Of a DNA stretch of 64,000 nt, positions 1 through 64,000 are shown one piece after another (within the stretch, counting starts at the first letter, position 1; the number at the start of each line of letters is the position of its first letter). The position numbers and the translations under genes were made by a program. Below the pieces are notes generated by a model. That model did not search any database. It was not told the origin of the DNA and worked only from the letters and a program-made list of their open reading frames with translations. The stretch is from Actinomycetes bacterium (GTDB lineage Bacteria; Actinomycetota; Thermoleophilia; RBG-16-64-13), in NCBI GenBank assembly GCA_024637095.1, contig JAGXFV010000008.1:1-64000 (forward strand), given 5' to 3'.

Positions 1-648
1 CTGGTGGCGTACACCGCCTACTCGGCGGCCGGACCCTTGGTCTCGCTCGCCACCACTCGGGACTTCGTCAGTTTCACCCGACTGGGACCGGTAACTATGC
101 CCGAGAACAAGGACGCCGCGGTGTTTCCCGTCCGCTTCGGTGGACGCTACGCCATGCTCAACCGGCCCTCGCCTTCGATGCCGGTGGGAGCGCACGTCTG
201 GATCTCGTTCTCCCCCGACCTCCACCACTGGGGAGACCACCAAATCCTGCTTCCATGCCGGCAGGGAGGCTGGTGGGACGCCAATAAGATCGGCCTCTCC
301 CCCCCACCCCTACTCACCGACGAGGGCTGGCTCCTCATGTACCACGGCGTGCGGCACACCATAGCCGGGGGCATTTACCGCCTGGGATTGGCCCTGCTTG
401 ACCGGGACGACCCCAGCAAGGTGCTGCGCCGGGCGGACGAATGGGTCTTCGGTCCCGAGGAGCCCTACGAGCGCTACGGAGACGTGGCCGACGTGGTCTT
501 CCCCTGCGGCTGGGTGCTCGATGGAGACGAACTGCGGATGTACTACGGCGCCGCCGACAGCAGCATGGCCCTGGCCGCCGCGCAGCTGCCGGAGGTGCTG
601 GAGTGGCTTGACCTGCACTCCTCGCCGGAGCCTGCGGAAGAAGCCTAG
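1..648 (+). CDS. GH130-family glycosidase/phosphorylase, 5' truncated by window
   Basis: The frame is open from base 1, so the GTG at 4 is only the first start codon inside the window; compared with the 309-residue paralogue at 1727-2656 roughly 95 N-terminal residues are missing. The visible part is the five-bladed propeller C-terminal region of GH130: it shares with the paralogue the pattern ARTxDF/TTRDF, FPxRxGGRY, the S-PDLxHWG block, the KIG.G/S-P block, YHGV and YGAAD/YWGGAD. Family members cleave or phosphorolyse beta-mannosides. The stop TAG overlaps the next start (TAGTG), so it is translationally coupled to the GT4 gene. The substrate cannot be read from sequence. Confidence 0.82.
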   Translation: MVAYTAYSAAGPLVSLATTRDFVSFTRLGPVTMPENKDAAVFPVRFGGRYAMLNRPSPSMPVGAHVWISFSPDLHHWGDHQILLPCRQGGWWDANKIGLSPPPLLTDEGWLLMYHGVRHTIAGGIYRLGLALLDRDDPSKVLRRADEWVFGPEEPYERYGDVADVVFPCGWVLDGDELRMYYGAADSSMALAAAQLPEVLEWLDLHSSPEPAEEA

Positions 649-1715
649 TGATGACTTCCCCTTTGCGCGTAGCCATGCTGGCGCCCATCGCCTGGCGCAC
701 ACCTCCCCGTCACTACGGGCCCTGGGAGCAGGTGGTGTCCCTGCTTACCGAGGGACTCGTTCGCCGGGGAGTGGATGTGACGCTGTTTGCCACCGCGGAC
801 TCACTGACCAGCGCCCGCCTGCACGCGGTATGTCCCACCGGCTACGAGGAGGACCGCACGCTCGACGCCAAGGTGTGGGAAGGCCTGCACATCTCGGAGG
901 TCTTCGAGAGGGCTGACGAATTCGACCTCATCCACAATCATTTCGACTTCCTGCCGCTGACCTACTCGCGACTCACGGACACGCCCCTGGTGGTCACCAT
1001 CCACGGGTTCTCCTCGGAGCGCATTCTGCCCGTGTACCGCAAATACGACCAGACCGCCCATTACGTCGCCATCAGCGACGCCGACCGGGCTCCGGGGCTG
1101 CGCTACGCGGCCACGGTGCATCACGGCATAGACCTCTCAGGTTTCAGCTTCCGGGAGGAGCCCGGGGAGTACCTGCTCTTCTTCGGCCGCATCCACCCCG
1201 ATAAAGGGGCTCACGAGGCTATCCAAATCGCCCGCCGGACGGGTCACCGGCTGATCCTGGCCGGGGTCATTCAGGACGAAGAGTATTTTCGCACCCAGGT
1301 CGAGCCCCACCTCGACGGCGACCGGGTGAAGTACGTGGGCTCCGCCGATCCCGCCCGCCGCGACCAACTCTTGGGCGGCGCCCTGGCGCTGCTCCACCCC
1401 ATCGCCTTCGACGAGCCCTTCGGTCTTTCGGTGGTGGAAGCCATGGCCTGCGGGACTCCGGTTGTGGCCTTCGAACGGGGCAGCATGCGGGAGGTCATCG
1501 CCGACGGAGAAACCGGGTTCCTGGTTCATTCGGTGGAGGAAGCCGTCGCCGCCATCGGCCCGCAGGGTTCCGCCGGCCCCCTGGCCGCGCTCGACCGCCG
1601 AGCCTGCCGCCGGTGGGTCAAGCAGAATTTCAGCGTTGAACGGATGGTCGACGGCTACCTGGAGGTCTACCAGGGCGTGCTCGAGCGGGCGGGGCGACTG
1701 GCCCTCGCCACCTAA
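648..1715 (+). CDS. Glycosyltransferase family 4 (GT-B fold)
   Basis: A 355-residue GT-B glycosyltransferase. The N-terminal half has LAPIAWR followed by a GPWEQVV loop typical of GT4 enzymes that bind the acceptor. The C-terminal half carries LLFFGRIHPDKG, the nucleotide-sugar region, and the EPFGLSVVEAMACGTPVV motif that holds the E-x7-E pair. It probably transfers a sugar from an NDP-sugar to a small acceptor or oligosaccharide in the cytoplasm. It starts at GTG 648 (ATG 651 is possible) overlapping the upstream stop, and is followed after 11 bp by a second GH130 gene. The sandwich GH130-GT4-GH130 suggests joint turnover of a manno-oligosaccharide-like compound; this is inference. Confidence 0.85.
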   Translation: MMTSPLRVAMLAPIAWRTPPRHYGPWEQVVSLLTEGLVRRGVDVTLFATADSLTSARLHAVCPTGYEEDRTLDAKVWEGLHISEVFERADEFDLIHNHFDFLPLTYSRLTDTPLVVTIHGFSSERILPVYRKYDQTAHYVAISDADRAPGLRYAATVHHGIDLSGFSFREEPGEYLLFFGRIHPDKGAHEAIQIARRTGHRLILAGVIQDEEYFRTQVEPHLDGDRVKYVGSADPARRDQLLGGALALLHPIAFDEPFGLSVVEAMACGTPVVAFERGSMREVIADGETGFLVHSVEEAVAAIGPQGSAGPLAALDRRACRRWVKQNFSVERMVDGYLEVYQGVLERAGRLALAT

Positions 1716-1726
1716 CCCCGAGAGCG

Positions 1727-2656
1727 ATGACCATGATCACCCGCCATCCCGGCAACCCCATTCTGACGAAGGCCGACGTTCCCTACCCTGTGGCGACCGT
1801 TCACAACGCGGGGGCCGTGAAGCACGAGGGCCGCTACCTGCTCCTCTTCCGCTCCCATCGGCTTAACGGCCGCTCAATCATCGGCTTGGCGGAGAGCGAC
1901 GATGGCTTCGGGTTCACGGTACGCCCCGAACCTTTTCTCGTACCCGCGAGCGAGGGGGTCTTCGCCGAGTACGAGGAGTGGGGCGTCGAAGACCTGCGCA
2001 TCTGTCCTCTGGAGGGCGAGTACCTGCTGACCTACAGCGCCTACTCCCGGCACGGCGTGCGGGTCGGCCTGGCCCGCACCACCGACTTTCGCTCGGTCGA
2101 GCGGGTGGCGCTGATCACCCCGGCGGACAGCCGGAACGTCGTGATCTTCCCGGAACGCATCGGCGGCCGCTATGTGCGCCTGGACCGGCCTCATTCGGAA
2201 ATCTCTCCCTGGGGCATCTGGGTCACCTACTCTCCCGACCTGGTCCACTGGGGCGACTCGCGCGTGGTGATGCAACCGCTCACCTACCACTGGGACGAAC
2301 AGAAAATCGGGCCGGGCGCGACGCCCATCAAGACTGCGCGGGGATGGCTCCACATCTACCACGGCGTCTATCCCACCATGGCCGGAGCCGTCTATCGGCT
2401 GGGAGCGGCCCTGCACGACCTCACCGATCCGGCCGTTCTGCTGGGCGTGGCCGATGAGTGGATTCTCGAACCCGAAGATCCCTGGGAACGCGTGGGTTAC
2501 GTACCCAACGTGGTCTTCACCTGCGGCGCCATCCCCGAGTCCGACGGGACAGTGAAGGTCTACTGGGGCGGGGCGGACACGGTGATGTGCGCAGGCACAG
2601 CTGTGATCGAGGATCTGGTCGACCTGTGCCTGGAAAAGCCGCGGCCCGCGCTCTGA
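1727..2656 (+). CDS. GH130-family glycosidase/phosphorylase
   Basis: Complete 309-residue GH130 protein. It begins with the HPGNPILT segment and has GVEDLRI around residue 85, the region where GH130 enzymes carry their presumed catalytic Asp. Later blocks are SPDLVHWGDS, KIGPGATPI, WLHIYHGV and YWGGADTVM. No signal peptide is visible, so it is cytoplasmic, as expected for a phosphorylase that conserves the sugar as a phosphate ester. It is a close paralogue of the truncated gene at 1-648 and is likely in the same operon. Whether it is a phosphorylase or a hydrolase, and its linkage preference, cannot be told by eye. Confidence 0.88.
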   Translation: MTMITRHPGNPILTKADVPYPVATVHNAGAVKHEGRYLLLFRSHRLNGRSIIGLAESDDGFGFTVRPEPFLVPASEGVFAEYEEWGVEDLRICPLEGEYLLTYSAYSRHGVRVGLARTTDFRSVERVALITPADSRNVVIFPERIGGRYVRLDRPHSEISPWGIWVTYSPDLVHWGDSRVVMQPLTYHWDEQKIGPGATPIKTARGWLHIYHGVYPTMAGAVYRLGAALHDLTDPAVLLGVADEWILEPEDPWERVGYVPNVVFTCGAIPESDGTVKVYWGGADTVMCAGTAVIEDLVDLCLEKPRPAL

Positions 2657-2776
2657 GGATCTCTCCGCGGCCGGGGAACCCCGCCGGGGTACGGGCGCGA
2701 ACCACGATGTTCGCGCCGATGTTATAGTGCGCTCTTCATCTGATGCCGACGGTGATCCCACCGGGGGGGCGAGATC

Positions 2777-3913
2777 ATGAGGAGAGAGACCTCCGCCGTT
2801 CACACCGGCGTGGACAAAGACGCGCACTACCGCTCAGTCACCACGCCCATTTATCCGAGCTCTACCTTCCGCTTCGAGGAGATCGGGCGCGTTCCCGAGT
2901 ACGACTACACCCGCAGCGGCAATCCCACCCGCGCCGCGCTCGAGGAGAACCTAGCTGCGCTCGAAGGGGGCAAGTGGGCGCGCGCCACCGCGACAGGGAT
3001 GGCCGCCGTCACCGCAGTCCCCCTCATGCTGGAGCAGGGCGCGCACATCATTGCCGGGCGCGATATCTACGGGGGGACTTACCGGCTCTTCGACGGCCTG
3101 CTGCCCCGCTTCGGAGTGTCGTTCTCCTTTGTCGACATGCGGAACCTGGATGAAGTCCGAGCCGCCATCCGCCCCCAAACCCGGCTCATCTGGATCGAGA
3201 CGCCCTCCAACCCCCTGCTCAACATCGTCGACATCGCCGCTGTGGCAGATTTGGCGAGCGAATCCGGCCTGCTTACCGCCGCGGATAACACCTTCCTCAG
3301 CCCCTATTTCCAGCGCCCCTTGGATCTGGGAGTCGACATCGTGGTCCACTCGACCACCAAGTACCTGAACGGCCACAGCGACGTGGTGGGAGGCGCGCTT
3401 ATCGCCTCGGGCGAAGATGTGACCGAGCGCCTGGGCTTCGTGGTCAACACCGCCGGGCTGGCGGGCTCTCCCTTCGACGCCTGGCTGGTGCTTCGCGGCG
3501 TGAAGACCCTTGGACCCCGGATGGAAGCTCACGAGCGAAATGCCGCGGCGGTCGCCGCTTTCCTGCGGGAGCATCCCAAGGTGGCCCGCGTCTACTACCC
3601 CGGCTTCGAGGATCATCCCGACCACGAGCTCGCCCGCCGTCAGCAGTCCGGGTTCGGCGGAATGGTTTCCCTCGACCTGGACACTGACCGGATCGAGCCC
3701 ACCGATTTCTTCGGGCGCCTGCATTACTTCGCCCTGGCGGAGTCCCTGGGCGGAGTCGAGTCCCTGGCCGAGCAGCCCTGGACCATGAGTCACGCCTCCA
3801 TGCCCGAGCGCGCCCGCCGGGAGGCCGGGATCAGCGAGGGCACCGTGCGGCTCTCGGTGGGCATCGAGCATCCCGACGACCTGCTGGAGGATCTGGGCCA
3901 GGCGCTCGGCTAG
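2777..3913 (+). CDS. Cys/Met metabolism PLP-dependent enzyme (cystathionine gamma-synthase/lyase family)
   Basis: A 378-residue fold-type I PLP enzyme of the trans-sulfuration family. Visible signatures are YTRSGNPTR near residue 44, the phosphate-binding ATATGMAA loop, AADNTF, and the PLP-lysine segment HSTTKYLNGHSD with the Schiff-base lysine near residue 195. The C-terminal ESLGGVESL and TVRLSVGIE blocks are typical of MetB/MetC/cystathionine gamma-lyase. Reaction choice (gamma-synthase, beta-lyase, gamma-lyase or O-acetylhomoserine sulfhydrylase) is not decidable by eye; the length favours MetB/MetC over the longer sulfhydrylases. The gene stands alone, with no methionine or cysteine partner gene beside it. 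Confidence 0.88.
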   Translation: MRRETSAVHTGVDKDAHYRSVTTPIYPSSTFRFEEIGRVPEYDYTRSGNPTRAALEENLAALEGGKWARATATGMAAVTAVPLMLEQGAHIIAGRDIYGGTYRLFDGLLPRFGVSFSFVDMRNLDEVRAAIRPQTRLIWIETPSNPLLNIVDIAAVADLASESGLLTAADNTFLSPYFQRPLDLGVDIVVHSTTKYLNGHSDVVGGALIASGEDVTERLGFVVNTAGLAGSPFDAWLVLRGVKTLGPRMEAHERNAAAVAAFLREHPKVARVYYPGFEDHPDHELARRQQSGFGGMVSLDLDTDRIEPTDFFGRLHYFALAESLGGVESLAEQPWTMSHASMPERARREAGISEGTVRLSVGIEHPDDLLEDLGQALG

Positions 3914-3963
3914 GAGGGCGAGGCCCAAGCGGTTCGGAGAGGCTTCGGTTTACTTGCTTTCGG

Positions 3964-5205
3964 TCAAAGGCTTCCGTTCAGCCGCCGCAGGAGGAGCCCA
4001 ACCGGCTCCATCCGCTCAGTCGAGACCTCCTCTCCGAGAACGGCCACCAAGGCGCGCAGACGCTCAGCGACCTGAGGGCTCTCTCTCCCGTAGTAAAAGG
4101 TCTCCTGAAGCCCCTCATGGAGCACGCTTTCCCAGCTCTGCCGCGGAACCCTCAGGCGCGGCCAACCCTCCTCGTCCCGGCGCACATCGTCGGCGACTAC
4201 CATTCGATTCAGCCGCAGCAGCAGGTCTTCGATGCGATCGATCGCCATTGACGCCGTCGTCGGATCGTTGACGCCCGGAGAAAGGGCGCGCACGGCGATG
4301 TCGGCCAGTTGGCGAAAACCGTAGCCGAGGTCTTGCTCAGTGGTGCGCTCGCTGCCCAAGTGGACGGCGCCCAGCAAGGTGTGATCATCGACCTCGGTCT
4401 CCGCGGGCCAGACTTCCAGCAGAGGACGGTCCAGCGAGATGAAGGTACCCACGGGAGCTACCAGTCGGACAAAGACGCCCTTGTCCATGGCCTCGCTGAG
4501 GAGAGCGCGCGAGCGGACAGAGGTGATGTAACCGGATCCCCGCGAGCGAACCGTGCGCGGCTCCGAATTCAACACCGCCTCTATCGAGGGTGCATTGGCC
4601 GGCGAAGCCTTCTCGAGCCTTTCTTCGCCCTCGGTCAGAAGCCGCGCGATCAAGGAGGCCTCGTCTGCGTGGATTCTCTCCAAGATCGAGCTCACCCTGA
4701 TCGAGAGCGACACGTGGTGGATGTAGTAGACAAAGACCCCCATGGTCGCCAGAGAAAACAGAAACGCGAGGCTGATCGAAATGCGGGGAACGAACTCGTC
4801 CAGCCATCCATTCGCACCCCGGGTCACCCTCATCACCGTCAGCGAATAGGCGAAGGTGGCAAGGAAGGCGCCGAGGGTTATCTTGCTGACACGATCCTGG
4901 AGAAAAGTCCTGAGCGCCCTAGGGGTGAACTGAGAACTGGTCAGCTGGAACACCAGGATGAGGATCGAGAAGACCAAAGCCGTGAGACTGACCATCGAGC
5001 CGGCGATCACCGAGAGCACCGAGCGGCCGGCGTCCGCGCTTCCCCCGAAGACAAGCTCGACCTGAGCGGCACCCTCCACCCACCGATCGACAATCGTGGT
5101 GCCGAGCGCGAGACCGACGGCCGCGAGAACCATTACACCGGGAACAAACCAGAGACTCGACTTGAGTCTTTCCTGAAAGTCCTCTAGCCAGCCTAGGTGG
5201 TCCAC
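3964..5205 (-). CDS. DUF2254 family membrane protein
   Basis: A 413-residue integral membrane protein. Hydrophobic segments lie at about residues 18-40, 65-88, 105-125 and 138-160, followed by a long soluble C-terminal half with AVRALSPGVNDPTTA, the hallmark stretch of DUF2254. It starts at GTG 5205 behind GGGAGGA. Function in the family is unknown; members are common in high-GC bacteria. It is convergent with the MetB-like gene and separated by about 130 bp from the ABC exporter genes, which run in the same direction, so co-transcription is uncertain. Confidence 0.85.
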   Translation of the reverse strand: MDHLGWLEDFQERLKSSLWFVPGVMVLAAVGLALGTTIVDRWVEGAAQVELVFGGSADAGRSVLSVIAGSMVSLTALVFSILILVFQLTSSQFTPRALRTFLQDRVSKITLGAFLATFAYSLTVMRVTRGANGWLDEFVPRISISLAFLFSLATMGVFVYYIHHVSLSIRVSSILERIHADEASLIARLLTEGEERLEKASPANAPSIEAVLNSEPRTVRSRGSGYITSVRSRALLSEAMDKGVFVRLVAPVGTFISLDRPLLEVWPAETEVDDHTLLGAVHLGSERTTEQDLGYGFRQLADIAVRALSPGVNDPTTASMAIDRIEDLLLRLNRMVVADDVRRDEEGWPRLRVPRQSWESVLHEGLQETFYYGRESPQVAERLRALVAVLGEEVSTERMEPVGLLLRRLNGSL

Positions 5206-5335
5206 GATCGCATCCTCCCGTCCGCTTACCTGTCCCGCCTGCCAACCTTCCCTATGGTGGCCTGATCGAAGCTCCGCTGCGGCGCGCGGAATGAAACAGA
5301 GTCGTCCGTCGAACCGCCTCGTAGCCGGCTATTAG

Positions 5336-7312
5336 TCAGCTAGGGTTCTTGCCCGCACTTACCGGCTCCGCCTCCCCACGAGACGCCGTCTCAGCGTCCC
5401 CTTGTCCGCCCGTATCCGGCCCGCCGGCCTCGGCGTCCCCATGCAGGTCCGCTTCTGTCTCCGCACCCTGAGCTAGGAACTGCCGTCGATAGAGGCCGGC
5501 GTAGGCCCCCTCGGCCGCCAACAGTTGCGCATGGGTGCCCCGCTCCACGATGGCCCCGTCTTCGAGCACCACGATGAGGTCGGCGCCGCGCACGGTAGAG
5601 AGACGGTGGGCCACCACCAAGGTGGTGCGCTCGTTGGTCAGATGCTCGAGCGCCCGCTGGATCAAGGCCTCGGTGCGGGTGTCGACGCTGGCGGTGGCCT
5701 CGTCAAGCAGGAGGATGCGGGGGTCACGCACCACCGCCCGGGCCAGCGCGACCAACTGTCTCTGGCCCTGGCTCAATCCGCCGCCCCGCTCGCCGACTTC
5801 GTGGCCGTAGCCCTGGTCAAAGCCCAAGATGAAGTCGTGCGCGCCCACCACGCGGGCGGCGGCTTCGACCTCCTCCTGCGAGGCTCCCGGCCGGCCGTAG
5901 GCGATGTTGTCGAACACCGTGCCCGAAAAGAGAAAGGGCTCCTGCAGAACGAGGCCCATGTGCTTGCGCAGCGAGGCCTGAGTCACCCTCCGCACGTCGA
6001 CCCCGTCGACAAGGACGTCTCCGCGCTCCACGTCGTAGTAACGCAGCAGCAGGCTGAGCAGAGTGGTCTTCCCGGATCCCGTCGGTCCGACGATGGCCAC
6101 GGTCTGGCCGGGCTCGGCCTCGAAGCTCACCCCGCGGAGCACCTCCTGCCCGTCGATGTAGGAGAAGTGCACGTCCCGGAAAGTGACCCTCCCGCGCATT
6201 CCACCGGCCGCAGAAACGTACCCCGACCCTGTCGCTGATCCCGAGTCCCCGAGCAATTCCTCGAGAGGCCGCGCGTCGGGCGCATCGAACACCTGGGGTT
6301 GCATGTCGAGCAGGTCGTAGATGCGTTCGGCGGCAGCCAAAGCTGCCTGGGCCTGGGCGTAGAAGGTCGACACCAGCTGGACCGGGCGGAAGAACTGCTG
6401 GACGTAAGTGAGAAAGGCAACCACCACGCCCACCGTCACCACCGGCGGCTGGCGCAAAGCCAGCCAGCCGCCATAGAGGGCCACGATGGCCATCGCCAGC
6501 GTGCTGAGCACGTCCATCACCGGGGTGAAGGCGCTGGTCACCCCCACGGCGCCCACGTTGGCGTCCCGATTGGCCGCGTTGCGGGCACGAAAGCGCTCGG
6601 TATTGGCGGCGGTGCGGTTGAAGGACTGGGCCACCTTTACTCCCGCCAGATCTTCCTGCAGGTCGGCGCTGACGTCCCCGATGGCTTCCCGGGTGCGGCG
6701 AAAGGCGCGACGGGCCAGGCGGGCAAAGACGCTGGTGGTCAGGAACATCAGCGGGATCACCACGAAGGAAGCCAGCGCCAGGCGCCACTCCAGTGCCAGC
6801 ATGGCGATGACTATCGCCACCAGGCCCACCACGCTGCCCACTGTCTGCACCGCGCCCTGGGTCAAGAGTTGGTTGAGCGCCTCGACATCATTGACCAGGC
6901 GACTCATCAGGTCGCCCGCGTCGTGCCGGTCGAAGAAACGCTTGTCCAACCTCTGAAGCGCGCCGAAGATCTCGCTGCGGAAGCGGGCCAGAGTCTGTTG
7001 GGCCACCCGGCCTATGACCCGAAACTGACCCCAAAGCGCAACGTAGCCCGCCAGATAGGTAGCGAGCAACAGGAGCATGAGGTTGCCCAACTCGCCCGCG
7101 TCGTCCTGAGAGATGGCCTGGTCGATGGCACGCCCGATCAAATAGGGGCCCGCGGCCGTAGCCAGAGCGCCCACCAGCGTCAATCCGCCGACCGCCGCTA
7201 ACTGCGGCCAAAAGTCCTTGATGGTCTTCAGCATGCGCGTGACGACCGCCCAGGTGTTGTTCGGTCTCTCGCGATCAGCGGCGAGGGCTTCCAAACTGCC
7301 ATGACCCCTCAT
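5336..7312 (-). CDS. ABC exporter half-transporter, canonical ATP site subunit
   Basis: 658 residues: a six-helix type-I exporter membrane domain (about 30-330) fused to an ATPase domain (about 385-615). Walker A is GPTGSGKTT, the signature is LSQGQRQ, Walker B plus catalytic glutamate is [12 protein letters not shown], and the H-loop reads VVAHRLSTV, so this subunit supplies intact catalytic residues. A charged tail of about 45 residues rich in Gly, Ala and Glu follows. The start codon overlaps the stop of the upstream half-transporter by 4 bp (ATGA), so the two are translationally coupled and probably form a heterodimer. Substrate unknown; multidrug or lipid export is typical for the family. 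Confidence 0.92.
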
Positions 7313-9063
7313 GCGCCAACCTCCGCGCGATCGAGTTGCGAATCCACGATCTCTCCGTAGAGCGGGCTGGAACGGAGCAAATCGTCATGGCTGCCGATTC
7401 CCACCACGCAACCGTGATCGATCAGCACCACCCGGTCGGCGTTTCGCACAGTGGACAGGCGCTGGGCGATGATGAAGCTGGTCCGGCCGTGCATCAACTC
7501 GAGCAGAGCGGCCTGCATCCGAAACTCCGTCTCGGCATCCACGGAACTGGTGGCGTCGTCCAGCAGGAGGATTTTAGGGTCGAGCAGAAGCGTCCGCGCG
7601 ATGGAGATCCGTTGCCGCTGTCCCCCCGAGAGGGTCACCCCGCGCTCCCCGATCAACGAGTCGTAGCCTTCGGGGAGTTGAGCGACGAACTCATGAGCCT
7701 GAGCCGCACGGGCGGCCGCCTCCACCTCGCCCTCGGCCGCCCCGGGTCTTCCGTAGGCGATGTTCTCCCGCACGGTTCCCCCGAAGAGCACCGCCTCCTG
7801 CAGCACGATCCCAATCTGACTGCGCAGGCTGTTGAGGGTAAGGTCGCGCACATCATGGCCGTCGATGCGGACGGCACCCTCGACCACGTCGTAAAAACGG
7901 GGAATCAGGTTGATGATCGAGGATTTGCCGGATCCGGTGGCGCCCAGCAGCGCGATGGTTTCACCCGGTTTCGCGCTGAAGGAAACATCCTCCAGCACCC
8001 AGCCCTCCTGGCCCATGTAGCGGAAGTAGACCCGGTCGAATTCCACCGCCCCGCGCACGCCGGTCAGTTCCTCGGCTCCGGGCCGGTCGCGCACCTCGCT
8101 CTCGGCGTCCACCACCTCAAAGACCCGTTCCGCGCTGGCTCCGGCCCGGGAGATGCTGCCCGCGATGAACCCCAGTTGAAAGATCGGCATGAGCAGGAAG
8201 CTGAGGTAGGTGTTGAAGGCCACAAGTGTCCCCAACGTCAAGTCTCCGCCGATCACCTGCAATCCACCAACCCAAATGACGCCCAGCGTGCCCAGGTTGG
8301 ACACCAGGAAGATCACCGGGAAGGAACCTGCCAGCACCCGAACCACGCTGACGTTCTGGGCGAGCAACTCTTGGTTCGCCCTTTCGTAGCGCGCGGCTTC
8401 GAACGGCTCCTGGGCAAAGGCCTTCACCACGGCTACACCGGCCAGGTTCTCCTGTAGGACGGTATTGAGCACGGCCAGTCGCCGCTGCACGCTGCCAAAA
8501 AGCGGGAATACGCGGGCGATGAAAAAACCCAGGATCACGAAGATCACCGGGATGATCGACAAGGCGACCAGTGCGAGCCGCCATTCGGTGAGCAACAGGA
8601 TGAGCGCGGCCCCCGCCAGGGTGAGCACGGACGAGATCAGGATCAGGAAACCCTGTCCGGCGAAAGCGCGCACGTTCTCGACGTCCGAGGTGACCCGCGT
8701 CATCAGCTGACCGGTCTGCGCCCGGTCGTGGTAGCTAAAGGAGAGGTTCTGCAGCTTCTCGTAGATCACGTTGCGCAGGTCGAAGGCGATGCCCTGCCCG
8801 ATCTTCTCGGAGAGATAGCCTTGCAGAAAGCTAAAGAGCCCGCGGACCACCGCCACCATCAAGAGGCCCAAGACGGGCAACAATATCCAGCGCCACTCCC
8901 CGGCGGTGATTCCGCGATCGATCAGCAACCGCACGAATTGGGGGGCGGCCAGCGTGGCTCCGGTCACCGCCAGCAGCGAAACCAAGGCGGCGATGGCGGG
9001 CGGACGGTAGGCCCTGAGGAAACCCAGAGTGCGGCGGAGTTCGCGCCAGGGCACCTTTCGCAA
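7309..9063 (-). CDS. ABC exporter half-transporter, degenerate ATP site subunit
   Basis: 584 residues: six-helix exporter domain (about 15-310) and ATPase domain (about 340-575). Walker A is GATGSGKSS and the signature LSGGQRQR is intact, but the catalytic glutamate after Walker B is Asp ([12 protein letters not shown]) and the H-loop histidine is Gln ([10 protein letters not shown]). That pattern is known from heterodimeric exporters of the TM287/288, BmrCD and LmrCD type, in which one ATP site is non-consensus. It overlaps its partner by 4 bp. The start used here is TTG 9063; the ribosome-binding site before it is weak, so the N-terminus may be off by a few residues. Confidence 0.92.
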
Positions 9064-9220
9064 AGAGAAGCCCCCGCGCGCGTGACTTCGGTTTGAAGGT
9101 CTGGAAGAGGTTTCAGGAGATATTGAACGGACTCCCCGGTGCCGGCCCGCGGCCTTATGGGACTGCGGGCCAGGAATTGGACATCGGGAAGTATAGACCT
9201 ATCGGCGGGTCCCGCCGGTC

Positions 9221-9475
9221 TCAGTGATTGCGAAGAGCGTCGATAAGCTCCTCCTTGTCCATGTCGGAGCGCCCCTCGATGCCCACCTCCTGGGCTTTGT
9301 CGTAGAGCTCTTCCTTGGTCCACTCCTCATAGGGAGCGCTCTCGCCGCCTCGCTCGGATGCCTCGTCGCCGGCATTGGCGATTCGGGCGGCCTTCTCCTT
9401 GCTCATCCCCTCCTCGCGCAGCGCTTCGTACTTGTCATCGTCCTTGATGCTGGGCCTATCTTTGCCTTTGGGCAT
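9221..9475 (-). CDS. Small Rho-N/SAP-like domain protein
   Basis: An 84-residue acidic protein. The N-terminal half (KGKDRPSIKDDDKYEALR, then EGMSKEKAARIANA) resembles the small DUF7218-type domain; the C-terminal half (WTKEELYDKAQEVGIEGRS, then DMDKEELIDALRNH) is a Rho termination factor N-terminal/SAP-like helix-extended loop-helix motif that usually binds nucleic acid. I start it at ATG 9475 rather than the track start at 9520 because a strong GGAGGTGAT lies 8 bases upstream of that ATG. Such proteins are widespread in actinobacteria, some near DNA-repair genes; no partner is evident here. Confidence 0.8.
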   Translation of the reverse strand: MPKGKDRPSIKDDDKYEALREEGMSKEKAARIANAGDEASERGGESAPYEEWTKEELYDKAQEVGIEGRSDMDKEELIDALRNH

Positions 9476-9852
9476 TTGCATCACCTCCATGAAAATGGTC
9501 CCCTGGAGAGGCGGCCGCAAACGGTGGATTCAAGGGGCCGGGGAGCATGCGATTCCTGACACAATTGGACTAGCGATTGTGGCAGGGCGGTGATAAGTTG
9601 AACCGTGAGTAGCTTAAGTCGGATGTCCGACCCGTCGGCCCCTCGCCTGGTTTAGGCGGATGGCTCGGCTGAAAGCGAACTCGACAACGAAGAGGGGCAA
9701 GCGTCAGGAAGGGAGTGATGCCTCTGGTTTGAGCTTTTACGCGCAAGTGCTGATCCTGGCCGAGGGCAAAACACCATTTATTGTCCGGACTGGGGTTGAG
9801 CGCGCCTCTCTTCGCCGAGAGGAGACTCAGAAGACATTACGGGAGGAAAATA
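9476..9852. other. Intergenic region between Rho-N gene and cytochrome gene
   Basis: 377 bases without a convincing gene. It holds the leader of the Rho-N gene on the minus strand and the leader of the cytochrome on the plus strand. A 68-codon plus-strand frame at 9660-9866 has no clear domain and runs into the cytochrome start, so I do not call it. A small hairpin (CCTCTC/GAGAGG, 9805-9822) sits about 30 bases before the cytochrome start codon. No convincing promoter or riboswitch was recognised. Confidence 0.5.
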
Positions 9853-11037
9853 GTGATCAAAAGTAGAAGAGCCACGCTGATCGTGTTTCTCACGATCGCT
9901 CTCGTGGCCATCGCCGGGGTAGCTTACGCCCAAACGGTGTACCCCTTCCCCGATGTGAACGCGAGCAACGAGCCGCACGTGGACGCCATCACGTGGGCGG
10001 CTGATCATGGGATCGTCGAAGGTTACGTAAACGGTAACTTCGGCCCCGCCGACAACATCCTGCGGCAGCAGGCTGCCAGCATGTTCATGCGCTACGACAC
10101 CTTTCTGCGTGGCAGCCTGAACGGCGGCGGCACGGCCAGCAGCTGCGCTGACTGTCACGACAGCAGCCAGTTGATCCCCGGCTACCAAGCCGCCTGGAGC
10201 GAATCGATGCACGCGACAGGCACAGCGTACGACTACGCCGGAGCCAGGGACGGCTGTACGGCTTGCCACTCCGGTGGGAGCTTCCAAGAGGCTGTGGCCG
10301 CGGGCCTGAACCCGGCTGAATTCGAAGAGACCAATCCTGAAGAAAACAATCCGACGCCCATCAACTGCCGCACCTGCCACCAGATCCACCTAAACGGCAC
10401 CGGTGCCGACTGGCAGCTGGAAACCGTCGCTGCCGTGGATCTATACGCGCCCGGACTCGAAGGCGTAACCTTCGACGGCGGCAAGGGCAACCTGTGCGCC
10501 AACTGCCACCAGCCGCGCCGTGTGTTCCCCGAAGCGAACGCCGAGGGTATGATCACCGGTATCAGCCCCCACTGGGGCCCGCACCATGGCCCGCAGAGCG
10601 CCACGCTCCTCGGCGTCGCCGCTGCCGGTGTTGACCCGGACGAGGACTATGTCAGCCCGCACATGGCGGTCCCCAACACCTGCGTGGGGTGCCATGTGGT
10701 CGACCCGCAGAGCCACACCTTTGAGGCCTCGCTCGACGCGTGCCAAGCCTGTCACGCGGGTGCCGACAGCTTCGACATCAATGGGGTCCAGACCTCGGTC
10801 GAAACTCGCCTCGCCGCCATCGGTACTGAGCTCGCCGACCTCGGCTTCCTCGATACCGCTGATGGCCACGCCACGGTGACCGAAGCTCCGGAAGCCGTCG
10901 CCATCGCCCTCTACAACTGGATCTACCTCTTCCACGAAGACGGTAGCATGGGTGTCCACAACCCGGCCTTCGTAGACGCGATGCTCGACGCCGCCGAAGC
11001 CAGCCTCGCCGAGTACACGGCAACTCTGGCTCCGTAA
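9853..11037 (+). CDS. Secreted SLH-domain hexahaem c-type cytochrome
   Basis: 394 residues from GTG 9853, chosen because GGGAGGA lies 6 bases upstream and because it places a signal peptide (IVFLTIALVAIAGVAYA, cleavage near residue 26) at the N-terminus; the track start at 9781 does not. Residues about 30-85 (YPFPDV, HVDAITWAADHGIVEGY, FGPADNILRQQAASMF) form an S-layer-homology-like domain. Six CxxCH haem sites follow: CADCH, CTACH, CRTCH, CANCH, CVGCH and CQACH, at about 98, 135, 172, 215, 277 and 297. The C-terminus has the EDGSMGVHNPAF segment seen in many multihaem cytochromes. It is likely exported and wall-anchored, acting in surface electron transfer. A strong terminator follows. Confidence 0.92.
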   Translation: MIKSRRATLIVFLTIALVAIAGVAYAQTVYPFPDVNASNEPHVDAITWAADHGIVEGYVNGNFGPADNILRQQAASMFMRYDTFLRGSLNGGGTASSCADCHDSSQLIPGYQAAWSESMHATGTAYDYAGARDGCTACHSGGSFQEAVAAGLNPAEFEETNPEENNPTPINCRTCHQIHLNGTGADWQLETVAAVDLYAPGLEGVTFDGGKGNLCANCHQPRRVFPEANAEGMITGISPHWGPHHGPQSATLLGVAAAGVDPDEDYVSPHMAVPNTCVGCHVVDPQSHTFEASLDACQACHAGADSFDINGVQTSVETRLAAIGTELADLGFLDTADGHATVTEAPEAVAIALYNWIYLFHEDGSMGVHNPAFVDAMLDAAEASLAEYTATLAP

Positions 11038-11068
11038 GCCTCGCATCACAAGTACGCAAGTACTGGAC

Positions 11069-11099
11069 GGGGCCGCCTTCGGGCGGCCCCGTTTTTTTT
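11069..11099. terminator. Bidirectional-looking intrinsic terminator
   Basis: A 9-bp GC stem (GGGGCCGCC/GGCGGCCCC) closed by a TTCG tetraloop and followed on the plus strand by eight T residues. It ends the cytochrome transcript. The stop codon of the convergent MaoC gene lies within the T-run, so that gene may use the same hairpin in reverse. Confidence 0.9.
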
Positions 11100-11541
11100 A
11101 TGCTTCCGGGGACAGCGCGACTGTGTAGCAGGTCGCGACGCCCTCCAATACAACCGTGCCGTCCGCGAGCACTACCCGCGTGCGCAGTTCGGTCAAGGGC
11201 TTATCTTCCCTTACATTGAGGACCTCCACCCCGCCGGTGATGACATCCCCGGGCCGGACAGGGGCCGGGAAGCTCCAGTTGACCTCCAGGAAGACGGTGC
11301 CCGGTCCGGGCAGATCCTCTGCCACGATCGCATTGAGAATGGCGCTGGTCACGCCGCCCTGCAGGATGATCCCCCCAAAGCGGGTCGCCCGAGCGGTCTC
11401 CTCATCGTAATGAAGGGGATTCCGGTCTCCGCTGAGTTCGGTAAAAAGTTGGATATCTCGCTGGGAGACGTGCCTGGATCGCCGGGCCCTCTGGCCCACT
11501 TCGGGACGGCCGTTCGGCCACACTCCTGTCACCGCCGCCAT
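11098..11541 (-). CDS. MaoC-like hot-dog dehydratase
   Basis: 147 residues starting at ATG 11541 behind GGGAGGAGGGG; the track extension to 11721 adds unrelated sequence. The hot-dog fold motif FTELSGDRNPLHYDEETA with the catalytic Asp/His pair, followed by GGIILQGGVTSAIL, is typical of MaoC/R-specific enoyl-CoA hydratases. The C-terminal half (PVRPGDVITGGVEVL) fits the same family. It probably hydrates or dehydrates a CoA- or ACP-bound acyl chain in the cytoplasm. No fatty-acid operon surrounds it. Confidence 0.85.
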   Translation of the reverse strand: MAAVTGVWPNGRPEVGQRARRSRHVSQRDIQLFTELSGDRNPLHYDEETARATRFGGIILQGGVTSAILNAIVAEDLPGPGTVFLEVNWSFPAPVRPGDVITGGVEVLNVREDKPLTELRTRVVLADGTVVLEGVATCYTVALSPEA

Positions 11542-11750
11542 GTCCCCCTCCTCCCTCGCCCGACTGCGAAAACCGTTGCGCTTTGGGCCGCGCGTACCGA
11601 GTATCCCCTCATCACTTCCACTTGTCTCGGTGCACACTGACCGCCTGGGGGGAGCCAAGACTGATCCTAAGGCGGGCGTGCGCCGACCCCCCGCTCTCTT
11701 ACACTGAGACTGTAGCCACAAGAGATCTCCACCGGCGGGAGGGACGAGAG

Positions 11751-12107
11751 ATGAACACCGCGCTAATCAACCCCTCTGACACATACCGAGGGCGGGACGC
11801 GGCGGCCGCCGCGAGCACTGTCCCGGCAGCCGCCGCAGCGTCGCTCTGCAGCGTCGCCGGCCACGCCCCCACGCGCGAGCTCGGCGTGACCAACATCTGG
11901 CACGATTGCGGGCCCGCCCACACCAGACTGCTGATGTGCGAATGCGGCGCCCGGATCGAGATAGATGTCAGGCACGGATTCGTCGCCGGCGCCCCTCACA
12001 GCGTCGAACTCTGCAGTGGGGGAAGCTGTCCCCGCGAAGCTGCATGCCGGAGCCGGTACGCGACACTTTGCGACCTGGAGGAACGCCTGGGAAGCGTGGC
12101 GGCGTAA
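11751..12107 (+). CDS. Uncharacterised Cys/His-containing small protein
   Basis: 118 residues from ATG 11751, preceded by GGGAGGGACGAGAG. The N-terminal 45 residues are Ala-rich and low complexity. The rest has a conserved-looking core: WHDCGPAHTRLLMCECGARIEID, then CSGGSCPREAACRSRYATLC, about eight cysteines plus histidines, suggestive of a small metal-binding or disulfide-rich fold. I do not recognise the family. It lies upstream of the UPF0178 gene in the same direction. It could be a real lineage-specific gene or an over-called frame. Confidence 0.45.
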   Translation: MNTALINPSDTYRGRDAAAAASTVPAAAAASLCSVAGHAPTRELGVTNIWHDCGPAHTRLLMCECGARIEIDVRHGFVAGAPHSVELCSGGSCPREAACRSRYATLCDLEERLGSVAA

Positions 12108-12174
12108 GCCGAGACCGGCAGGGCGTCCCAAGGACGGACTCGACGACGGCCATCCGGTCAGCTACCCTCACCGG

Positions 12175-12633
12175 ATGAAGCTCTTCGTCGACGCCGATGC
12201 CTGTCCCGTGACCCGGGAGGCGATTTCCGCCGCCAGAGCGCAGGGCGTAACCGTTGTGCTGGCCGGCAACGAGTCCCAGAATCTGACCCGCTATACCGAG
12301 CGCGCCGGGGTCGAAGCGGTTCAGGTGGGCGTGGGGCCGGACGCCGCCGACTTTGCCATCATCGGCCGCCTATCTCCCGAAGACATCGTGGTCACGAACG
12401 ATACCGGTCTGGCCGCCATGGTCTTGGGCCGGGGCGCCCGGGCCATCAGCCCCCGCGGGCGCGTTTTCTCGCCCTACACCATCGACGCGGAACTCGCGGT
12501 GCGCCACGCCGAACAGCAGCACCGGCGGGCCGGGGGCCGCACGCGCGGCCCCGCCCCATTCGAACCGGAGGACCGCGAGCATTTCCGCGAGACCCTCATC
12601 CGGCTTCTTCGCGAAAGCCGCCAATCCGGATAG
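12175..12633 (+). CDS. UPF0178 (YaiI/YqxD) family protein
   Basis: 152 residues from ATG 12175; the track extension upstream is unsupported. Signatures are MKLFVDADACPV at the N-terminus, VVLAGNESQN, the GPDAADFAII block, VVTNDTGLA and SPRGRVFSPYTI, together diagnostic of the YaiI/YqxD family. The acidic DAD and ND residues resemble a PIN-like nuclease site, but no activity is established for the family. The C-terminal tail is basic and acidic mixed (RGPAPFEPEDREHF), which is usual. Confidence 0.9.
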   Translation: MKLFVDADACPVTREAISAARAQGVTVVLAGNESQNLTRYTERAGVEAVQVGVGPDAADFAIIGRLSPEDIVVTNDTGLAAMVLGRGARAISPRGRVFSPYTIDAELAVRHAEQQHRRAGGRTRGPAPFEPEDREHFRETLIRLLRESRQSG

Positions 12634-12728
12634 CGTCCCCGCCCACGGCCCTCGATCCGCGCAGGGTTGGTCGGATCGACTCCTAGGTCGGTCCTGTCGG
12701 CTCCTGGGTCGGCTCCTGTCGCCGCTTC

Positions 12729-13172
12729 CTACTCCGTGACCTCGACGGTCCCCGTCATGCCCGAATGGATCGTGCACACGTAGTCATAGGTTCCGGCCTG
12801 GTCGAACGTGTAGCTGAAGGTCTCGCCCGGGGCCACGGTGCCACTGTCGAAGCTGCCGTCACCTGCGGTCACCGTATGGTCCACGCCGTCCCCATTGGTC
12901 CACGTGACCGTATCGCCCACGGAGACCTCCATGGCATCCGGGTTGAAGGTGTTGCCCTGCATGGTGACGGTGGCCCCTCCATCGGTTGCCCCTTCATCCA
13001 CGGATCCCTCGGTAGCCCCGGTGACTTCGGTGGTCTCGTCATCGATGACGGTCGTATTATCGTCGTCGCCGCAGGCGACCAAGAGGACCCCCATCAAGGC
13101 GAGCATCAACACAACCAGTAGCGAGAGGCCCACGCGGCCGCCTCCGCCATCTCTTCCATAATCTCCGCGCAT
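12729..13172 (-). CDS. Cupredoxin (plastocyanin-like) lipoprotein
   Basis: 147 residues from ATG 13172 with GGAGGG upstream. The N-terminus has a membrane segment ending in LLVACGDDD, a lipobox with Cys near residue 34, then an acidic Thr-rich linker. The C-terminal 80 residues are a type-1 copper domain: one His in GVDHTV and the C-x2-H-x2-M ligand loop YVCTIHSGM near the end. It should be a blue-copper electron carrier tethered to the outer face of the membrane. Possible partners include the surface cytochrome about 2 kb away, but there is no operon link. Confidence 0.88.
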   Translation of the reverse strand: MRGDYGRDGGGGRVGLSLLVVLMLALMGVLLVACGDDDNTTVIDDETTEVTGATEGSVDEGATDGGATVTMQGNTFNPDAMEVSVGDTVTWTNGDGVDHTVTAGDGSFDSGTVAPGETFSYTFDQAGTYDYVCTIHSGMTGTVEVTE

Positions 13173-13267
13173 TTTTCTTCCCTCCAATATTTGGGATCGG
13201 TCCCCTCTTAGAGTTCCCCTGGTTCCTCTTTCGCATGCTCGAAGAGCCTGCACACCCTGACGCGCGA

Positions 13268-13837
13268 TCACTCCCGCAGCTCACTCCACCGGAAGCAGTC
13301 CACAGTGTGATCGTTCACCATCCCCGTTGCCTGCATGTGGGCGTAGCAGATGGTGGGCCCGACGAACGAGAAGCCGCGGCGCTTGAGGTCGGCGCTCAAG
13401 AGACGCGACTCCTCCGTCTGCGCCGGAACCTCTCTGGTGTGCGTCCAGGCATTCTGGATCGGACGCCCGCCGACAAAGGACCAGATGTAGGCGTCGAAGG
13501 AGCCAAACTCCTTCTGCGCCGCGAGAAACGCGCGCGCGTTGGCAATAGCGGATTCGAGCTTGCGCCGGTTCCGCACGAGGCCGGAGTCGGTCAGGAGACG
13601 CTCCACTGCGGATTGATCGAACCGGGCCACGGCTTCCGGGTCGAAGTCCGCGAAGGCCGCACGGTAGGCGTCCCGCTTGCGAAGAATGGTCAGCCAGCTG
13701 AGACCGGCCTGCGCTCCCTCGAGCACCAGGAACTCAAAGAGGCGCCGGTCGTCGTGGAGCGGGACACCCCACTCCTCATCGTGATAGGCGATGTACCGGG
13801 GATCCTCGCCCACCCAAGCGCAGCGCGGACGCGAAAT
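13268..13837 (-). CDS. tag: DNA-3-methyladenine glycosylase I
   Basis: Removes 3-methyladenine from DNA. The track frame starts at GTG 13813 (GEDPRYIAYHDEEWGVPL), but the preceding codons of the same open frame read SRPRCAWV, the normal Tag N-terminus, whose Cys is a zinc ligand. No ATG, GTG or TTG exists further upstream before the in-frame stop, so initiation must use a rare codon: ATT 13837 (natural length) or ATC 13864, which has AGGAG 8 bases upstream. Other Tag landmarks are EGAQAGLSWLTIL, FVGPTICYAHMQATGMVNDH with the zinc His, and the Cys in VDCFRW. Confidence is high for function, low for the exact start. Confidence 0.88.
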   Translation of the reverse strand: MSRPRCAWVGEDPRYIAYHDEEWGVPLHDDRRLFEFLVLEGAQAGLSWLTILRKRDAYRAAFADFDPEAVARFDQSAVERLLTDSGLVRNRRKLESAIANARAFLAAQKEFGSFDAYIWSFVGGRPIQNAWTHTREVPAQTEESRLLSADLKRRGFSFVGPTICYAHMQATGMVNDHTVDCFRWSELRE

Positions 13838-13993
13838 GCCAAAAGCTACATTATGGGCTTTGATGGGCTATACTCCTGTCACTAAACCGAAGACCCGGTT
13901 CGTCCCCCGTGCTCCTACCCTGTGATCTCGACTGGACTAACTGCGTCTGCAACGCAGTGCGATCCAGAAGTGACGCACGCAAAAGGAGCGACA

Positions 13994-15256
13994 TTGTCCT
14001 TCGATACTTTGGGCCTCGACCGAGGCCTGCTCAAAGCTGTGCACGCGATGGGCTACGAGCAGCCCACTCCGATCCAAGAACAGGCCATCCCGTTGGCGCT
14101 GGCCGCCCGCGACATCGTGGGCTGTGCCCAAACGGGCACCGGTAAAACAGCCGCCTTCATCCTGCCCGCTTTGCAGCGCACGCAAGGACGCAAGGGTTTG
14201 CACACGCTGGTCGTGACTCCGACCAGGGAACTCGCCGCGCAAATCTACGACGTGGCCCGCGACTGTTCGCGCCACACCGGGCAGAAAGCAGCCGCCGTCT
14301 ACGGCGGCGTCGGCTACAATCCTCAGGTCACCGCCCTGCGGCGCGGTGTGGACCTGCTCGTGGCTACTCCCGGACGGCTGCTCGACCTGCACTCCCGCCA
14401 CGACGTCGACCTTTCCCAGGTCGAGATCCTGGTCCTCGATGAGGCCGACCGTATGCTGGACATGGGTTTCTGGCCCGACGTCAGGCGCATCATGGCCCTG
14501 CTTCCCAAGCAGCGCCAGACCCTGCTGTTCTCGGCCACGCTCTCGTCGGACGTGATGAAAATGTCGGCCAGTACGCTGACCAACCCGGCGCGCATCGAAG
14601 TGGCCCCCAGCGCAACGCCGATCGAGGCGATCGAGCAGTCGGTCTTCCCGGTCAACGGGCACCAGAAGACGGATCTGCTGGTCAGACTTCTCGAGAAACA
14701 CCAACTGGACCGCGTGCTGGTCTTCACCCGCACCAAGCACCGCGCGGACAAGGTCGCCCGTCATCTGGAGCGGAGCCGCATCCGTGGCGCGGCCATCCAT
14801 TCGAACCGCAGTCAGTCGCAAAGGCAGCGGGCCCTGGACGGCTTCAAGAACGGCACGTACCGGGTGCTCGTGGCCACTGACATCGTGTCCCGGGGCATTG
14901 ACGTGGATTCCATCTCGCATGTGATCAACTACGATCTTCCGGTGAACGCCCAGGATTATGTCCACCGCATTGGCCGCACCGCCCGCGCAGGAGCCACCGG
15001 ATCGGCAATCAGTTTCCTGGCGGCGGAAGAGACCCAGGAACTGCGGGACATCGAGCGCCTGATAGGCGCGAGGATTCCCTGTGAGGACGTGGAGGGCTTC
15101 GCCTACCAGGAGCGCGTCGTGCCCGATCCCGAACGCTCCTTCGAGCGGCCTGTGCGCCAAGTGTATGCCGGCAGGCGTGGGGGAAGCGTGGGCGGAAAGC
15201 GCAACAACACTCGCAACCGCCGCGGAGGACCGCGCCCGGCGCGGGCCGCTCGCTAG
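13994..15256 (+). CDS. DEAD-box ATP-dependent RNA helicase
   Basis: 420 residues from TTG 13994, chosen because AAAAGGAG lies just upstream and the protein then starts MSFDTLGL like other members. Helicase motifs in order: Q-motif PTPIQEQAIP, motif I AQTGTGKT, Ia PTRELAAQ, II DEAD, III SAT, IV VFTRTKHRA, V ATDIVSRGID and VI HRIGRTARAG. The C-terminal tail is basic and Arg/Gly-rich (GRRGGSVGGKRNNTRNRRGG), as in RhlE/CsdA-type helicases that remodel structured RNA. It is followed by a GC hairpin and then by a glycine-rich RRM gene, a pairing consistent with RNA metabolism or cold adaptation. Confidence 0.93.
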   Translation: MSFDTLGLDRGLLKAVHAMGYEQPTPIQEQAIPLALAARDIVGCAQTGTGKTAAFILPALQRTQGRKGLHTLVVTPTRELAAQIYDVARDCSRHTGQKAAAVYGGVGYNPQVTALRRGVDLLVATPGRLLDLHSRHDVDLSQVEILVLDEADRMLDMGFWPDVRRIMALLPKQRQTLLFSATLSSDVMKMSASTLTNPARIEVAPSATPIEAIEQSVFPVNGHQKTDLLVRLLEKHQLDRVLVFTRTKHRADKVARHLERSRIRGAAIHSNRSQSQRQRALDGFKNGTYRVLVATDIVSRGIDVDSISHVINYDLPVNAQDYVHRIGRTARAGATGSAISFLAAEETQELRDIERLIGARIPCEDVEGFAYQERVVPDPERSFERPVRQVYAGRRGGSVGGKRNNTRNRRGGPRPARAAR

Positions 15257-15273
15257 AAGAAACAAGCAACACC

Positions 15274-15301
15274 GAGCGGGCGGAAACCTTACCGCCCGCT
15301 C
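15274..15301 (+). terminator. GC-rich hairpin after helicase gene
   Basis: A 10-bp perfect stem (GAGCGGGCGG/CCGCCCGCTC) with an 8-base loop begins 17 bases after the helicase stop. The T-content downstream is low (GTTACCTATT), so it may be a weak terminator or an mRNA 3'-end stabiliser. Confidence 0.6.
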
Positions 15302-15448
15302 GTTACCTATTCATGGTATTATGGAAAGTGGCATTTCGATAGGATCTTGCTTCAGGCGACGCGCCGATTTCTTCACAGAATTTCACCGCCCCGTTTGCAG
15401 TCTGCCTCGATCGCGTGCCGTAGGGTACTTTCTGCAACGGAGGAATCA

Positions 15449-15796
15449 ATGAGTTCCAGCAAGCTGTACGTGGGCAACCTCACGTACGACACGAGCGAGT
15501 CGACCATCGAAGCTCTCTTTGCCAATCATGGCACAGTGACTTCCGTAGACTTGATCGCCGATCGCGACACCGGCCGCCCCAAGGGCTTCGGTTTCGTGGA
15601 AATGAGTTCCGCTGAGGAAGCCGAGGCGGCCAAGTCCGCCCTTGACGGCGCCGACGTGGACGGTCGCACCATCAAGGTCGACACGGCCAAAGAACGTCAG
15701 CCTCGCGGCGGCGGCGGTGGTGGTGGCCGCGGTGGCGGCGGCTACGGCGGTGGTGGCGGCGGCGGCTACGGTGGCGGCGGGGGAAACCGCTACTAA
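15449..15796 (+). CDS. Glycine-rich RRM RNA-binding protein
   Basis: 115 residues from ATG 15449 with ACGGAGGAA upstream. A single RNA recognition motif spans residues 4-80, with RNP2 KLYVGNL and RNP1 KGFGFVEM, both intact. A C-terminal tail of about 30 residues is almost pure Gly with Arg and Tyr, like the bacterial RNA-binding proteins often induced by cold. The 190-base stretch before it, after the helicase terminator, could carry its own promoter and leader. A strong terminator follows. Confidence 0.95.
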   Translation: MSSSKLYVGNLTYDTSESTIEALFANHGTVTSVDLIADRDTGRPKGFGFVEMSSAEEAEAAKSALDGADVDGRTIKVDTAKERQPRGGGGGGGRGGGGYGGGGGGGYGGGGGNRY

Positions 15797-15813
15797 AGGC
15801 CCCGACATCTTTG

Positions 15814-15846
15814 AAGGCGCCGGGTTCATCCCGGCGCCTTCTTGCT
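15814..15846 (+). terminator. Intrinsic terminator of the RRM gene
   Basis: An 11-bp perfect stem (AAGGCGCCGGG/CCCGGCGCCTT) with a TTCAT loop, followed by a T-rich stretch, begins 17 bases after the RRM stop codon. Confidence 0.85.
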
Positions 15847-15882
15847 TTTCCCCATCTAGTGTTTCGGAAGAAGCGAGGCTTT

Positions 15883-16068
15883 ATGCGCAGCGAAATCTAT
15901 CCTTCGACCGCAGCACAGTCCGAACCCCAATGCGTCTGGCGAGTCTGGGACAAGGGCCGACTGGTTGCCCGCGGTCAGTCGCTCAACGCAGAAGAGGCGC
16001 AGCAGGCGGTTCGCGCGGTGATGGGCGAGTGGTCCAAATCCGGGCGCTCCGCGAGACGCCAGGCCTGA
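15883..16068 (+). CDS. Small conserved-looking hypothetical protein
   Basis: 61 residues from ATG 15883; the track frame starts upstream inside the terminator and is not credible. The core CVWRVWDKGRLVARGQSLNAEEAQQAVRAV looks like a short beta-hairpin followed by a helix, and the C-terminus is basic. I do not recognise the family. It stands alone between the RRM terminator and the convergent lipid operon. Confidence 0.55.
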   Translation: MRSEIYPSTAAQSEPQCVWRVWDKGRLVARGQSLNAEEAQQAVRAVMGEWSKSGRSARRQA

Positions 16069-16109
16069 CGTCCGACCGAGTTCCGCGGGCCTCCAAAGGC
16101 CCAGAGGCG

Positions 16110-16526
16110 TTATGGGTTGAGCTCGATCCACCGGCCCACGTAAAAGCCGATCATGCTGACGGCGCCGGTGAGCCCGCCTCCCCAGATCATGTCGACCACC
16201 GACACCTCCCAGGACCATCCGCGCAGGGTAGCCAGGTTGGTCAGATCGTAAGTCCCGTAGGCCAGGAGGCCAAGTAGGGCTCCCCGCCAGAGCGCTGCCG
16301 TCACGGCGCCACTCTCCAGACCCGGAATGACCGCGAGGGCCACCACTCCCACCACATAGAGCAGGTAGAAGGACGCCGCGATGCCCAAGCGGGGTTGTTC
16401 GGCCAGCAGATCGCCGAGCCGGGGGCGATAGAAGCGGCTGGTGGCCAGGGAAAGCCAGGCGAAATCGATCGCCAGGAAGGCCACCGTGGAGGCTGCGTAG
16501 ACCAGGGCCAGCTTGCCGATGCTCAT
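16110..16526 (-). CDS. DUF2177 family membrane protein
   Basis: 138 residues with four predicted membrane helices. The N-terminal ALVYAASTVAFLAIDFAWL and the conserved GTYDLTNLATLRGW segment are characteristic of DUF2177. It is the last gene of a minus-strand operon with the CFA synthase (19-bp gap), DUF1365 and FAD oxidoreductase genes. The function of DUF2177 is unknown; its repeated linkage with this gene set suggests a role in membrane lipid modification or delivery. Confidence 0.88.
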   Translation of the reverse strand: MSIGKLALVYAASTVAFLAIDFAWLSLATSRFYRPRLGDLLAEQPRLGIAASFYLLYVVGVVALAVIPGLESGAVTAALWRGALLGLLAYGTYDLTNLATLRGWSWEVSVVDMIWGGGLTGAVSMIGFYVGRWIELNP

Positions 16527-16545
16527 GCTGCTCTCCCTTTCTCGA

Positions 16546-17808
16546 TCACTTGTTCAGGGCGACCTGCATGACGTTTGTCCGCCCGGAGCGAAAGCCCGCC
16601 CGGCAGTAGGCGAAGTAGTAACGCCACATCCGGACGAAGCGCTCGTCAAAGCCTAATTCGCGCACTTCGGGGAGCGCAGCCTCGAAGTTGTCGGCCCACA
16701 CACCGAGGGTGCGATCGTAGTCCAGGCCGAAGAACCGCGGCTCACGGACTGCGAGACCCGCGGCCGCCGCGCTCTCGTTGAACCTTTCCACAGAGGGTAG
16801 CATCCCCCCGGGGAAGACGTACCGCTGGATGAAGTCAGGTGAGCGCCGGTAGTTGTCGAAGTGCTCAGCGGCTATCGTGATCACCTGCAGGGCGGCCCTG
16901 CCCTGACGGTCGAGCAGTTCCCCGATCTTCCCGAAGAAGGTGGGCCACCACCGCTCTCCCACCGCTTCAAACATCTCGATCGACGCGATGCCCTGGTAGT
17001 TGCCGGTCTCCTCGCGATAGTCCTGCAGGCGGATCTCCACCTGATCCTCGACACCCTCAGCCGCCACCCGCGCACGGGCCCATTCGGCCTGCTCGCTGGA
17101 GAGGGTCAGTCCGGTCACCCGGCAACCCGTCTCTTGGGCAGCGTGAATGGCAAACCCGCCCCAGCCGCAGCCTATCTCCAGCAGGTGGTTACCCCGTCCG
17201 GGGTCGACCAGTTCCAGCATGCGGTCCCACTTGCGCCGCTGCGCCGTCTCCAGGTCGACGTCGGCCCCGGCCTCATCCCCCGTCTCGAAGCAGGCCGCCG
17301 AGTAGGTCATCGTTCGGTCGAGCCACAGCCGATAGAAATCGTTGCCTAGGTCGTAGTGGTACTGGACGTTGCGTCGCGCTCCCTCCAGATCGTTGTCGCG
17401 CAAGGCGTGCCAGATGCGCTGCGGGGGCCGTAGCAGCACGGGAGTACCCGCCGTCCACCCGGCCTGCAGATTGTCGACACCCAGTTCGAGCACGGCGTTC
17501 AGATCCCCCGTGTCCCACGCCCCTTCCATGTAGCCTTCCGCAAGCCCAATGCCCCCGCCGGTGACGAGACGGCGTCCGGCCGAAGGATCACGCAGGTCCA
17601 CCTGAGCCGAGGGACCGGGAGCATGGCCGCCGTAGCGATGCTCCTTCCCCGAGGGCATGGCCACAGTCAGCTCACCCAGCCGAAGGCCGCGCAGCACAAC
17701 GGCGGTCAGCAGCAGCCAGGGGTTGGGCAGGCGGGAGACCAGCCGCTTGGAACCGCTTCTGGGAAGGGCCGAGGCGCGTTCCCAACCCGGACGATCCCGG
17801 GAACTCAA
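16546..17808 (-). CDS. cfa: Cyclopropane-fatty-acyl-phospholipid synthase family methyltransferase
   Basis: 420 residues. The C-terminal two thirds is a SAM-dependent methyltransferase: HYDLGNDFYRLWLD, MTYSAACFE, the SAM-binding LLEIGCGWGG, and the EMFEAVGERWW and FIQRYVFPGG blocks, all hallmarks of CFA synthases. It transfers a methyl(ene) group to a double bond of membrane phospholipid chains. Its TTG start overlaps the DUF1365 stop (TTGA), indicating coupling. In the related sigma-E-controlled gene group of alphaproteobacteria, homologues take part in methylated or furan fatty-acid synthesis, so cyclopropanation itself is not assured. Confidence 0.92.
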   Translation of the reverse strand: MSSRDRPGWERASALPRSGSKRLVSRLPNPWLLLTAVVLRGLRLGELTVAMPSGKEHRYGGHAPGPSAQVDLRDPSAGRRLVTGGGIGLAEGYMEGAWDTGDLNAVLELGVDNLQAGWTAGTPVLLRPPQRIWHALRDNDLEGARRNVQYHYDLGNDFYRLWLDRTMTYSAACFETGDEAGADVDLETAQRRKWDRMLELVDPGRGNHLLEIGCGWGGFAIHAAQETGCRVTGLTLSSEQAEWARARVAAEGVEDQVEIRLQDYREETGNYQGIASIEMFEAVGERWWPTFFGKIGELLDRQGRAALQVITIAAEHFDNYRRSPDFIQRYVFPGGMLPSVERFNESAAAAGLAVREPRFFGLDYDRTLGVWADNFEAALPEVRELGFDERFVRMWRYYFAYCRAGFRSGRTNVMQVALNK

Positions 17809-18599
17809 AACGAGACCTCATCCGGCGGCGCTGGTCTGCGTCCGAACCGGGGGGCACCCTTGAGGAACAGCCGGAGCGCCTGCCAGTGAATCAACACCAG
17901 TGCGCGGGCGGACATGGGCCCCTGCCTCAGTACTGCCCTGGCCAAGTTAGCGTCGGTCAGATCCTGTCTCGAGAGAATCAGGCTGGTGCTCATCAGAATC
18001 GATTCCCCGGACCGGTTGGTGACGGCCACGGATACGTCGTCTGCCGGCTCAGAGAAGGCGAAGACATAACGGATGTCATCAATGGGGACGAAGGGCGAGA
18101 CGTAGAAGGCCTTGTCCGCCCGGGGTCGGCTCGCCCAGTCGAAGGGCTCCCCATCGTTGTGCAGCAGATAGCTGTGGTGGTCCCGGAAGGTATTCTGCAC
18201 CTCGGCGAGCACCGCCCGCGGCGAGCCGTCGGCGTGATAGCAGTACCAAAACGAGATCGGATAGAAGCGGCCGCCCAGAACCCGGGGAATAGAGAGGATG
18301 CGCACCGCCCCGCCCTCTAGGTCGATCCCCGCCCGGGCCAGGACTCCGTCGATCCAGGGCCGCAGGGCAGAGCCGTCACGGGGGCCGTGGTCAGCGTCGT
18401 GAAAGGACACCGGAGCTCTCCCTCCCCCGTTCCCCCGCCCTTTGGAGCCGGGCACGTGAGAAAAGAGACGCAGACCGCTCGAGACCTCTTCCAATTCGTC
18501 GAGATCCAAGTAGCAGAGATAGATCCGGTAGCTAAAGGCATTCCGCAGAGGAATGCTGCGGCTATGGGTAACCCAGCCGGTGTAGAGCCGGCTGTTCAC
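17805..18599 (-). CDS. DUF1365 family protein
   Basis: 264 residues from GTG 18599. This start overlaps the upstream FAD-oxidoreductase stop by 4 bp (GTGA) and gives the usual DUF1365 N-terminus SRLYTGWVTHSRSIPLRNAFSYRIYL; the 90-residue track extension is a shadow. Other landmarks are FNPISFWYCY-like FYPISFWYCYHADG, the EVQNTFRDHHSYLL block and KAFYVSPF. The function is unknown. Its invariable companions are the FAD amine-oxidase-like protein and CFA synthase, present here on both sides. Confidence 0.92.
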   Translation of the reverse strand: MNSRLYTGWVTHSRSIPLRNAFSYRIYLCYLDLDELEEVSSGLRLFSHVPGSKGRGNGGGRAPVSFHDADHGPRDGSALRPWIDGVLARAGIDLEGGAVRILSIPRVLGGRFYPISFWYCYHADGSPRAVLAEVQNTFRDHHSYLLHNDGEPFDWASRPRADKAFYVSPFVPIDDIRYVFAFSEPADDVSVAVTNRSGESILMSTSLILSRQDLTDANLARAVLRQGPMSARALVLIHWQALRLFLKGAPRFGRRPAPPDEVSF

Positions 18600-20032
18600 G
18601 TGGAGAGGTCGGTATACGGGTCGGGCTTGCCGGCCTCGGGCACGGCCTCTTCGCTCGCCAGCGACGACGCCGCAGGGGGCATCTCCGAGGGCAAGAGCGG
18701 CCGGTTCTGGCCGAGCATGGGAACCTGGGCCCGCGGCCGCACCCGGGTGCGGCTGGCGTCCAGTTCGTGAGCCCAGGGCAAGGGGGCTCCCAGCGCCTCG
18801 GCAATCCTCACTCCCGAAAGCATCCCGTCTTCGTGGAAGCCGTAGCGTGTCCAGGCGCCGGCGAACCATATGTGCCCCGCCCCTTGCAGTCGGTCGAGGC
18901 GGAATTGGGCGGCGATCGCTTCGGCGGAGTACATGGGATGGTCGAAGCTGGTCTCGGCCAGCACCGTCCCCGGCGCCGGATCGCGGTCGCGGTTCAAGGT
19001 GACCATCACCGTAGGGGCTTCCTCCGGCAGGGCCTGGAGCGTGTTCAGCCGGTAGGTCAGCATCAGCATGGTCTTGGTCATGTCCGTGCTCGAGGAGTAC
19101 CAGTTCCAGGAGGCCCAGGCGCGGCGGCTCTTCGGCATGAAGGACTCGTCGGTGTGAATGACGGTGTCGTTCGGCCAGTAGCGAAAGGTCCCCAGCACTT
19201 CGCGCTCTTGCGCGGAGGCGGAGTCGGCGAGGATCTCTAGTGTTTCCGGGGGATGCGCCGCCATGACCACGGCGTCATAGTCCTTGACCCGCCGGGGAGT
19301 ATGAACCCTCACCCCCGTGGCCGTGCGTTCCACCCTTTCGACCGGCTCCGCCTCGAAGACCTCCCCCGAGAAGGTACGCGCCGCCTTCTCCAGATACTCC
19401 CGCGAACCGCCCCGCACCGAGAGCCACTGCGGCTTGCCGGTGATGTGCAGCAGACCGTGGTTGTCGCAGAAGCGCAGGAAGGTCAGCGCCGGGTAATCCA
19501 GCATCTTGCCCGGAGGCGTGGACCAAATGGCATCCCCCATGGGGATCAGATACCAATCCGAGAAGGACTCGCTGTACCCCTCGCGCTCCAGCAGTTGACC
19601 CAGCGTTAATTCGGCGACGCTGGGATCGGCCAGAAGCCGATCAGCATCGCGGCTGAAGCGAAGCACGTCGGTCAGCATTCGCAAAAAGCGGGGATTCCCC
19701 ACGTTCTTGCGCTGGGCAAAGACCGAGTTCAGGTTGCTGCCAGACCATTCGATGTCTTCGCTTGGCACCTGAACGGAGAACGACATCGAAGCGTCTTCCG
19801 CCTCGATGCCCAGATGCTCGAAGAAGCGGGTGAGATTGGGGTATGTGCGGCGGTTGAAGACCATGAAGCCTATGTCGATGGGGAAAGGCTCGGTGGCCGG
19901 CCGCACGTCCAAGGTGTATGTGTGCCCGCCCAGCCTCTCGGACGCCTCGAAGACGTCGACCTCGTGGACCGGGGAGAGCAGCCAGGACGTGGAAATCCCG
20001 CCGATGCCGCTGCCGACCACTGCGATCCTCAT
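18596..20032 (-). CDS. FAD-dependent amine-oxidase-like oxidoreductase
   Basis: 478 residues. The Rossmann FAD motif GSGIGGISTSWLL is at residues 7-19 and EASERLGGHTYT follows; the C-terminal FAD segment is HIWFAGAWTRYGFHEDGMLSG. This is the NAD/FAD protein type (COG2907-like) that heads the DUF1365-CFA operon. It may desaturate or oxidise acyl chains or a lipid intermediate; the substrate is not established by sequence. The last 50 residues are Pro/Ala/Ser-rich with no domain. First gene of the four-gene minus-strand operon; 147 bp separate it from the divergent SDR gene. Confidence 0.9.
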   Translation of the reverse strand: MRIAVVGSGIGGISTSWLLSPVHEVDVFEASERLGGHTYTLDVRPATEPFPIDIGFMVFNRRTYPNLTRFFEHLGIEAEDASMSFSVQVPSEDIEWSGSNLNSVFAQRKNVGNPRFLRMLTDVLRFSRDADRLLADPSVAELTLGQLLEREGYSESFSDWYLIPMGDAIWSTPPGKMLDYPALTFLRFCDNHGLLHITGKPQWLSVRGGSREYLEKAARTFSGEVFEAEPVERVERTATGVRVHTPRRVKDYDAVVMAAHPPETLEILADSASAQEREVLGTFRYWPNDTVIHTDESFMPKSRRAWASWNWYSSSTDMTKTMLMLTYRLNTLQALPEEAPTVMVTLNRDRDPAPGTVLAETSFDHPMYSAEAIAAQFRLDRLQGAGHIWFAGAWTRYGFHEDGMLSGVRIAEALGAPLPWAHELDASRTRVRPRAQVPMLGQNRPLLPSEMPPAASSLASEEAVPEAGKPDPYTDLST

Positions 20033-20179
20033 GAATGGCTCCTTTGCCCCGTAGGGAGTCTCGGGTAGCTAGGGAAATATTATCAGCGTGGAGGGGGATA
20101 TGCCCGAAGGCGAGCGGGGGACACCATCAGCGACCACTCCGCTCACCTCTTCGAACCACACGAGTCCCAGGGAGGGACC

Positions 20180-20989
20180 ATGCCAAGCATATTGATCACC
20201 GGTGTCTCTTCGGGAATTGGCCGGGCTTCGGCCCGGCGCTTCCAAGAAGCCGGCTGGCTGGTAATCGGCACCGCGCGGGCTCCGGAGAAGGAGAGCGGAC
20301 TCCCCCTAGGCATCGAACTGGAGACCCTGGATCTGGCCGAGCGGGGTTCGGCGACGGCGCTGGGTGCCAAAGTCCTGGCCGGCTACGGCTGTCCCGACGT
20401 GCTCCTCAACAACGCGGGCATGCTGACCTTCGGAGCGCTCGAGGCCATCTCTCCTGCCGACCTGCAGCACCTCTATCAGGTGAACGTCTTCGGCCAACTC
20501 GAACTGATCCAAGCCCTGCTGCCGGCGATGCGCGTCCGGGGCAGCGGCGTGATAGCAAACGTGACCTCGCTCGGGGGGACCATGGTCTTTCCTTTCTTCG
20601 CCCCCTACAACTCGACCAAATGGGCCATGGAAGCGCTCAGCGAGGGTCTTTGGCACGAACTCAAGGCCTTCGGTATCCGGGTCAAGGCAATCGAGCCCGG
20701 ATTCGTCGAGACCGCCATCTGGGACAAGGCGCTTCCGGAGAAAGATTCCGAGCTCTCCGGACCGCCCGCGTACCGGCCATACCTTCTCCGCATGCTCGAC
20801 TACGAGACCTCAATCAAAAAGCGCTCCTCTCCGGAGAAGACCGCCGAAGAAGTCTACGCAGCGGTCACCGATGACAGCGATCGCCTACGTTACCCGGTGG
20901 CCGCCTACGCCGGTTTGCTCATCAAGGTGCGCCGATGGCTGGGCGCCCAGCGCATGATGAGGTTTCTCCATGGCAGGTGGTTGGATTGA
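20180..20989 (+). CDS. Short-chain dehydrogenase/reductase
   Basis: 269 residues from ATG 20180 with GGAGGGA upstream. Classical SDR: NAD(P)-binding TGVSSGIG near residue 8, NNAG near residue 76, and the catalytic YNSTKWA (Tyr-x3-Lys) near residue 145. The KAIEPGFVET segment is typical. It is divergent from the lipid operon and may act with it, but the substrate is unknown. Confidence 0.9.
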   Translation: MPSILITGVSSGIGRASARRFQEAGWLVIGTARAPEKESGLPLGIELETLDLAERGSATALGAKVLAGYGCPDVLLNNAGMLTFGALEAISPADLQHLYQVNVFGQLELIQALLPAMRVRGSGVIANVTSLGGTMVFPFFAPYNSTKWAMEALSEGLWHELKAFGIRVKAIEPGFVETAIWDKALPEKDSELSGPPAYRPYLLRMLDYETSIKKRSSPEKTAEEVYAAVTDDSDRLRYPVAAYAGLLIKVRRWLGAQRMMRFLHGRWLD

Positions 20990-20994
20990 CGCAC

Positions 20995-21297
20995 TCACTC
21001 GCCGGCCATGCGCTCCTCGAGTTCCGTGAGCCCATAGACGGGCAGGATTCGTGAGTCGACCCGCCCGATGAAGCCGCTCTCCCTGATGACGTCGTCGACC
21101 GCGTGCGCATGGGGGGCCTCGATCAAAAGGAACATGGTGTGCGAGGTGGGGCTGACCCATACGTCAACGAGTTCGGCGCCGTTGGTAGCAGCGACCTCGG
21201 GAATCCGCCGCAGCGCATCAAAGAGCAGCCGGTTGTCCTCCGCAGAGCGGAAGCCACAGCTCTCCGGATTGTGCGTGCTGACGACCATATGCTTCAT
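20995..21297 (-). CDS. Small dimeric alpha/beta-barrel-like protein
   Basis: 100 residues from ATG 21297. The pattern MKHMVVSTHNPESC, then VSPTSHTMFLLIEAP, HAVDDVIRESGFIGRVDSRILPV resembles the DUF3303/muconolactone-isomerase-like ferredoxin fold. Function unknown. It is convergent with the SDR gene, with only 5 bases between stops. Confidence 0.65.
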   Translation of the reverse strand: MKHMVVSTHNPESCGFRSAEDNRLLFDALRRIPEVAATNGAELVDVWVSPTSHTMFLLIEAPHAHAVDDVIRESGFIGRVDSRILPVYGLTELEERMAGE

Positions 21298-21437
21298 CGC
21301 TATCCCCCCACTACCCGGCACCGGGCCCCGACGGTGGCTATCAATTCAGAACCGGTCGCATCCTGCCTCACCGTTACCCTGCCCCCATTCCATACACGCC
21401 AACACCCGACCAGCTCGCCCAAAGCCCGACTCGATGG

Positions 21438-22304
21438 TCACCGGGCACCGGCCAGGAGACCTTCGGTGACCTCCGCCACGGTGGGAGCCGGGATAGCCAT
21501 GCCCAGTCCCCGCTCTGCACCCTGCACCCCGCGTGTTTCCGCGAGGACTATCCCGACCACCCGCCCCTCGAGGTCCACGAGAGGTCCCCCGGAATTTCCC
21601 TGCTGCACTGGTGCGTCGGTCTGGATCAGGGTCTCCAAGCGGTTGAGCGTGGCCGAGCGCACTCCCCGGAGGACCCGGGTGACGCTGCCGATGGTCACGT
21701 TCTCTTCGAGCGAACGCGAGCCGATGGCGACGACCGTCTGCCCCTGCTGGAGCTGGGACAGGTCCTGGATGAAGGTGGCGGGTTCCAGTCCCTCCCGGTC
21801 CACCCGGATGACGGCGACATCCGCGGCCGGCTCGCGGCCCACTAGCTTCGCGCTCAATTCCTCGCCGGAGGAGAGTATGACCACGAGCTCGTCCAACACC
21901 TCCTCACCGCCGCCCGCGATCACGTGGTCGTTGGTCACCACGATTCCGTCGGCTCGGTAGACCACGCCCCCCCCTGAAGCGAACTGTCGGCTCAAGGCAG
22001 AGGAAGAGACGACACCCCGGACCTCCACCACGCTTGCCTCCACTGCCGACGCCACGCGGCGGGCGATTTCTTCCTGCGACTGGGTGCTGTTGGTGGTGCT
22101 TGAACCGTCTCCGCCGGATACTTCGCTGCTCGACGTAGCTGCGCCCGGAGCGGGCCCGGTGGTGGTGCCGGAATCGAAAGACCCGGCGCACCCCGACAGT
22201 AGCAGCGCCGGCAGGAGCAAGAGCACGAGCAGGAGCAGCGCGCCGAAGAGAGGAGAGCGCCGGTCCGCGCCCGTGGGGGGATCCTGCTGTCCGTTCACCG
22301 TCAT
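21438..22304 (-). CDS. HtrA/DegP-like serine protease, lipoprotein
   Basis: 288 residues from ATG 22304, which places a signal segment ending in LLLSGCAG (lipobox Cys near residue 38) at the N-terminus. A Ser/Thr-rich linker precedes a trypsin-like S1C domain with the triad His in VTNDHVIAGG, Asp in ADVAVIRVD and Ser in QGNSGGPLVD. There is no PDZ domain, so it is shorter than DegP and more like a minimal surface-anchored protease. It probably degrades misfolded extracytoplasmic proteins. It is divergent from the aldehyde dehydrogenase gene. Confidence 0.9.
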   Translation of the reverse strand: MTVNGQQDPPTGADRRSPLFGALLLLVLLLLPALLLSGCAGSFDSGTTTGPAPGAATSSSEVSGGDGSSTTNSTQSQEEIARRVASAVEASVVEVRGVVSSSALSRQFASGGGVVYRADGIVVTNDHVIAGGGEEVLDELVVILSSGEELSAKLVGREPAADVAVIRVDREGLEPATFIQDLSQLQQGQTVVAIGSRSLEENVTIGSVTRVLRGVRSATLNRLETLIQTDAPVQQGNSGGPLVDLEGRVVGIVLAETRGVQGAERGLGMAIPAPTVAEVTEGLLAGAR

Positions 22305-22432
22305 TCCTAGAACGTGCCCCCTCGGAAAGAGGGCATAACTCGCCAGCCTCGATCGCGGGGCCGGTTTTCCCCCTCCATCACCCGGGCAGATCTCGGAGAC
22401 TATCAAGGGATTGCGAGCTGGAGGGGAACGGC

Positions 22433-23845
22433 ATGCCGATAGCCACAACAAACCCTGCCACCGGACAGGTTGAACGAACCTTCGAGTCTCTCTCCGAGGC
22501 GGAGATCGAGGAACGCATCGACATCGCCGCCCAGTCCTTCTTGGTATATCGCGACACGACTCTCTCTCGGCGCGCGGAATGGATGCTCCGGGCCGCAGAC
22601 ATCCTCGATGACGAGGCCGACCGGATCGCCCTCACCATGACCACGGAGATGGGCAAGACCATCGCCGCCGCCCGCGCCGAGGCCCAGAAAAGCGCTAAGG
22701 CCTGCCGTTTCTACGCCGATCGCGCCGAGGAGTTCATGAGCGACATCCCGGCCGACTCCGAGGCGGTGGGCGCCCAGAACGCGTTCGTCAGCTTCCAGCC
22801 TCTCGGCCCGGTTCTGGCCGTGATGCCCTGGAACTTCCCGCTATGGCAGGTGATTCGGTTCGCCGCTCCCGCGCTGATGGCGGGCAACGTGGGGCTGCTC
22901 AAGCACTCTTCCAATGTCCCGCAGACCGCGCTATCCATCGAAGATCTATTCCGGCGGGCGGGATTCCCCAAGGGCGTCTTTCAGACCCTGCTGATCGGCT
23001 CCGAGGAAGTCGAACGAGTCCTGCGGGATCCGCGCGTGAGGGCAGCGACGCTCACCGGCAGCGAGCCTGCCGGCCGCTCCGTCGCCGCCATTGCCGGCAG
23101 CGAGGTCAAGCCCACGGTGCTGGAATTGGGAGGGAGTGACCCGTTCATCGTCATGCCCTCGGCCAACTTGGAACGCGCGGCCGAAGTGGGAGTCGCCTCA
23201 CGCTGCATGAACAATGGCCAGAGTTGCATTGCAGCCAAGCGCTTCATCGTGCATGAGAGGATTGCCGAGGAGTTCGAGCGGCGCTTCGTCGAGCGCATGC
23301 GGGCCCTCAGGGTGGGTGACCCCCGGGAACCAGAGACCGAGGTCGGCCCGCTGGTCAGCGAGCAGGCCCGCGCGGACGTCCATGCGCTGGTACAGGACGC
23401 GACCGCCAAGGGAGCAGAGGTCCTCTGTGGAGGAGAGCCTCTGCCCGGTCCGGGCTGGTACTACCCTCCCACCGCGATGCGCGGAATCACAGGCGAGATG
23501 CGTATGTTCCACGAGGAGGTGTTCGGGCCGGTGGCCGCACTCTACCGAGTGACCGACATCAGCGAGGCGATCAACCTCGCCAACGCCACCGCCTTCGGCC
23601 TGGGATCGAACGCCTGGACCCAGAAGCCGGAAGAACAGCAGCGCTTTATCCGCGAACTTGAGGCAGGACAGGTCTTCATCAACGGCATGACCACGTCGTT
23701 CCCGGAGTTGCCCTTTGGGGGGATCAAGAACTCTGGATTCGGCCGGGAACTGGCCGCTGAGGGCATCCGCGCGTTCTGCAACCTGAAGACGGTTTGGGTC
23801 TGCGCCGCGCGCGGCGAAGGCGGCGAAATGGGCCGGTGCGAGTGA
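22433..23845 (+). CDS. NAD(P)-dependent aldehyde (succinate-semialdehyde-type) dehydrogenase
   Basis: 470 residues from ATG 22433 with GGAGGGGA upstream. ALDH family signatures: PWNFPLWQ, ELGGSDPFIV containing the general-base Glu, and NNGQSCIAAKRF with the catalytic Cys. Length and the PATGQ start are close to the YneI/Sad and GabD group of succinate-semialdehyde dehydrogenases. The stop overlaps the murB start (GTGA), an unusual pair. Substrate choice is inferred from family resemblance only. Confidence 0.9.
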   Translation: MPIATTNPATGQVERTFESLSEAEIEERIDIAAQSFLVYRDTTLSRRAEWMLRAADILDDEADRIALTMTTEMGKTIAAARAEAQKSAKACRFYADRAEEFMSDIPADSEAVGAQNAFVSFQPLGPVLAVMPWNFPLWQVIRFAAPALMAGNVGLLKHSSNVPQTALSIEDLFRRAGFPKGVFQTLLIGSEEVERVLRDPRVRAATLTGSEPAGRSVAAIAGSEVKPTVLELGGSDPFIVMPSANLERAAEVGVASRCMNNGQSCIAAKRFIVHERIAEEFERRFVERMRALRVGDPREPETEVGPLVSEQARADVHALVQDATAKGAEVLCGGEPLPGPGWYYPPTAMRGITGEMRMFHEEVFGPVAALYRVTDISEAINLANATAFGLGSNAWTQKPEEQQRFIRELEAGQVFINGMTTSFPELPFGGIKNSGFGRELAAEGIRAFCNLKTVWVCAARGEGGEMGRCE

Positions 23846-24783
23846 GCCACCGCCCGCACGGGGGGTCCCTGTCCGTCGAGCAGGACGTGGACCTCGCCCC
23901 CTACAACACCTATGGGCTTCCCGGCCGCGCGGCCTTCCTTACCTGCGTCCACACGGTCGGGGAACTGCTCAGGGCCTGCGAATTCGCGCGCTCGCGGAGC
24001 CTGCGCAGCGCCGTCCTCGGGGCGGGCAGCAACATCGTAATCGACGAGTCCGGCTACGACGGCCTGCTGATCGTCAATCGCATCCACCTGCTCGAGCGGC
24101 GTGAGAAGAACCGCATCGAAGTGGGAGCCGGTGTGGACTTGGCAGAACTCGTCGGCTTCGCCCAGGGCCAAGGGCTGGCCGGGCTCGAACGCCTGGCCGG
24201 CATCCCCGGCTCGGTGGGAGGAGCCTTGTTCGGCAACGCGGGCGCCTTCGGAGTGCAGATCGGGGAACTCGTCGAACAAGTCGGATACGTCGATCCGGGT
24301 TGCCGCGAGCGAAACGCCGACCCGGACGAACTCGCTTTTAGCTACCGCGGCGGCGCTTTCAAACGAGGGGAGCTTACCGGAGTGATCGCCACAGCGCTTC
24401 TGCGGCTGACGCCCGCTTCGCCCGGCGAGATCACTTCCGCCATGGAAGAAACTCTGGCCGCCCGCGCGGGCAAGCATCCGGCCGGCGCCAGCTGCGGCTC
24501 CTACTTCAAGAACGTGGAAGCCGACCTAATCGAGCCGGAAGTCAGAGCGCGCCTCTCCGCCTGGATCACCTTCAACCGCATTCCGGCCGGCCGCTTGATC
24601 GAGGAGGCCGGGGGGAAGGGCCTGCGGGTCGGGGGAGCCGTGGTTTCCGCGCACCACTGCAACTTCCTGCTGAATGAGGGCGGCGCCACCGGCAACGAGG
24701 TCAAGCGGTTGGCAAGACAGGTCAAGGAGTTGGTAAGGGACCGCTTCGAGATCGAGCTGGAGGAGGAGGTCCGCTACCTCTGA
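23842..24783 (+). CDS. murB: UDP-N-acetylenolpyruvoylglucosamine reductase
   Basis: 313 residues from GTG 23842, which overlaps the preceding stop by 4 bp; the track start at 23794 lies inside the upstream gene. MurB reduces the enolpyruvyl group of UDP-GlcNAc-enolpyruvate in peptidoglycan synthesis, using FAD and NADPH. Visible motifs: LAPYNTYGLPG at the N-terminus, LGAGSNIV, the FAD-binding IPGSVGGALFGNAGAFG, ASCGSYFKN with the catalytic Ser, and AGRLIEEAGGKGLRVGGA. It is not in a mur cluster here, which is somewhat unusual. Confidence 0.95.
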   Translation: MSHRPHGGSLSVEQDVDLAPYNTYGLPGRAAFLTCVHTVGELLRACEFARSRSLRSAVLGAGSNIVIDESGYDGLLIVNRIHLLERREKNRIEVGAGVDLAELVGFAQGQGLAGLERLAGIPGSVGGALFGNAGAFGVQIGELVEQVGYVDPGCRERNADPDELAFSYRGGAFKRGELTGVIATALLRLTPASPGEITSAMEETLAARAGKHPAGASCGSYFKNVEADLIEPEVRARLSAWITFNRIPAGRLIEEAGGKGLRVGGAVVSAHHCNFLLNEGGATGNEVKRLARQVKELVRDRFEIELEEEVRYL

Positions 24784-24789
24784 AAGGGG

Positions 24790-25104
24790 CTATTCGCGCT
24801 CGTCGCTCATGCGGCGGAAGGACAAGGTCACCTTGGTTTCTGCGAGTTCCAGGTCGAAGACCTTCACCTCAGGCAGCCTGTATCTGCGGGCCTGATCGGC
24901 AACCATCGAGCGAATCTCCGAGCACGTCCTGCCGGAAGAATTCCTGTTCCTCTCGGCAGCCCGCCGGGTAGACACGCGACATGCCGGAAGGTGCCGACCA
25001 AAGCCCAGTGCCTGATCTCGATCCACGGGGCCCCTTGAGAGCCACGAAGCTACTGCGCGCGGCCGCGCAGGGCTGCCGCAGCTGCGCCCTCTGGGAGTGC
25101 GCAT
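24790..25104 (-). CDS. Uncertain minus-strand frame, possibly a degraded gene
   Basis: The last 45 codons (ending at 24790) look protein-like: TCSEIRSMVADQARRYRLPE, then VKVFDLELAETKVTLSFRRM. The upstream part is low-complexity and runs antisense to the UdgX remnant, so it is probably not coding. In the neighbouring minus frame, ATG 24982 opens MSRVYPAGCREEQEFFRQD, which could be the real N-terminus joined by a frameshift. I do not recognise the family. Confidence 0.3.
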   Translation of the reverse strand: MRTPRGRSCGSPARPRAVASWLSRGPVDRDQALGFGRHLPACRVSTRRAAERNRNSSGRTCSEIRSMVADQARRYRLPEVKVFDLELAETKVTLSFRRMSDERE

Positions 25105-25295
25105 CGCAGGCGGTTTTTGGAGACGGCCACCGGTCGGCCCGGCTAATGCTCATCGGTGAGCAACCCGGCGATCGCGAAGACCGCGAGGACCCCGCCGACC
25201 GGCGAAGAGCACGCGAGGAGTTTGTGACCGATCTGGCCCAGGTGAAGAAACTCCTAGACAAAGAAGGCGGTCTGGCGGCAAGAGGAGTCGGCTAA
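24981..25295 (+). pseudogene. Internally deleted UdgX-type uracil-DNA glycosylase remnant
   Basis: 104 residues. Residues 20-68 match the N-terminus of family-4-like/UdgX uracil-DNA glycosylases: LLRAAAQGCRSCALWECASQ with two iron-sulfur cysteines, FGDG, and motif 1 LMLIGEQPGDRED. Directly after it, the sequence jumps to what looks like the family C-terminus (ADRRRAREEFVTDLAQVKKLL). The middle of the protein, with the FVGPAG stretch, the remaining cysteines and the active-site His loop, is gone, but the frame is kept. It cannot be an active glycosylase. It is followed two bases later by the receiver/reductase gene. Confidence 0.7.
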
Positions 25296-25296
25296 G

Positions 25297-27051
25297 ATGG
25301 CGCCTGACGAGCGACCCGGACATCGTCGCGAGGCCAAAACCCAAGCTTTCCCGCCGCGGGATCAAAGCCGTCCCGCCATTGTCTTGGTGGACGATGATTC
25401 CGAATGGCTCGAGCGGCTCAAACGCCGGCTCGAGACCCGCTACGGCACCGATTACCAGATCCTCGCATACAACGCACCCTGGTCGGCCCTGCAGGCACTC
25501 GAGTCCATGGGCGGGGACGGCCAGGAAATCGCCCTGGTCATGGCCGCTCAGTGGATGGCCGAGATGAACGGCGTCGAGTTCCTGTCTCGAATCCACGCCC
25601 TCTTTCGCGAGACCAAGCGGGCCTTGCTGGTGGAGATGGGGGATTCTTCCGTGGCAGAGCCCATCCTCCGCGCGATGGCTCTAGGCCGAATCGAGGGCTA
25701 CTTGGTCAAGGTTATTCGCGAAAGGGACGAGGCCTTTCACCGCCTGATCACCGATCTGCTGGAAGAATGGAGCCGCGGTCACGAGCCCCTGGAAACCGTG
25801 AAGATCGTGGGCGAGCGCTGGGCACCCGCTTCTCATCAACTGCGAGACCTGCTTGACCGAAACGCCGTGGGCTACGGCTTCTACGACCAGCACTCGGTCC
25901 AGGGCCGGAACTTGCTGGAGGCGCACGGCCAGGAGGAAGGGCCCTTCCCGGTGGTGATCCTCTACGACGGCCGAGTGCTCAACGCGCCTAGCATGACGCA
26001 AATCGCCGATCAATTCACCGCTCGGCCCCACCTGGGCGGCGAGCCATTGGACGTGGTCATCGTCGGCGGTGGGCCCGCGGGTCTTAGCGCCGCGGTCTAT
26101 GCCGCCTCGGAAGGCCTCCGGGTCCTGATCGTCGAGCGAGAAGCCTTCGGCGGTCAGGCAGGCACCAGTTCGCTGATCCGCAACTATCTGGGCTTTCCTC
26201 GCGGGATCAGCGGAAACGAACTGGCCGAACGCGCCTATCAGCAGGCCTGGTTGTTCGGTGCCGAATTCATCCTCATGCGCGAGGTCGTAGAACTTCGCAC
26301 CAAGGCGGACGGACTCAAAAGGCTGCTGCTCTCGGACAACAGTGAGCTCCTCGCCAGGTCGGTCGTCATCGCCACGGGCGTGCGCTATCGGCGCCTCGGC
26401 GTGACCAGCCTGGAAGCCTTCCTCGGTGCCGGCGTCTTCTATGGCGCCGGCCGTTCCGAGGCCCGGGCAATGGATGGACAACAGGTGTACTTGGTGGGAG
26501 CCGGCAACTCGGCCGGCCAATCGGCCCTCTTCCTCGCCCGTTTTGCCGAGAAAGTCACCATCCTCGTGCGGGGAGGCGGTCTATCGAAAAGCATGTCCGA
26601 ATACCTGGTTCGCGAGATCGCCGACACTCCTAACATCCGCGTGCTCACCCACACCGAAGCGGCGGGGGGTGCGGGAAAGGGCCATCTGGAGGCGCTCTCC
26701 CTGCGGAATTCACGCACCGATCACGAGGAGACCGTGCCGGCATCCGCATTGTTCGTACTGATAGGGGCGGTTCCCCATACCGACTGGCTCACGGAGACTC
26801 TGGCGCGTAACGACCGCGGATACCTGCTGACGGGGCCCTGGGCGGCCACGGTCCGCACCCCACCCCTTCCCTGGCCGTTGCCCCGCCGGCCCTTGCGCTA
26901 CGAGACCAGCGTCCCGGGTGTCTTCGCCATAGGCGACGTCCGTGCGGGCTCAATCAAGCGGGTGGCAGCGGCGGCGGGGGAGGGCGCTATCGCCGTGCAG
27001 TTGATGCACAATTACCTTTCGGAGCAGGCGATTCGTCGTGGCTCTCTCTGA
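25297..27051 (+). CDS. Receiver-like/thioredoxin-fold/TrxR-like FAD oxidoreductase fusion
   Basis: 584 residues with AGAGGAG before ATG 25297. Residues about 25-150 (IVLVDDDSEWLERLKRRL, with an acidic DDD start) look like a response-regulator receiver domain; about 155-240 resembles a glutaredoxin/thioredoxin-like fold (VKIVGERWAPASHQLRDLL, PFPVVILYDG). From about 250 a thioredoxin-reductase-like FAD/NADPH module follows: VVIVGGGPAGLSAAVYAASEG, FGGQAGTSSLIRNYLGFP, YLVGAGNSAGQSA, and FAIGDVRAGSIKRVA. The redox CxxC normally found between the two nucleotide motifs is absent (FYGAGRSEARA instead). This architecture exists elsewhere, but the electron acceptor is unknown. Confidence 0.85.
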   Translation: MAPDERPGHRREAKTQAFPPRDQSRPAIVLVDDDSEWLERLKRRLETRYGTDYQILAYNAPWSALQALESMGGDGQEIALVMAAQWMAEMNGVEFLSRIHALFRETKRALLVEMGDSSVAEPILRAMALGRIEGYLVKVIRERDEAFHRLITDLLEEWSRGHEPLETVKIVGERWAPASHQLRDLLDRNAVGYGFYDQHSVQGRNLLEAHGQEEGPFPVVILYDGRVLNAPSMTQIADQFTARPHLGGEPLDVVIVGGGPAGLSAAVYAASEGLRVLIVEREAFGGQAGTSSLIRNYLGFPRGISGNELAERAYQQAWLFGAEFILMREVVELRTKADGLKRLLLSDNSELLARSVVIATGVRYRRLGVTSLEAFLGAGVFYGAGRSEARAMDGQQVYLVGAGNSAGQSALFLARFAEKVTILVRGGGLSKSMSEYLVREIADTPNIRVLTHTEAAGGAGKGHLEALSLRNSRTDHEETVPASALFVLIGAVPHTDWLTETLARNDRGYLLTGPWAATVRTPPLPWPLPRRPLRYETSVPGVFAIGDVRAGSIKRVAAAAGEGAIAVQLMHNYLSEQAIRRGSL

Positions 27052-27155
27052 CGTTTCCCGGTTGCCTCCCTAGGAAAGCTATCCGTGACTCAGCGCCAGG
27101 TTCGTCCCGGCCGACAAGAGGGCATCACCGTGCTTGAGATCAAGGAGGTGCGCCC

Positions 27156-27203
27156 ATGGCCGCACGCCAGGATCAGAAACGACTAGGGGGCACGCATGGT
27201 TGA
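27156..27203 (+). CDS. Possible 15-codon leader ORF
   Basis: ATG 27156 sits 5 bases after an excellent Shine-Dalgarno sequence (AAGGAGGTG). The frame encodes MAARQDQKRLGGTHG and its TGA overlaps the ATG of the next gene by 8 bases (ATGGTTGA), the geometry of translational coupling. It is too short for the ORF track and could simply be a reinitiation device. Confidence 0.35.
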   Translation: MAARQDQKRLGGTHG

Positions 27204-27405
27204 TTCAGGACGCAGCGAAGACGAGCAGCGCCGGGAAGCCGACGAGGGCTACGACGTCGAAGACCACCGCCATCAGCGAATGACAGAGGTCGAAGGCCAG
27301 ATGGGCCGCAGGGGCAGCCGGGGTTATCTGTTCTGGGTGATCTTCTGGGCCGTGATACTGATCGGCGTGGCGCTGCTCTACGTCTGGGCGGGGCGCTCCA
27401 TCTAG
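27196..27405 (+). CDS. Small single-pass membrane protein
   Basis: 69 residues: a charged N-terminal 45 residues (EDEQRREADEGYDVEDHRHQ) and one C-terminal membrane helix (YLFWVIFWAVILIGVALLYVW), so it is probably tail-anchored with the charged part in the cytoplasm. No family recognised. Its stop overlaps the stop of the convergent MscS gene by 3 bases. Confidence 0.6.
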   Translation: MVDSGRSEDEQRREADEGYDVEDHRHQRMTEVEGQMGRRGSRGYLFWVIFWAVILIGVALLYVWAGRSI

Positions 27406-28532
27406 CTCGGGGGCTGGGGGAGGTCGGGGGCAGACTGGGCATCCCCGAGGCTCTGGGCCTTGGAGTCCTCGCCCCCGTTGCCGTCCATTCTGACCGAAAG
27501 GTCGGCGCGCCGCAGATCCACGGTGCGGATGGGAAAGGGAATCTCGATCCCCTCCATGTCGTAACGCCGCTTGACCCGTTTGACGAACTCGTGCTTCACC
27601 AAGTAGCCGTCCACGAACTCACGCACCCGCAGGACCACAGTGAAGTCGATGCTGGAATCCCCGAAGGTGTGGAAGCGGATCAGCGGCTCGAAGGAAGGCT
27701 CTCCCCCCTCCGCCTCGCCGAGAAGCTCCCTGGCGACTTCCAGCGTGACCTCCTCGACGCGGTCGAGGTCGCTCCTATAACCCACTCCTAGGGGAATGAG
27801 CAGGGAGGTTTCCTTCTCGGGCCGGTCGAAGTTGGTGAAATTGACGCTTGCCAGCCGCGAGTTGGGCACCACGATCATGTTGTTGGCGAGTTCCCGGATC
27901 GTCGTGTTTCTCCAGGTGATATCGACCACGTAACCCTCTTCGCCCGATTCGAGCTTCACGTAGTCCCCGGGGTTAACCTGACCCGAGGCGATGAGATGAA
28001 AGCCGGCGAACAGGTTGGAGAGGGTGTCCTGAAGGGCGAGCGCCACGGCGAGGCCCCCGACGCCCAGGGCGGTGAGCACGGGTGTGATGGCGATCCCCAA
28101 ATACTGCAGCGCAATCAGCAGCCCCAGTACGAAAACCAACGCCGCGGCCAAATTGGTGAAGATCGAGGTGGAGGGAACCAGTCCGGCCCGCATAGTGTAG
28201 ACGTTCACCAATCCTGCAGTCAGCCGCGCGAGCGCCCAGGTGACCGAGAGGACGGCCAGCACGACCACGACCCGCTCAACGCCGTTGTACACGCTGTCTT
28301 CCAGAGGCAGGGTGATAGCGGCGGCGTATATGCCGATGAGCGTGACCCAGAGGGCCGGCATTCCGCGCAGCGACCGCACGAGTACATGGCACCACTCCCA
28401 GTCCACCCGGCAGGCCAGCCGGTCCAGACGGGCGAGGAGAAGGCGGCCGACCACCACCCCCACCAGGAAACCACCCACCACGAACGCGAGGGCTATGAGC
28501 GCGACGCGAACCTCGAGCGGCTCTTTGAGCAT
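27402..28532 (-). CDS. Small-conductance mechanosensitive channel (MscS family)
   Basis: 376 residues. Four or five membrane helices occupy the first 170 residues. The pore-lining TM3 with its Gly/Ala pattern (LGVGGLAVALALQDTLSNLFAG) is near 155-180, then the beta domain VNPGDYVKLESGEEGYVVDITWRNT and VVPNSRL. The C-terminal alpha/beta domain ends with VKRRYDMEGIEIPFPIRTV, typical of MscS. It releases solutes on hypo-osmotic shock. A 25-residue polar tail follows. Confidence 0.93.
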   Translation of the reverse strand: MLKEPLEVRVALIALAFVVGGFLVGVVVGRLLLARLDRLACRVDWEWCHVLVRSLRGMPALWVTLIGIYAAAITLPLEDSVYNGVERVVVVLAVLSVTWALARLTAGLVNVYTMRAGLVPSTSIFTNLAAALVFVLGLLIALQYLGIAITPVLTALGVGGLAVALALQDTLSNLFAGFHLIASGQVNPGDYVKLESGEEGYVVDITWRNTTIRELANNMIVVPNSRLASVNFTNFDRPEKETSLLIPLGVGYRSDLDRVEEVTLEVARELLGEAEGGEPSFEPLIRFHTFGDSSIDFTVVLRVREFVDGYLVKHEFVKRVKRRYDMEGIEIPFPIRTVDLRRADLSVRMDGNGGEDSKAQSLGDAQSAPDLPQPPS

Positions 28533-28719
28533 TCTTCTGGTCCCTTCTCTGGACGTAACGGTCAGCCCCGACTATACCGAAGCCGTCCCGGAGAAGGCCA
28601 CGGGACCGGGCAGAGAAGGCCCCCCGACCGGCCGGGGGAGGCTCCGCGACTGGTATTCTGGGGGCGCGGCGAGGAGTGGGCGGTGCAGCGACTGCCCGAG
28701 ACAAAGGAAAGAAACGTCA

Positions 28720-30186
28720 GTGATCCCAGCCAAACTCAGACAGCGCCGTACCAAGATCATCGCGACGCTGGGGCCGGCCACCTCCGAGGACGCGGTCCTC
28801 GAGAAGCTGCTGCTGGCCGGCGTCGATGCGGTGCGGCTCAACTTCAGCCACGGTACGCACGAAGACCATGCCCGCCAAATAGAGTCCGTCCGCCGGGTGA
28901 GCGACGGCCTGGGCCGTCCAGTCGCAGTGATCCAGGACCTGCAGGGGCCCAAGATCCGGCTGGGTACCTTCGAAGACGGTCGCCTAGAATTGCCGACCGG
29001 AGGGCGCACCACCCTGGTGGCGGACGACGGCCGGCCGGGCGATGTCGAGCATCTTCCCTTCAGCTATCCAGAGCTCTCCCGTTTCGTCACGCCCGGCGAC
29101 CTGTTGCTGCTCAAAGATGGTTCCGTACGCCTGCGGATTCAGGACGTGGAGACCAACCACATCCGCGCCAACATCGAGGCGGGCGGCGTGGTGACCGACC
29201 GGGCCGGGGTCAACGTGCCCGGGGTCTCTCTGGACGTGGACTCCATGACTCCCAAAGACCTGGAAGATTTGGCATTTGGGACCGAACTGGGCGTCGACTT
29301 CGTTGCCCTCTCCTTCGTCCGCACCGCATACGACGTCCGCCTACTCCGCCTGGAACTGGAGAAACTGGGGGGCCGAGCTCGGGTCATCTCGAAGATCGAG
29401 AAGCGGGAAGCTCTGGAGCATGTCGATGAGATCATCCAGGCCTCGGACGGCGTGATGATCGCCCGCGGGGATCTGGGCGTGGAGATCCCGCCCGAAGAGG
29501 TCCCCCACCACCAGAAGGAGATCATCCGAAAGAGCATCATCCAAGGGCGCACGGTGATCACGGCGACGCAGATGCTGGAAAGCATGACCACGAGCCCTAC
29601 CCCCACGCGCGCCGAAGCCTCCGACGTGGCCAACGCGGTCTACGACGGCACCGCCGTGATCATGCTCTCGGGCGAGACCGCCGTGGGGCACTATCCGGTC
29701 GACACGGTGAGGACGATGGACCGTATCGCTCGTCACGCCGAGGACCACCTCTGGGCGTATCGGGACTTCTCTGTCGGCGAACTGCTGAGCAAGGAACCGC
29801 CCGAGCGTCTGCCTTCCACCGGCGAGGGCATCACAGAGGCCATAAGCCACGCGGCTACGCACCTCTCCGAGAACCTCGGAGCCATGGCCATCGTCACTCC
29901 CACGACCTCGGGGGCGACGGCGCGACAGGTGTCGCGTTTTCGCCCCGACGCCCCGATTATCGCCACCACCCCAGATACCACCGTTCAGCGGCAGCTGACC
30001 CTGGAATGGGGGGTCACCCCCCTGCTCCAGGCCCGGGCCCAGGACACCGACTCGACCACGCGCGGAGCGGTCCAGGCCGCGGTGGGCGCCCGGCTCCTGC
30101 GCACCGGGGATCTGGTAATCGTCACGGGCGGCACCCGCCCGAACGTCCCGGGCCACACCGATTTCATCAACGTGGAGACCGCCTAG
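28720..30186 (+). CDS. pyk: Pyruvate kinase
   Basis: 488 residues from GTG 28720; the track extension back to 28240 is antisense to the MscS gene. Converts PEP and ADP to pyruvate and ATP. Signatures: RRTKIIATLGPAT, LNFSHGTHEDH, the catalytic and metal-binding MIARGDLGVEIPPEEVPHHQK with the active-site lysine upstream in VISKIEKREAL, and TATQMLESM. The C-terminal allosteric domain is complete. In this window it would feed the same pyruvate pool as the malic enzyme and pyruvate:ferredoxin oxidoreductase. Confidence 0.96.
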   Translation: MIPAKLRQRRTKIIATLGPATSEDAVLEKLLLAGVDAVRLNFSHGTHEDHARQIESVRRVSDGLGRPVAVIQDLQGPKIRLGTFEDGRLELPTGGRTTLVADDGRPGDVEHLPFSYPELSRFVTPGDLLLLKDGSVRLRIQDVETNHIRANIEAGGVVTDRAGVNVPGVSLDVDSMTPKDLEDLAFGTELGVDFVALSFVRTAYDVRLLRLELEKLGGRARVISKIEKREALEHVDEIIQASDGVMIARGDLGVEIPPEEVPHHQKEIIRKSIIQGRTVITATQMLESMTTSPTPTRAEASDVANAVYDGTAVIMLSGETAVGHYPVDTVRTMDRIARHAEDHLWAYRDFSVGELLSKEPPERLPSTGEGITEAISHAATHLSENLGAMAIVTPTTSGATARQVSRFRPDAPIIATTPDTTVQRQLTLEWGVTPLLQARAQDTDSTTRGAVQAAVGARLLRTGDLVIVTGGTRPNVPGHTDFINVETA

Positions 30187-30256
30187 AGGTCTGCACCCCG
30201 AATCGATAGAATGGTCCGGTCGTGATGCCCGTGCCCCTCCCACCCCACTTTGCCCG

Positions 30257-31009
30257 ATGAGCGTTGGCCGCTCCGCAGCCCCTGTCGACGGCAGCGTACG
30301 CTGGCTCCTGGGCTCCATCGCGCTATGGGAACTAATCCATCTGCTCCGCGCGGTAGGGCCCGAGGTCGGGAGCTCCTGGCCGGTGGGGCTCTTCGATCTC
30401 CTTCTCCTCACCGTCGTCCCGGCATTGACTGCTTTCGCCTTCATCCGCCTCTTCCTGGCGGTGGTGCAGTCCAACTACGGATCGCTCAACACCTATACCC
30501 TCACCTCGAGTCCCTGGTCCTGGATGTTCTGGCTGGGTCTGGGCATTGCCCTTTTGGGCCAGGGCAGCCACGCAGCCGCCGACCTGCTGCAAACGCACAT
30601 GCCGGACGTGGTGGCGAACGGCGAGTTCGGCGAACTGCTCCGCTTCATGCACGAGGATCTGGGTCATTGGCTGCTCGGCGCAGGCTTCCTTATGATGAGC
30701 ATCCTGATCATCTTCCTGGGCATGGGCTCTTCCTACCGAGTGTTCGGAGGGGAACGGATGTTCCTGGGGCTCGGTTCAGTCATTACTTACGGGGTGGTGG
30801 TTCTCTTCCTCGGAGTCGAAGGCGGTCAACTCGTGCCGGCCATCATTGGCAGCGGGTTGCTCGCGGGCGTTGCCTTCTGGGTGCTCCCGGCGCGCGACCT
30901 GTTCCACGACCCAGTGGGATTGCTGGTGGTTCCCGGAACGGCGCTGGGCGGCTTGGCGCTCCTGATCTGGGGGCTCCTGGTCGGCGGACAGCCCACCCCA
31001 CCCTGGTAG
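30257..31009 (+). CDS. Uncharacterised polytopic membrane protein
   Basis: 250 residues with about seven hydrophobic segments covering most of the length. Notable conserved-type polar residues inside helices are HLLRAVGPE, GQGSHAAADLL and HEDLGHWLLGAG, which resemble metal or haem ligands but give no family. It lies 70 bp after pyk in the same direction and ends about 40 bp before the tRNA gene. Function unknown. Confidence 0.7.
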   Translation: MSVGRSAAPVDGSVRWLLGSIALWELIHLLRAVGPEVGSSWPVGLFDLLLLTVVPALTAFAFIRLFLAVVQSNYGSLNTYTLTSSPWSWMFWLGLGIALLGQGSHAAADLLQTHMPDVVANGEFGELLRFMHEDLGHWLLGAGFLMMSILIIFLGMGSSYRVFGGERMFLGLGSVITYGVVVLFLGVEGGQLVPAIIGSGLLAGVAFWVLPARDLFHDPVGLLVVPGTALGGLALLIWGLLVGGQPTPPW

Positions 31010-31029
31010 GGAGCCGTGGCGCCAACTGT

Positions 31030-31035
31030 TATAAT
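31030..31035 (+). promoter_or_regulatory. TATAAT -10 box of tRNA-Ser
   Basis: A perfect TATAAT ends 11 bases before the mature tRNA 5' end. The matching -35 region is not consensus. Confidence 0.6.
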
Positions 31036-31046
31036 CCTGCCTCGCG

Positions 31047-31137
31047 GGAGAGGTGTCCGAGTTGGCCGAAGGAGCACGACTGGAAATCGTGTAGGCGGGG
31101 GTAACCCGTCTCGAGGGTTCGAATCCCTCCCTCTCCG
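31047..31137 (+). tRNA. tRNA-Ser (GGA)
   Basis: A 91-nt class II tRNA. Acceptor stem GGAGAGG pairs with CCTCTCC, discriminator G. The anticodon stem CACGA/TCGTG encloses loop CTGGAAA, giving anticodon GGA. A long variable arm and the T-loop GGTTCGAATCC are present. The 3' CCA is not encoded (GCCT follows). Confidence 0.96.
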
Positions 31138-31154
31138 CCTTTAGATCTTTGAAT

Positions 31155-31190
31155 CGGTGGCCCGAAGCCTGCGCAGGCTTCGGGCCACCG
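31155..31190. repeat. Perfect 36-bp palindrome downstream of tRNA-Ser
   Basis: An 18-bp half-site starting CGGTGGCCCGAAGCCTGC is followed immediately by its exact reverse complement, with no loop. It starts 17 bases after the tRNA. It could act as a terminator-like structure, although no T-run follows, or be a mobile-element footprint. Confidence 0.8.
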
Positions 31191-31258
31191 CCATTCTTGC
31201 CCTGAGCGCACCCCCATTCTTGGCCAAAACACAGTGTCATTCTTGCCTGAGCGCAGTC
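31191..31258. repeat. Three imperfect CATTCTTG-type direct repeats
   Basis: CATTCTTG occurs three times at about 24-base spacing, two copies being followed by the shared string TGAGCGCA. The block lies between the palindrome and the end of the VOC gene. It resembles the multiple terminal repeats of some transposons, but no transposase is present. Confidence 0.55.
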
Positions 31259-31633
31259 TCAAACGGAGTACAGTCCGATGCGATTGCCCTCCGAGTCCAT
31301 GAAGAGCGCCATTTCCCCGGTATCGGTCATCTCGACTCGAGTCTTAGGCAGGACAACCTGGCCTCCGGCCTCCGCAACCCGCTCCAGAATCCCATCCAGA
31401 TCGCCTCCCGCGTTCAGGTAGAGCACCGACCCATCGGCGGTCGGTCGGTAGCCCTCCCCCGCGGTGATCGAACCGCCGATCTCGCCTTCCTGCCATTTAG
31501 AGGGGAACATGGCAACCTGGCTCACGGGCGTATCCACCGCCTCCAATTTAAAGCCGAAGATCTTTTCGTAGAACGTCTTGGCCCGTTCGAAGTCCGTCGC
31601 CGGAATCTCGAACCAGGAAACTGCATGCGCCAT
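31259..31633 (-). CDS. VOC (glyoxalase/bleomycin-resistance-like) family protein
   Basis: 124 residues from ATG 31633, which has GGAGG upstream; the track extension is not supported. It has the paired beta-alpha-beta-beta-beta pattern: HAVSWFEIPATDFERAKTFY with EKIFGFKLEA, then ILERVAEAGGQVVLPKTRV and GEMALFMDSEGNRIGLYS. VOC proteins include glyoxalases, dioxygenases and antibiotic-binding proteins; no specific activity can be assigned. Confidence 0.88.
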   Translation of the reverse strand: MAHAVSWFEIPATDFERAKTFYEKIFGFKLEAVDTPVSQVAMFPSKWQEGEIGGSITAGEGYRPTADGSVLYLNAGGDLDGILERVAEAGGQVVLPKTRVEMTDTGEMALFMDSEGNRIGLYSV

Positions 31634-31774
31634 CGGAGAACCTCCATCTGCCACCAGCGGCATAGCTTCTCTTGCTGAAGCGTTGATAAGATTCCCCCCA
31701 CGTGGGGCCGTCAACCGCCTGATTTCTTGCGCGGAAGACCACCCGGGGAAGCGGTCAGACCGAGGGGTGGCTGG

Positions 31775-31780
31775 TATACT
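31775..31780 (+). promoter_or_regulatory. Extended -10 element of the SRP RNA gene
   Basis: TGGTATACT, an extended -10 (TG-N-TATACT), ends 6 bases before the predicted SRP RNA 5' end. The -35 region is poor, as is common with extended -10 promoters. Confidence 0.5.
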
Positions 31781-31786
31781 CGCCAA

Positions 31787-32054
31787 GCCGTGCTAGGTGG
31801 GGAGGTAGCGGTGCCCTGCACCCGCAATCCGCTATAGCGGGACCGAATCCCCACCTGAGGAGCGAGGCTGTGAGGCTAGCTGCCGGAAAGTGGCGCTGAC
31901 GGCCAGGTCCCACGCAATGAAAATCCGCGAACCGGGTCAGGACCGGAAGGTAGCAGCTCTAAGCGGACCCTTTCATGTGCCGTGGGGTGGCCTGGCCCGA
32001 GTTGGCTACCGGTGGGCACTCGGAACCTTGTCTTCGATGGTGGGGGCGCACGGC
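31787..32054 (+). ncRNA. ffs: Large bacterial signal recognition particle RNA (with Alu domain)
   Basis: About 268 nt. The 5' portion (GTGCTAGGTGGGGAGGTAGC, then GGTGCCCTGC and CGCAATCCGCTATAGCG) matches the Alu-domain region of the large SRP RNA as in Bacillus scRNA. The S-domain tip is present at about 31937-31957 (GGTCAGGACCGGAAGGTAGC), the Ffh-binding stem with its GGAA loop. The ends pair: 5' GCCGTGC with 3' GCACGGC at 32048-32054, immediately followed by TTTTCTT, an apparent terminator. The track start of the dnaX frame lies inside this RNA and is spurious. The arrangement SRP RNA-dnaX-ebfC-recR is a conserved bacterial gene order. Confidence 0.93.
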
Positions 32055-32116
32055 TTTTCTTGACCTTTCGGCCTGCGGGCCGTTCCTGGGAAGACGTCTT
32101 CGGAGGATCGCAGGCT

Positions 32117-33874
32117 ATGCCGGTCTCCCTGTACCGCAAGTATCGCCCGCTCGGCTTCGACGATGTCGTCGGCCAGGGCCACGTCACCCGCACACTGACC
32201 AACGCCATTCGGCAGGACCGGGTGAGCCACGCCTACCTTTTCGCGGGGCCGCGAGGCACCGGCAAGACCTCGACAGCGAAGATCCTCGCCATGGCGCTCA
32301 ATTGTGAGTCGGGTCACGGCAAGGCCACCCCCGATCCCGACGGAACCTGTCCCCACTGCAAGGCCATCCGCCGGGGTTCCTTCATGGACGTCCTCGAAAT
32401 CGACGCCGCCTCCAACCGCGGGATCGACGAGATCCGGGATATCCGCGACCGGGTGCAGTTCGCTCCGGTCGAGGGACGGATGAAGATCTACATCGTGGAC
32501 GAGGTCCACATGCTGACGACCGAGGCCTTCAATGCCCTGCTCAAGATGCTGGAGGAGCCGCCTCCGCACGTGGTCTTCGTGCTGGCCACCACCGAGCCTC
32601 ACAAGGTGTTGCCCACCATCCTCTCCCGTTGCCAGCGCTTCGACTTTCGCCGGCCCGCTCTGGCCGAAATCACATCGGTGCTGAAGGGAGTCGCGGCGAC
32701 CGAGAACATCGACGTTACCGAGAGCACGCTCTCGGTGATATCCCGCGCTGCCGCCGGCAGCTTTCGCGACGCCCTCGGCATCCTCGACCAGCTAAGCTCC
32801 TACTGCGAGGGGAAGATCTCCCTTCAGGATGCGCTCGCCATGCTGGGTGTGGCCGAGCAGGATCTGCTCTTCGAGTTGGTGGACACCGTGGACGCCTTCG
32901 ACACCAAGGGCGCGTTGCTCTTTGTCGAGCGCCTGGTTCAGAGCGGCTACGACCTCAACCAGTTCGTGAAAGACCTGCTGGGGCATTTGCGGGACCTCTA
33001 CGTCGTGCAGCACACCCAGGATCCGCCAGACAGCATCGGCACGAGCGACGAGCACGTGGAAGGCCTGAAGAGCCAGGCCAACCGAATCTCGCCCTCGCGC
33101 CTGGTGAGCTTCGTCGACCTGCTGAGCGAGGCCCAGCGGGCCGTTCGCCAGGGTGGGGATCCTCGGCTGGAACTCGAGCTGATTCTTATCAAGCTCACGC
33201 ATCCCGAGGCGGAATCCTCGCTCCGGGCGCTGACCGCAAGACTGGAGCGTCTCGAACGCACCCAGCACCGAGGCACAACCGGCGGCAACGGCTCCGAGGA
33301 GTCCCGGCGGCCGGAGGCTCGTCCAGCCAAAGAGGGACACGCCCATCCGCAAGAAGCTGCGGGAGGCGCCTCCACTCCGTCCACCCAAGAGCGCCCGGAA
33401 GCCACCGCGGAGACCCCCGAGCGGCCCGAGCCCAGCGCGACGCCTGCCGAGGAGAGCCATTTGGCCCGCATGCCCGGGCTGGATCACGATCCTCACGTGG
33501 AAGCGAACCTCGAGAATCTCAGGCGGGCCTGGCCCATCCTGCTCAGCAGCGTCAAGAACCGCAGGGTGGCGCTCCACGCCATCCTGGCCGAGGGACGGCC
33601 CGAGACGCTCGATGGAAACCGCCTGGTGATCGGCTTCTCCGCGGGAATGGCCTTTCAGGCCAGCCAGCTGGAACGCGCCGACAACCGGGCCTTCGTGGTG
33701 CAACTGCTCCGCGAGCTCACCGGGCGCGAGTTGGCCCTGAGCACACGGGTTAGCGGCGGTTCGGCCAAGCAGGAAGCCGGAGAAGAGGATGCTAGACTCC
33801 TGAGCCAAGAAGAGATCCTGAAGGCGCTGCAACAGGAGTTCGACGCGCGGCCCATCGAGGAAGACCAGCAGTAG
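32117..33874 (+). CDS. dnaX: DNA polymerase III subunit gamma/tau
   Basis: 585 residues from ATG 32117 (GGAGG 10 bases upstream), giving the standard N-terminus MPVSLYRKYRPLGFDDVVGQ. AAA+ clamp-loader motifs: Walker A GPRGTGKTS, a zinc module with CESGHGKATPDPDGTCPHC, Walker B VDEVHMLT, and sensor 1 ATTEPHKVL. Domain III ends near residue 370; a Pro/Glu/Thr-rich linker and a C-terminal tau-like domain follow. The subunit loads the sliding clamp at the replication fork. No obvious programmed frameshift slip site was seen. Confidence 0.95.
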   Translation: MPVSLYRKYRPLGFDDVVGQGHVTRTLTNAIRQDRVSHAYLFAGPRGTGKTSTAKILAMALNCESGHGKATPDPDGTCPHCKAIRRGSFMDVLEIDAASNRGIDEIRDIRDRVQFAPVEGRMKIYIVDEVHMLTTEAFNALLKMLEEPPPHVVFVLATTEPHKVLPTILSRCQRFDFRRPALAEITSVLKGVAATENIDVTESTLSVISRAAAGSFRDALGILDQLSSYCEGKISLQDALAMLGVAEQDLLFELVDTVDAFDTKGALLFVERLVQSGYDLNQFVKDLLGHLRDLYVVQHTQDPPDSIGTSDEHVEGLKSQANRISPSRLVSFVDLLSEAQRAVRQGGDPRLELELILIKLTHPEAESSLRALTARLERLERTQHRGTTGGNGSEESRRPEARPAKEGHAHPQEAAGGASTPSTQERPEATAETPERPEPSATPAEESHLARMPGLDHDPHVEANLENLRRAWPILLSSVKNRRVALHAILAEGRPETLDGNRLVIGFSAGMAFQASQLERADNRAFVVQLLRELTGRELALSTRVSGGSAKQEAGEEDARLLSQEEILKALQQEFDARPIEEDQQ

Positions 33875-33909
33875 CAGAGTAAGTGCTTCCGGCGCTAGGA
33901 GAGAACGAC

Positions 33910-34257
33910 ATGAAGCCCAACATGCAGAAGATGCTCAAGCAAGTACAGCAGATGCAGGCCGATATGGCGAAGGCGCAAGAGGAACTGGCCGCCGAATCCG
34001 TCGAGTCGTCAGCCGGAGGCGGGATGGTCACCGTGGAGGTCACGGGCGCCCTCGAGATCAAGCGGATCACCATCGACCCGGACGCGGTGGATCCCGAGGA
34101 TGTCGAGATGCTGGAGGACATGGTGCTCGCAGCGGTCAACGAGGGCATGCGCATGGCCCAGGACCTCGCCAACAAGAAGATGGGCGGCATCACTCAGGGC
34201 ATGGGCGGGATTCCTGGACTGGGCGACATGGGCGGCCTGGGCGGCCTCCCGTTCTAG
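33910..34257 (+). CDS. YbaB/EbfC nucleoid-associated protein
   Basis: 115 residues from ATG 33910 with AGGAGAG upstream. The N-terminal helix MQKMLKQVQQMQADMAKAQEEL, the GGGMVTVEVTG strand pair and the IDPDAVDPEDVEMLEDMVLAAVNE block are diagnostic. It binds DNA as a dimer and is encoded between dnaX and recR in most bacteria, as here. The C-terminal tail is Gly/Met-rich. Confidence 0.95.
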   Translation: MKPNMQKMLKQVQQMQADMAKAQEELAAESVESSAGGGMVTVEVTGALEIKRITIDPDAVDPEDVEMLEDMVLAAVNEGMRMAQDLANKKMGGITQGMGGIPGLGDMGGLGGLPF

Positions 34258-34337
34258 CGCCCGCGCGCAAATCCATGACGCCGGAATTTGTCGGTGGCGG
34301 CCGCTCGAGGAGCCGCCACGGTCAGGCACGGTAGACG

Positions 34338-34943
34338 CTGTTCAGCCCCCCCATACAGAGATTGATCGACGAGCTCTCGAAGCTGCCCGGGATCGGCCCC
34401 AAGACCGCTCAACGCCTCACCTTCCACCTGCTGCGGCTACCGCCGGAAGACGTGCTGCCTCTCGCCCGGGCTCTGGAGGAAGCCAAGGAGCGGATCGGTT
34501 TCTGCCGGAAGTGCTTCAACCTCACCGAGGAAGAGGAATGCGAGCTCTGCCGCGATCCCCGGCGCGATCCCGGCCTGATCTGCGTGGTGGAGGAGCCCTC
34601 CGACATCATCTCCGTCGAGAGGACGCACGAGTACCGCGGCCGCTATCACGTCTTGGGCGGAGCCCTCTCTCCCATCGACGGAGTCGGTCCCGACCGGCTG
34701 CGGATGGAGGAGCTCTTCCGGCGCGTGCGCGAGGAGGACGTGCGCGAGGTGATCGTGGCCACCAATCCCACCATGTCCGGGGAGGCCACTGCCCTCTATA
34801 TAGCCGAGGAGCTTCGTCCCGAGGTGGGGGCCGGCAAACTGCGGGTGACCCGGCCGGCAGCCGGTCTGCCCATGGGTGGGGACCTGGAGTACGCCGACGA
34901 AGTCACTTTGAGCCGGGCCCTCGCCGGGCGACGCGACGTCTAA
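34338..34943 (+). CDS. recR: Recombination mediator RecR
   Basis: About 201 residues. The track start TTG 34362 begins at LIDELSKLPG, losing residues every RecR has; the frame continues upstream to read FSPPIQRLIDEL and is closed by TAG at 34332. The only plausible initiator there is CTG 34338, so a CTG start is proposed. Features: helix-hairpin-helix KLPGIGPKTAQRL, the zinc finger CRKCFNLTEEEECELC, and the Toprim domain with VVEEPSDIISVE and GLPMGGDLEYADEVTL. It works with RecF/RecO in loading RecA on gapped DNA. Confidence 0.93.
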   Translation: MFSPPIQRLIDELSKLPGIGPKTAQRLTFHLLRLPPEDVLPLARALEEAKERIGFCRKCFNLTEEEECELCRDPRRDPGLICVVEEPSDIISVERTHEYRGRYHVLGGALSPIDGVGPDRLRMEELFRRVREEDVREVIVATNPTMSGEATALYIAEELRPEVGAGKLRVTRPAAGLPMGGDLEYADEVTLSRALAGRRDV

Positions 34944-34955
34944 AGAAGGAGAGCA

Positions 34956-35537
34956 ATGAACGTGGGAAGAGCCTTCGTCTACATGATCCAACAGCCGGGA
35001 GGCCTGGGCAAGATATTGATCGGCGGACTGCTGCTGTTCGTGCCAATCATCGGCTGGGCGCTCGTGGGCGGCTACTTCATCCGCACGCTGCGTGAGGTCT
35101 CGCTCGGCGGCGAGAAGCTGCCCGAGTGGACTGACTTCGGCGATCTGCTGGTCAAAGGATTGATCGCCTGGGCGGGCTCGCTCATCTATCAACTGCCCGG
35201 CTTTCTCTTGGGCGGGGGCAACGACTTCAACGCCCTGGGATCACTCTGGGGCCTCGTGGTTTTCGTGGTGCTGCCGGCGGCCCTGATCCGCTTTGCCGTC
35301 ACCGACAACTTTGGCGCTTTCTTCGACTTCTCCGAGATCTTCAGCTTCATCCAGCGCAACCTCAACAACTACGTGATCGCGCTGGTGCTCTCGCTGGTCG
35401 CCTGGTTCCTGTCCCTCTTCGGCTTCATCCTGCTGGTGCTGGGGATCGTTTTCACCTTCTTCTGGGCGTCCCTGGTCATGGCCCATCTCTACGGATCCGT
35501 TTATGCCGAGCGCGACGTCGAAGCGACGAATGTCTGA
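34956..35537 (+). CDS. DUF4013 family membrane protein
   Basis: 193 residues, RBS AAGGAG just before ATG 34956. It begins with the amphipathic segment AFVYMIQQPGGLGKILIGGLL and has about four membrane segments; GGYFIRTLREVSLGGEKLPEW is the DUF4013 hallmark. Function unknown. Overlaps its paralogue downstream by 8 bp. Confidence 0.85.
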   Translation: MNVGRAFVYMIQQPGGLGKILIGGLLLFVPIIGWALVGGYFIRTLREVSLGGEKLPEWTDFGDLLVKGLIAWAGSLIYQLPGFLLGGGNDFNALGSLWGLVVFVVLPAALIRFAVTDNFGAFFDFSEIFSFIQRNLNNYVIALVLSLVAWFLSLFGFILLVLGIVFTFFWASLVMAHLYGSVYAERDVEATNV

Positions 35538-36198
35538 ATTGGATGAGCGCCCCGCTCAGGTGACGGTGGCCCGCTCGCTCAACTACATGATGCACGATCC
35601 GGAGGGGATCAAGCGCCATCTGTTCGGTGCGCTGCTGCTATTCATCCCGGCAATCGGCTGGGTACCCGCCGCCGGCTACCCCCTTCGCGTGCTCTGCCGG
35701 GTTTCCCACGGCAACGAGCGGTTGCCCCGCTGGGAGCGGTTCGGCGATCTGGCGATAAAAGGGATGGTCTTCTGGCTGGCCTGGTTCACCTACAACCTTC
35801 CCCTTGCGCTGCTCAATCGGCTCGATGGCGGACTGGGCCTGACCTCGCCGGCGCTGCTCTGGAGCGTCCTGGTCTACCTCTTCCTGCCTGCAGGACTGAT
35901 CCTCTACCTGGAGACGGGCAGCCTGATCAGCCTGTACCGCTTCGACAAGCACCTCGAGTTGATCCGCCGCACCTTCCGCGACTACCTGGCCGCCTGGCTC
36001 GTCACCATGTTCGCCTGGACCTTTGGCGGTCTGGGCATGGCTGCCGCGCTCAACATCACGCGGACCGGGGGCTCGCTGCTCGGCCTCGCTGCCTTTATGC
36101 TCGCCGCCTTCACGCTCTACTGGTCCGTCTTGACCACGGCCCACCTCTTCGGCCGGGTGGCGCAGCGAAGCGCCGCTCGACTTCCCCAGATAGACTAG
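35530..36198 (+). CDS. DUF4013 family membrane protein, paralogue
   Basis: 222 residues from ATG 35530, whose first bases ATGTCTGA contain the upstream stop. It repeats the same plan as its neighbour: SLNYMMHDPEGIKRHLFGALLLFIPAIGW, then GYPLRVLCRVSHGNERLPRWERFGDL, then four membrane segments. The pair looks like a tandem duplication kept as a possible hetero-oligomer. Function unknown. Confidence 0.85.
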   Translation: MSELDERPAQVTVARSLNYMMHDPEGIKRHLFGALLLFIPAIGWVPAAGYPLRVLCRVSHGNERLPRWERFGDLAIKGMVFWLAWFTYNLPLALLNRLDGGLGLTSPALLWSVLVYLFLPAGLILYLETGSLISLYRFDKHLELIRRTFRDYLAAWLVTMFAWTFGGLGMAAALNITRTGGSLLGLAAFMLAAFTLYWSVLTTAHLFGRVAQRSAARLPQID

Positions 36199-36245
36199 GC
36201 GCCCGCCACCCGAGGCTCTCGTCGCCATCCACCATGGCGGCAACG

Positions 36246-36280
36246 AAAAAAGGCCGGCCGGGCATTGCGCCCGGCCGGCC
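36246..36280 (-). terminator. Intrinsic terminator of the usp-lctP transcript
   Basis: A 12-bp perfect stem (GGCCGGCCGGGC/GCCCGGCCGGCC) with a 5-base loop, followed on the minus strand by six T residues, 29 bases after the permease stop codon. Confidence 0.9.
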
Positions 36281-36308
36281 GATGAATCTGGAGAGTACTT
36301 CCCCGGTT

Positions 36309-38024
36309 TTAGACGGGAGCCATATCCAGAACGTAGATCGCGATCAGACCTGCGGTACCGATGACGACCAAGTAGTAGAACATCGGCCAGATGGTCTTCC
36401 GGATGAGCAGACCTTCCTTACCCACCAGGCCGACCGTAGCGGAAGCAGCGACCACGTTGTGCACGCAGATCATGTTTCCGGCCGCGGCGCCGACGGCCTG
36501 AAGGCCGACGACCAGGGTCGGGCTGATGCCGACGTTCTCAGCAACACCGAATTGGAACAGCGAGAACATCATGTTGGACACCGTGTTGGAACCGGCGATG
36601 AAAGCGCCCAGGGCGCCAATCAGGCCGGCGAACGCGGGCCAGGAAGAACCGGCAATGTCCGCCACGAAGTTGGCCAACTCGATAGGCATGCTCTCCAGCC
36701 CAGCGTCGTTTACGCCCGAGGCGATGAACACCCGGACGGTGGGCACGGCGAAACCGAGGGCGATGCTCACGGTGAGCATGGTCTTGGCGGTCTCGCTCCA
36801 AGCCCCGACGTACTGGCTGACCGACATGCGGTAGATGAAGAAAGCGGCCAGCGAGGTGAGGAAGAACATGAACCCAGGCAGGTAGAGCCACTGGATGCTG
36901 GCACTGATCCCTTCCTCGTCGAGGATGTTGGTGAAGGCAGTGGTCACCGACTCCGCCGTGATCCAGTCTTTGAAGGGCAGGAAATCCAGACGGCTGCCGA
37001 CCAACAGAGCGGCCACGATAACGTAGGGCGACCAAGCGGCAATGGTGCCGATGTGCGCCTCGGTCTCTTCCTCTTCGAGTTCAGACTGCTGGTAGACACC
37101 CAGCCACTCGGGATCCCAAGTGGAACGCGGAGGGAAGTCCCATACATCGTCTCCCTTCGGCACCAGGAAGCCGGCGCGGGCCGCGGGCACCACGATAGCC
37201 AAACCGATGAGGCCGCCCAAGAGGGACGGGAACTCGGGGCCGATCAGGAAGGCCACGGCCAGGTAGGGCACGATGAAGGCCAGCGCCGCGAAGAGGGCGA
37301 ACGGCCATACTTCCAGGCCCTTCTTGAACGATTTCTCCTCGCCGAAGAAGCGGGTCAGGAAGGCGGCGATGATCAAGGGGATACCGAGACCGGCGATGGC
37401 GTGGAAGCTGGCGGCAGTTTGGCCCATCACTTCCAGGTAGCTCAGGGGAACCAGGCCGGCTTCGGCCACGTCGTGGCCGTTCGCTATGAGGAACTGGTCC
37501 ACGAGGTCGTTACCACCGAGACCGGTCTTGATGCCGACCATGATCGGGGTACCGACGGCGCCGAAGGTCACCGGAGTGGACTGGATGATCAGGGTAACCA
37601 TGACGGCGGCAAAGGCCGGGAAGCCCACAACCACGAGCAGCGGCGCGGCCACGGCGGCCGGGGTACCGAAGCCGGAGGCACCTTCGATAAAGCTACCGAA
37701 CAGCCAGGCGATGATGATGACCTGGATGCGGCGGTCGAGAGTGATGCCCCGGAAGGTTTCCCGAATAGTGTTGACGGCGCCGCTGTGGCGAACGGTGTTC
37801 AGTACGAGGATGGCGCCGAAAACAATGTACAACAGGGTAAAGGCAATGATTACTCCCTGCAATGAAGCAGACAGGAAGCGGTTGAAGGACATCTCCCAGT
37901 AGGTCAGGCCGACCGCACCGGTGATGATCCAGGACAGGGGCATCGCGCGAGTCGCCGGCCAGCGGAAGACCACCAGCAGGAGAAAAATCGTCGCGATAGG
38001 AGTTAATGCGAGTAATGCTTCCAA
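36309..38024 (-). CDS. lctP: LctP-family lactate/glycolate permease
   Basis: 571 residues with about 13 membrane helices. The start is TTG 38024, 6 bases after AAGGAGGA. Family motifs: ASGFGTPAAVAAPLLVVVGF, TPVTFGAVGTPIM and the C-terminal IAGSNTVSNMMFSLFQFG, AAAGNMICVHNVVAA. LctP/GlcA proteins import lactate and glycolate with protons. Co-transcribed with a Usp gene (38-bp gap) and adjacent to GlcDEF; given the malyl-CoA genes nearby, glycolate is the favoured substrate here, with lactate the alternative. Confidence 0.92.
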   Translation of the reverse strand: MEALLALTPIATIFLLLVVFRWPATRAMPLSWIITGAVGLTYWEMSFNRFLSASLQGVIIAFTLLYIVFGAILVLNTVRHSGAVNTIRETFRGITLDRRIQVIIIAWLFGSFIEGASGFGTPAAVAAPLLVVVGFPAFAAVMVTLIIQSTPVTFGAVGTPIMVGIKTGLGGNDLVDQFLIANGHDVAEAGLVPLSYLEVMGQTAASFHAIAGLGIPLIIAAFLTRFFGEEKSFKKGLEVWPFALFAALAFIVPYLAVAFLIGPEFPSLLGGLIGLAIVVPAARAGFLVPKGDDVWDFPPRSTWDPEWLGVYQQSELEEEETEAHIGTIAAWSPYVIVAALLVGSRLDFLPFKDWITAESVTTAFTNILDEEGISASIQWLYLPGFMFFLTSLAAFFIYRMSVSQYVGAWSETAKTMLTVSIALGFAVPTVRVFIASGVNDAGLESMPIELANFVADIAGSSWPAFAGLIGALGAFIAGSNTVSNMMFSLFQFGVAENVGISPTLVVGLQAVGAAAGNMICVHNVVAASATVGLVGKEGLLIRKTIWPMFYYLVVIGTAGLIAIYVLDMAPV

Positions 38025-38062
38025 TGAACGTCCTCCTTAGGATTAAAACGTCGGAGGGTCTG

Positions 38063-38470
38063 CTACTTGAGCACCAGCACGTCGCATGGGGCCTTGCCCA
38101 CGACGTGACCGGCGGTGCGCCCGTGACGGGTCATGACGATCAGATCGGCACCGGTGTCTTTGGCGGCGGACACGATCCCATCGTCGATATCGTTATCGTA
38201 CTTCACGATCGAATCGACTTTCACGCCCTGCATGGCACAGATCTCGCAGGCGCGAGCGAGCTCCACCTCCGCACGCTCCTGAGTGTGCTTCTCGAGCTTG
38301 TCGCTGTCGATCCACTCGGGCATGAAGACCCCGAAGTTGTTCAGATACCGCACCACATGTGCGATTACGATCTCGGCGCCGAAGACGGCGGCGTACTCGG
38401 CGGCCCTGACCAGTCCTTTGTCGGAATCCTTGTCCAAACCGGTGGGCACGAGAATCTTGAGTACTTCCAT
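38063..38470 (-). CDS. Universal stress protein (UspA family)
   Basis: 135 residues, AGGGAGGTAGG before ATG 38470. Single Usp domain: ILVPTGLDKDSDKGLVRAAEYA at the N-terminus and a C-terminal ATP-binding region GADLIVMTRHGR, a variant of the G-x2-G-x9-G(S/T) loop, ending GKAPCDVLVLK. It precedes the permease; Usp-permease pairs are common and may tune uptake to energy status (inference). Confidence 0.9.
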   Translation of the reverse strand: MEVLKILVPTGLDKDSDKGLVRAAEYAAVFGAEIVIAHVVRYLNNFGVFMPEWIDSDKLEKHTQERAEVELARACEICAMQGVKVDSIVKYDNDIDDGIVSAAKDTGADLIVMTRHGRTAGHVVGKAPCDVLVLK

Positions 38471-38714
38471 ACACCTACCTCCCTTTTGTCAGCCGTGGCA
38501 GTTCGGGGATCGACCCCCGATAAATAACATGCCACCGCACTTCCGACTCTGTCCTCGCCATTCGTCGCCGAGGATTGACTTCCTTCGTGGCAAGGCCGGA
38601 ACAGCGCGTACGGCTTATGCGTGAGGGACCTCCCCTGGGCGGGATTCCCCTCTTTGGACGGACGGCCTGTACGATGGACATCCCCCCTTTCTCCTCTTCT
38701 ATTTCCTCAAATAA

Positions 38715-38730
38715 TGGTATGACACTACCA
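38715..38730. promoter_or_regulatory. Palindrome TGGTA-N6-TACCA
   Basis: A perfect inverted repeat TGGTATGACACTACCA about 245 bases upstream of the usp start. Its half-site resembles the TGGT/ACCA arms of GntR/FadR operators but with wider spacing. Confidence 0.4.
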
Positions 38731-38833
38731 AGGAGTTTGCCCGAACACAAGCCAAACGCATGCCCAGGACAAGCACGCCATGAGCAATAAAACTAGGCGG
38801 AGTGGAAAAAGGAACAACGAGCGTCGGCAGTAA

Positions 38834-38844
38834 TGGTCAGACCT
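38834..38844. promoter_or_regulatory. Predicted GntR operator copy 1
   Basis: aATGGTCAGACCt: TGGT-CAG-ACC, one mismatch from the FadR-type pattern TGGT-N3-ACCA. It shares ATGGTC with three other sites in this locus. Confidence 0.45.
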
Positions 38845-38863
38845 TTCTCGATGGCTTTCTGGC

Positions 38864-38902
38864 AAAGAGAAAATGCCCCGAGAGTTGTTATCCTCGGGCA
38901 TT
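38864..38902 (-). terminator. Intrinsic terminator of the glcDEF operon
   Basis: On the minus strand the stem AATGCCCGAG/CTCGGGGCATT (one bulged base) is followed by TTTTCTCTTT, about 80 bases after the glcF-like stop. Confidence 0.85.
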
Positions 38903-38983
38903 CCTAATACAGCTTGATTGCTGAATTTCAGCTCATCCTCTTGTTACAGGGAAAACGAGCTGAGATCCGTTTACCGAGCAGCC

Positions 38984-40285
38984 CTAGTTATCCGCCTGCC
39001 GATAGGATTCGTCCAGCAACTGCGACACATTCATGACCTTGGTGTTTTCCATGCCCTGGCGCTTGGCACCGAGAGACAGCTGCATGATGCAGGACGGGCA
39101 CTCGGTCACGACGATCTCGGCCTCGGTCTTGGCCACATTGCCCATCTTGCGTTCGAGCACCTTCATGGAGACGTCGTTATGCATGATGTTGTAGGAGCCA
39201 GCGGCACCACAGCACCAGTCCGATTCGGTCATCTCCCGGAACTCCACGCCGGGAACATTCTTGATCAATTCCCGCGGTTGAGTCACGATGCCCTGATAAC
39301 GGGTCGTCATGTGACAGGGATCGTGGTAGGTCACGCTTGCCTGGATTTCGCCCAAGGGTTTCTCGGCGTCGATCTCCACCAGCAGTTCGCTGAAGGACCG
39401 CACCTTGGCCAGCAGACGCTCGGCCCGCATCGAGTACTCGGGATCGGCCGCCAACAACTCGCCGTACTCTTTGAGATGGCCCGAGCAGCTCCCGCACTCG
39501 GAGACGATGTAATCGTACTGGTCGAGATCACCCAGGATATCGATGTTCTTCTTGGCCAGATTGCGCGCGCCATCGACGTCACCATAGCCGTAGACCGGCA
39601 GGCCGCAGCAGTTGTTGCCCAGGACCTCTACGTCGGCACCGTTGTGGCGCAGGACGTTAATGGTCGCCTCGCCGACCTCGGGAAGCATGTAGTTATAGCC
39701 GCAGGATACCCAGTAGCCCACCTTGTACTTGGTCTCGCCCTTGGCGGTGAGGTCGGTGTTCTTGGTACGGTCGCGCAGGAAGCTCGAGGGCACCTCGTCC
39801 CGCAGCTCCATAGCCGTTTCGAGCTTGGGGTTGATCATTCCCACGATGCCTATTTTCTTGGCCAGGTCGGCCATGCCCATCCGCTTGCTCAGCCAGGCCA
39901 GGCCAATGACGCGGGCCATCCGGTCGGGATAGGGCAGGAAGTTGCGGAAGATCCAACGCTGGATGGTCGAGCGCCCGAACCGCTGCGCGTAGGACTCGCG
40001 GAAGGCCACGACCAACTGGTCCGTCTTGACCGCGGGGAAGCAGTTGGCGGTGCAGGCACGGCACAGCAGGCAGTTCTCGAAGGCTTCTTTGAGATCGGCC
40101 TCCATCACCGTCTCGCCTTCGATCAGGTTGCGGAACAGAGCGTTCTTGCCCCGCGCTACGTAAGACTCCTTGCCGGTGGCCCGGTAGACCGGGCAGGTGG
40201 GCTGACAAAAGCCACACTTGCCGCACTTGGCCACCTCATCATAGAGAGGCAGGAACTCCTCTATCTTGGTTACATCCGTACTCAT
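38984..40285 (-). CDS. glcF: Glycolate oxidase iron-sulfur subunit (GlcF-like)
   Basis: 433 residues. Two [4Fe-4S] motifs near the N-terminus, CGKCGFCQPTCPVY (about residue 21) and CLLCRACTANCFP (about 73), then two cysteine-rich CCG domains with WVSCGYN...GNNCCGLPVYGYG and SDWCCGAAGSYNIM. These are the features of GlcF and related heterodisulfide-reductase-like subunits that take electrons from the FAD subunits. Last gene of the long minus-strand operon, 42 bp after GlcE. The electron acceptor (quinone or other) is not known. Confidence 0.9.
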   Translation of the reverse strand: MSTDVTKIEEFLPLYDEVAKCGKCGFCQPTCPVYRATGKESYVARGKNALFRNLIEGETVMEADLKEAFENCLLCRACTANCFPAVKTDQLVVAFRESYAQRFGRSTIQRWIFRNFLPYPDRMARVIGLAWLSKRMGMADLAKKIGIVGMINPKLETAMELRDEVPSSFLRDRTKNTDLTAKGETKYKVGYWVSCGYNYMLPEVGEATINVLRHNGADVEVLGNNCCGLPVYGYGDVDGARNLAKKNIDILGDLDQYDYIVSECGSCSGHLKEYGELLAADPEYSMRAERLLAKVRSFSELLVEIDAEKPLGEIQASVTYHDPCHMTTRYQGIVTQPRELIKNVPGVEFREMTESDWCCGAAGSYNIMHNDVSMKVLERKMGNVAKTEAEIVVTECPSCIMQLSLGAKRQGMENTKVMNVSQLLDESYRQADN

Positions 40286-40327
40286 GCATCGCCCCTTCTC
40301 ATCGCGGAAAGCACACTCGACCCGGGC

Positions 40328-41764
40328 CTAGATCCGGCCCACATAGCGGCCGACATTGAGAACGCCGTTGGGATCGTACTTGGCCTTGATGGCCTTGATC
40401 AGCGGTACGTGGGTCCCCTGCGGCTCGCCCCAGACGTCGAAGCTGCCGTTGAACAACGGGCCAGACTTGAGTACCAGGCTGCCTTCACGCTTCTGCGCCA
40501 GGGTGCGCAGGTCTTCGAGGACGGCGAGGACCTTTTCGTTGTCGCCCTGCAGATAGAGGTTGAGCAGGCCGTTGCCCGCGCTGACCTTGTAGGCGATCTG
40601 GACGCTGTTGGCGGCGGCGGATTTCTCCGCGGCCGCGGCCATCTCCCAAACCCGCGCCAGCGGAACGGCGATCTTGGCCGAAACCGCGAAGCCGGCTTCT
40701 TTGGCAGTCCGCTCGAGATTATAGATCTCGTCCCACAGGGAGTCGACGGTGGCCTGGTCGGTCACCGTCTCGCAGTTGCAGGCCGCGCCGTGGTCGTGAA
40801 TCTGGCAGGTGACCTCACGCTCGGAGGCCTCCTTGCCTTCCGCCACATAGTCCCCGCCGAGCACCAACGCGGTGCGGTTGGGGGCCAGATTGGCGCACAT
40901 GCTGGTAAGGTCCTGCTCCTGCCGCACGACCGCATCCGGATGGCCTTCCAGGCCAACCACCAGCAGATATTCACCCACAGCGAAGTCGGAGGCTACACCC
41001 TTCAGCAACTTGCGCGCAGCCGGCGAGAGCAACTCAAGGCTGGAGGGAACCAACACCGAATCCAACACTTCGCCGGCGAGCTTGGTCGCTTCACTCAGCT
41101 TGGGGAAGGCGTGTACCAGGACGTCCTCGCGCTGGGGCTCGGGCAGCAGGCGGAAAGTAGCTTCGACGATCACGCCCAGGATGCCCATGGAGCCGATCAT
41201 CATCTTGGTCACGTCATAGCCGGACACGTTTTTGATGGTGCGCCCGCCGAACTTGACCAGGTCGCCATTGGGAAGCATCACCTTGACGCCCAGCACCACG
41301 TCACGCAGATTACCGTGCTGGAAGCGCTTGGGGCCGTTGTCGCTGGTGGCGACCACACCCCCAATAGTGGCCTCGCCGGGGAAGGACGGATCCACCGGGA
41401 AGAAGAGCTCGTCCTTGCCGACGAGCTCCACCAGATCTTTGACCCGAACCCCCGCCTGCGCGGCAATGGTCAGATTCTCCGCGTCATACTCGACGATCTG
41501 GTCGAGGCCGCTCAGGTCGAGCAGCAGATCGAACTTCTCCGGGGGATTGCCCATCTCGAGCTTGGTGCCCGACCCGGTGGGGATGACCCCCAATCCGTTC
41601 TCGTTGGCGAAGGCGAGGACCTTGCCCACTTCGTCGACGCTTTTGGGACGCACCCGCAGGGAGGGGGACTGGTCCGCCACCGTCACCTGCGGCTTCTCTT
41701 CCACGGCGTCCTTGCCGACGATGCCGGTCAGGGCGGCCGTGTAACTCTCGGTCTTAGGAGACAT
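40328..41764 (-). CDS. FAD-binding oxidase subunit (GlcE/GlcD-like)
   Basis: 478 residues, GAGGAAG before ATG 41764. FAD-binding PCMH fold: RPKSVDEVGKVLAFANENGL, IPTGSGTKLEMG, PGEATIGGVVATSDNGPKRF and GRTIKNVSGYDVTKMMIGS, matching GlcE, but the full-length C-terminal domain is longer than Escherichia GlcE (about 350). It overlaps the preceding GlcD gene by 11 bp, consistent with a stable complex. Together with GlcD and GlcF it should oxidise a 2-hydroxyacid. Confidence 0.88.
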   Translation of the reverse strand: MSPKTESYTAALTGIVGKDAVEEKPQVTVADQSPSLRVRPKSVDEVGKVLAFANENGLGVIPTGSGTKLEMGNPPEKFDLLLDLSGLDQIVEYDAENLTIAAQAGVRVKDLVELVGKDELFFPVDPSFPGEATIGGVVATSDNGPKRFQHGNLRDVVLGVKVMLPNGDLVKFGGRTIKNVSGYDVTKMMIGSMGILGVIVEATFRLLPEPQREDVLVHAFPKLSEATKLAGEVLDSVLVPSSLELLSPAARKLLKGVASDFAVGEYLLVVGLEGHPDAVVRQEQDLTSMCANLAPNRTALVLGGDYVAEGKEASEREVTCQIHDHGAACNCETVTDQATVDSLWDEIYNLERTAKEAGFAVSAKIAVPLARVWEMAAAAEKSAAANSVQIAYKVSAGNGLLNLYLQGDNEKVLAVLEDLRTLAQKREGSLVLKSGPLFNGSFDVWGEPQGTHVPLIKAIKAKYDPNGVLNVGRYVGRI

Positions 41765-43163
41765 GCGCTTCCTCCCGCTTGATCAGGCGCTGGGGCAGGA
41801 TCTTGCCGGGGTTGGCCAGGTCCTGGGGATCCCAGGCGTCCTTGACCCACTCCTGGGCCAGGAGATCCTTCTCGTTGTAGACCATGTACATGGCTTCGGC
41901 CTTCTCGATGCCGACGCCGTGCTCGCCGGACACAGTCCCGCCCATGTCGGCGCAGACCTGGAGCATCTCCATGCCGGCTTTCAGCACCTTCTCCTTGTCC
42001 TCGGGATTCCGGCTATCGAACAAAATCAGAGGATGCAGATTGCCGTCTCCAGCGTGGAACACGTTGGCCACCCGCAGGCCGTACTTGTCGCCGATCTCGC
42101 GGCACATGCGCAGCGTCTCGGGAAGCTTGGTGCGGGGCACGGTGCCGTCGGCAACCAGGTAGTTCGGGCTGAGACGGGCGATGGCTCCAAAAGCGCCCTT
42201 GCGGCCTTTCCACAGAGCCGCCCGCTCGGCCTCGCAGGTCGCCACCTTGATCTCGCGGACGTTGTTCTCCTTGCAGATCTCGACGATCTTGTCGGCCATC
42301 TCTTCCATGCCGTCCTTGAGACCGTCGAGTTCGATGAGCAGGACGGCGGCGGCGTCCAGCGGGAAGCCGGCGGCCATCGACTGCTCGATCGCCTGGATCA
42401 CCAGGTTGTCCATCATCTCCAGGGTCGCCGGCACCATCTTGTGCGAGACGATGGCCGACACGGAGTTAGAGGCGTCGTCGATGCTGTCATAGACGGCGAG
42501 CATCGTTTTGACCGCTTCGGGCTTGTGCAGGATGCGAAGCACGAGCTTGGTGGCGATGCCGAGCGTGCCCTCGCTGCCGACAAATACGCCGGTCAGGTCA
42601 AGGCCGGGCGCATCCAGGGCCTTGCCGCCCAGCCAGGTGATCTCCCCGTCCGGGAGCACCACTTCCATGCCCAGCACGTGGTTGGAGGTCACGCCGTACT
42701 TGAAGCAGTGGGGACCGCCGGCATTCTCGCCAACGTTGCCGCCGATCGAGCATGCCTTGCCGCTCGCGGGGTCGGGAGCGTAGTAGTACCCAAGATTGTC
42801 GATGGCGCCGGTGACTTCGAGGTTGTAGATGGCGGGTTCGACGATCATGCGCTGATTCTCGATGTCGATGTCGAGTACCCGATCCATCCGCGCGAGCTCG
42901 ATGACGATTCCCTGCCTCATGGCCAGCACGCCGCCGCTCAGGTTGGTGGCGCGCCCGCGGGCCACAAACGGAACCTGTGCTCGGTTGGCGGCCTTGACGA
43001 CGTCCGAGACTTCCTGGGTGGAGCTCACGAAGACCACCACGTCAGGAAGGGACTTCTCCAGGTACGCGTCGTACTCGTAGGTCTGGAGATCAGCCTTGTT
43101 GTGGAGGACGTTGTCCTCCCCCACGATCCCTTTCAACTCTTGGATCACGGATTGATCGATCAT
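41754..43163 (-). CDS. glcD: Glycolate oxidase catalytic subunit (GlcD-like FAD-linked oxidase)
   Basis: 469 residues. FAD-binding PCMH domain with VPFVARGRATNLSGG and CSIGGNVGENAGGPHCFKYG, and the C-terminal FAD-oxidase domain with VFHAGDGNLHPLILFD and the GTVSGEHGVGIEKA block, both diagnostic of GlcD and D-lactate dehydrogenases. It converts glycolate to glyoxylate (or D-lactate to pyruvate). The downstream neighbours are its FAD and Fe-S partners; upstream is a malic enzyme gene (33-bp gap). Glycolate is favoured because the operon also encodes enzymes that would consume glyoxylate. Confidence 0.9.
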   Translation of the reverse strand: MIDQSVIQELKGIVGEDNVLHNKADLQTYEYDAYLEKSLPDVVVFVSSTQEVSDVVKAANRAQVPFVARGRATNLSGGVLAMRQGIVIELARMDRVLDIDIENQRMIVEPAIYNLEVTGAIDNLGYYYAPDPASGKACSIGGNVGENAGGPHCFKYGVTSNHVLGMEVVLPDGEITWLGGKALDAPGLDLTGVFVGSEGTLGIATKLVLRILHKPEAVKTMLAVYDSIDDASNSVSAIVSHKMVPATLEMMDNLVIQAIEQSMAAGFPLDAAAVLLIELDGLKDGMEEMADKIVEICKENNVREIKVATCEAERAALWKGRKGAFGAIARLSPNYLVADGTVPRTKLPETLRMCREIGDKYGLRVANVFHAGDGNLHPLILFDSRNPEDKEKVLKAGMEMLQVCADMGGTVSGEHGVGIEKAEAMYMVYNEKDLLAQEWVKDAWDPQDLANPGKILPQRLIKREEAHVS

Positions 43164-43196
43164 CGAAGCTCCCCTCAGCTTTCCCCGCCGCCTCAG

Positions 43197-44423
43197 CTAT
43201 TTCTGACTGCCGACAAGGTCAATGGTGTGCTGCCGGACCCACTCGGGATCCTTCTCGTCGCGGGCGATGCCACTGTCGATGGCTGCCTTGGCGACGGCGG
43301 CCGCGACGGAGGGGGCCACCCGCGCGTCGAAGGCCTCGGGTATGACGAACTCGCGACTCAGGCGGTCACCGACCAGTTCGGCCAGCGCATGGGCGGACGC
43401 CAGCTTCATGGCCTCGTTGATGTCGGTCGCCTTGACATCCAGAGCGCCACGGAGGATCCCCGGGAAGCCGAGAACGTTGTTCACCTGGTTCTCGAAGTCG
43501 CTACGGCCCGTGCCGGCCACGGCGGCCCCCGCCTTCTTGGCCTCCGCGGGCAGGATCTCGGGATCCGGATTGGCCATGGCGAAGATGATCGGGTCTTTCT
43601 GCATGCTCTCAATCATCTGCGGAGTCACCGCGTCCTTGACGGACACCCCTAGGAAGAGGTTGGCGCCTTCCATGGCGTCGGCGAGGGAGCCGCAGCGGTC
43701 GTCCTTATTGGTCCGCTCGAGCATCTCCCGCTTCTCTTCGTTGAGATCGTCCCGTTCTCTGCACACTATACCTTTGGAATCGCAGAGAATCAGGTCTCTT
43801 ACTCCGGCATCCAGCATCAGCTTCGCGCAGGCGATGCCCGCGGCGCCGGCCCCGTTCACCACCACGTGCAGATCCTCCAAGCCCCGGTCGGTGATCTTGC
43901 AGGCGTTGATCACGCCGGAGAGCACCACGACGGCGGTGCCGTGCTGGTCGTCATGGAAGATGGGGATGTCCATCGTCTCTTTGAGCTTGCGCTCGATGTA
44001 GAAACACTGCGGAGCCTTGATGTCTTCCAGGTTGACCCCGCCGAAGGTGGGAGCCATGGCCTGAACGATACGGACGATCTCATCGGGGTCCTGAGTGTCG
44101 AGGCAGATCGGAAAGGCGTCCACGCCCCCGAAGGCCTTGAACAGCACGGATTTGCCCTCCATCACCGGAAGAGCGGCGCGGCCGCCGATGTTGCCCAGGC
44201 CAAGGACGGCGGAGCCGTCGGAGACCACGGCCACCATGTTCCAGCGGCGGGTGTAGACGTCTACGAGCTCGGGATTCTTGGCGATTTCCCGGCAGGGCTC
44301 GGCCACGCCTGGTGTGTAGGCCAGGGAAAGGTCGTCGGCGTCGTTGACCGGAACGCGGCTTTTGACCTCGATCTTCCCGGCCCACTCCTCGTGCAGCTTG
44401 AGCGCTTTTTCCTGGGTGTTCAT
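43197..44423 (-). CDS. Malic enzyme, oxaloacetate-decarboxylating
   Basis: 408 residues, the short bacterial type without a phosphotransacetylase domain. Signatures: LAYTPGVAEPCREI, VSDGSAVLGLGNIGG, IFHDDQHGTAVV with the metal-binding Asp pair, the Rossmann motif VVNGAGAAGIACAKL, and FAMANPDPEI. Converts malate to pyruvate and CO2 with NAD(P)H. It lies between the malyl-CoA lyase-family gene and glcD in the same operon; that context makes it the decarboxylating step of the proposed cycle. Coenzyme preference cannot be read with confidence. Confidence 0.93.
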   Translation of the reverse strand: MNTQEKALKLHEEWAGKIEVKSRVPVNDADDLSLAYTPGVAEPCREIAKNPELVDVYTRRWNMVAVVSDGSAVLGLGNIGGRAALPVMEGKSVLFKAFGGVDAFPICLDTQDPDEIVRIVQAMAPTFGGVNLEDIKAPQCFYIERKLKETMDIPIFHDDQHGTAVVVLSGVINACKITDRGLEDLHVVVNGAGAAGIACAKLMLDAGVRDLILCDSKGIVCRERDDLNEEKREMLERTNKDDRCGSLADAMEGANLFLGVSVKDAVTPQMIESMQKDPIIFAMANPDPEILPAEAKKAGAAVAGTGRSDFENQVNNVLGFPGILRGALDVKATDINEAMKLASAHALAELVGDRLSREFVIPEAFDARVAPSVAAAVAKAAIDSGIARDEKDPEWVRQHTIDLVGSQK

Positions 44424-44503
44424 TTAACTCCTGTCCCTCCGGTAGGGCTTGCGGGATGGGTCGCCGGGGTTTGCAGGAGCGGGCCCGGCAAAAACTGATG
44501 AAC

Positions 44504-44539
44504 GGGACCGGCCGCCCGGGGGAAGCAGCGGCCGGTCCC
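44504..44539. repeat. Intercistronic 12-bp hairpin
   Basis: Perfect stem GGGACCGGCCGC/GCGGCCGGTCCC with a 12-base loop in the 139-bp gap between the malyl-CoA lyase-type gene and the malic enzyme. On the minus strand a short T-run (GTTTTT) follows about 10 bases later. It may be a partial terminator or a processing and stability element. Confidence 0.65.
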
Positions 44540-44562
44540 GAAGGGCGAATCAAGCTGAGGTG

Positions 44563-45450
44563 CTACGCGCGTTCCTGCTCCTTCGCCTGGATTTCCCTGT
44601 GGCTGGAGAGGATGTCCTTGGCGTTCAGGTAGACGGGGGTATCCACCATCTTGTTCTTGTAGCTGATGGCGGCTTTGCCTTCCTTCATCGCTTCCTCGAA
44701 GGCCTCGACCACGCCTTCGGCCCACTCGACGTCGGCAGGATCGGGAGCGTACATCTCGTTGCAGATCTCGACCTGGCTGGGGTGGATGATCATCCGGCCC
44801 TCGTAGCCCATCTGGCGGCCGTCCTGCACGTTCTTCTTGAACGCTTCCATGTCCTTGTAATCGACGAAGGGAGCGTCGATGGCCACCACACCGGCAGCCC
44901 GAGCGGCCACGCCCATGTGCGACCGGCCGTACAACTGCTCAACGGCTTCGGAAGTCAACTTGACCCGCATGTCCTTGGTGTAGTCGACAGCGCCGAAGAT
45001 GGCCGAGACTACCCGGTCCGAAGCGCTGCAGGACTCATAAGCGTGGATGATGCCCATGGCCGTCTCGAGCAGCAGGCTTATCTTGATGCTGCCCACCTCG
45101 AGGCCGCGGGCGCGCTCCAGGCCTTCAAGCCGATAGGCCAGGCGCCGCACGTGATCGGGATGGCCGGTCTTGGCCAGGGTCACTCCGTCCAGGCCCTCCC
45201 AGACGACGGCGTCCAGGTCGGCGTCGGTCATCTCGGTTTCCCAGTTGTTCAGGCGAACGTAGACCTCGGAGCCGTTCTTACCGACTTCCTTGAGGTTCTT
45301 CTTGGCCACCTCGCGGGCGTGCTCTTTCTCCGCGGGGGGAACCGAGTCCTCGATGTCGATGGTGATGATGTCGGCGGGGTTGCGCGGCGCTTTGCCCACC
45401 ATGTCCTCGTTGTTCCCGGGCACGTAAAGTACGGACCTCATTACTGCCAT
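44563..45450 (-). CDS. HpcH/HpaI-family lyase, probable malyl-CoA lyase (CitE-like)
   Basis: 295 residues of the CitE/malyl-CoA lyase TIM-barrel family: MRSVLYVPGNNEDMV at the N-terminus, IDIEDSVPPAEKEHAR, VYVRLNNWETEM, ISLLLETAMGI with a metal-ligand Glu, FGAVDYTKDM with the metal Asp, and GYEGRMIIHPSQVEICNEMY. Members make or split (S)-malyl-CoA, beta-methylmalyl-CoA or citramalyl-CoA. With glycolate oxidase downstream and an MtkAB-type ligase upstream, condensation of glyoxylate and acetyl-CoA to malyl-CoA is the most economical assignment. The C-terminal 25 residues are charged. Confidence 0.85.
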   Translation of the reverse strand: MAVMRSVLYVPGNNEDMVGKAPRNPADIITIDIEDSVPPAEKEHAREVAKKNLKEVGKNGSEVYVRLNNWETEMTDADLDAVVWEGLDGVTLAKTGHPDHVRRLAYRLEGLERARGLEVGSIKISLLLETAMGIIHAYESCSASDRVVSAIFGAVDYTKDMRVKLTSEAVEQLYGRSHMGVAARAAGVVAIDAPFVDYKDMEAFKKNVQDGRQMGYEGRMIIHPSQVEICNEMYAPDPADVEWAEGVVEAFEEAMKEGKAAISYKNKMVDTPVYLNAKDILSSHREIQAKEQERA

Positions 45451-45491
45451 GCTGCTCCTCCTTGTCCCTCTGTGGGGGCCTTACGGACAAA

Positions 45492-45523
45492 CCGAAACGC
45501 CCCGGATTGCCGGGGCGTTTCGG
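45492..45523. repeat. Intercistronic 14-bp hairpin
   Basis: Perfect stem CCGAAACGCCCCGG/CCGGGGCGTTTCGG with loop ATTG in the 85-bp gap between the ligase alpha gene and the malyl-CoA lyase-type gene. Only a weak T-run follows on the minus strand, so it is more likely a stability or processing signal than a full terminator. Confidence 0.7.
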
Positions 45524-45535
45524 GTACTTCTGCTG

Positions 45536-46441
45536 TTACTTGCCGTTGAGCACTTCGTCGAGCACTCGCGGAATGTCATTGGGCGTCTCGGCCACGTAGC
45601 CGTTGGGCCCCGATTCGCGGATGGCCTTCATCTTGCTCTGGGCGGAACCGCGGCCCCGCTCGACGATGCTCGATGCGTGACTGAAGCGCTGGCCTTCGGG
45701 AGCCCAGGCGCCGGCCACGTAGATCACGAAGGGCTTGGTGAACTTGCCCGCCGCGATCACCTCGGCGCACTCCTCTTCCTGCGAGCCGCCGATCTCGGAG
45801 AAGACGGCGACCGCCTTGGTCTCCTCGTCTTCTTCGAAGAGGGGCAGCAGGTCGGCCATGGAGGTGCCGATCACCGGCTCGGTCCCGGTATGGACCACGG
45901 TGCTAACCCCGTAGCCGCCTTCGTTGAGCACCCAGGGGATGGTTCCCGACTGGCCGCCGGAGCGCGAGAAAACGCCGACAGACCCCTTCCGGAAGAAGCT
46001 GTTGGCCCATTCCACGTTGCCGCCCAGCCAACCGACGACCGCTTGACCCGGGTTGATGATGCCTATGGAACCGGGGCCGATGATGCGGGTGCCCTTCTCC
46101 TTGGCGTACTCAATCATGTGCATGATGTCGTGAACCGGCACGCTCTCCACACACGGGAGCACGTTCTTGACTCCAGCGTCGATTGCCTCTTTTACCGCCG
46201 GAAGCAAAGCCCGGCCGGGAATGAACAGCACGCTGAAGTCGATCTCGCCCTGCTCGGCCACCAGTGCCTTCAGGGTGTTGTAGACGGGAATCCCGTCCAC
46301 ATCTTGCCCGGCCTTCCCGGGGCTGGTGCCGCCCACCAGATTGGTGCCGTATTCCTTCATGTAGCGGGCGCGGAGGGAGCCCTCACGGCCGGTGATCCCC
46401 TGGACCGCAACCTTGGTGCTCTTGTCTATGAGAATGCCCAT
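45536..46441 (-). CDS. Malate/succinate-CoA ligase alpha subunit (MtkB/SucD family)
   Basis: 301 residues from ATG 46441; the track extension is a shadow. CoA-binding Rossmann domain with VQGITGREGSLRARYMKEYG, VGGTSPGKAGQ and IIGPGSIGIINPGQ, then a ligase domain. The phospho-histidine loop, GHAGAI in typical SucD, reads SHASSIVERGRGSAQSK: the His is kept but the surrounding residues differ, which favours a non-succinate substrate such as malate. In the proposed cycle it runs from malyl-CoA to malate and ATP. A ferredoxin gene separates it from the beta subunit. Confidence 0.85.
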   Translation of the reverse strand: MGILIDKSTKVAVQGITGREGSLRARYMKEYGTNLVGGTSPGKAGQDVDGIPVYNTLKALVAEQGEIDFSVLFIPGRALLPAVKEAIDAGVKNVLPCVESVPVHDIMHMIEYAKEKGTRIIGPGSIGIINPGQAVVGWLGGNVEWANSFFRKGSVGVFSRSGGQSGTIPWVLNEGGYGVSTVVHTGTEPVIGTSMADLLPLFEEDEETKAVAVFSEIGGSQEEECAEVIAAGKFTKPFVIYVAGAWAPEGQRFSHASSIVERGRGSAQSKMKAIRESGPNGYVAETPNDIPRVLDEVLNGK

Positions 46442-46458
46442 GCCTGAACCAAGCCTCC

Positions 46459-46752
46459 CTATTCCAGTCCGCGATTTTCGAGGTACTCGGGCAGCCCCAC
46501 GATCGGGACGTCGATAGAGAGCGCGTTCAGGCCCCGCATCCAGCACTCGTATTCGCAGGCCAAACACTCAGTTCCGCGGCGTTTGACCTCGTCCTCGGTC
46601 AGATGCTCGACGCTGGGCAGTCCTTCGTCATCGAGCTTGAGAATCCCGCGGTCGAACTGGGCGCAACCCTCAACGCATGCCTTGGTCTGGCACTCCTTGC
46701 ACTTCTCATGGTCGATCTTCAGATGAATGGTTCTCTCGGAGAACTCGTACAC
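46459..46752 (-). CDS. FixX-like ferredoxin family protein
   Basis: 97 residues. Cysteine pattern KCKECQTKACVEGCAQF and later ECLACEYECW, with HLKIDHEKC at the start, matches the layout of FixX-type ferredoxins (one intact C-x2-C-x4-C-x3-C set and a second partial set), seven cysteines in total. The classical second cluster motif is incomplete, so it probably holds one [4Fe-4S] cluster. It is inserted between the ligase beta and alpha genes with 16- and 17-bp gaps, so it is made together with them; a role as an electron carrier for GlcDEF or PorGDAB is inference. Confidence 0.78.
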   Translation of the reverse strand: MYEFSERTIHLKIDHEKCKECQTKACVEGCAQFDRGILKLDDEGLPSVEHLTEDEVKRRGTECLACEYECWMRGLNALSIDVPIVGLPEYLENRGLE

Positions 46753-46768
46753 GGTTATCTATCCTCCC

Positions 46769-48049
46769 CTACTGCCCGGCGCCGGCTTGACCCGGGGCGG
46801 CGTTCTTCTCGGCACGGTACTCCTTGGCCAGTTCCAGCAGTCGCTTGCCGATGAAATCGGTGTCGGTCACGTGCTCGCGGCCGTAGATCTCGACCCGACT
46901 GTTGCCTTCGACGTCCGCCAGGCCTTCGCGCAGGATCTCGAGCGACTCTTTCTCTTTGTTTCCGGCGAGCAGCAGCACGCAGGGCAGGCCGGGCTTTTTG
47001 GGAAGCTCCTCGCGCAGCGCCTTGACCACGGCGTGGGCGTGATGCCACTGTTCTTGGTTGGCCATCATGAATCCGCCCAGCAGGTAGCCGTCCACGTTGG
47101 GCTGCGAGAGGACCACCTTGGCCACACGGTAGACCTTGGAGGCCACCGGGTTGCCGCTGGTGTCCGCGTAGTTGGCGGGTATGAGGCCGACGGTGTTGAG
47201 GGCGTCCATGCCCATCATGGCCGAGCCGCCGCCGATCGGATGGTAGCCGACGTAGCCCTCGGAGGATTCGTCGTAGCCCATGTTCATCACGAAGCCCGAG
47301 CCTCGCAGATCGGTCTTCTCGATGTTCCAGCCGATCAGATCGAGTTCGGTTGGCTCGCTTCCGAAGTCCCGGGCCACCTCGATGCCGAACTCGGGATGAC
47401 GGAAGACGGCGGAGTTGTCGACTTCCATCTTGCAGTCGGCGGCGTAGAGCTTGCCGTCGGAGGTCTCCACCATCGGGTTGATCTCGAGGGTGAAGCAGTC
47501 ATATTGAATGTAGGCCTCGGCCAGCGTGTGGAGGAAAGAGGCGAAGGCGGAGAGCTTCTCGGGCGGAATACCGGCGCTCTCGGCGACATCAACCGCGTCG
47601 TAGGTGGGCAGGCCTTCCCGCTCGGAGAAGTTGTGACGCAGAATCTTCTCTTCGGGCACCGACTCGATATCCATGCCGCCCTCGACACTGAACATCAACA
47701 TCGGCGAGAGGGCCTCGCGGGACGAGTTGACGATACAGGTGGCATAGTATTCGCGGACGATATCGAGCTTTTCCTCGACCAGCACGACGCGCACAGGCAG
47801 GCCCTTGATCTCCATGCTGAGAATGGAGCGGGCGGCCTCTTCGGCTTCCTGCGGAGTGTCGACCAGTTTGACCGCGCCCGACTTGCCCCGGCCGCCGGCC
47901 TGCACCTGTGCCTTCACAGCCACGGGTTTTCCCAACTCCTCGGCGATCTGCCGAGCCTCTTCGGGAGTCGAAGCCTCGCGGCCCTTGGGGACGGGCAGCC
48001 CCGCCTTCTCCAGCCATCGCTTGCCCTGATACTCCAGCAATCGTGCCAT
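46769..48049 (-). CDS. Malate/succinate-CoA ligase beta subunit (MtkA/SucC family)
   Basis: 426 residues. ATP-grasp domain with LEYQGKRWLEKAGLPVPKG, VAVKAQVQAGGRGKSGAVKL, LEINPMVE and ADCKMEVDNSAVFRHPE; then a C-terminal CoA-ligase domain, longer than usual SucC (about 385-390), with a charged Ala/Gly-rich tail. First gene of the long minus-strand operon, with a -35/-10 promoter about 100 bases upstream. Grouped with malyl-CoA lyase and malic enzyme, malate:CoA ligase acting in the ATP-forming direction is the favoured role; succinate-CoA ligase is the alternative. Confidence 0.87.
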   Translation of the reverse strand: MARLLEYQGKRWLEKAGLPVPKGREASTPEEARQIAEELGKPVAVKAQVQAGGRGKSGAVKLVDTPQEAEEAARSILSMEIKGLPVRVVLVEEKLDIVREYYATCIVNSSREALSPMLMFSVEGGMDIESVPEEKILRHNFSEREGLPTYDAVDVAESAGIPPEKLSAFASFLHTLAEAYIQYDCFTLEINPMVETSDGKLYAADCKMEVDNSAVFRHPEFGIEVARDFGSEPTELDLIGWNIEKTDLRGSGFVMNMGYDESSEGYVGYHPIGGGSAMMGMDALNTVGLIPANYADTSGNPVASKVYRVAKVVLSQPNVDGYLLGGFMMANQEQWHHAHAVVKALREELPKKPGLPCVLLLAGNKEKESLEILREGLADVEGNSRVEIYGREHVTDTDFIGKRLLELAKEYRAEKNAAPGQAGAGQ

Positions 48050-48154
48050 CTGTCTCCTACCGCCTTCCTCGCGAAAGCTAGTGACCTATTAAAGATGTGG
48101 GGAGGCGCACCGGTGATACATCCTCGTCGTGATCGATGCGGCCATCAGGATCGC

Positions 48155-48184
48155 ATCGTAGAATCCGGCAATGAACGATGTCAA
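48155..48184 (-). promoter_or_regulatory. Predicted promoter of the ligase-malyl-CoA-glcDEF operon
   Basis: On the minus strand TTGACA (48184-48179), an 18-base spacer, then TACGAT (48160-48155). It would start transcription near 48148, about 100 bases before the ligase beta start codon. Confidence 0.6.
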
Positions 48185-48216
48185 CCCTTTAGGTAGGTTT
48201 TGGACTCCCCCGTCTA

Positions 48217-48227
48217 TGGTCCTACCA
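48217..48227. promoter_or_regulatory. Predicted GntR operator copy 2
   Basis: ATGGTCCTACCA contains the perfect palindrome TGGT-CCT-ACCA, the FadR-family pattern. It lies about 33 bases upstream of the -35 box of the minus-strand operon promoter. Confidence 0.55.
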
Positions 48228-48376
48228 AAAAGTAATTGGTGCGCATTTTGAGAATAACCCCAGGAAGTATCAAACGCAACCTCAATGCGGCAAATTCACG
48301 TTGCCGTTTAGTGTGCTTAGGTTACAAATAAGACCAATAGAGTTCAAACGGTGTGGACTAGATGATCGCGTGGTAA

Positions 48377-48387
48377 TGGTCATACCC
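48377..48387. promoter_or_regulatory. Predicted GntR operator copy 3
   Basis: aATGGTCATACCC: TGGT-CAT-ACC with one mismatch, 16 bases upstream of the -35 box of the por promoter. Confidence 0.5.
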
Positions 48388-48403
48388 TCCGCTTGAGCCT
48401 GGC

Positions 48404-48433
48404 TTGAGAGCACGGTGCGGGCCATGTTATAGT
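48404..48433 (+). promoter_or_regulatory. Predicted promoter of the por operon
   Basis: TTGAGA (48404-48409), an 18-base spacer and TATAGT (48428-48433). Transcription would start near 48440, leaving a leader of about 110 bases before porG. Confidence 0.55.
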
Positions 48434-48551
48434 CAGGAATGTTGGAAATGGGACGGGTCTGCTACGAATTGGTCTGATCTGGTACCCCCCGATTTCCCGC
48501 GACTTCGGGTTCCCGGTGTTCCGTCGGCAATGCACAAGGAGTGGTAGAACC

Positions 48552-49124
48552 GTGACCTCACAACTCACTGAAGTCAGGTGGCACGCACGGGGGGGCCAAG
48601 GGGCCGTTACCGCTGCCAAGATGGTGGCCGAGCTCGCTGTTGGCCGGGGCAAGCACTTCCAGGCCTTCCCCGAGTACGGCCCGGAACGTTCCGGCGCCCC
48701 CATCGTCGCCTTTACCCGCATCAGCGACGAACCGATTCAGACCTATTCCCCGATCGAGAGCCCGAATGTCATCCTGGTGCTCGACCCAACCCTGATCGCC
48801 TCGATCGATGTGGTCGAAGGGGCGAGCGAACAAGCGGTGGTGATCATCAATACGGAGCAGACCCCGGAGGAGATCAAGAAGGACCACGACTTCGGTAACG
48901 TCAGGCTGATGACCGTGGCCGCCAGCAAGATCGCCAACGAAACCATCGGACGCAACCTGCCCAACACACCCATGGTGGGCGCCGTGGCCAAGGCAACCGG
49001 CCTGTTCGGGCTAGAAGAAGTCCAAGACCACATGCGGCAGAGCTTCAGCAAGAAGTTCTCCGAAAAGGTAGTGAATGGCAACCTCGAAGCCGTAAGGCGC
49101 GCATTCGAAGAGGTAAAGGAATGA
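48552..49124 (+). CDS. porG: Pyruvate:ferredoxin oxidoreductase gamma subunit
   Basis: 190 residues from GTG 48552, preceded by AAGGAG; the track start is too early. The family motif VRWHARGGQGAVTAAKMVAELA with FQAFPEYGPERSGAPIVAF is characteristic of the gamma subunit of 2-oxoacid:acceptor oxidoreductases. The four-subunit enzyme oxidises pyruvate with CoA to acetyl-CoA and CO2, passing electrons to ferredoxin. The stop overlaps the porD start by 4 bp (ATGA). First gene of the operon. Confidence 0.93.
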   Translation: MTSQLTEVRWHARGGQGAVTAAKMVAELAVGRGKHFQAFPEYGPERSGAPIVAFTRISDEPIQTYSPIESPNVILVLDPTLIASIDVVEGASEQAVVIINTEQTPEEIKKDHDFGNVRLMTVAASKIANETIGRNLPNTPMVGAVAKATGLFGLEEVQDHMRQSFSKKFSEKVVNGNLEAVRRAFEEVKE

Positions 49125-49474
49125 CACACAAAGACAAGACCACCAAAGAGATGAAATGGGACATCTCGGGGATCAAGAACTGGGGGCCCGGGGATCACGA
49201 ACTCGGCTCCATCATCCCCGAGGCGGGCAACGCCCGCTACTACCACACCGGTGGCTGGCGGACCGAGTTCCCCATCCGTGACGAGGAGACCTGCACCCAG
49301 TGCCTCTTCTGCTACTTCTTCTGCCCGGACTCCTCAGTCCTGGCCGAAAATCAGAAGGTCACCGACTTCGACTACGATCACTGTAAGGGCTGCGGCATCT
49401 GCGCCAAGGAATGTCCCGCCGATGCGATCACCATGCACCCCGAATCTGAACTCGCAGAAAGGGTGAAGAAGTAA
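49121..49474 (+). CDS. porD: Pyruvate:ferredoxin oxidoreductase delta (ferredoxin) subunit
   Basis: 117 residues with two [4Fe-4S] motifs, CTQCLFCYFFCPDSSVL and CKGCGICAKECPADAI, after an N-terminal segment typical of PorD (KNWGPGDHELGSIIPEAGN, YHTGGWRTEFP). It carries electrons from the TPP site to external ferredoxin. Stop and the next start overlap (TAATG). Confidence 0.94.
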   Translation: MTHKDKTTKEMKWDISGIKNWGPGDHELGSIIPEAGNARYYHTGGWRTEFPIRDEETCTQCLFCYFFCPDSSVLAENQKVTDFDYDHCKGCGICAKECPADAITMHPESELAERVKK

Positions 49475-50673
49475 TGGCCCAAACCGAAGTTAAGACTCTC
49501 GCCATCACCGGCAACGGCGCCGTGTCCCTGGCGATGAAGCAGGTGGACCCCGACGTGGTGGCCGCCTACCCGATCACCCCCCAGACCGATGTGGTTCAGA
49601 ACTTCAGCCAGTACGTGGCCAACGGCGACGTCAAAGCCGAGTTCGTCACCGTCGAATCCGAACACTCTGCCATGAGCGCCTGCATCGGCTCCGCCGGCGC
49701 CGGCGCCCGCACCATGACGGCGACCAGTTCCGCGGGCTACGCTCTGATGGTCGAAGTCTGCTTCGTGGCCGCCTCCATGCGGCTGCCGATCATCATGACC
49801 ACGGTCAACCGCGCGCTTTCCGGTCCGATCAACATTCACTGCGACCACTCGGACTCCATGCTGGGGCGCGACTCGGGCTGGCTGCAGATCTACAACGAGG
49901 ACGGCCAGGAGGCCTACGACGCCACTGTGATGTCCTTCCCGATCGCCGAGCACAAGGACGTCCGCCTGCCGCTGATGAACATGTACGACGGCTTCATCAT
50001 CTCGGGCGCCATCGGCCCCTTGAAGCCGCTCTCCGCCGAGCAGGTGCAGCAGTTCATCGGGCAGGCTCCGGACTACCCCAAGCTCTTGGATGCCAAGAAC
50101 CCCGTGACCATGGGTCCCTTCGACGGCCTGCACGGCTGGTACTTCGAGCAGAAGATCGCGCAGAACATCGCTATGGAGAACGCGCTCGACGTCATCCAGG
50201 ACACCTACGACCGCTTCTACGAACTGACCGGCCGCCGTTACGAGCACCTGATGAAATACCGCATGGACGACGCGGAGATCGTGGTGGTCGTGGCCAACTC
50301 GGCCGCCGGAACCGCGCGCGCCGTCGTTGACAAGTTGCGGAACGAGGGGATCAAGGCGGGGCTCATCAAGCTTCGCACATTCCGCCCCTTCCCGGTCAAG
50401 CTGTACGCCGAGGCTCTGGCCGACGTCAAGGTGGTCGGGGTCATGGACCGCGCCGACTCCTTCGGAGCACCAGGCGGACCACTCTATATGGAAGTGCTGA
50501 CATCGCTCTATCAGGAAGGCCAGTGCGCCAAGGCGGTCAACTTCATCTATGGGTTGGGCGGGCGCGACGTCTTCCCGCAGAACATCGAAGACGTCTACCG
50601 GCGGCTGGACGCCATCGCCAAGGGCGAAGATGCGCCGCGGGAGCGAATCTACGTGAACGCGAAGGGAATGTAA
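49474..50673 (+). CDS. porA: Pyruvate:ferredoxin oxidoreductase alpha subunit
   Basis: 399 residues. Pyrimidine-binding domain motif VVAAYPITPQTDVVQNFSQY, then AEFVTVESEHSAMSACIGSAGAGAR, and the C-terminal region with LRTFRPFPVKLYAEAL and DRADSFGAPGGPLYMEV. These identify the alpha subunit of the pyruvate-type enzyme. Overlaps both neighbours by one base (TAATG), so the four subunits are tightly coupled. Confidence 0.94.
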   Translation: MAQTEVKTLAITGNGAVSLAMKQVDPDVVAAYPITPQTDVVQNFSQYVANGDVKAEFVTVESEHSAMSACIGSAGAGARTMTATSSAGYALMVEVCFVAASMRLPIIMTTVNRALSGPINIHCDHSDSMLGRDSGWLQIYNEDGQEAYDATVMSFPIAEHKDVRLPLMNMYDGFIISGAIGPLKPLSAEQVQQFIGQAPDYPKLLDAKNPVTMGPFDGLHGWYFEQKIAQNIAMENALDVIQDTYDRFYELTGRRYEHLMKYRMDDAEIVVVVANSAAGTARAVVDKLRNEGIKAGLIKLRTFRPFPVKLYAEALADVKVVGVMDRADSFGAPGGPLYMEVLTSLYQEGQCAKAVNFIYGLGGRDVFPQNIEDVYRRLDAIAKGEDAPRERIYVNAKGM

Positions 50674-51671
50674 TGGCGACTCAGGAAATCAAGAAGCAGT
50701 CTCCAAAGGTCTATATCGACCGTCCTGATCACCTCTCCGGCGGACACCGGCTGTGTGCGGGTTGCGGCGCGCCGGTGATTCTACGGCAGGTGCTGATGGG
50801 CGCGGGTGACAGCCCCGTGGTCATCTCCAACGCCACCGGTTGCGTGGAGGTCTCGACCACCATCTACCCCTACACCGCGTGGAAGGACAGCTACATCCAC
50901 AGCGCCTTCGAGAACGCGGCGGCCACCATCAGCGGCGTGGAGGCGGCTCTCATCAGCCTGAAGAAGCAGGGCAAGGTAACCGAGGACTTCAAGCTGCTCT
51001 CCGTGGCCGGCGACGGTGGATCCTACGACATCGGCCTGCAGGCCATCTCCGGTGCGCTCGAGCGGTACCACGACATCGTGATTCTCTGCTACGACAACGG
51101 CGCCTATATGAATACCGGCTTCCAGCGCTCGGCTGCGACCCCCAAGGGCGCGTGGACGACGACCAGCCCGGTGGGCAAGGTTCGGCCCGGCAAGAATCAG
51201 CAACGCAAGAACCTGACCGAGATCGCCATCGCGCATAACATCCCCTACGTGGCGCAGGCGTCGCCGCACAACTTCCGGGATCTCATCTACAAGGCCGAGA
51301 AGGCTTTCGCCGCCAAGGGCCCGGCCTTCCTCAACGTGCTCTCCCCCTGCCCGCGGGGTTGGCGCTCCAAGGAGTCGGACAGCATCCAATTGGCCGAGGC
51401 CATGGTCAAGTCCAACTACTGGCCGCTCTTCGAGGTCGAGAACGGGGTCTACAAGATCAACTACGATCCCAAGAAGCGCAAAGGCGCGGTGGCCGATTGG
51501 ATGAAGCAGCAGGGCCGTTTCCGCCACCTGTTCACTCCGGAGAACGAGTGGATCGTGGAAGAAACCCAAGAGATGACCGACTACCAATGGGAACGCCTGA
51601 AGGCCATGGAAGAGGCGACCGCCCGCTTTGGCACGCAAGAGGCTGCGGAGGCGCAGGAGCCGGCAGAGTAG
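50673..51671 (+). CDS. porB: Pyruvate:ferredoxin oxidoreductase beta (TPP) subunit
   Basis: 332 residues from ATG 50673, in a TAATG overlap with porA; the track frame begins inside porA. Cluster ligands HRLCAGCGAPV near residue 28, the TPP-binding VAGDGGSYDIG...YDNGAYMNTGFQRS block, and SPCPRGWRSKESDSI. The subunit binds TPP and a [4Fe-4S] cluster. The last 30 residues are Glu/Ala-rich. A terminator follows. Confidence 0.94.
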   Translation: MATQEIKKQSPKVYIDRPDHLSGGHRLCAGCGAPVILRQVLMGAGDSPVVISNATGCVEVSTTIYPYTAWKDSYIHSAFENAAATISGVEAALISLKKQGKVTEDFKLLSVAGDGGSYDIGLQAISGALERYHDIVILCYDNGAYMNTGFQRSAATPKGAWTTTSPVGKVRPGKNQQRKNLTEIAIAHNIPYVAQASPHNFRDLIYKAEKAFAAKGPAFLNVLSPCPRGWRSKESDSIQLAEAMVKSNYWPLFEVENGVYKINYDPKKRKGAVADWMKQQGRFRHLFTPENEWIVEETQEMTDYQWERLKAMEEATARFGTQEAAEAQEPAE

Positions 51672-51736
51672 TCCGCCCCGCCCTGGGCGGCAGCGCGCCC
51701 GCCGCGCGTGCCACCCTATGTTTTGGCCGAAGTATC

Positions 51737-51766
51737 GAGGCCCCGCACCAGCGGGGCCTCTTTCTT
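51737..51766 (+). terminator. Intrinsic terminator of the por operon
   Basis: 10-bp perfect stem GAGGCCCCGC/GCGGGGCCTC with loop ACCA and a TTTCTT tail, 65 bases after porB. Confidence 0.9.
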
Positions 51767-51815
51767 GCCCGCTACCGGGGCGGCGTCGGCAACCCTTTTC
51801 GAACTATTGGGCTAA

Positions 51816-51826
51816 TGGTCTACCCA
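51816..51826. promoter_or_regulatory. Predicted GntR operator copy 4
   Basis: aATGGTCTACCCA: TGGT-CTA-CCCA, one mismatch from TGGT-N3-ACCA, 113 bases upstream of the GntR start codon; a likely autoregulatory site. Confidence 0.45.
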
Positions 51827-51853
51827 TTGCTCAACCTTTTTGGTATTTTTGGT

Positions 51854-51901
51854 TTGCACACGATCCAGGTTGCACACGATCCAGGTTGCACACGATCGAG
51901 T
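51854..51901. repeat. Three tandem 16-bp repeats upstream of the GntR gene
   Basis: TTGCACACGATCCAGG occurs twice in perfect tandem and a third time as TTGCACACGATCGAGT, 16-base period throughout, ending 37 bases before the regulator start codon. Confidence 0.9.
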
Positions 51902-51938
51902 TGATTGACACAGATGACCATATAAAGGGGACGGGAAC

Positions 51939-52694
51939 GTGGGAAAACTAGAGATCCCCGCTGACGGGCTGGCCGAAAGGGGCCGCTCCAACACTATCTC
52001 CTCTCAGATCGCCGAGTTGATCCGCAAGCAGATCAGGCAAGGCGGGTTGCGCCCCGGTGACCGTATCCCCTCCGAGCGCTACCTCGCCGAGGAACTCAGG
52101 GTCGGCCGCTCTTCGGTTCGCGAGGCGTTCCACGAACTCCGCACGCAGGGTTTCATCGATTCACGCAAAGGCCGACAGGGAACCCGAGTCGCCTCGCTGA
52201 CCAAGATCGCTTCGAGCGGCGCCCTCAGCCAACTGCTCGAAGCCGGCACGGACTGGCTGGTCGACCTGATCGAGCTGCGCAGCGGGCTCGAGGTGCAGGC
52301 GGCGGGCCTGGCGGCACGCCGCCGGACCGAGGAAGACATGGCGAAACTAGGCGGGATTGTGGCCGAGATGGACGCCGCCCCAGACCGCAAGCAGGCGGCG
52401 GCACTGGACGTGGCCCTGCACGGCGCGATCGCCGAGGCCACACACAACAACCTCTACCAGAACATCTCGATCGGGCAGGCCGGTCTGCTGCACGAGCAAA
52501 TCCCCAGCATTCTCGGGGTGCTCTGGACCGATCCGCGGACCTCCGAGGAGATTCCCCGCCAGCACCGCGACATCCTGGACGCCATCGAGTCTCGAGACGA
52601 GAGCGGTGCCCGCCAGGCAATGGCGAATCACCTGGAATACATCATGCGGGGGGTGGCGGGGCGTCGCGAACAGGAGTTGGCAGCCCGGAAGTAA
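51939..52694 (+). CDS. GntR-family transcriptional regulator, FadR subfamily (FCD domain)
   Basis: 251 residues from GTG 51939. Winged-helix domain at about 18-85: ISSQIAELIRKQIRQGGLRPGDRIPSERYLAEEL, GRSSVREAFHELRTQGFI. The C-terminal FCD domain is all-helical, with likely metal or ligand residues in DVALHGAIAEATHN, HEQIPSI and QHRDILDAIESRD. FadR-type regulators include GlcC, LldR and PdhR, which sense glycolate, lactate and pyruvate. Its position after porGDAB, and the four ATGGTC sites in the surrounding intergenic regions, make it the predicted regulator of the whole block. Confidence 0.9.
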   Translation: MGKLEIPADGLAERGRSNTISSQIAELIRKQIRQGGLRPGDRIPSERYLAEELRVGRSSVREAFHELRTQGFIDSRKGRQGTRVASLTKIASSGALSQLLEAGTDWLVDLIELRSGLEVQAAGLAARRRTEEDMAKLGGIVAEMDAAPDRKQAAALDVALHGAIAEATHNNLYQNISIGQAGLLHEQIPSILGVLWTDPRTSEEIPRQHRDILDAIESRDESGARQAMANHLEYIMRGVAGRREQELAARK

Positions 52695-52746
52695 ATCGGC
52701 GTTCCGTGAGTAGATCGGCGTTGTCTCACCGGCACGGAGTGGCGCC

Positions 52747-54315
52747 TTATTCTTGAGGGCGCTCACAGCTGAGGAGAACGGCGTTCCCTCCATCGCTCTT
52801 CGCGTCTTTCATTGCCGCCAAAGCGGCGTCCAGCAAGGAGAACGCCGTGATTCCGTGGGGCGGGTGAACAGCCAGACCCACGGCCACCGTGATCCGTTCG
52901 ACCGTGCCCCGCTGGAGAATGAAGGGGTACTCCTCCACCCGTTCGCGAAGCCGTTCGGCGACGACGGCGGCAGACTCGCCGGTGGTTTCCGGCAAAAGCG
53001 CGGCGAACCTCCCGCCCCCCAACCTCGCGAGGCTGTCGGTCGAGCGAAGCAGCCCTTTGAGAAGCTGCGCCACCTCGTTGATGATTTGATCGCCGAAGCT
53101 CGCGCCGTGAACCTCGTTCACGCGCCGAAGGCCGTCGATGTCCAACACCAAGCAGGTGGAGGGGCGGGCGTAGCGGTTGGTGCGGGCGATCTCGTGACGC
53201 AGCAGCGACAGGAAGTGATCTTGAGTGTAGGTTCCGGTCAGGGAATCGCGGATGGCCGCTTCCGCCATCTCGTGGAAGTAGGCGGAGCGAGAATAGGCGC
53301 TGCTGAAAAGAGGCCTCGCGCGCTTTAGCGGCTCCGCCGGCGGCGGGGACAGTTCTGAAGAGGCCAAGAAGAGTACGCCGGCCGCCGGGCCGCGATGATC
53401 GAGCGCCATGACCACGAAGCTGCGGGCATCAGGGAGGGCGGGGTCCCGGGTGAAGGGGAGGCCTGTCTCGACGAAGAAACCCCGCCGAAGCCCCTCTTTG
53501 AGCGGCGCCGGCAACGAGCTCTTGCGATAACGTCCCCTGTCCGGATCAGATTGCGGTTCGAGCACCCGGCCACCCTCCTCCCGGTAAACCGCCTGGAGCT
53601 CTGAGTCGGTCGCCTCAAAGAGCAGGATGTGGTCCGCCGGCCAGACCGAGTGCACCAGCGAGCTCATGCTGGCGGCCAACTCGGACAGCGGTTCGGCGGA
53701 GCGCAGTTCCTCCGCCACCCGGTTGACGAACCGGTCGGCCTCCTGCAGTTCGCGCAGCCGGGCATGCATCTCTTCCACACGGATGCCCTCCTCCTCGAGC
53801 TCCTCCCGGGCCTGGTAGGCCGCGTTCCTCACAGCTTGGATCGCACGCCGCAGCGACCCGAGCAAGACGTCCCCCTCCGGCCTCCAAGGCAGGTGGCCCT
53901 GTAGCTCGGATTCCAATCGGGAGATCGGGCGCTCCAGCCGCGTACGCACCAAGTAGTAGTTGAGTGGGAGAAAGATCAGGGTGGCGGCCGCGGCGGCAAG
54001 TCCGGCCGCCCGCAGAGCTTCGGCGGGCGGCGCGGAGAGGAAGGAGGAGGCGACCACCAGCACGAGGCTGGCACCGGCCAGAGCGCCCACCAGCGACATC
54101 GGGGCGAGCGTCGCCCAGAAGAAGTCCATGGGCCCGCCACTACGCGCCCGGCGCGATAGCGCCGCCGCCTCCTGCAGCAGGGAATCACGCGACAACTCGC
54201 CGGTCAGTTCCGGCAGGGATTCATCCTCGGCCCATGCGCCAAAGACCTCGTCTTCGGCGAACGAGGAGAGCGCGCCGTCCGCGCTCCCGGCGGCGGAGCG
54301 ATCCCTTTCCTTCAA
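52747..54315 (-). CDS. Membrane GAF-GGDEF protein with degenerate active site
   Basis: 522 residues. Two membrane helices at about 70-130 ([37 protein letters not shown]), a coiled-coil linker, a GAF-like sensor domain at about 190-330 and a C-terminal GGDEF domain. The signature reads GGGRF instead of GGDEF/GGEEF, losing the metal and catalytic acidic residues, so it is probably not an active diguanylate cyclase; it may bind nucleotide as a receptor or pseudo-enzyme. Divergent from the aspartokinase gene. Confidence 0.85.
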
Positions 54316-54388
54316 AAGTCCCCTGCCCTCCGGTAGAATGCCCGTTCCGAGCTACCTATCGTCCGCTGCTCCCCAGGAGTTGAGCCAA

Positions 54389-55756
54389 TTGACGGAGTTT
54401 GACGGGACCACCCTGCCCCGACCCGCGCAGGTCGAAGGAGTCCCTCTCGATGCGGCCGGACACCCGGTCGCGGTGCTGCAAGCCAAGACCGAACGCCCCG
54501 CACCCAACGACACCGTGGTGATGAAGTTTGGCGGGACTTCGGTGGCGGACGCGGAGTGCATGAAGCGCGTGGCCCGCCGCATCGTGGAGACCCAAGACTC
54601 CGGACACCCGGTGGTCGCCGTCGTCTCCGCCCGAGGAGACACCACCGACGAGCTGATTCAGTTGGCCAGGGAGATCTCTGACAACCCGCCGGACCGGGAG
54701 ATGGACATGCTCCTCTCGACCGGGGAGCGGATCTCGGCCTCTCTCGTGGCAATGGCGATCCACGACCTGGGACACGACGCGATCTCGCTGACCGGCTCGC
54801 AGGCCGGAATACTCACGGACACCGATCACACCAAAGCGAAGATCTTGGACATCCGACCCTTCCGCATTCAGGAAGCGCTCGACCGGGGCAAGATCGTCCT
54901 GGTCGCCGGCTTTCAGGGGGTCTCGACCGAGCACGACGTCACGACGCTGGGGCGGGGCGGCTCGGACACCACAGCAGTGGCCTTGGCCGCCGCCCTCGGG
55001 GCCGAGGTGTGCGAAATCTACACAGACGTCGACGGCGTGTACACCACCGATCCGCGCATAGTACCCGAGGCGCGCAAGCTGGAGGAGATTTCTTACGAAG
55101 AGATGCTCGAGCTGGCCGCCACCGGGGCGAAGGTCTTGATGCTGCGCTGCGTGGAGTTTGCGCGGCGATTTGGAGTGGCGATCCACGTGCGCTCCAGTTT
55201 CGCCGACACGCCGGGCACCTGGATACGACATCAGGAAGGGGAAGCCGTGGAACAGGCCATAGTCTCGGGCGTCAGCTACACCCTCGAGGACGCCAAAGTC
55301 ACGCTGCACCGCGTGCCCGACAGGCCCGGTGTGGCAGCGCGCGTGTTCACTCAGATGGCCTCCGACGGTCTCAACGTGGACATGATCATCCAGAACGTGT
55401 CCGAGGCGGGGACCACCGATATCTCCTTCACCGTGAGCGAGGACGATCTGGACAAAGCCGGCCGCACTCTGGACCGTCTGCAGGAAGAACTCGGGTTCGG
55501 TGAGTACGAGACCGACACGGAGACCGCCAAGATCTCGTTGGTCGGCGCGGGCATGCGCTCGCATCCGGGAGTGGCCGCCCGCATGTTCGAAGTCCTGGCC
55601 GAGAACGGCATCAACATCGAGATGATTTCCACCAGCTCGATCAAGATCTCCTGCGTGATCCGCAAGGACCGCATGCAGGACGCGGTGCGCGCGCTGCACC
55701 AAGCCTTTCGGCTGGACCAGCAGAGCGTGCAGGTCGAGGAGATCTTCGGAGTCTGA
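54389..55756 (+). CDS. lysC: Aspartate kinase
   Basis: 455 residues from TTG 54389, which has AGGAG 9 bases upstream; the track extension to 53960 is antisense to the GGDEF gene. Start alternatives are the GTG GTG ATG run at 54515-54523, which would remove a 42-residue extension. Kinase domain: [52 protein letters not shown], and [15 protein letters not shown]. Two C-terminal ACT domains ([42 protein letters not shown]) mark feedback regulation by lysine or threonine. First step of the aspartate amino-acid pathway. Confidence 0.95.
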
Positions 55757-55804
55757 GTCGCTCTGGCCGCGGTCTAAGCTGCGGCCAGAGCTCCGTACGC
55801 TGGC

Positions 55805-56590
55805 TCAGTCGTGCGCGCCGCCACCGTGGTTGCAGCCGCCCTCGCCGTGGGCGTGATTCTCCCCGTGGTGATGCCCACAGGTCGCCGGTCCGGGCTCGAC
55901 CTCGCCCCGCAGGTAGGCTCCCACCGCCTCTTCGGCCGGCCCCGATACCCCGCAGATGACTTCGAAGCCGGTGCGCTCCAGCGCCTCCCGCATGGGAGCG
56001 CCCATCCCGCCGGCCAGGATGACATCCACTCCGCGGTCCTGCAGGAAGGTCGCAAGCGCGGAATGATTGTGCTGCATGCCCGGCACCTCGTATACGGATC
56101 TCTCCTGGATAGCGCCGTCCTGCGTCGAGGCCACGAGGAACTCCCGCGTGCGCCCGAAGTGCTGGTTGACGGAGCCCGACTCATGAGGAACTGCGATTAC
56201 CATTATCTCTCCTTGGTTTTCTGGGACGGTGCCGCCCCGAACGCTTTGTTCTTTCGACCCGAGCGAGTTCCCCCGCCGCACGCTCTCGCGCCGCTCCTTT
56301 AGAACAGCTACAGGTCCGCCCTCGACCGCCAAAGCTTCGCCGCGCCAAATGGCTTCCACCAGGGCCCGCCGGGCCTTGCCCGCCGTCCGGCTTATCGAGG
56401 AGCGCGACACCCCCAGCGCGGTGGCGGCTTTCTCCTGACTCAGCCCCTCGAGGTCGAGAAGCCGAAGTACCTCGAGGCCGTCGAGGGACATCCGGTGAAG
56501 AGGCGTATCAACGGGAAGATCCGCCGCCGGCGCGAAGAACCGCGCTGCAATGGGGGCGTGCAGGCAGCGCCATTTTGGCGGGCGCGACAT
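55805..56590 (-). CDS. DUF134 HTH - NifX/NifB-type (FeMo-cofactor) domain fusion
   Basis: 261 residues. Residues 1-90 are a DUF134 helix-turn-helix domain: MSRPPKWRCLHAP, PLHRMSLDGLEVLRLLDLEG, and LSQEKAATALGVSRSSISR. From about residue 130 a dinitrogenase iron-molybdenum cofactor/NifX-like domain begins (MVIAVPHESGSVNQHFGRTREF, GAGGMGAPM-like AGGMGAPMREALE), ending in a His-rich tail (CGHHHGENHAHGEGGC). An excellent AAGGAG lies 7 bases before the internal ATG at 56203, so the second domain could also be made alone. No nitrogenase genes are present; roles in metal or Fe-S handling are plausible. Confidence 0.87.
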   Translation of the reverse strand: MSRPPKWRCLHAPIAARFFAPAADLPVDTPLHRMSLDGLEVLRLLDLEGLSQEKAATALGVSRSSISRTAGKARRALVEAIWRGEALAVEGGPVAVLKERRESVRRGNSLGSKEQSVRGGTVPENQGEIMVIAVPHESGSVNQHFGRTREFLVASTQDGAIQERSVYEVPGMQHNHSALATFLQDRGVDVILAGGMGAPMREALERTGFEVICGVSGPAEEAVGAYLRGEVEPGPATCGHHHGENHAHGEGGCNHGGGAHD

Positions 56591-56755
56591 CAGCAGGACA
56601 GGAGTGCAGGGTCAAAGGTTTTGCACATATGTGCATTATAGCAGTCCCCGCAGCCGGCGCTGTGCGGCTGGAACTGGTTGGGGTTGCTGGGCCGGAGGCC
56701 TACCTAAGGCAGGTCGGCAGGGGGCCAGGGGGTGGGGGTCGGTCAGACAGACAAG

Positions 56756-56783
56756 GCCGCCCGGCGCAGAAGGTCCGGGCGGC
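56756..56783 (-). terminator. Possible terminator after the flavoprotein operon
   Basis: Stem GCCGCCCGG/CCGGGCGGC, loop 10, about 50 bases beyond the stop at 56832. The T-run on the minus strand is weak (CTTGTCTG). Confidence 0.45.
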
Positions 56784-56831
56784 TTCGTAGCTCGGCAGGC
56801 GAAACGTCAAACTGCGGCGAGAACCAACCGC

Positions 56832-57239
56832 CTAGACGATTTGCTCGCCGGCGTTGGGGCCGGCGGTCATGTCCCACACGGATTGGACCTCGATCCTCAC
56901 CACGTACTTGGGATCGGGAAGGTCTCTCTGCAGATCGGCGATCTGCTGCTTGACCCTTTCGAACAAATCTCCGGACTGGATCATGTCCGCCACGCCCTTG
57001 ATCTGGACGGCAATCCGCTTCTCGGGATCGAAGATGCCCACCGCCACCCGACTGTTGTAGAGCAGGTTGTCGCGGGTCTTCTTGGAGAAGAGGTCGGCGA
57101 AGAAGATGTGCTCATCATCAAGCAAGGCCCCGCTGCCCTTGATGGCCACGTTGGGCCAGCCATCCTCGCCGATGGTGGCAACCCACACGTTTTGTCCACC
57201 GGTCAGCGCTTCCTTTACGTTGTCGGGCAGCTGGGCCAT
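56832..57239 (-). CDS. Pyridoxamine 5'-phosphate oxidase-like FMN-binding protein
   Basis: 135 residues. Split-barrel flavin-binding fold: VWVATIGEDGWPNVAIKGSG, HIFFADLFSKKTRDNLL, VAVGIFDPEKRIAVQIKG. This is the small PNPOx-like family that binds FMN or F420; the substrate is unknown. Its start ATG overlaps the CobW-type GTPase stop by one base, making it the third gene of an operon with the GTPase and the small thioredoxin. Confidence 0.88.
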   Translation of the reverse strand: MAQLPDNVKEALTGGQNVWVATIGEDGWPNVAIKGSGALLDDEHIFFADLFSKKTRDNLLYNSRVAVGIFDPEKRIAVQIKGVADMIQSGDLFERVKQQIADLQRDLPDPKYVVRIEVQSVWDMTAGPNAGEQIV

Positions 57240-58219
57240 CAGGAGTCCTCCTGGTCGATTATGCGTTCGATCTCATTAATGTCCTCCGGGCGGGAGATGA
57301 AAACCACGCGGTTGCGCACCTCGTCCCCCGGGGCGTTGCCTCGGTAAGCGTCGAATGTCCACTTGCCGTTCACCATGCTGAAGAGGCGAAGCTCCTCGTC
57401 GAGTTCCACGACGCCCTTGGCCCGGACCACTTTGGGAAGCCCCTCGATCCATTCGCGAAACTCGGCCTCGGAGCTGGGAGCCCATTCGGCCACCATGGAG
57501 AGCAGACGGTCGGGCGGCGTCACCTCGGCGGTCTCGTCGCAGAGCAGGTCCTCGATATAGGCCTCGAGCTCCTCCTCGGTCATGCTCAGCCCCACTCCGC
57601 CCTCCCCGGTGCGCCCCTCGAGCGCTCCCGTGTGGAACAGGTCCCCGAAGTCCACGTCGGCGTATGTGGTCTCGTAGAACCGGGGCTCGGGGTTGAGCTC
57701 CTCGATGATCGCCTTGATCTTCTCCAGGTCGCCCGGCTCGGCCAGGTCGATCTTGTTGATGATGAACACGTCGGAGGACTCCAGCTGCTTCTCGATCGCC
57801 AGGAACGACTCGTAGGTATCCAGGAAGTTGGCCGCGTCGACCAGGCAGAACTTGTCCCGCAGATTGAAGGCTCCGCCGAAGATGGGCAGCTGCAGGTCCC
57901 GGTCGAGGTCGCGCGGATTGGCGACGCCGGTGGTCTCGATCAGCATGACGTCGGGCTTGACCGAAGTCGCGATCTCATGCAGGCCCTTGATGAAGTCGGT
58001 TTTGACGCAGGCGCAGAAGATGGAGCCCTTGCTGATCTCGAGCATGTCGAGATCCTCACCCTCGACCAGCGTACCGTCGAGCCCCACGTCTCCGAACTCA
58101 TTCATCAGGATGAGAAAGGTCATATCCTCGGGCACCCGCTTGATCAGCCGGTTGAGGAAGGTGGTCTTCCCCGCCCCCAGGAAGCCCGAGATCAGGTAGA
58201 CATCGGTGCGCTCAGCCAT
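57239..58219 (-). CDS. CobW/COG0523-family GTPase (metal chaperone type)
   Basis: 326 residues from ATG 58219; the track extension is a shadow. G1 GFLGAGKTTFLN at about 12-23, the Walker B-like LMNEFGDVGLDGTLV, and IINKIDLAEPGDLEKI as the NKxD motif. The metal-binding CxCC motif of the family appears as IFCACVKTD, i.e. only two of three cysteines. C-terminal region lacks a His-rich stretch. It overlaps the upstream thioredoxin gene by 8 bp. COG0523 proteins insert or deliver metals such as Zn or Co; the client here is unknown. Confidence 0.88.
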   Translation of the reverse strand: MAERTDVYLISGFLGAGKTTFLNRLIKRVPEDMTFLILMNEFGDVGLDGTLVEGEDLDMLEISKGSIFCACVKTDFIKGLHEIATSVKPDVMLIETTGVANPRDLDRDLQLPIFGGAFNLRDKFCLVDAANFLDTYESFLAIEKQLESSDVFIINKIDLAEPGDLEKIKAIIEELNPEPRFYETTYADVDFGDLFHTGALEGRTGEGGVGLSMTEEELEAYIEDLLCDETAEVTPPDRLLSMVAEWAPSSEAEFREWIEGLPKVVRAKGVVELDEELRLFSMVNGKWTFDAYRGNAPGDEVRNRVVFISRPEDINEIERIIDQEDS

Positions 58220-58469
58220 TCTCGGCCAACCTTTCCCGAATGGCCTGCTCGATCTGCTCGACCTCGAGCAGTTGGCCGGAAGATACCAGCTCACCGGCCA
58301 CGACCAGCGCGGGGGTGACCCTGACTCCGTGCTGTAGGAAGACGTCGATGTCATCGACCTTCTCGACCAACGGCGGATCTTCCCCATTGATGCGCTCCGC
58401 AGCCTGTTGCGCACGCGCGTAGAGCTCGTCACACTTCTTGCAACCCGATCCCAAGATCTGAATGCGCAT
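58212..58469 (-). CDS. Small thioredoxin-like redox protein (CxxC)
   Basis: 85 residues. MRIQILGSGCKKCDELYARAQQA carries a CKKC active site at residues 10-13, and VRVTPALVVAGELVSSG supplies the cis-Pro loop. This is the very short thioredoxin type (TM0996/MTH895-like). First gene of the operon with the CobW GTPase and the FMN-binding protein; it may keep metal-site cysteines reduced (inference). Confidence 0.9.
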   Translation of the reverse strand: MRIQILGSGCKKCDELYARAQQAAERINGEDPPLVEKVDDIDVFLQHGVRVTPALVVAGELVSSGQLLEVEQIEQAIRERLAENG

Positions 58470-58643
58470 GCGTCCTCCAGGGCAACTGAATCGGCGACAT
58501 TGGCGAAAATCGACGCTGTTGTGGAAGCATCCCTTCCGATTCTAGCATCGAGAGGCCGATGGTCAGACCGGCAGTCCGGCAAGCATTGGTGGGTCACCTC
58601 GCGGGCAAAGCGCTAGAGTTGCGGTCGAAAGGGAGGGAAAGAA

Positions 58644-59579
58644 CTGAGTCAAAGGGACGACGGTCGAGCGGTAGGTGCGTGGGGTCCCCTGGCCCTGGTC
58701 GGAGCGGCCACGGTCTGGGGGACGATGTACTCGATCACCAAGTACGCGCTCGAGTTCGTGAACCCGCTGGCGCTGGTCTCGGCCCAGAACCTGCTCGCCC
58801 TGGCCGTGCTCCTGCCGCTCACGCTCCCCGCCCTGCGCCGCCTACCCCGCCATCTACTGCTCAAGAGCGCGGGTATGGGATTGGTCGCCACAGGAGCCTC
58901 GATCTGCCTGTTCGTCGGGCTGGACGGGACCAGTCCGGGACTCTCTGCCTTCATCATCGCCCAGCTGTCCATCGTCACCCCCCTGCTGGCGGCCCTGCTC
59001 GGGCAGGGCTCCATAGACCGTAGGCTGGGCGCGTCGATACTGCTGGTGGCCTCGGGAATGGCCATCGTCTTCTTGCTGGGGGAACCCACCGCCTACTCGC
59101 GCTCCACGCTGGTGCTGCCTCTGGCCACGCTGTTTCTTTCGATCCACATGCTGGCGGTCAATCGGCTGACCCACCAGGTTCAGGCGCTGGCGTTGGTCGC
59201 CATACAGACTTTGGTAACGGGCACGCTGACGCTGATTCTCTCCATGACCCTAGGACTGTGGCCGGACAATCCCACCGGTCTGAACGGCTGGGTGCTGCTG
59301 GCCCTCGTCTACGGCGGGCTGGTGGCGACTCTCGGTGGTTTCCTGCTGCAAACCCTGGGTCAGCGGCGGACTCCGGTGACCCACGCCGGACTCTTCATCA
59401 GTCTGGAAGGCGTGATCGCGCTGACCGTGTCTGTGGCCGTGGGTCTGGAGAGCCTGGGCACGCGGCGCCTCTCGGGCTTCGCCCTGGTCCTTACGGGCAC
59501 GCTGCTGGCCCAGCTCGACGCGGGCAGAGTGCAGAAGGACGCAGAGGCGAGCCGGGCGGAGCTGGGTCCGCCGGTCTAA
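58644..59579 (+). CDS. EamA/DMT-family transporter
   Basis: About 311 residues if started at CTG 58644, which has GGGAGGG 7 bases upstream and no in-frame ATG/GTG/TTG between it and ATG 58725. The longer version supplies the usual first helix (GPLALVGAATVWGTMYSITK), which the track start would cut. Ten membrane helices in two EamA repeats: LALVSAQNLLALAVLLPLTL ... GLDGTSPGLSAFIIAQLS, and the second repeat ending VGLESLGTRRLSGFALVLTG. Substrate unknown; family exports metabolites or drugs. Confidence 0.88.
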   Translation: MSQRDDGRAVGAWGPLALVGAATVWGTMYSITKYALEFVNPLALVSAQNLLALAVLLPLTLPALRRLPRHLLLKSAGMGLVATGASICLFVGLDGTSPGLSAFIIAQLSIVTPLLAALLGQGSIDRRLGASILLVASGMAIVFLLGEPTAYSRSTLVLPLATLFLSIHMLAVNRLTHQVQALALVAIQTLVTGTLTLILSMTLGLWPDNPTGLNGWVLLALVYGGLVATLGGFLLQTLGQRRTPVTHAGLFISLEGVIALTVSVAVGLESLGTRRLSGFALVLTGTLLAQLDAGRVQKDAEASRAELGPPV

Positions 59580-59648
59580 CCCGGCAGGCGGTGACAAGGG
59601 GTCGGCTCGGGGTTGAAGCCAACAACCCTAAGGCGGGGGGCGCCGGCA

Positions 59649-60587
59649 TTAGGCCGAGGCGAGTGTGCAGCGATTTCTGTCCGAACGCTTGCTCGCGTAC
59701 ATCGCCTGGTCGGCCCGCTCTATCAGTTGGTCGTAGCCTTCGCCCGGCTCCGCGGCCGCCGCTCCCAGGGAAACCGTGACCGAGATGCGCCGCCCCTCGA
59801 AGAGCATGTGTGAGTGTTCCACGAGGGCCCGCATACGCTCGGCGGCCCGGCCCACCTCCTCGAGTTGGGCGTGGGAGAGGATCACCAGGAACTCTTCGCC
59901 GCCCCAGCGGCCCACCATGTCCCCGCCCCGGCTGGCACTGGAGAGGCTTCGCGCCACCATTCCCAACACGGCGTCTCCGGCGGCATGGCCAAATTCGTCG
60001 TTTACGCCCTTGAAGTGGTCGATGTCGACGAAGGCGACGCCGTAGCGCCAGCCGTAGCGCTGGAACTCCTGGGCGCGTGACTCCAGCGTTTCTTCGAGCA
60101 GGCGCCGATTGGGCAGGCGGGTCAGAGGATCGACATAGGCGATCTCCCCCAGTTCCTCAAGTTGCTGCATTAGATGGTTACGTTCGTTGTCCGAGACGAA
60201 GGTCTCGATACCGGTGACTTCTCCGGTCACCGGGTCTACGAAGCGGCTTACCCGCACGGCGACTGGTACCCGGTGCCCGCTTTTGTGGTGCAGAAAAAGG
60301 TGGGCCTCGCGCCGCTCCCCGTCGGACAGCGATGCGGCCAGCGGACAGTGTCCCGTGCACAGTTCGAGTCCCGAGGCGTCCACGTGGTTGAGTATGGAGT
60401 CGTAACAGTGAGACCCCACCACCTCTTCCGCTGAGTAGCCCGTGATCTCCTCGGCCGCCCGGTTCCAGTAGATGATGCGCCGGTCTTCGTCGGTCAGGTA
60501 CACGGCCTCGTGGAGGTGGTCGACGATGCCCCGAGACCCCTCGTCGCCGAGAACCGCACTGGAGATGTCGTCCTCATTGCCCATCAT
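59649..60587 (-). CDS. PAS-GGDEF diguanylate cyclase
   Basis: 312 residues. N-terminal PAS domain at about 22-140 (HLHEAVYLTDEDRRIIYWN, GYSAEEVVGSHCYDSIL, with a Cys pair ELCTGHCPLAASL seen in some haem- or redox-type PAS groups), then a short coiled coil and a GGDEF domain with the intact GRWGGEEFLVIL signature. No RxxD inhibitory site is obvious. It should make c-di-GMP, in contrast to the degenerate GGDEF protein at 52747-54315. Cytoplasmic. Confidence 0.92.
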   Translation of the reverse strand: MMGNEDDISSAVLGDEGSRGIVDHLHEAVYLTDEDRRIIYWNRAAEEITGYSAEEVVGSHCYDSILNHVDASGLELCTGHCPLAASLSDGERREAHLFLHHKSGHRVPVAVRVSRFVDPVTGEVTGIETFVSDNERNHLMQQLEELGEIAYVDPLTRLPNRRLLEETLESRAQEFQRYGWRYGVAFVDIDHFKGVNDEFGHAAGDAVLGMVARSLSSASRGGDMVGRWGGEEFLVILSHAQLEEVGRAAERMRALVEHSHMLFEGRRISVTVSLGAAAAEPGEGYDQLIERADQAMYASKRSDRNRCTLASA

Positions 60588-60724
60588 CGCTCCGTGTAAC
60601 TGCAGGTCTATCTATGGATGTCTATGTTCTCGGCCTCCCTCCGCATAATCCTGAGTGGTATTCGCGGGTGCGGCGAGGGCGCGACTTGCAACTCCGGGGC
60701 CTGGACATGCAATCGCTGCGCAGC

Positions 60725-61495
60725 CTAGGCGGACTTGGGGAGCACCAACCGTCCCTTCTCCTGGACCACGCGCCCCGATTCGCGCAGGGTCTTCATCGTC
60801 CGAGTTACGGTCACCCGATGAGACCCGGTAAGAAAGGCCAGTTCCTCGTGGGTCAGGGGAAATTGGATGGCGAGCCCTGCCTCGGTTTCGTGCCCGTGCT
60901 CGCGCGCGACGGTGACTAGAACGCGGTAGAGTCGGTCTTCCAGGCGGCTCTCGGACATGCTGTCCACGCGGCTCACCAGCCAGGTCACCCGACTACTGAG
61001 ATTGCGGATCACCTGGTAGCCGATGGCGGGGAACTGCTCCACCAGCCTCTCGAAGCGGGTGCGCGTAAAACCGCAGACCAGGGTGTCCTCCACGCATAAC
61101 GCGCTCACCGGATATTCGCTCTCCTCGCTGAGCATGGCTTCTCCGATGACGTCCCCCGCCTTGCGGATGTCCAGAATCAGCTCGCGCCCGTCCTCCGTGG
61201 CCTTGGTCAGCTTGAGGCGGCCGGCCTTGACCAGGAACATGGCGTCCGCGGGAGTGTCCTGATGAAAGATCTCCTCGCCGGTCTGGTAGCGGGCCCGCCA
61301 GGCGGCGGCCAGCAGAGCCTCCACTTCACCCCGGTTGAGGCGCTCGAACATCCACAGGTGGGCTAGGCACTCGGGGGCGAGTTCGGCTCCTGGCCCGGCC
61401 AGTTCTTGGCAGAGGCAGGAGGGAGGACCCAAAATCTCGGCCGAGGACGGCCGCAGCTGCCGTGTAGACGGGGAGGACGACTCGCTATTGCTCAT
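60725..61495 (-). CDS. Crp/Fnr-family transcriptional regulator
   Basis: 256 residues. The N-terminal 45 residues contain three cysteines (PPSCLCQEL, APECLAHLWMF), then a cyclic-nucleotide-like effector domain (YQTGEEIFHQDTPADAMFLVKAGRLKL, GEAML) and a C-terminal winged helix (PLTHEELAFLTGSHRVTVTRTM). The Cys arrangement allows an FNR-like redox or iron-sulfur role but is not the classical FNR pattern. Ends before the PAS-GGDEF gene on the same strand. Confidence 0.9.
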   Translation of the reverse strand: MSNSESSSPSTRQLRPSSAEILGPPSCLCQELAGPGAELAPECLAHLWMFERLNRGEVEALLAAAWRARYQTGEEIFHQDTPADAMFLVKAGRLKLTKATEDGRELILDIRKAGDVIGEAMLSEESEYPVSALCVEDTLVCGFTRTRFERLVEQFPAIGYQVIRNLSSRVTWLVSRVDSMSESRLEDRLYRVLVTVAREHGHETEAGLAIQFPLTHEELAFLTGSHRVTVTRTMKTLRESGRVVQEKGRLVLPKSA

Positions 61496-61583
61496 AGTCG
61501 GGATGCTAGCAGCGGGGAGGCCCGGTGGACGGCAGGGCTTGCGGAAAACCGGCCACCGGGCCCTTCGCTTGGACGAACGGTCC

Positions 61584-61823
61584 TTACTGGACTGCGCGGT
61601 CCACGATCGTATCGGCTACCGCATCCGCCGAGCGGAAGGGGAAGTCGCTCGGCTCGAGTACTCCGCCCGCATCCCCGGCACGGAGCTTGACGCCGTTGGC
61701 TTCACAGGTGGTGTCCGCTCCCTGTGGGAAGGCCGACAGCAGTTCCTCGGGCGATTCCAGTGGGAAGTCCGCGCCCTGCAGGGCCTCTCTGATCTGCCGC
61801 TTGAGTTCCGTCTTGGTATCCAT
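61584..61823 (-). CDS. MTH865-like family protein
   Basis: 79 residues: KRQIREALQGADFPLESPEELLSAFPQGADTTC, then LEPSDFPFRSADAVADTIVDRA, which is the MTH865 fold pattern. Function unknown; the fold is a small EF-hand-like helical domain. Alone between the Crp/Fnr and SDR genes. Confidence 0.85.
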   Translation of the reverse strand: MDTKTELKRQIREALQGADFPLESPEELLSAFPQGADTTCEANGVKLRAGDAGGVLEPSDFPFRSADAVADTIVDRAVQ

Positions 61824-61926
61824 CTCGCGCCCCTTGTTCGCAGCTTACAGGTCTCGGTCTGTAGCTCCAGTCTAGACCTACGGGCGAGGGGCTGCTGTAG
61901 CGTTTGCTACATCCGGTTTCGGTCCT

Positions 61927-62712
61927 CTAGCGTGGCAGGCGATGACGCACGTCCACCCGGGTCAGCATCGCGCGGGGAGGCGCCTGGAGAACCGCAAGGA
62001 CCGCCTGCGCCACATCCTCGGGTTCCAGTTTGTTGCGGGAAGCGAAGTCGGGGAGATCGGTCATGGCGGTGGCGGTCATGCCCGGGAGCACGTCCGACAC
62101 CAGCACTCCCTGCTCGCGCACCTCGTCACGCAGGCTCGCGCTGAAACCCATCACCCCGTGCTTTGCCGCGGAGTAGGCGGCGTGTCCCGGCCAGCCGTGA
62201 ACGCCGGCCCCGGACACGATCTGCACCACATGACCCCTAACGCCGTCCTCAGCCGGCGGCTGTGCCAACATCCGCCGCACCGCCTCCCGCGAACACAGAA
62301 AGACCCCGGTCAGGTTGACGGCGAGGTTGGTCTCCCAATCCTCGAGCCTGGTCTCGGTGACACTACTCCTGATGAGCCCGCCGGCGGCGTTCACCAGCAC
62401 GTCTACTCGGCCGAAGCGGTCCGCGGCCTCCTCGAAGAGGCCGGCCACCTGGCCTTCCATGGTGACGTCGGTGGGGACGGTGAGGATGCGCTCGCCGACG
62501 GTCGTCGATCCGGGTGTTTCGAGGCCGGCACCGCTCAAATCTGTACTCTCGCGGGTCGCCGGCTCGAGACTCTCGCGGGCGGCGGCCAGACCGGGTTCGC
62601 CCCGCGCCGCCAGCACAACCCGACTCCCGGCCGCCAGTGCCGCGCGAGCGACCGCCAGACCAATGCCCCGGCTACCGCCGGTGACGACCACGGTGACCCC
62701 TTCCAGATTCAA
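61927..62712 (-). CDS. Short-chain dehydrogenase/reductase
   Basis: 261 residues from TTG 62712, which has GGAGGT 8 bases upstream; the track frame begins 130 codons earlier in antisense sequence. SDR motifs: VVVTGGSRGIGLAVARAAL, VLVNAAGG, SGAGVHGWPGHAAYSAAKHGVMGF with the catalytic Ser-Tyr-x3-Lys, and VLPGMTATAMTD. An insertion of about 20 residues lies before the TDVT segment (ESLEPATRESTDLSGAGLET). Substrate unknown. Divergent from the PP2C phosphatase gene. Confidence 0.9.
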   Translation of the reverse strand: MNLEGVTVVVTGGSRGIGLAVARAALAAGSRVVLAARGEPGLAAARESLEPATRESTDLSGAGLETPGSTTVGERILTVPTDVTMEGQVAGLFEEAADRFGRVDVLVNAAGGLIRSSVTETRLEDWETNLAVNLTGVFLCSREAVRRMLAQPPAEDGVRGHVVQIVSGAGVHGWPGHAAYSAAKHGVMGFSASLRDEVREQGVLVSDVLPGMTATAMTDLPDFASRNKLEPEDVAQAVLAVLQAPPRAMLTRVDVRHRLPR

Positions 62713-62853
62713 TCCACTTGACCTCCGGGCCCAGAGTGCTCTCGGCGGCGGCTGCGCTGCGCCGCCCCCTGCCTGTTCTCGGGCGGCGCGAGCCGTCTCC
62801 GCCGCCACAGGATGCTCTTGGTGCCTGGTCCCCCCGTCTCCTAGAATGTAGGC

Positions 62854-64000
62854 ATGCCCGACCTTCAACAACTCCAAAGCGACCTGCAGCGGGCGGCGTC
62901 CTTCGACGAAGCCGTTGAACTCTTCATGCACTGGGCGCGGGAGCTCTCCGGATCCGAGGCCACCACGGTCCGCGTCTTTGGCCAAGACGGCAACGGGCAG
63001 CAGCTGCCCGAATCCCAGCCCGCCGCACTGCAACTGCTTCCGATCTGTGGCCACCAGGGGGCCACCGCGGCTTACTTGCGCGACGAATCGGTCGTGGCCC
63101 ACGGCGAGTGCATGTGCGGCCGGGTGGCGGCGGGGCAGACCGACGCCGACCTGCCTTTCTTCACGTTCGACGGTTCTTTCGCCTGGGGTAAAGTGCAGAC
63201 GCTGTCTCAGGTCTTCTCGCCCCAGGAACTCGGGGCCCTGCGGGGACGCTGCATTGCCGAAGGCTACGATTCCTTAGCCGTGATTCCCCTCTGGGACGGA
63301 GAGCAGCGCGTGGGGATCCTTCATCTCGCCGATCGCAGGCCGGACCGCTTTGACGACAACCTGGCCCTTCTCGAGCACGCCGGCCGGTTGGTCGGGGCAG
63401 AACTCGCCCGCTTCGGCGACGAAAACCATGCCCTGCGCTCCCTGGAAGCCGCGCTGATGCCCCTCGATCCGCCGCGGGTAAGCGGGTTGGATGTTGGGGT
63501 GGACTACGCCATGGCCTCCGCCATGTCCGAGTTCGGCGGTGACTTCTACGATCTGGTGGAGCGGCCAAGCGGGGAGACCATGGTCTTTCTCGGCGACAGC
63601 ATCGGCAAGGGAATGGACGCCGCGGGCAATGCCGCTCGTTCTCGGCTGGCGCTCAACGCCCTGGCGCGGACTGCCGCGAGCGCGGGGGAATTCATCGACC
63701 GGGGAGACCGCCTGATCGACGAGTTGCTGCCAGAGGGCAAGTTCGTGACGCTGGCCGCCGCACTCTTCCCGGCAGCCGGCGGGCCGGTTCGAGTGGCGCT
63801 GGCGGGCCACCCCCGTCCTCTTGTCTTCCGGCACGGCGGCCGGATCGAGGAAGTCCCCGCCCCTTACGGCCCCCCTCTCGGTGCGCTTCCCAGCCGACGG
63901 CAACAGGTGGAGGTCGAAGTCACGCTCGAACCCCAGGATTCCCTCCTGCTCTTCAGCGACGGCATCATGGATGCCCGCCGCGACGGCGTCCTCTTCGGCG
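62854..64000 (+). CDS. GAF-PP2C (SpoIIE-type) serine phosphatase, 3' truncated by window
   Basis: Not in the supplied ORF track because it runs off the window end; my translation from ATG 62854 is open for 382 codons. It begins MPDLQQLQSDLQRAASFDEA, has a GAF-like sensor domain at about 20-190 (including GQQLPESQPAALQLLPICG and YDSLAVIPLWDGEQRVGILH), and then an SpoIIE/PP2C domain (ALMPLDPPRVSGLDVG, the metal-site SEFGGDFYDL, GDSIGKGMDAA, LFSDGIMDARR). Such proteins dephosphorylate anti-sigma antagonists in stress signalling. The C-terminus is not visible. Confidence 0.9.
   Translation, partial: MPDLQQLQSDLQRAASFDEAVELFMHWARELSGSEATTVRVFGQDGNGQQLPESQPAALQLLPICGHQGATAAYLRDESVVAHGECMCGRVAAGQTDADLPFFTFDGSFAWGKVQTLSQVFSPQELGALRGRCIAEGYDSLAVIPLWDGEQRVGILHLADRRPDRFDDNLALLEHAGRLVGAELARFGDENHALRSLEAALMPLDPPRVSGLDVGVDYAMASAMSEFGGDFYDLVERPSGETMVFLGDSIGKGMDAAGNAARSRLALNALARTAASAGEFIDRGDRLIDELLPEGKFVTLAAALFPAAGGPVRVALAGHPRPLVFRHGGRIEEVPAPYGPPLGALPSRRQQVEVEVTLEPQDSLLLFSDGIMDARRDGVLFG

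Follow-up and report, generated by a model that had tools for sequence, protein, structure and literature searches.

Little is known about how single-membrane bacteria hold redox proteins outside a thick cell wall, and the surface cytochromes of cultured monoderms are attached either weakly or in an unclear manner. The stretch of DNA analysed here, referred to as the window (64,000 nucleotides from an Actinomycetes bacterium), raises the question of whether a cytochrome can bring its own anchor. One gene of the window encodes a hexahaem protein with the putative anchor, an SLH repeat, in the cytochrome itself, and the same genome encodes a homologue of OcwA mounted on a canonical three-repeat SLH region (the OcwA-SLH protein). 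The reading preferred here, to which a probability of about 60% is assigned, is that of a wall-anchored hexahaem electron-transfer cytochrome with an NrfA/OcwA-type core, probably forming an SLH homotrimer in the wall of a monoderm.

The cytochrome gene and its product

The hexahaem SLH cytochrome gene occupies positions 9853-11037 of the forward strand, as do all of the features located within it, and encodes 394 amino acids plus a stop codon from a GTG start codon at 9853. The start is preceded by a ribosome-binding site (GGGAGG, 9841-9846, forward strand), and this 5′ stretch has 58-59 of 60 bases in common with the same locus of a same-genus genome (L002). The preliminary description had placed a signal peptide, an SLH-like domain and six haem sites in one exported protein, a combination that is borne out by the sequence, the Pfam match and the motif count. 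The signal peptide (residues 1-26, 9853-9930) is a hydrophobic N-terminal segment closing with AYA/Q, after which a single SLH repeat, the anchor module, covers residues 31-75 (9943-10077) and matches the HMM PF00395 with an E-value of 3.5e-10 and 40.1 bits, above the Pfam cut-off of 20.8. The same N-terminal layout is found at loci L001, L002, L006 and L008. The CxxCH motifs begin at residues 98, 135, 172, 215, 277 and 297; when the protein was shuffled 20,000 times, the mean was 0.015 motifs and the maximum two.

Upstream of the gene lies a pair of ABC exporter genes and downstream a MaoC-like gene, all unrelated to it; it thus stands alone, with no cytochrome operon, which agrees with its earlier description as a single gene. 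Of the strong terminators also reported there, one was located, an intrinsic terminator downstream of the gene (11065-11094, forward strand; 13 pairs plus a T-run; z -5.9). The reported lack of cytochrome maturation genes likewise holds for the immediate surroundings but not for the genome, in which contig C4 carries a complete Ccm System I (a CcmA-type ATPase, CcmB, CcmC, two CcmE, CcmF and CcmH). ResB of System II gave no match in the genome searches.

A core akin to the NrfA-like half of OcwA

The core of the protein (residues 97-387) belongs to a widespread and apparently hitherto uncharacterised hexahaem family. In an AF2 model, helices at residues 309-329, 347-363 and 371-392 have pLDDT values over 90. 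A Foldseek search with this model against PDB and viral structures, limited by the haem-free state of the model, gave no significant match; the seven PDB entries that came first, with weak scores, are without exception nitrite or sulfite reductases of the multihaem type. Because of this limit, profile comparison was chosen instead. Among solved structures, the family profile matched OcwA (6I5B; E 1.4e-14) first, followed by the multihaem cytochrome 6qvm, NrfA (E 9.7e-9) and HAO, and hhalign aligned the core family to OcwA-type proteins (OcwA-SLH) with a probability of 99.3% (E 8e-21).

In the profile-profile alignment, haems 2-6 of the core fall on haems 5-9 of OcwA. Haem 1 (CADCH, 10144-10158) is invariant in an 86-sequence alignment of the family and has no counterpart among these OcwA haems. 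Haem 2 (CTACH, 10255-10269) is aligned with OcwA haem 5, which has an open distal site, and with the catalytic haem position of NrfA. Haem 3 (CRTCH, 10366-10380) is followed by the conserved H179 in a CxxCHxxH arrangement, haem 4 (CANCH, 10495-10509) is supported by the family and profile alignments, and haems 5 (CVGCH, 10681-10695) and 6 (CQACH, 10741-10755) are aligned with OcwA haems 8 and 9, respectively. The aligned pairs between the core and the OcwA-type protein place H120 on a conserved His, CRTCHQIH on CAVCHTVH, GPHHGPQ on VHHPQ, and DGSMGVHNPAF on DMSQGVHNPPY. The C-terminal helices, which contain the GVHNP motif with H369 (residues 309-392, 10777-11028), match the three-helix bundle of NrfA and OcwA. 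His244-His245 (10582-10587) aligns to VHHPQKE in the OcwA-SLH protein, OcwA and 6qvm. OcwA has two active-site haems; one of them, haem 5, is open on its distal side, over which a His-His pair lies (PMC6703420), and we read the aligned positions as identifying that pair with the VHHP motif. Nearly all rows of the 86-sequence alignment keep the haem motifs as well as His 120, 179, 244, 288 and 369; H244 is conserved in 86 of 86 and H245 in 65%. Of 99 family ORFs, 91 keep all six CxxCH motifs, and most of those that do not are truncated copies.

Collinear haems, a C-terminal helix bundle and a conserved distal His, all three present here, are among the marks of the NrfA/OcwA superfamily, which also include a haem packing that alternates between parallel and perpendicular. 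On the aligned positions, the core behaves like a small member of this superfamily, composed of the NrfA-like half of OcwA and one N-terminal haem, and the window protein is a relative of the C-terminal half of OcwA rather than an OcwA. OcwA from Thermincola potens (6I5B; PMC6703420) is the surface cytochrome of a monoderm, as is proposed for the window protein, and its haems 5-9, His-His pair and C-terminal GVHN helix bundle match the core one-to-one. Where an OcwA-type cytochrome has nine haems, two of them open with His-His pairs, the window protein has six haems and one such pair; the c554-like N-terminal half and the second open haem are missing. The window protein also has an SLH repeat of its own, whereas the OcwA paper (PMC6703420) mentions neither SLH nor S-layer. 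The pentahaem nitrite reductase NrfA (PF02335) has its C-terminal haem pair and helices in common with the core but differs in its CxxCK catalytic haem, all six motifs of the window protein being CxxCH, and in having neither the extra N-terminal haem nor the wall anchor.

Homology leads us to infer that haem 2 is open, as does the count of further conserved His, of which there are just five for the six haems. The preliminary description had called the protein a short haem wire; the core is not just that, because its counterpart in OcwA is the catalytic, NrfA-like half, whose His-His pair above the open haem has been retained. The protein might be anchored in the wall to reduce a small soluble substrate, be it nitrite, hydroxylamine or some other oxyanion, through open haem 2, and not mainly be a conduit to minerals or electrodes. 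The alignment of the core with NrfA, HAO and half of OcwA fits such a role, as does the count of conserved His, which suggests that one haem or more lacks bis-His ligation, and OcwA itself reduces nitrite and hydroxylamine, though with a kcat for nitrite of about 1 per min (PMC6703420). Dedicated reduction is nevertheless considered unlikely: typical NrfA has CxxCK where haem 2 is bound by CxxCH, the cytochrome gene has no dedicated NrfH gene next to it in the host genome, and the lipoprotein and wall anchors found on the core point to a function at the cell surface.

Proposed anchoring by one SLH repeat, and the host genome

The best PDB sequence match of the N-terminus is a chain of the single-SLH, trimeric OmpM1 (8bys). 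SLH anchors of monoderms usually have three repeats per chain (PMC10628300), whereas the window protein has one, the TRAE-type polymer-binding motif of which reads LRQQ. The AF2 model is also weak over this part (block means of pLDDT 51-67). Wall attachment is inferred because the repeat is single and LRQQ stands in place of the TRAE-type motif. In OmpM, three single-SLH chains can build one binding unit (PMC10628300). The single repeat is the main weak point of anchoring and the reason why trimerisation is expected; by analogy with OmpM, the chains must probably trimerise, wall anchoring by one repeat being plausible only if they do. OmpM and SlpA (PMC10628300, PMC9388160) resemble the window protein in having a signal peptide and then one SLH repeat, but they are trimeric outer-membrane β-barrels of diderms and are without haem.

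Should the single repeat fail to hold the protein in the wall, the cytochrome would be a secreted or membrane-proximal electron shuttle. The three-repeat rule, to which the host's own OcwA-SLH protein conforms, lends this some weight, as do Planctomycetota members of the family without a recognised anchor and the weakly bound OmhA of Carboxydothermus (PMC7829351). The anchor is, however, the best conserved part of the gene: between the window and L002 it is 97.5% identical (dS 0.14, dN 0.011), compared with 57.5% for the core (dS 0.70, dN 0.34). The single-SLH version of the core, found only in the window's own bacterial family, is moreover kept in five of the 399 genomes that were sampled across the class, and its layout also occurs on a trihaem paralogue. 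A free shuttle is accordingly regarded as improbable.

The host genome (2.47 Mb, 96.6% complete) looks monoderm, as had been supposed, with no match to Omp85, which is consistent with such an envelope. SLH repeats are associated with a wall polymer pyruvylated by CsaB. A CsaB-like pyruvyl transferase of the host reaches 204.9 bits with the CsaB model against a cut-off of 213.1 (PF04230, E 1.1e-34), and its gene adjoins MurJ and an SLH-M23 peptidase gene. Extracellular electron transfer, the role first suggested for the protein, is strongly supported by the genome context. In addition to the Ccm genes, NapC/NrfH-type quinol dehydrogenases are present, and a search for multihaem cytochromes and S-layer proteins found the OcwA-SLH protein, the SLH-M23 protein and, in the examined genome stretches, about 19 frames with at least three haem motifs, among them the SLH trihaem paralogue and a 27-haem protein. 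The OcwA-SLH protein has nine haems, and its OcwA region is followed by an Ig-like domain and three SLH repeats.

Several of these genes merit separate description. The OcwA-SLH protein (L125:7838-10411, contig C45:45837-48407; 857 aa) matches 6I5B over residues 36-570 (E 7.8e-62), and its copy in G001, a genome of the same genus, is 91% identical to it. The trihaem protein (L126:6912-7598, contig C49) has the same signal peptide and single-SLH anchor, with 52% identity over residues 2-104. On contig C16, a gene whose product of about 712 aa contains 27 CxxCH motifs (L121:4063-6198, reverse strand) lies beside that of a seven-haem protein, and this contig also holds the CsaB-like transferase and the SLH-M23 peptidase. 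Contig C25 (L120:2710-11892) carries a cluster of eight multihaem cytochromes with 6 to 12 haems, along with two membrane proteins that resemble, and may be, b-type cytochromes.

In the wall-anchored reading preferred here, the protein would most likely be a terminal or penultimate electron carrier. It would be exported and its six haems loaded by the Ccm system, and the SLH repeat would hold it in the monoderm actinobacterial cell wall, probably as a homotrimer, in which each chain contributes one of the three SLH units that a grip on the wall polymer requires. The core would comprise the extra N-terminal haem and a five-haem module equivalent to OcwA haems 5-9, with haem 2 open under the His-His pair. 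Electrons would pass from menaquinol through NapC/NrfH-type and other multihaem cytochromes to the hexahaem SLH protein, which would hand them on either to its OcwA-SLH partner or to a mineral, a small oxyanion or a shuttle, the open haem being a possible exit or catalytic site. Against this model stand the one SLH repeat with its LRQQ, the CsaB-like score below cut-off, the lack of a cytochrome operon, the weakly modelled SLH part and the absence of a significant Foldseek match.

Among known surface cytochromes, ANME MHC-A/B (PMC9012536) embody the same idea of a cytochrome fused into the S-layer, but they are archaeal and very large, with a DUF1608-type S-layer domain different from bacterial SLH. 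CwcA (TherJR_1122) of Thermincola has six haems and is proposed to span the monoderm wall; the available part of its account (PMC7911101) describes no anchor domain. OcwA (PMC6703420) and OmhA (PMC7829351) are cell-surface cytochromes of monoderms for which the available parts of the respective papers mention no SLH. A bacterial multihaem cytochrome with an SLH domain was not found in the literature searched, which was largely open-access.

A hexahaem family with varied anchors

Scanning one genome per species recovered six-haem relatives of the core in at least seven phyla, including Actinomycetota, Chloroflexota, Planctomycetota, Bacteroidota, Ignavibacteriota, Zixiibacteriota, Latescibacterota and others. 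The top Pfam matches of the window protein are Cytochrome_C7, Cytochrom_c3_2 and MtrC II/IV, and these models recur across the family (Cytochrome_C7 in 86 of 86 members, MtrC II/IV in 82 of 86), while the N-terminal part of the family profile also matches MtrC (E 1.5e-6). Every NCBIfam match of the window protein falls far under its cut-off, the OmcA/MtrC decahaem model TIGR03507 giving 18.9 bits against 209.3. The Pfam and MtrC matches would suit a generic multihaem cytochrome (a c7/c3 or MtrC-like wire) unrelated to OcwA and with all haems bis-His, a reading made very improbable by the collinear OcwA profile alignment over the core, which includes C-terminal helices not known from c7, c3 and MtrC. 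A plain c7/c3 or MtrC assignment was dropped after the OcwA profile match and the collinear hhalign alignment.

The anchors differ widely among these phyla. A lipobox is present in most members from Chloroflexota and Bacteroidota, and collagen-like repeats of the GPAG type usually come after it; overall, a simple pattern detects the lipobox in 65 of 87 members, and the Collagen model matches 30 of 86. Planctomycetota copies have a plain signal peptide and no recognised anchor. In another actinobacterial family, one hexahaem core is joined to five LGFP wall-binding repeats (L133:1318-3144; E 1.1e-60).

Between the window and the syntenic region of L002, the shift from the conserved anchor to the diverged core sets in across residues 81-112; neighbouring genes have dS values of 0.31-0.53, and the OcwA-SLH proteins of these two genomes are, for comparison, 91% identical. 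Two tandem SLH copies at L001 have anchors that are 89.6% identical and cores that are 47.5% identical, and one of these SLH-anchored cores nests inside a clade of Chloroflexota lipoproteins (100/100). In two Chloroflexota genomes, tandem copies likewise combine like anchors with unlike cores, and L134 shows the reverse, with a homogenised core and different anchors. In these sequence comparisons, anchor and core evolve as separate modules and the genes are mosaics, a state that either core import or anchor gene conversion can yield. A single origin of the SLH fusion was also considered but is not supported by the core tree: it has at least two label changes on starred branches, and 0% of bootstrap trees have one group.

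The SLH repeat would then be one of several swappable anchors put on the core in different phyla. More broadly, and only tentatively, the hexahaem half-OcwA core may be a mobile redox cartridge that is fitted across phyla to the surface anchor of each host (a lipid plus collagen-like stalk, a single SLH repeat or LGFP repeats), cores and anchors recombining independently, with the single-SLH version in monoderm Actinomycetota self-assembling into an 18-haem wall-bound trimer beside the OcwA-SLH terminal reductase. A core that resembles half of OcwA, a metal-reducing surface enzyme, and comes with its own wall-binding domain hints that redox modules are mounted interchangeably on the surface of single-membrane bacteria to pass electrons out of the cell, and the exchange between Chloroflexota and Actinomycetota suggests a route by which surface electron transfer could spread across unlike envelopes.

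In Chloroflexota and Bacteroidota, the core genes have recurring neighbours, namely a NapC/NirT-type quinol dehydrogenase, NrfD with 4Fe-4S partners, and cytochrome b561, which tie the hexahaem family to quinol-linked respiration. In the window, the MaoC-like gene downstream of the cytochrome gene (11098-11721, reverse strand) is missing at the otherwise syntenic L002; gene content thus shifts right beside the diverged core.
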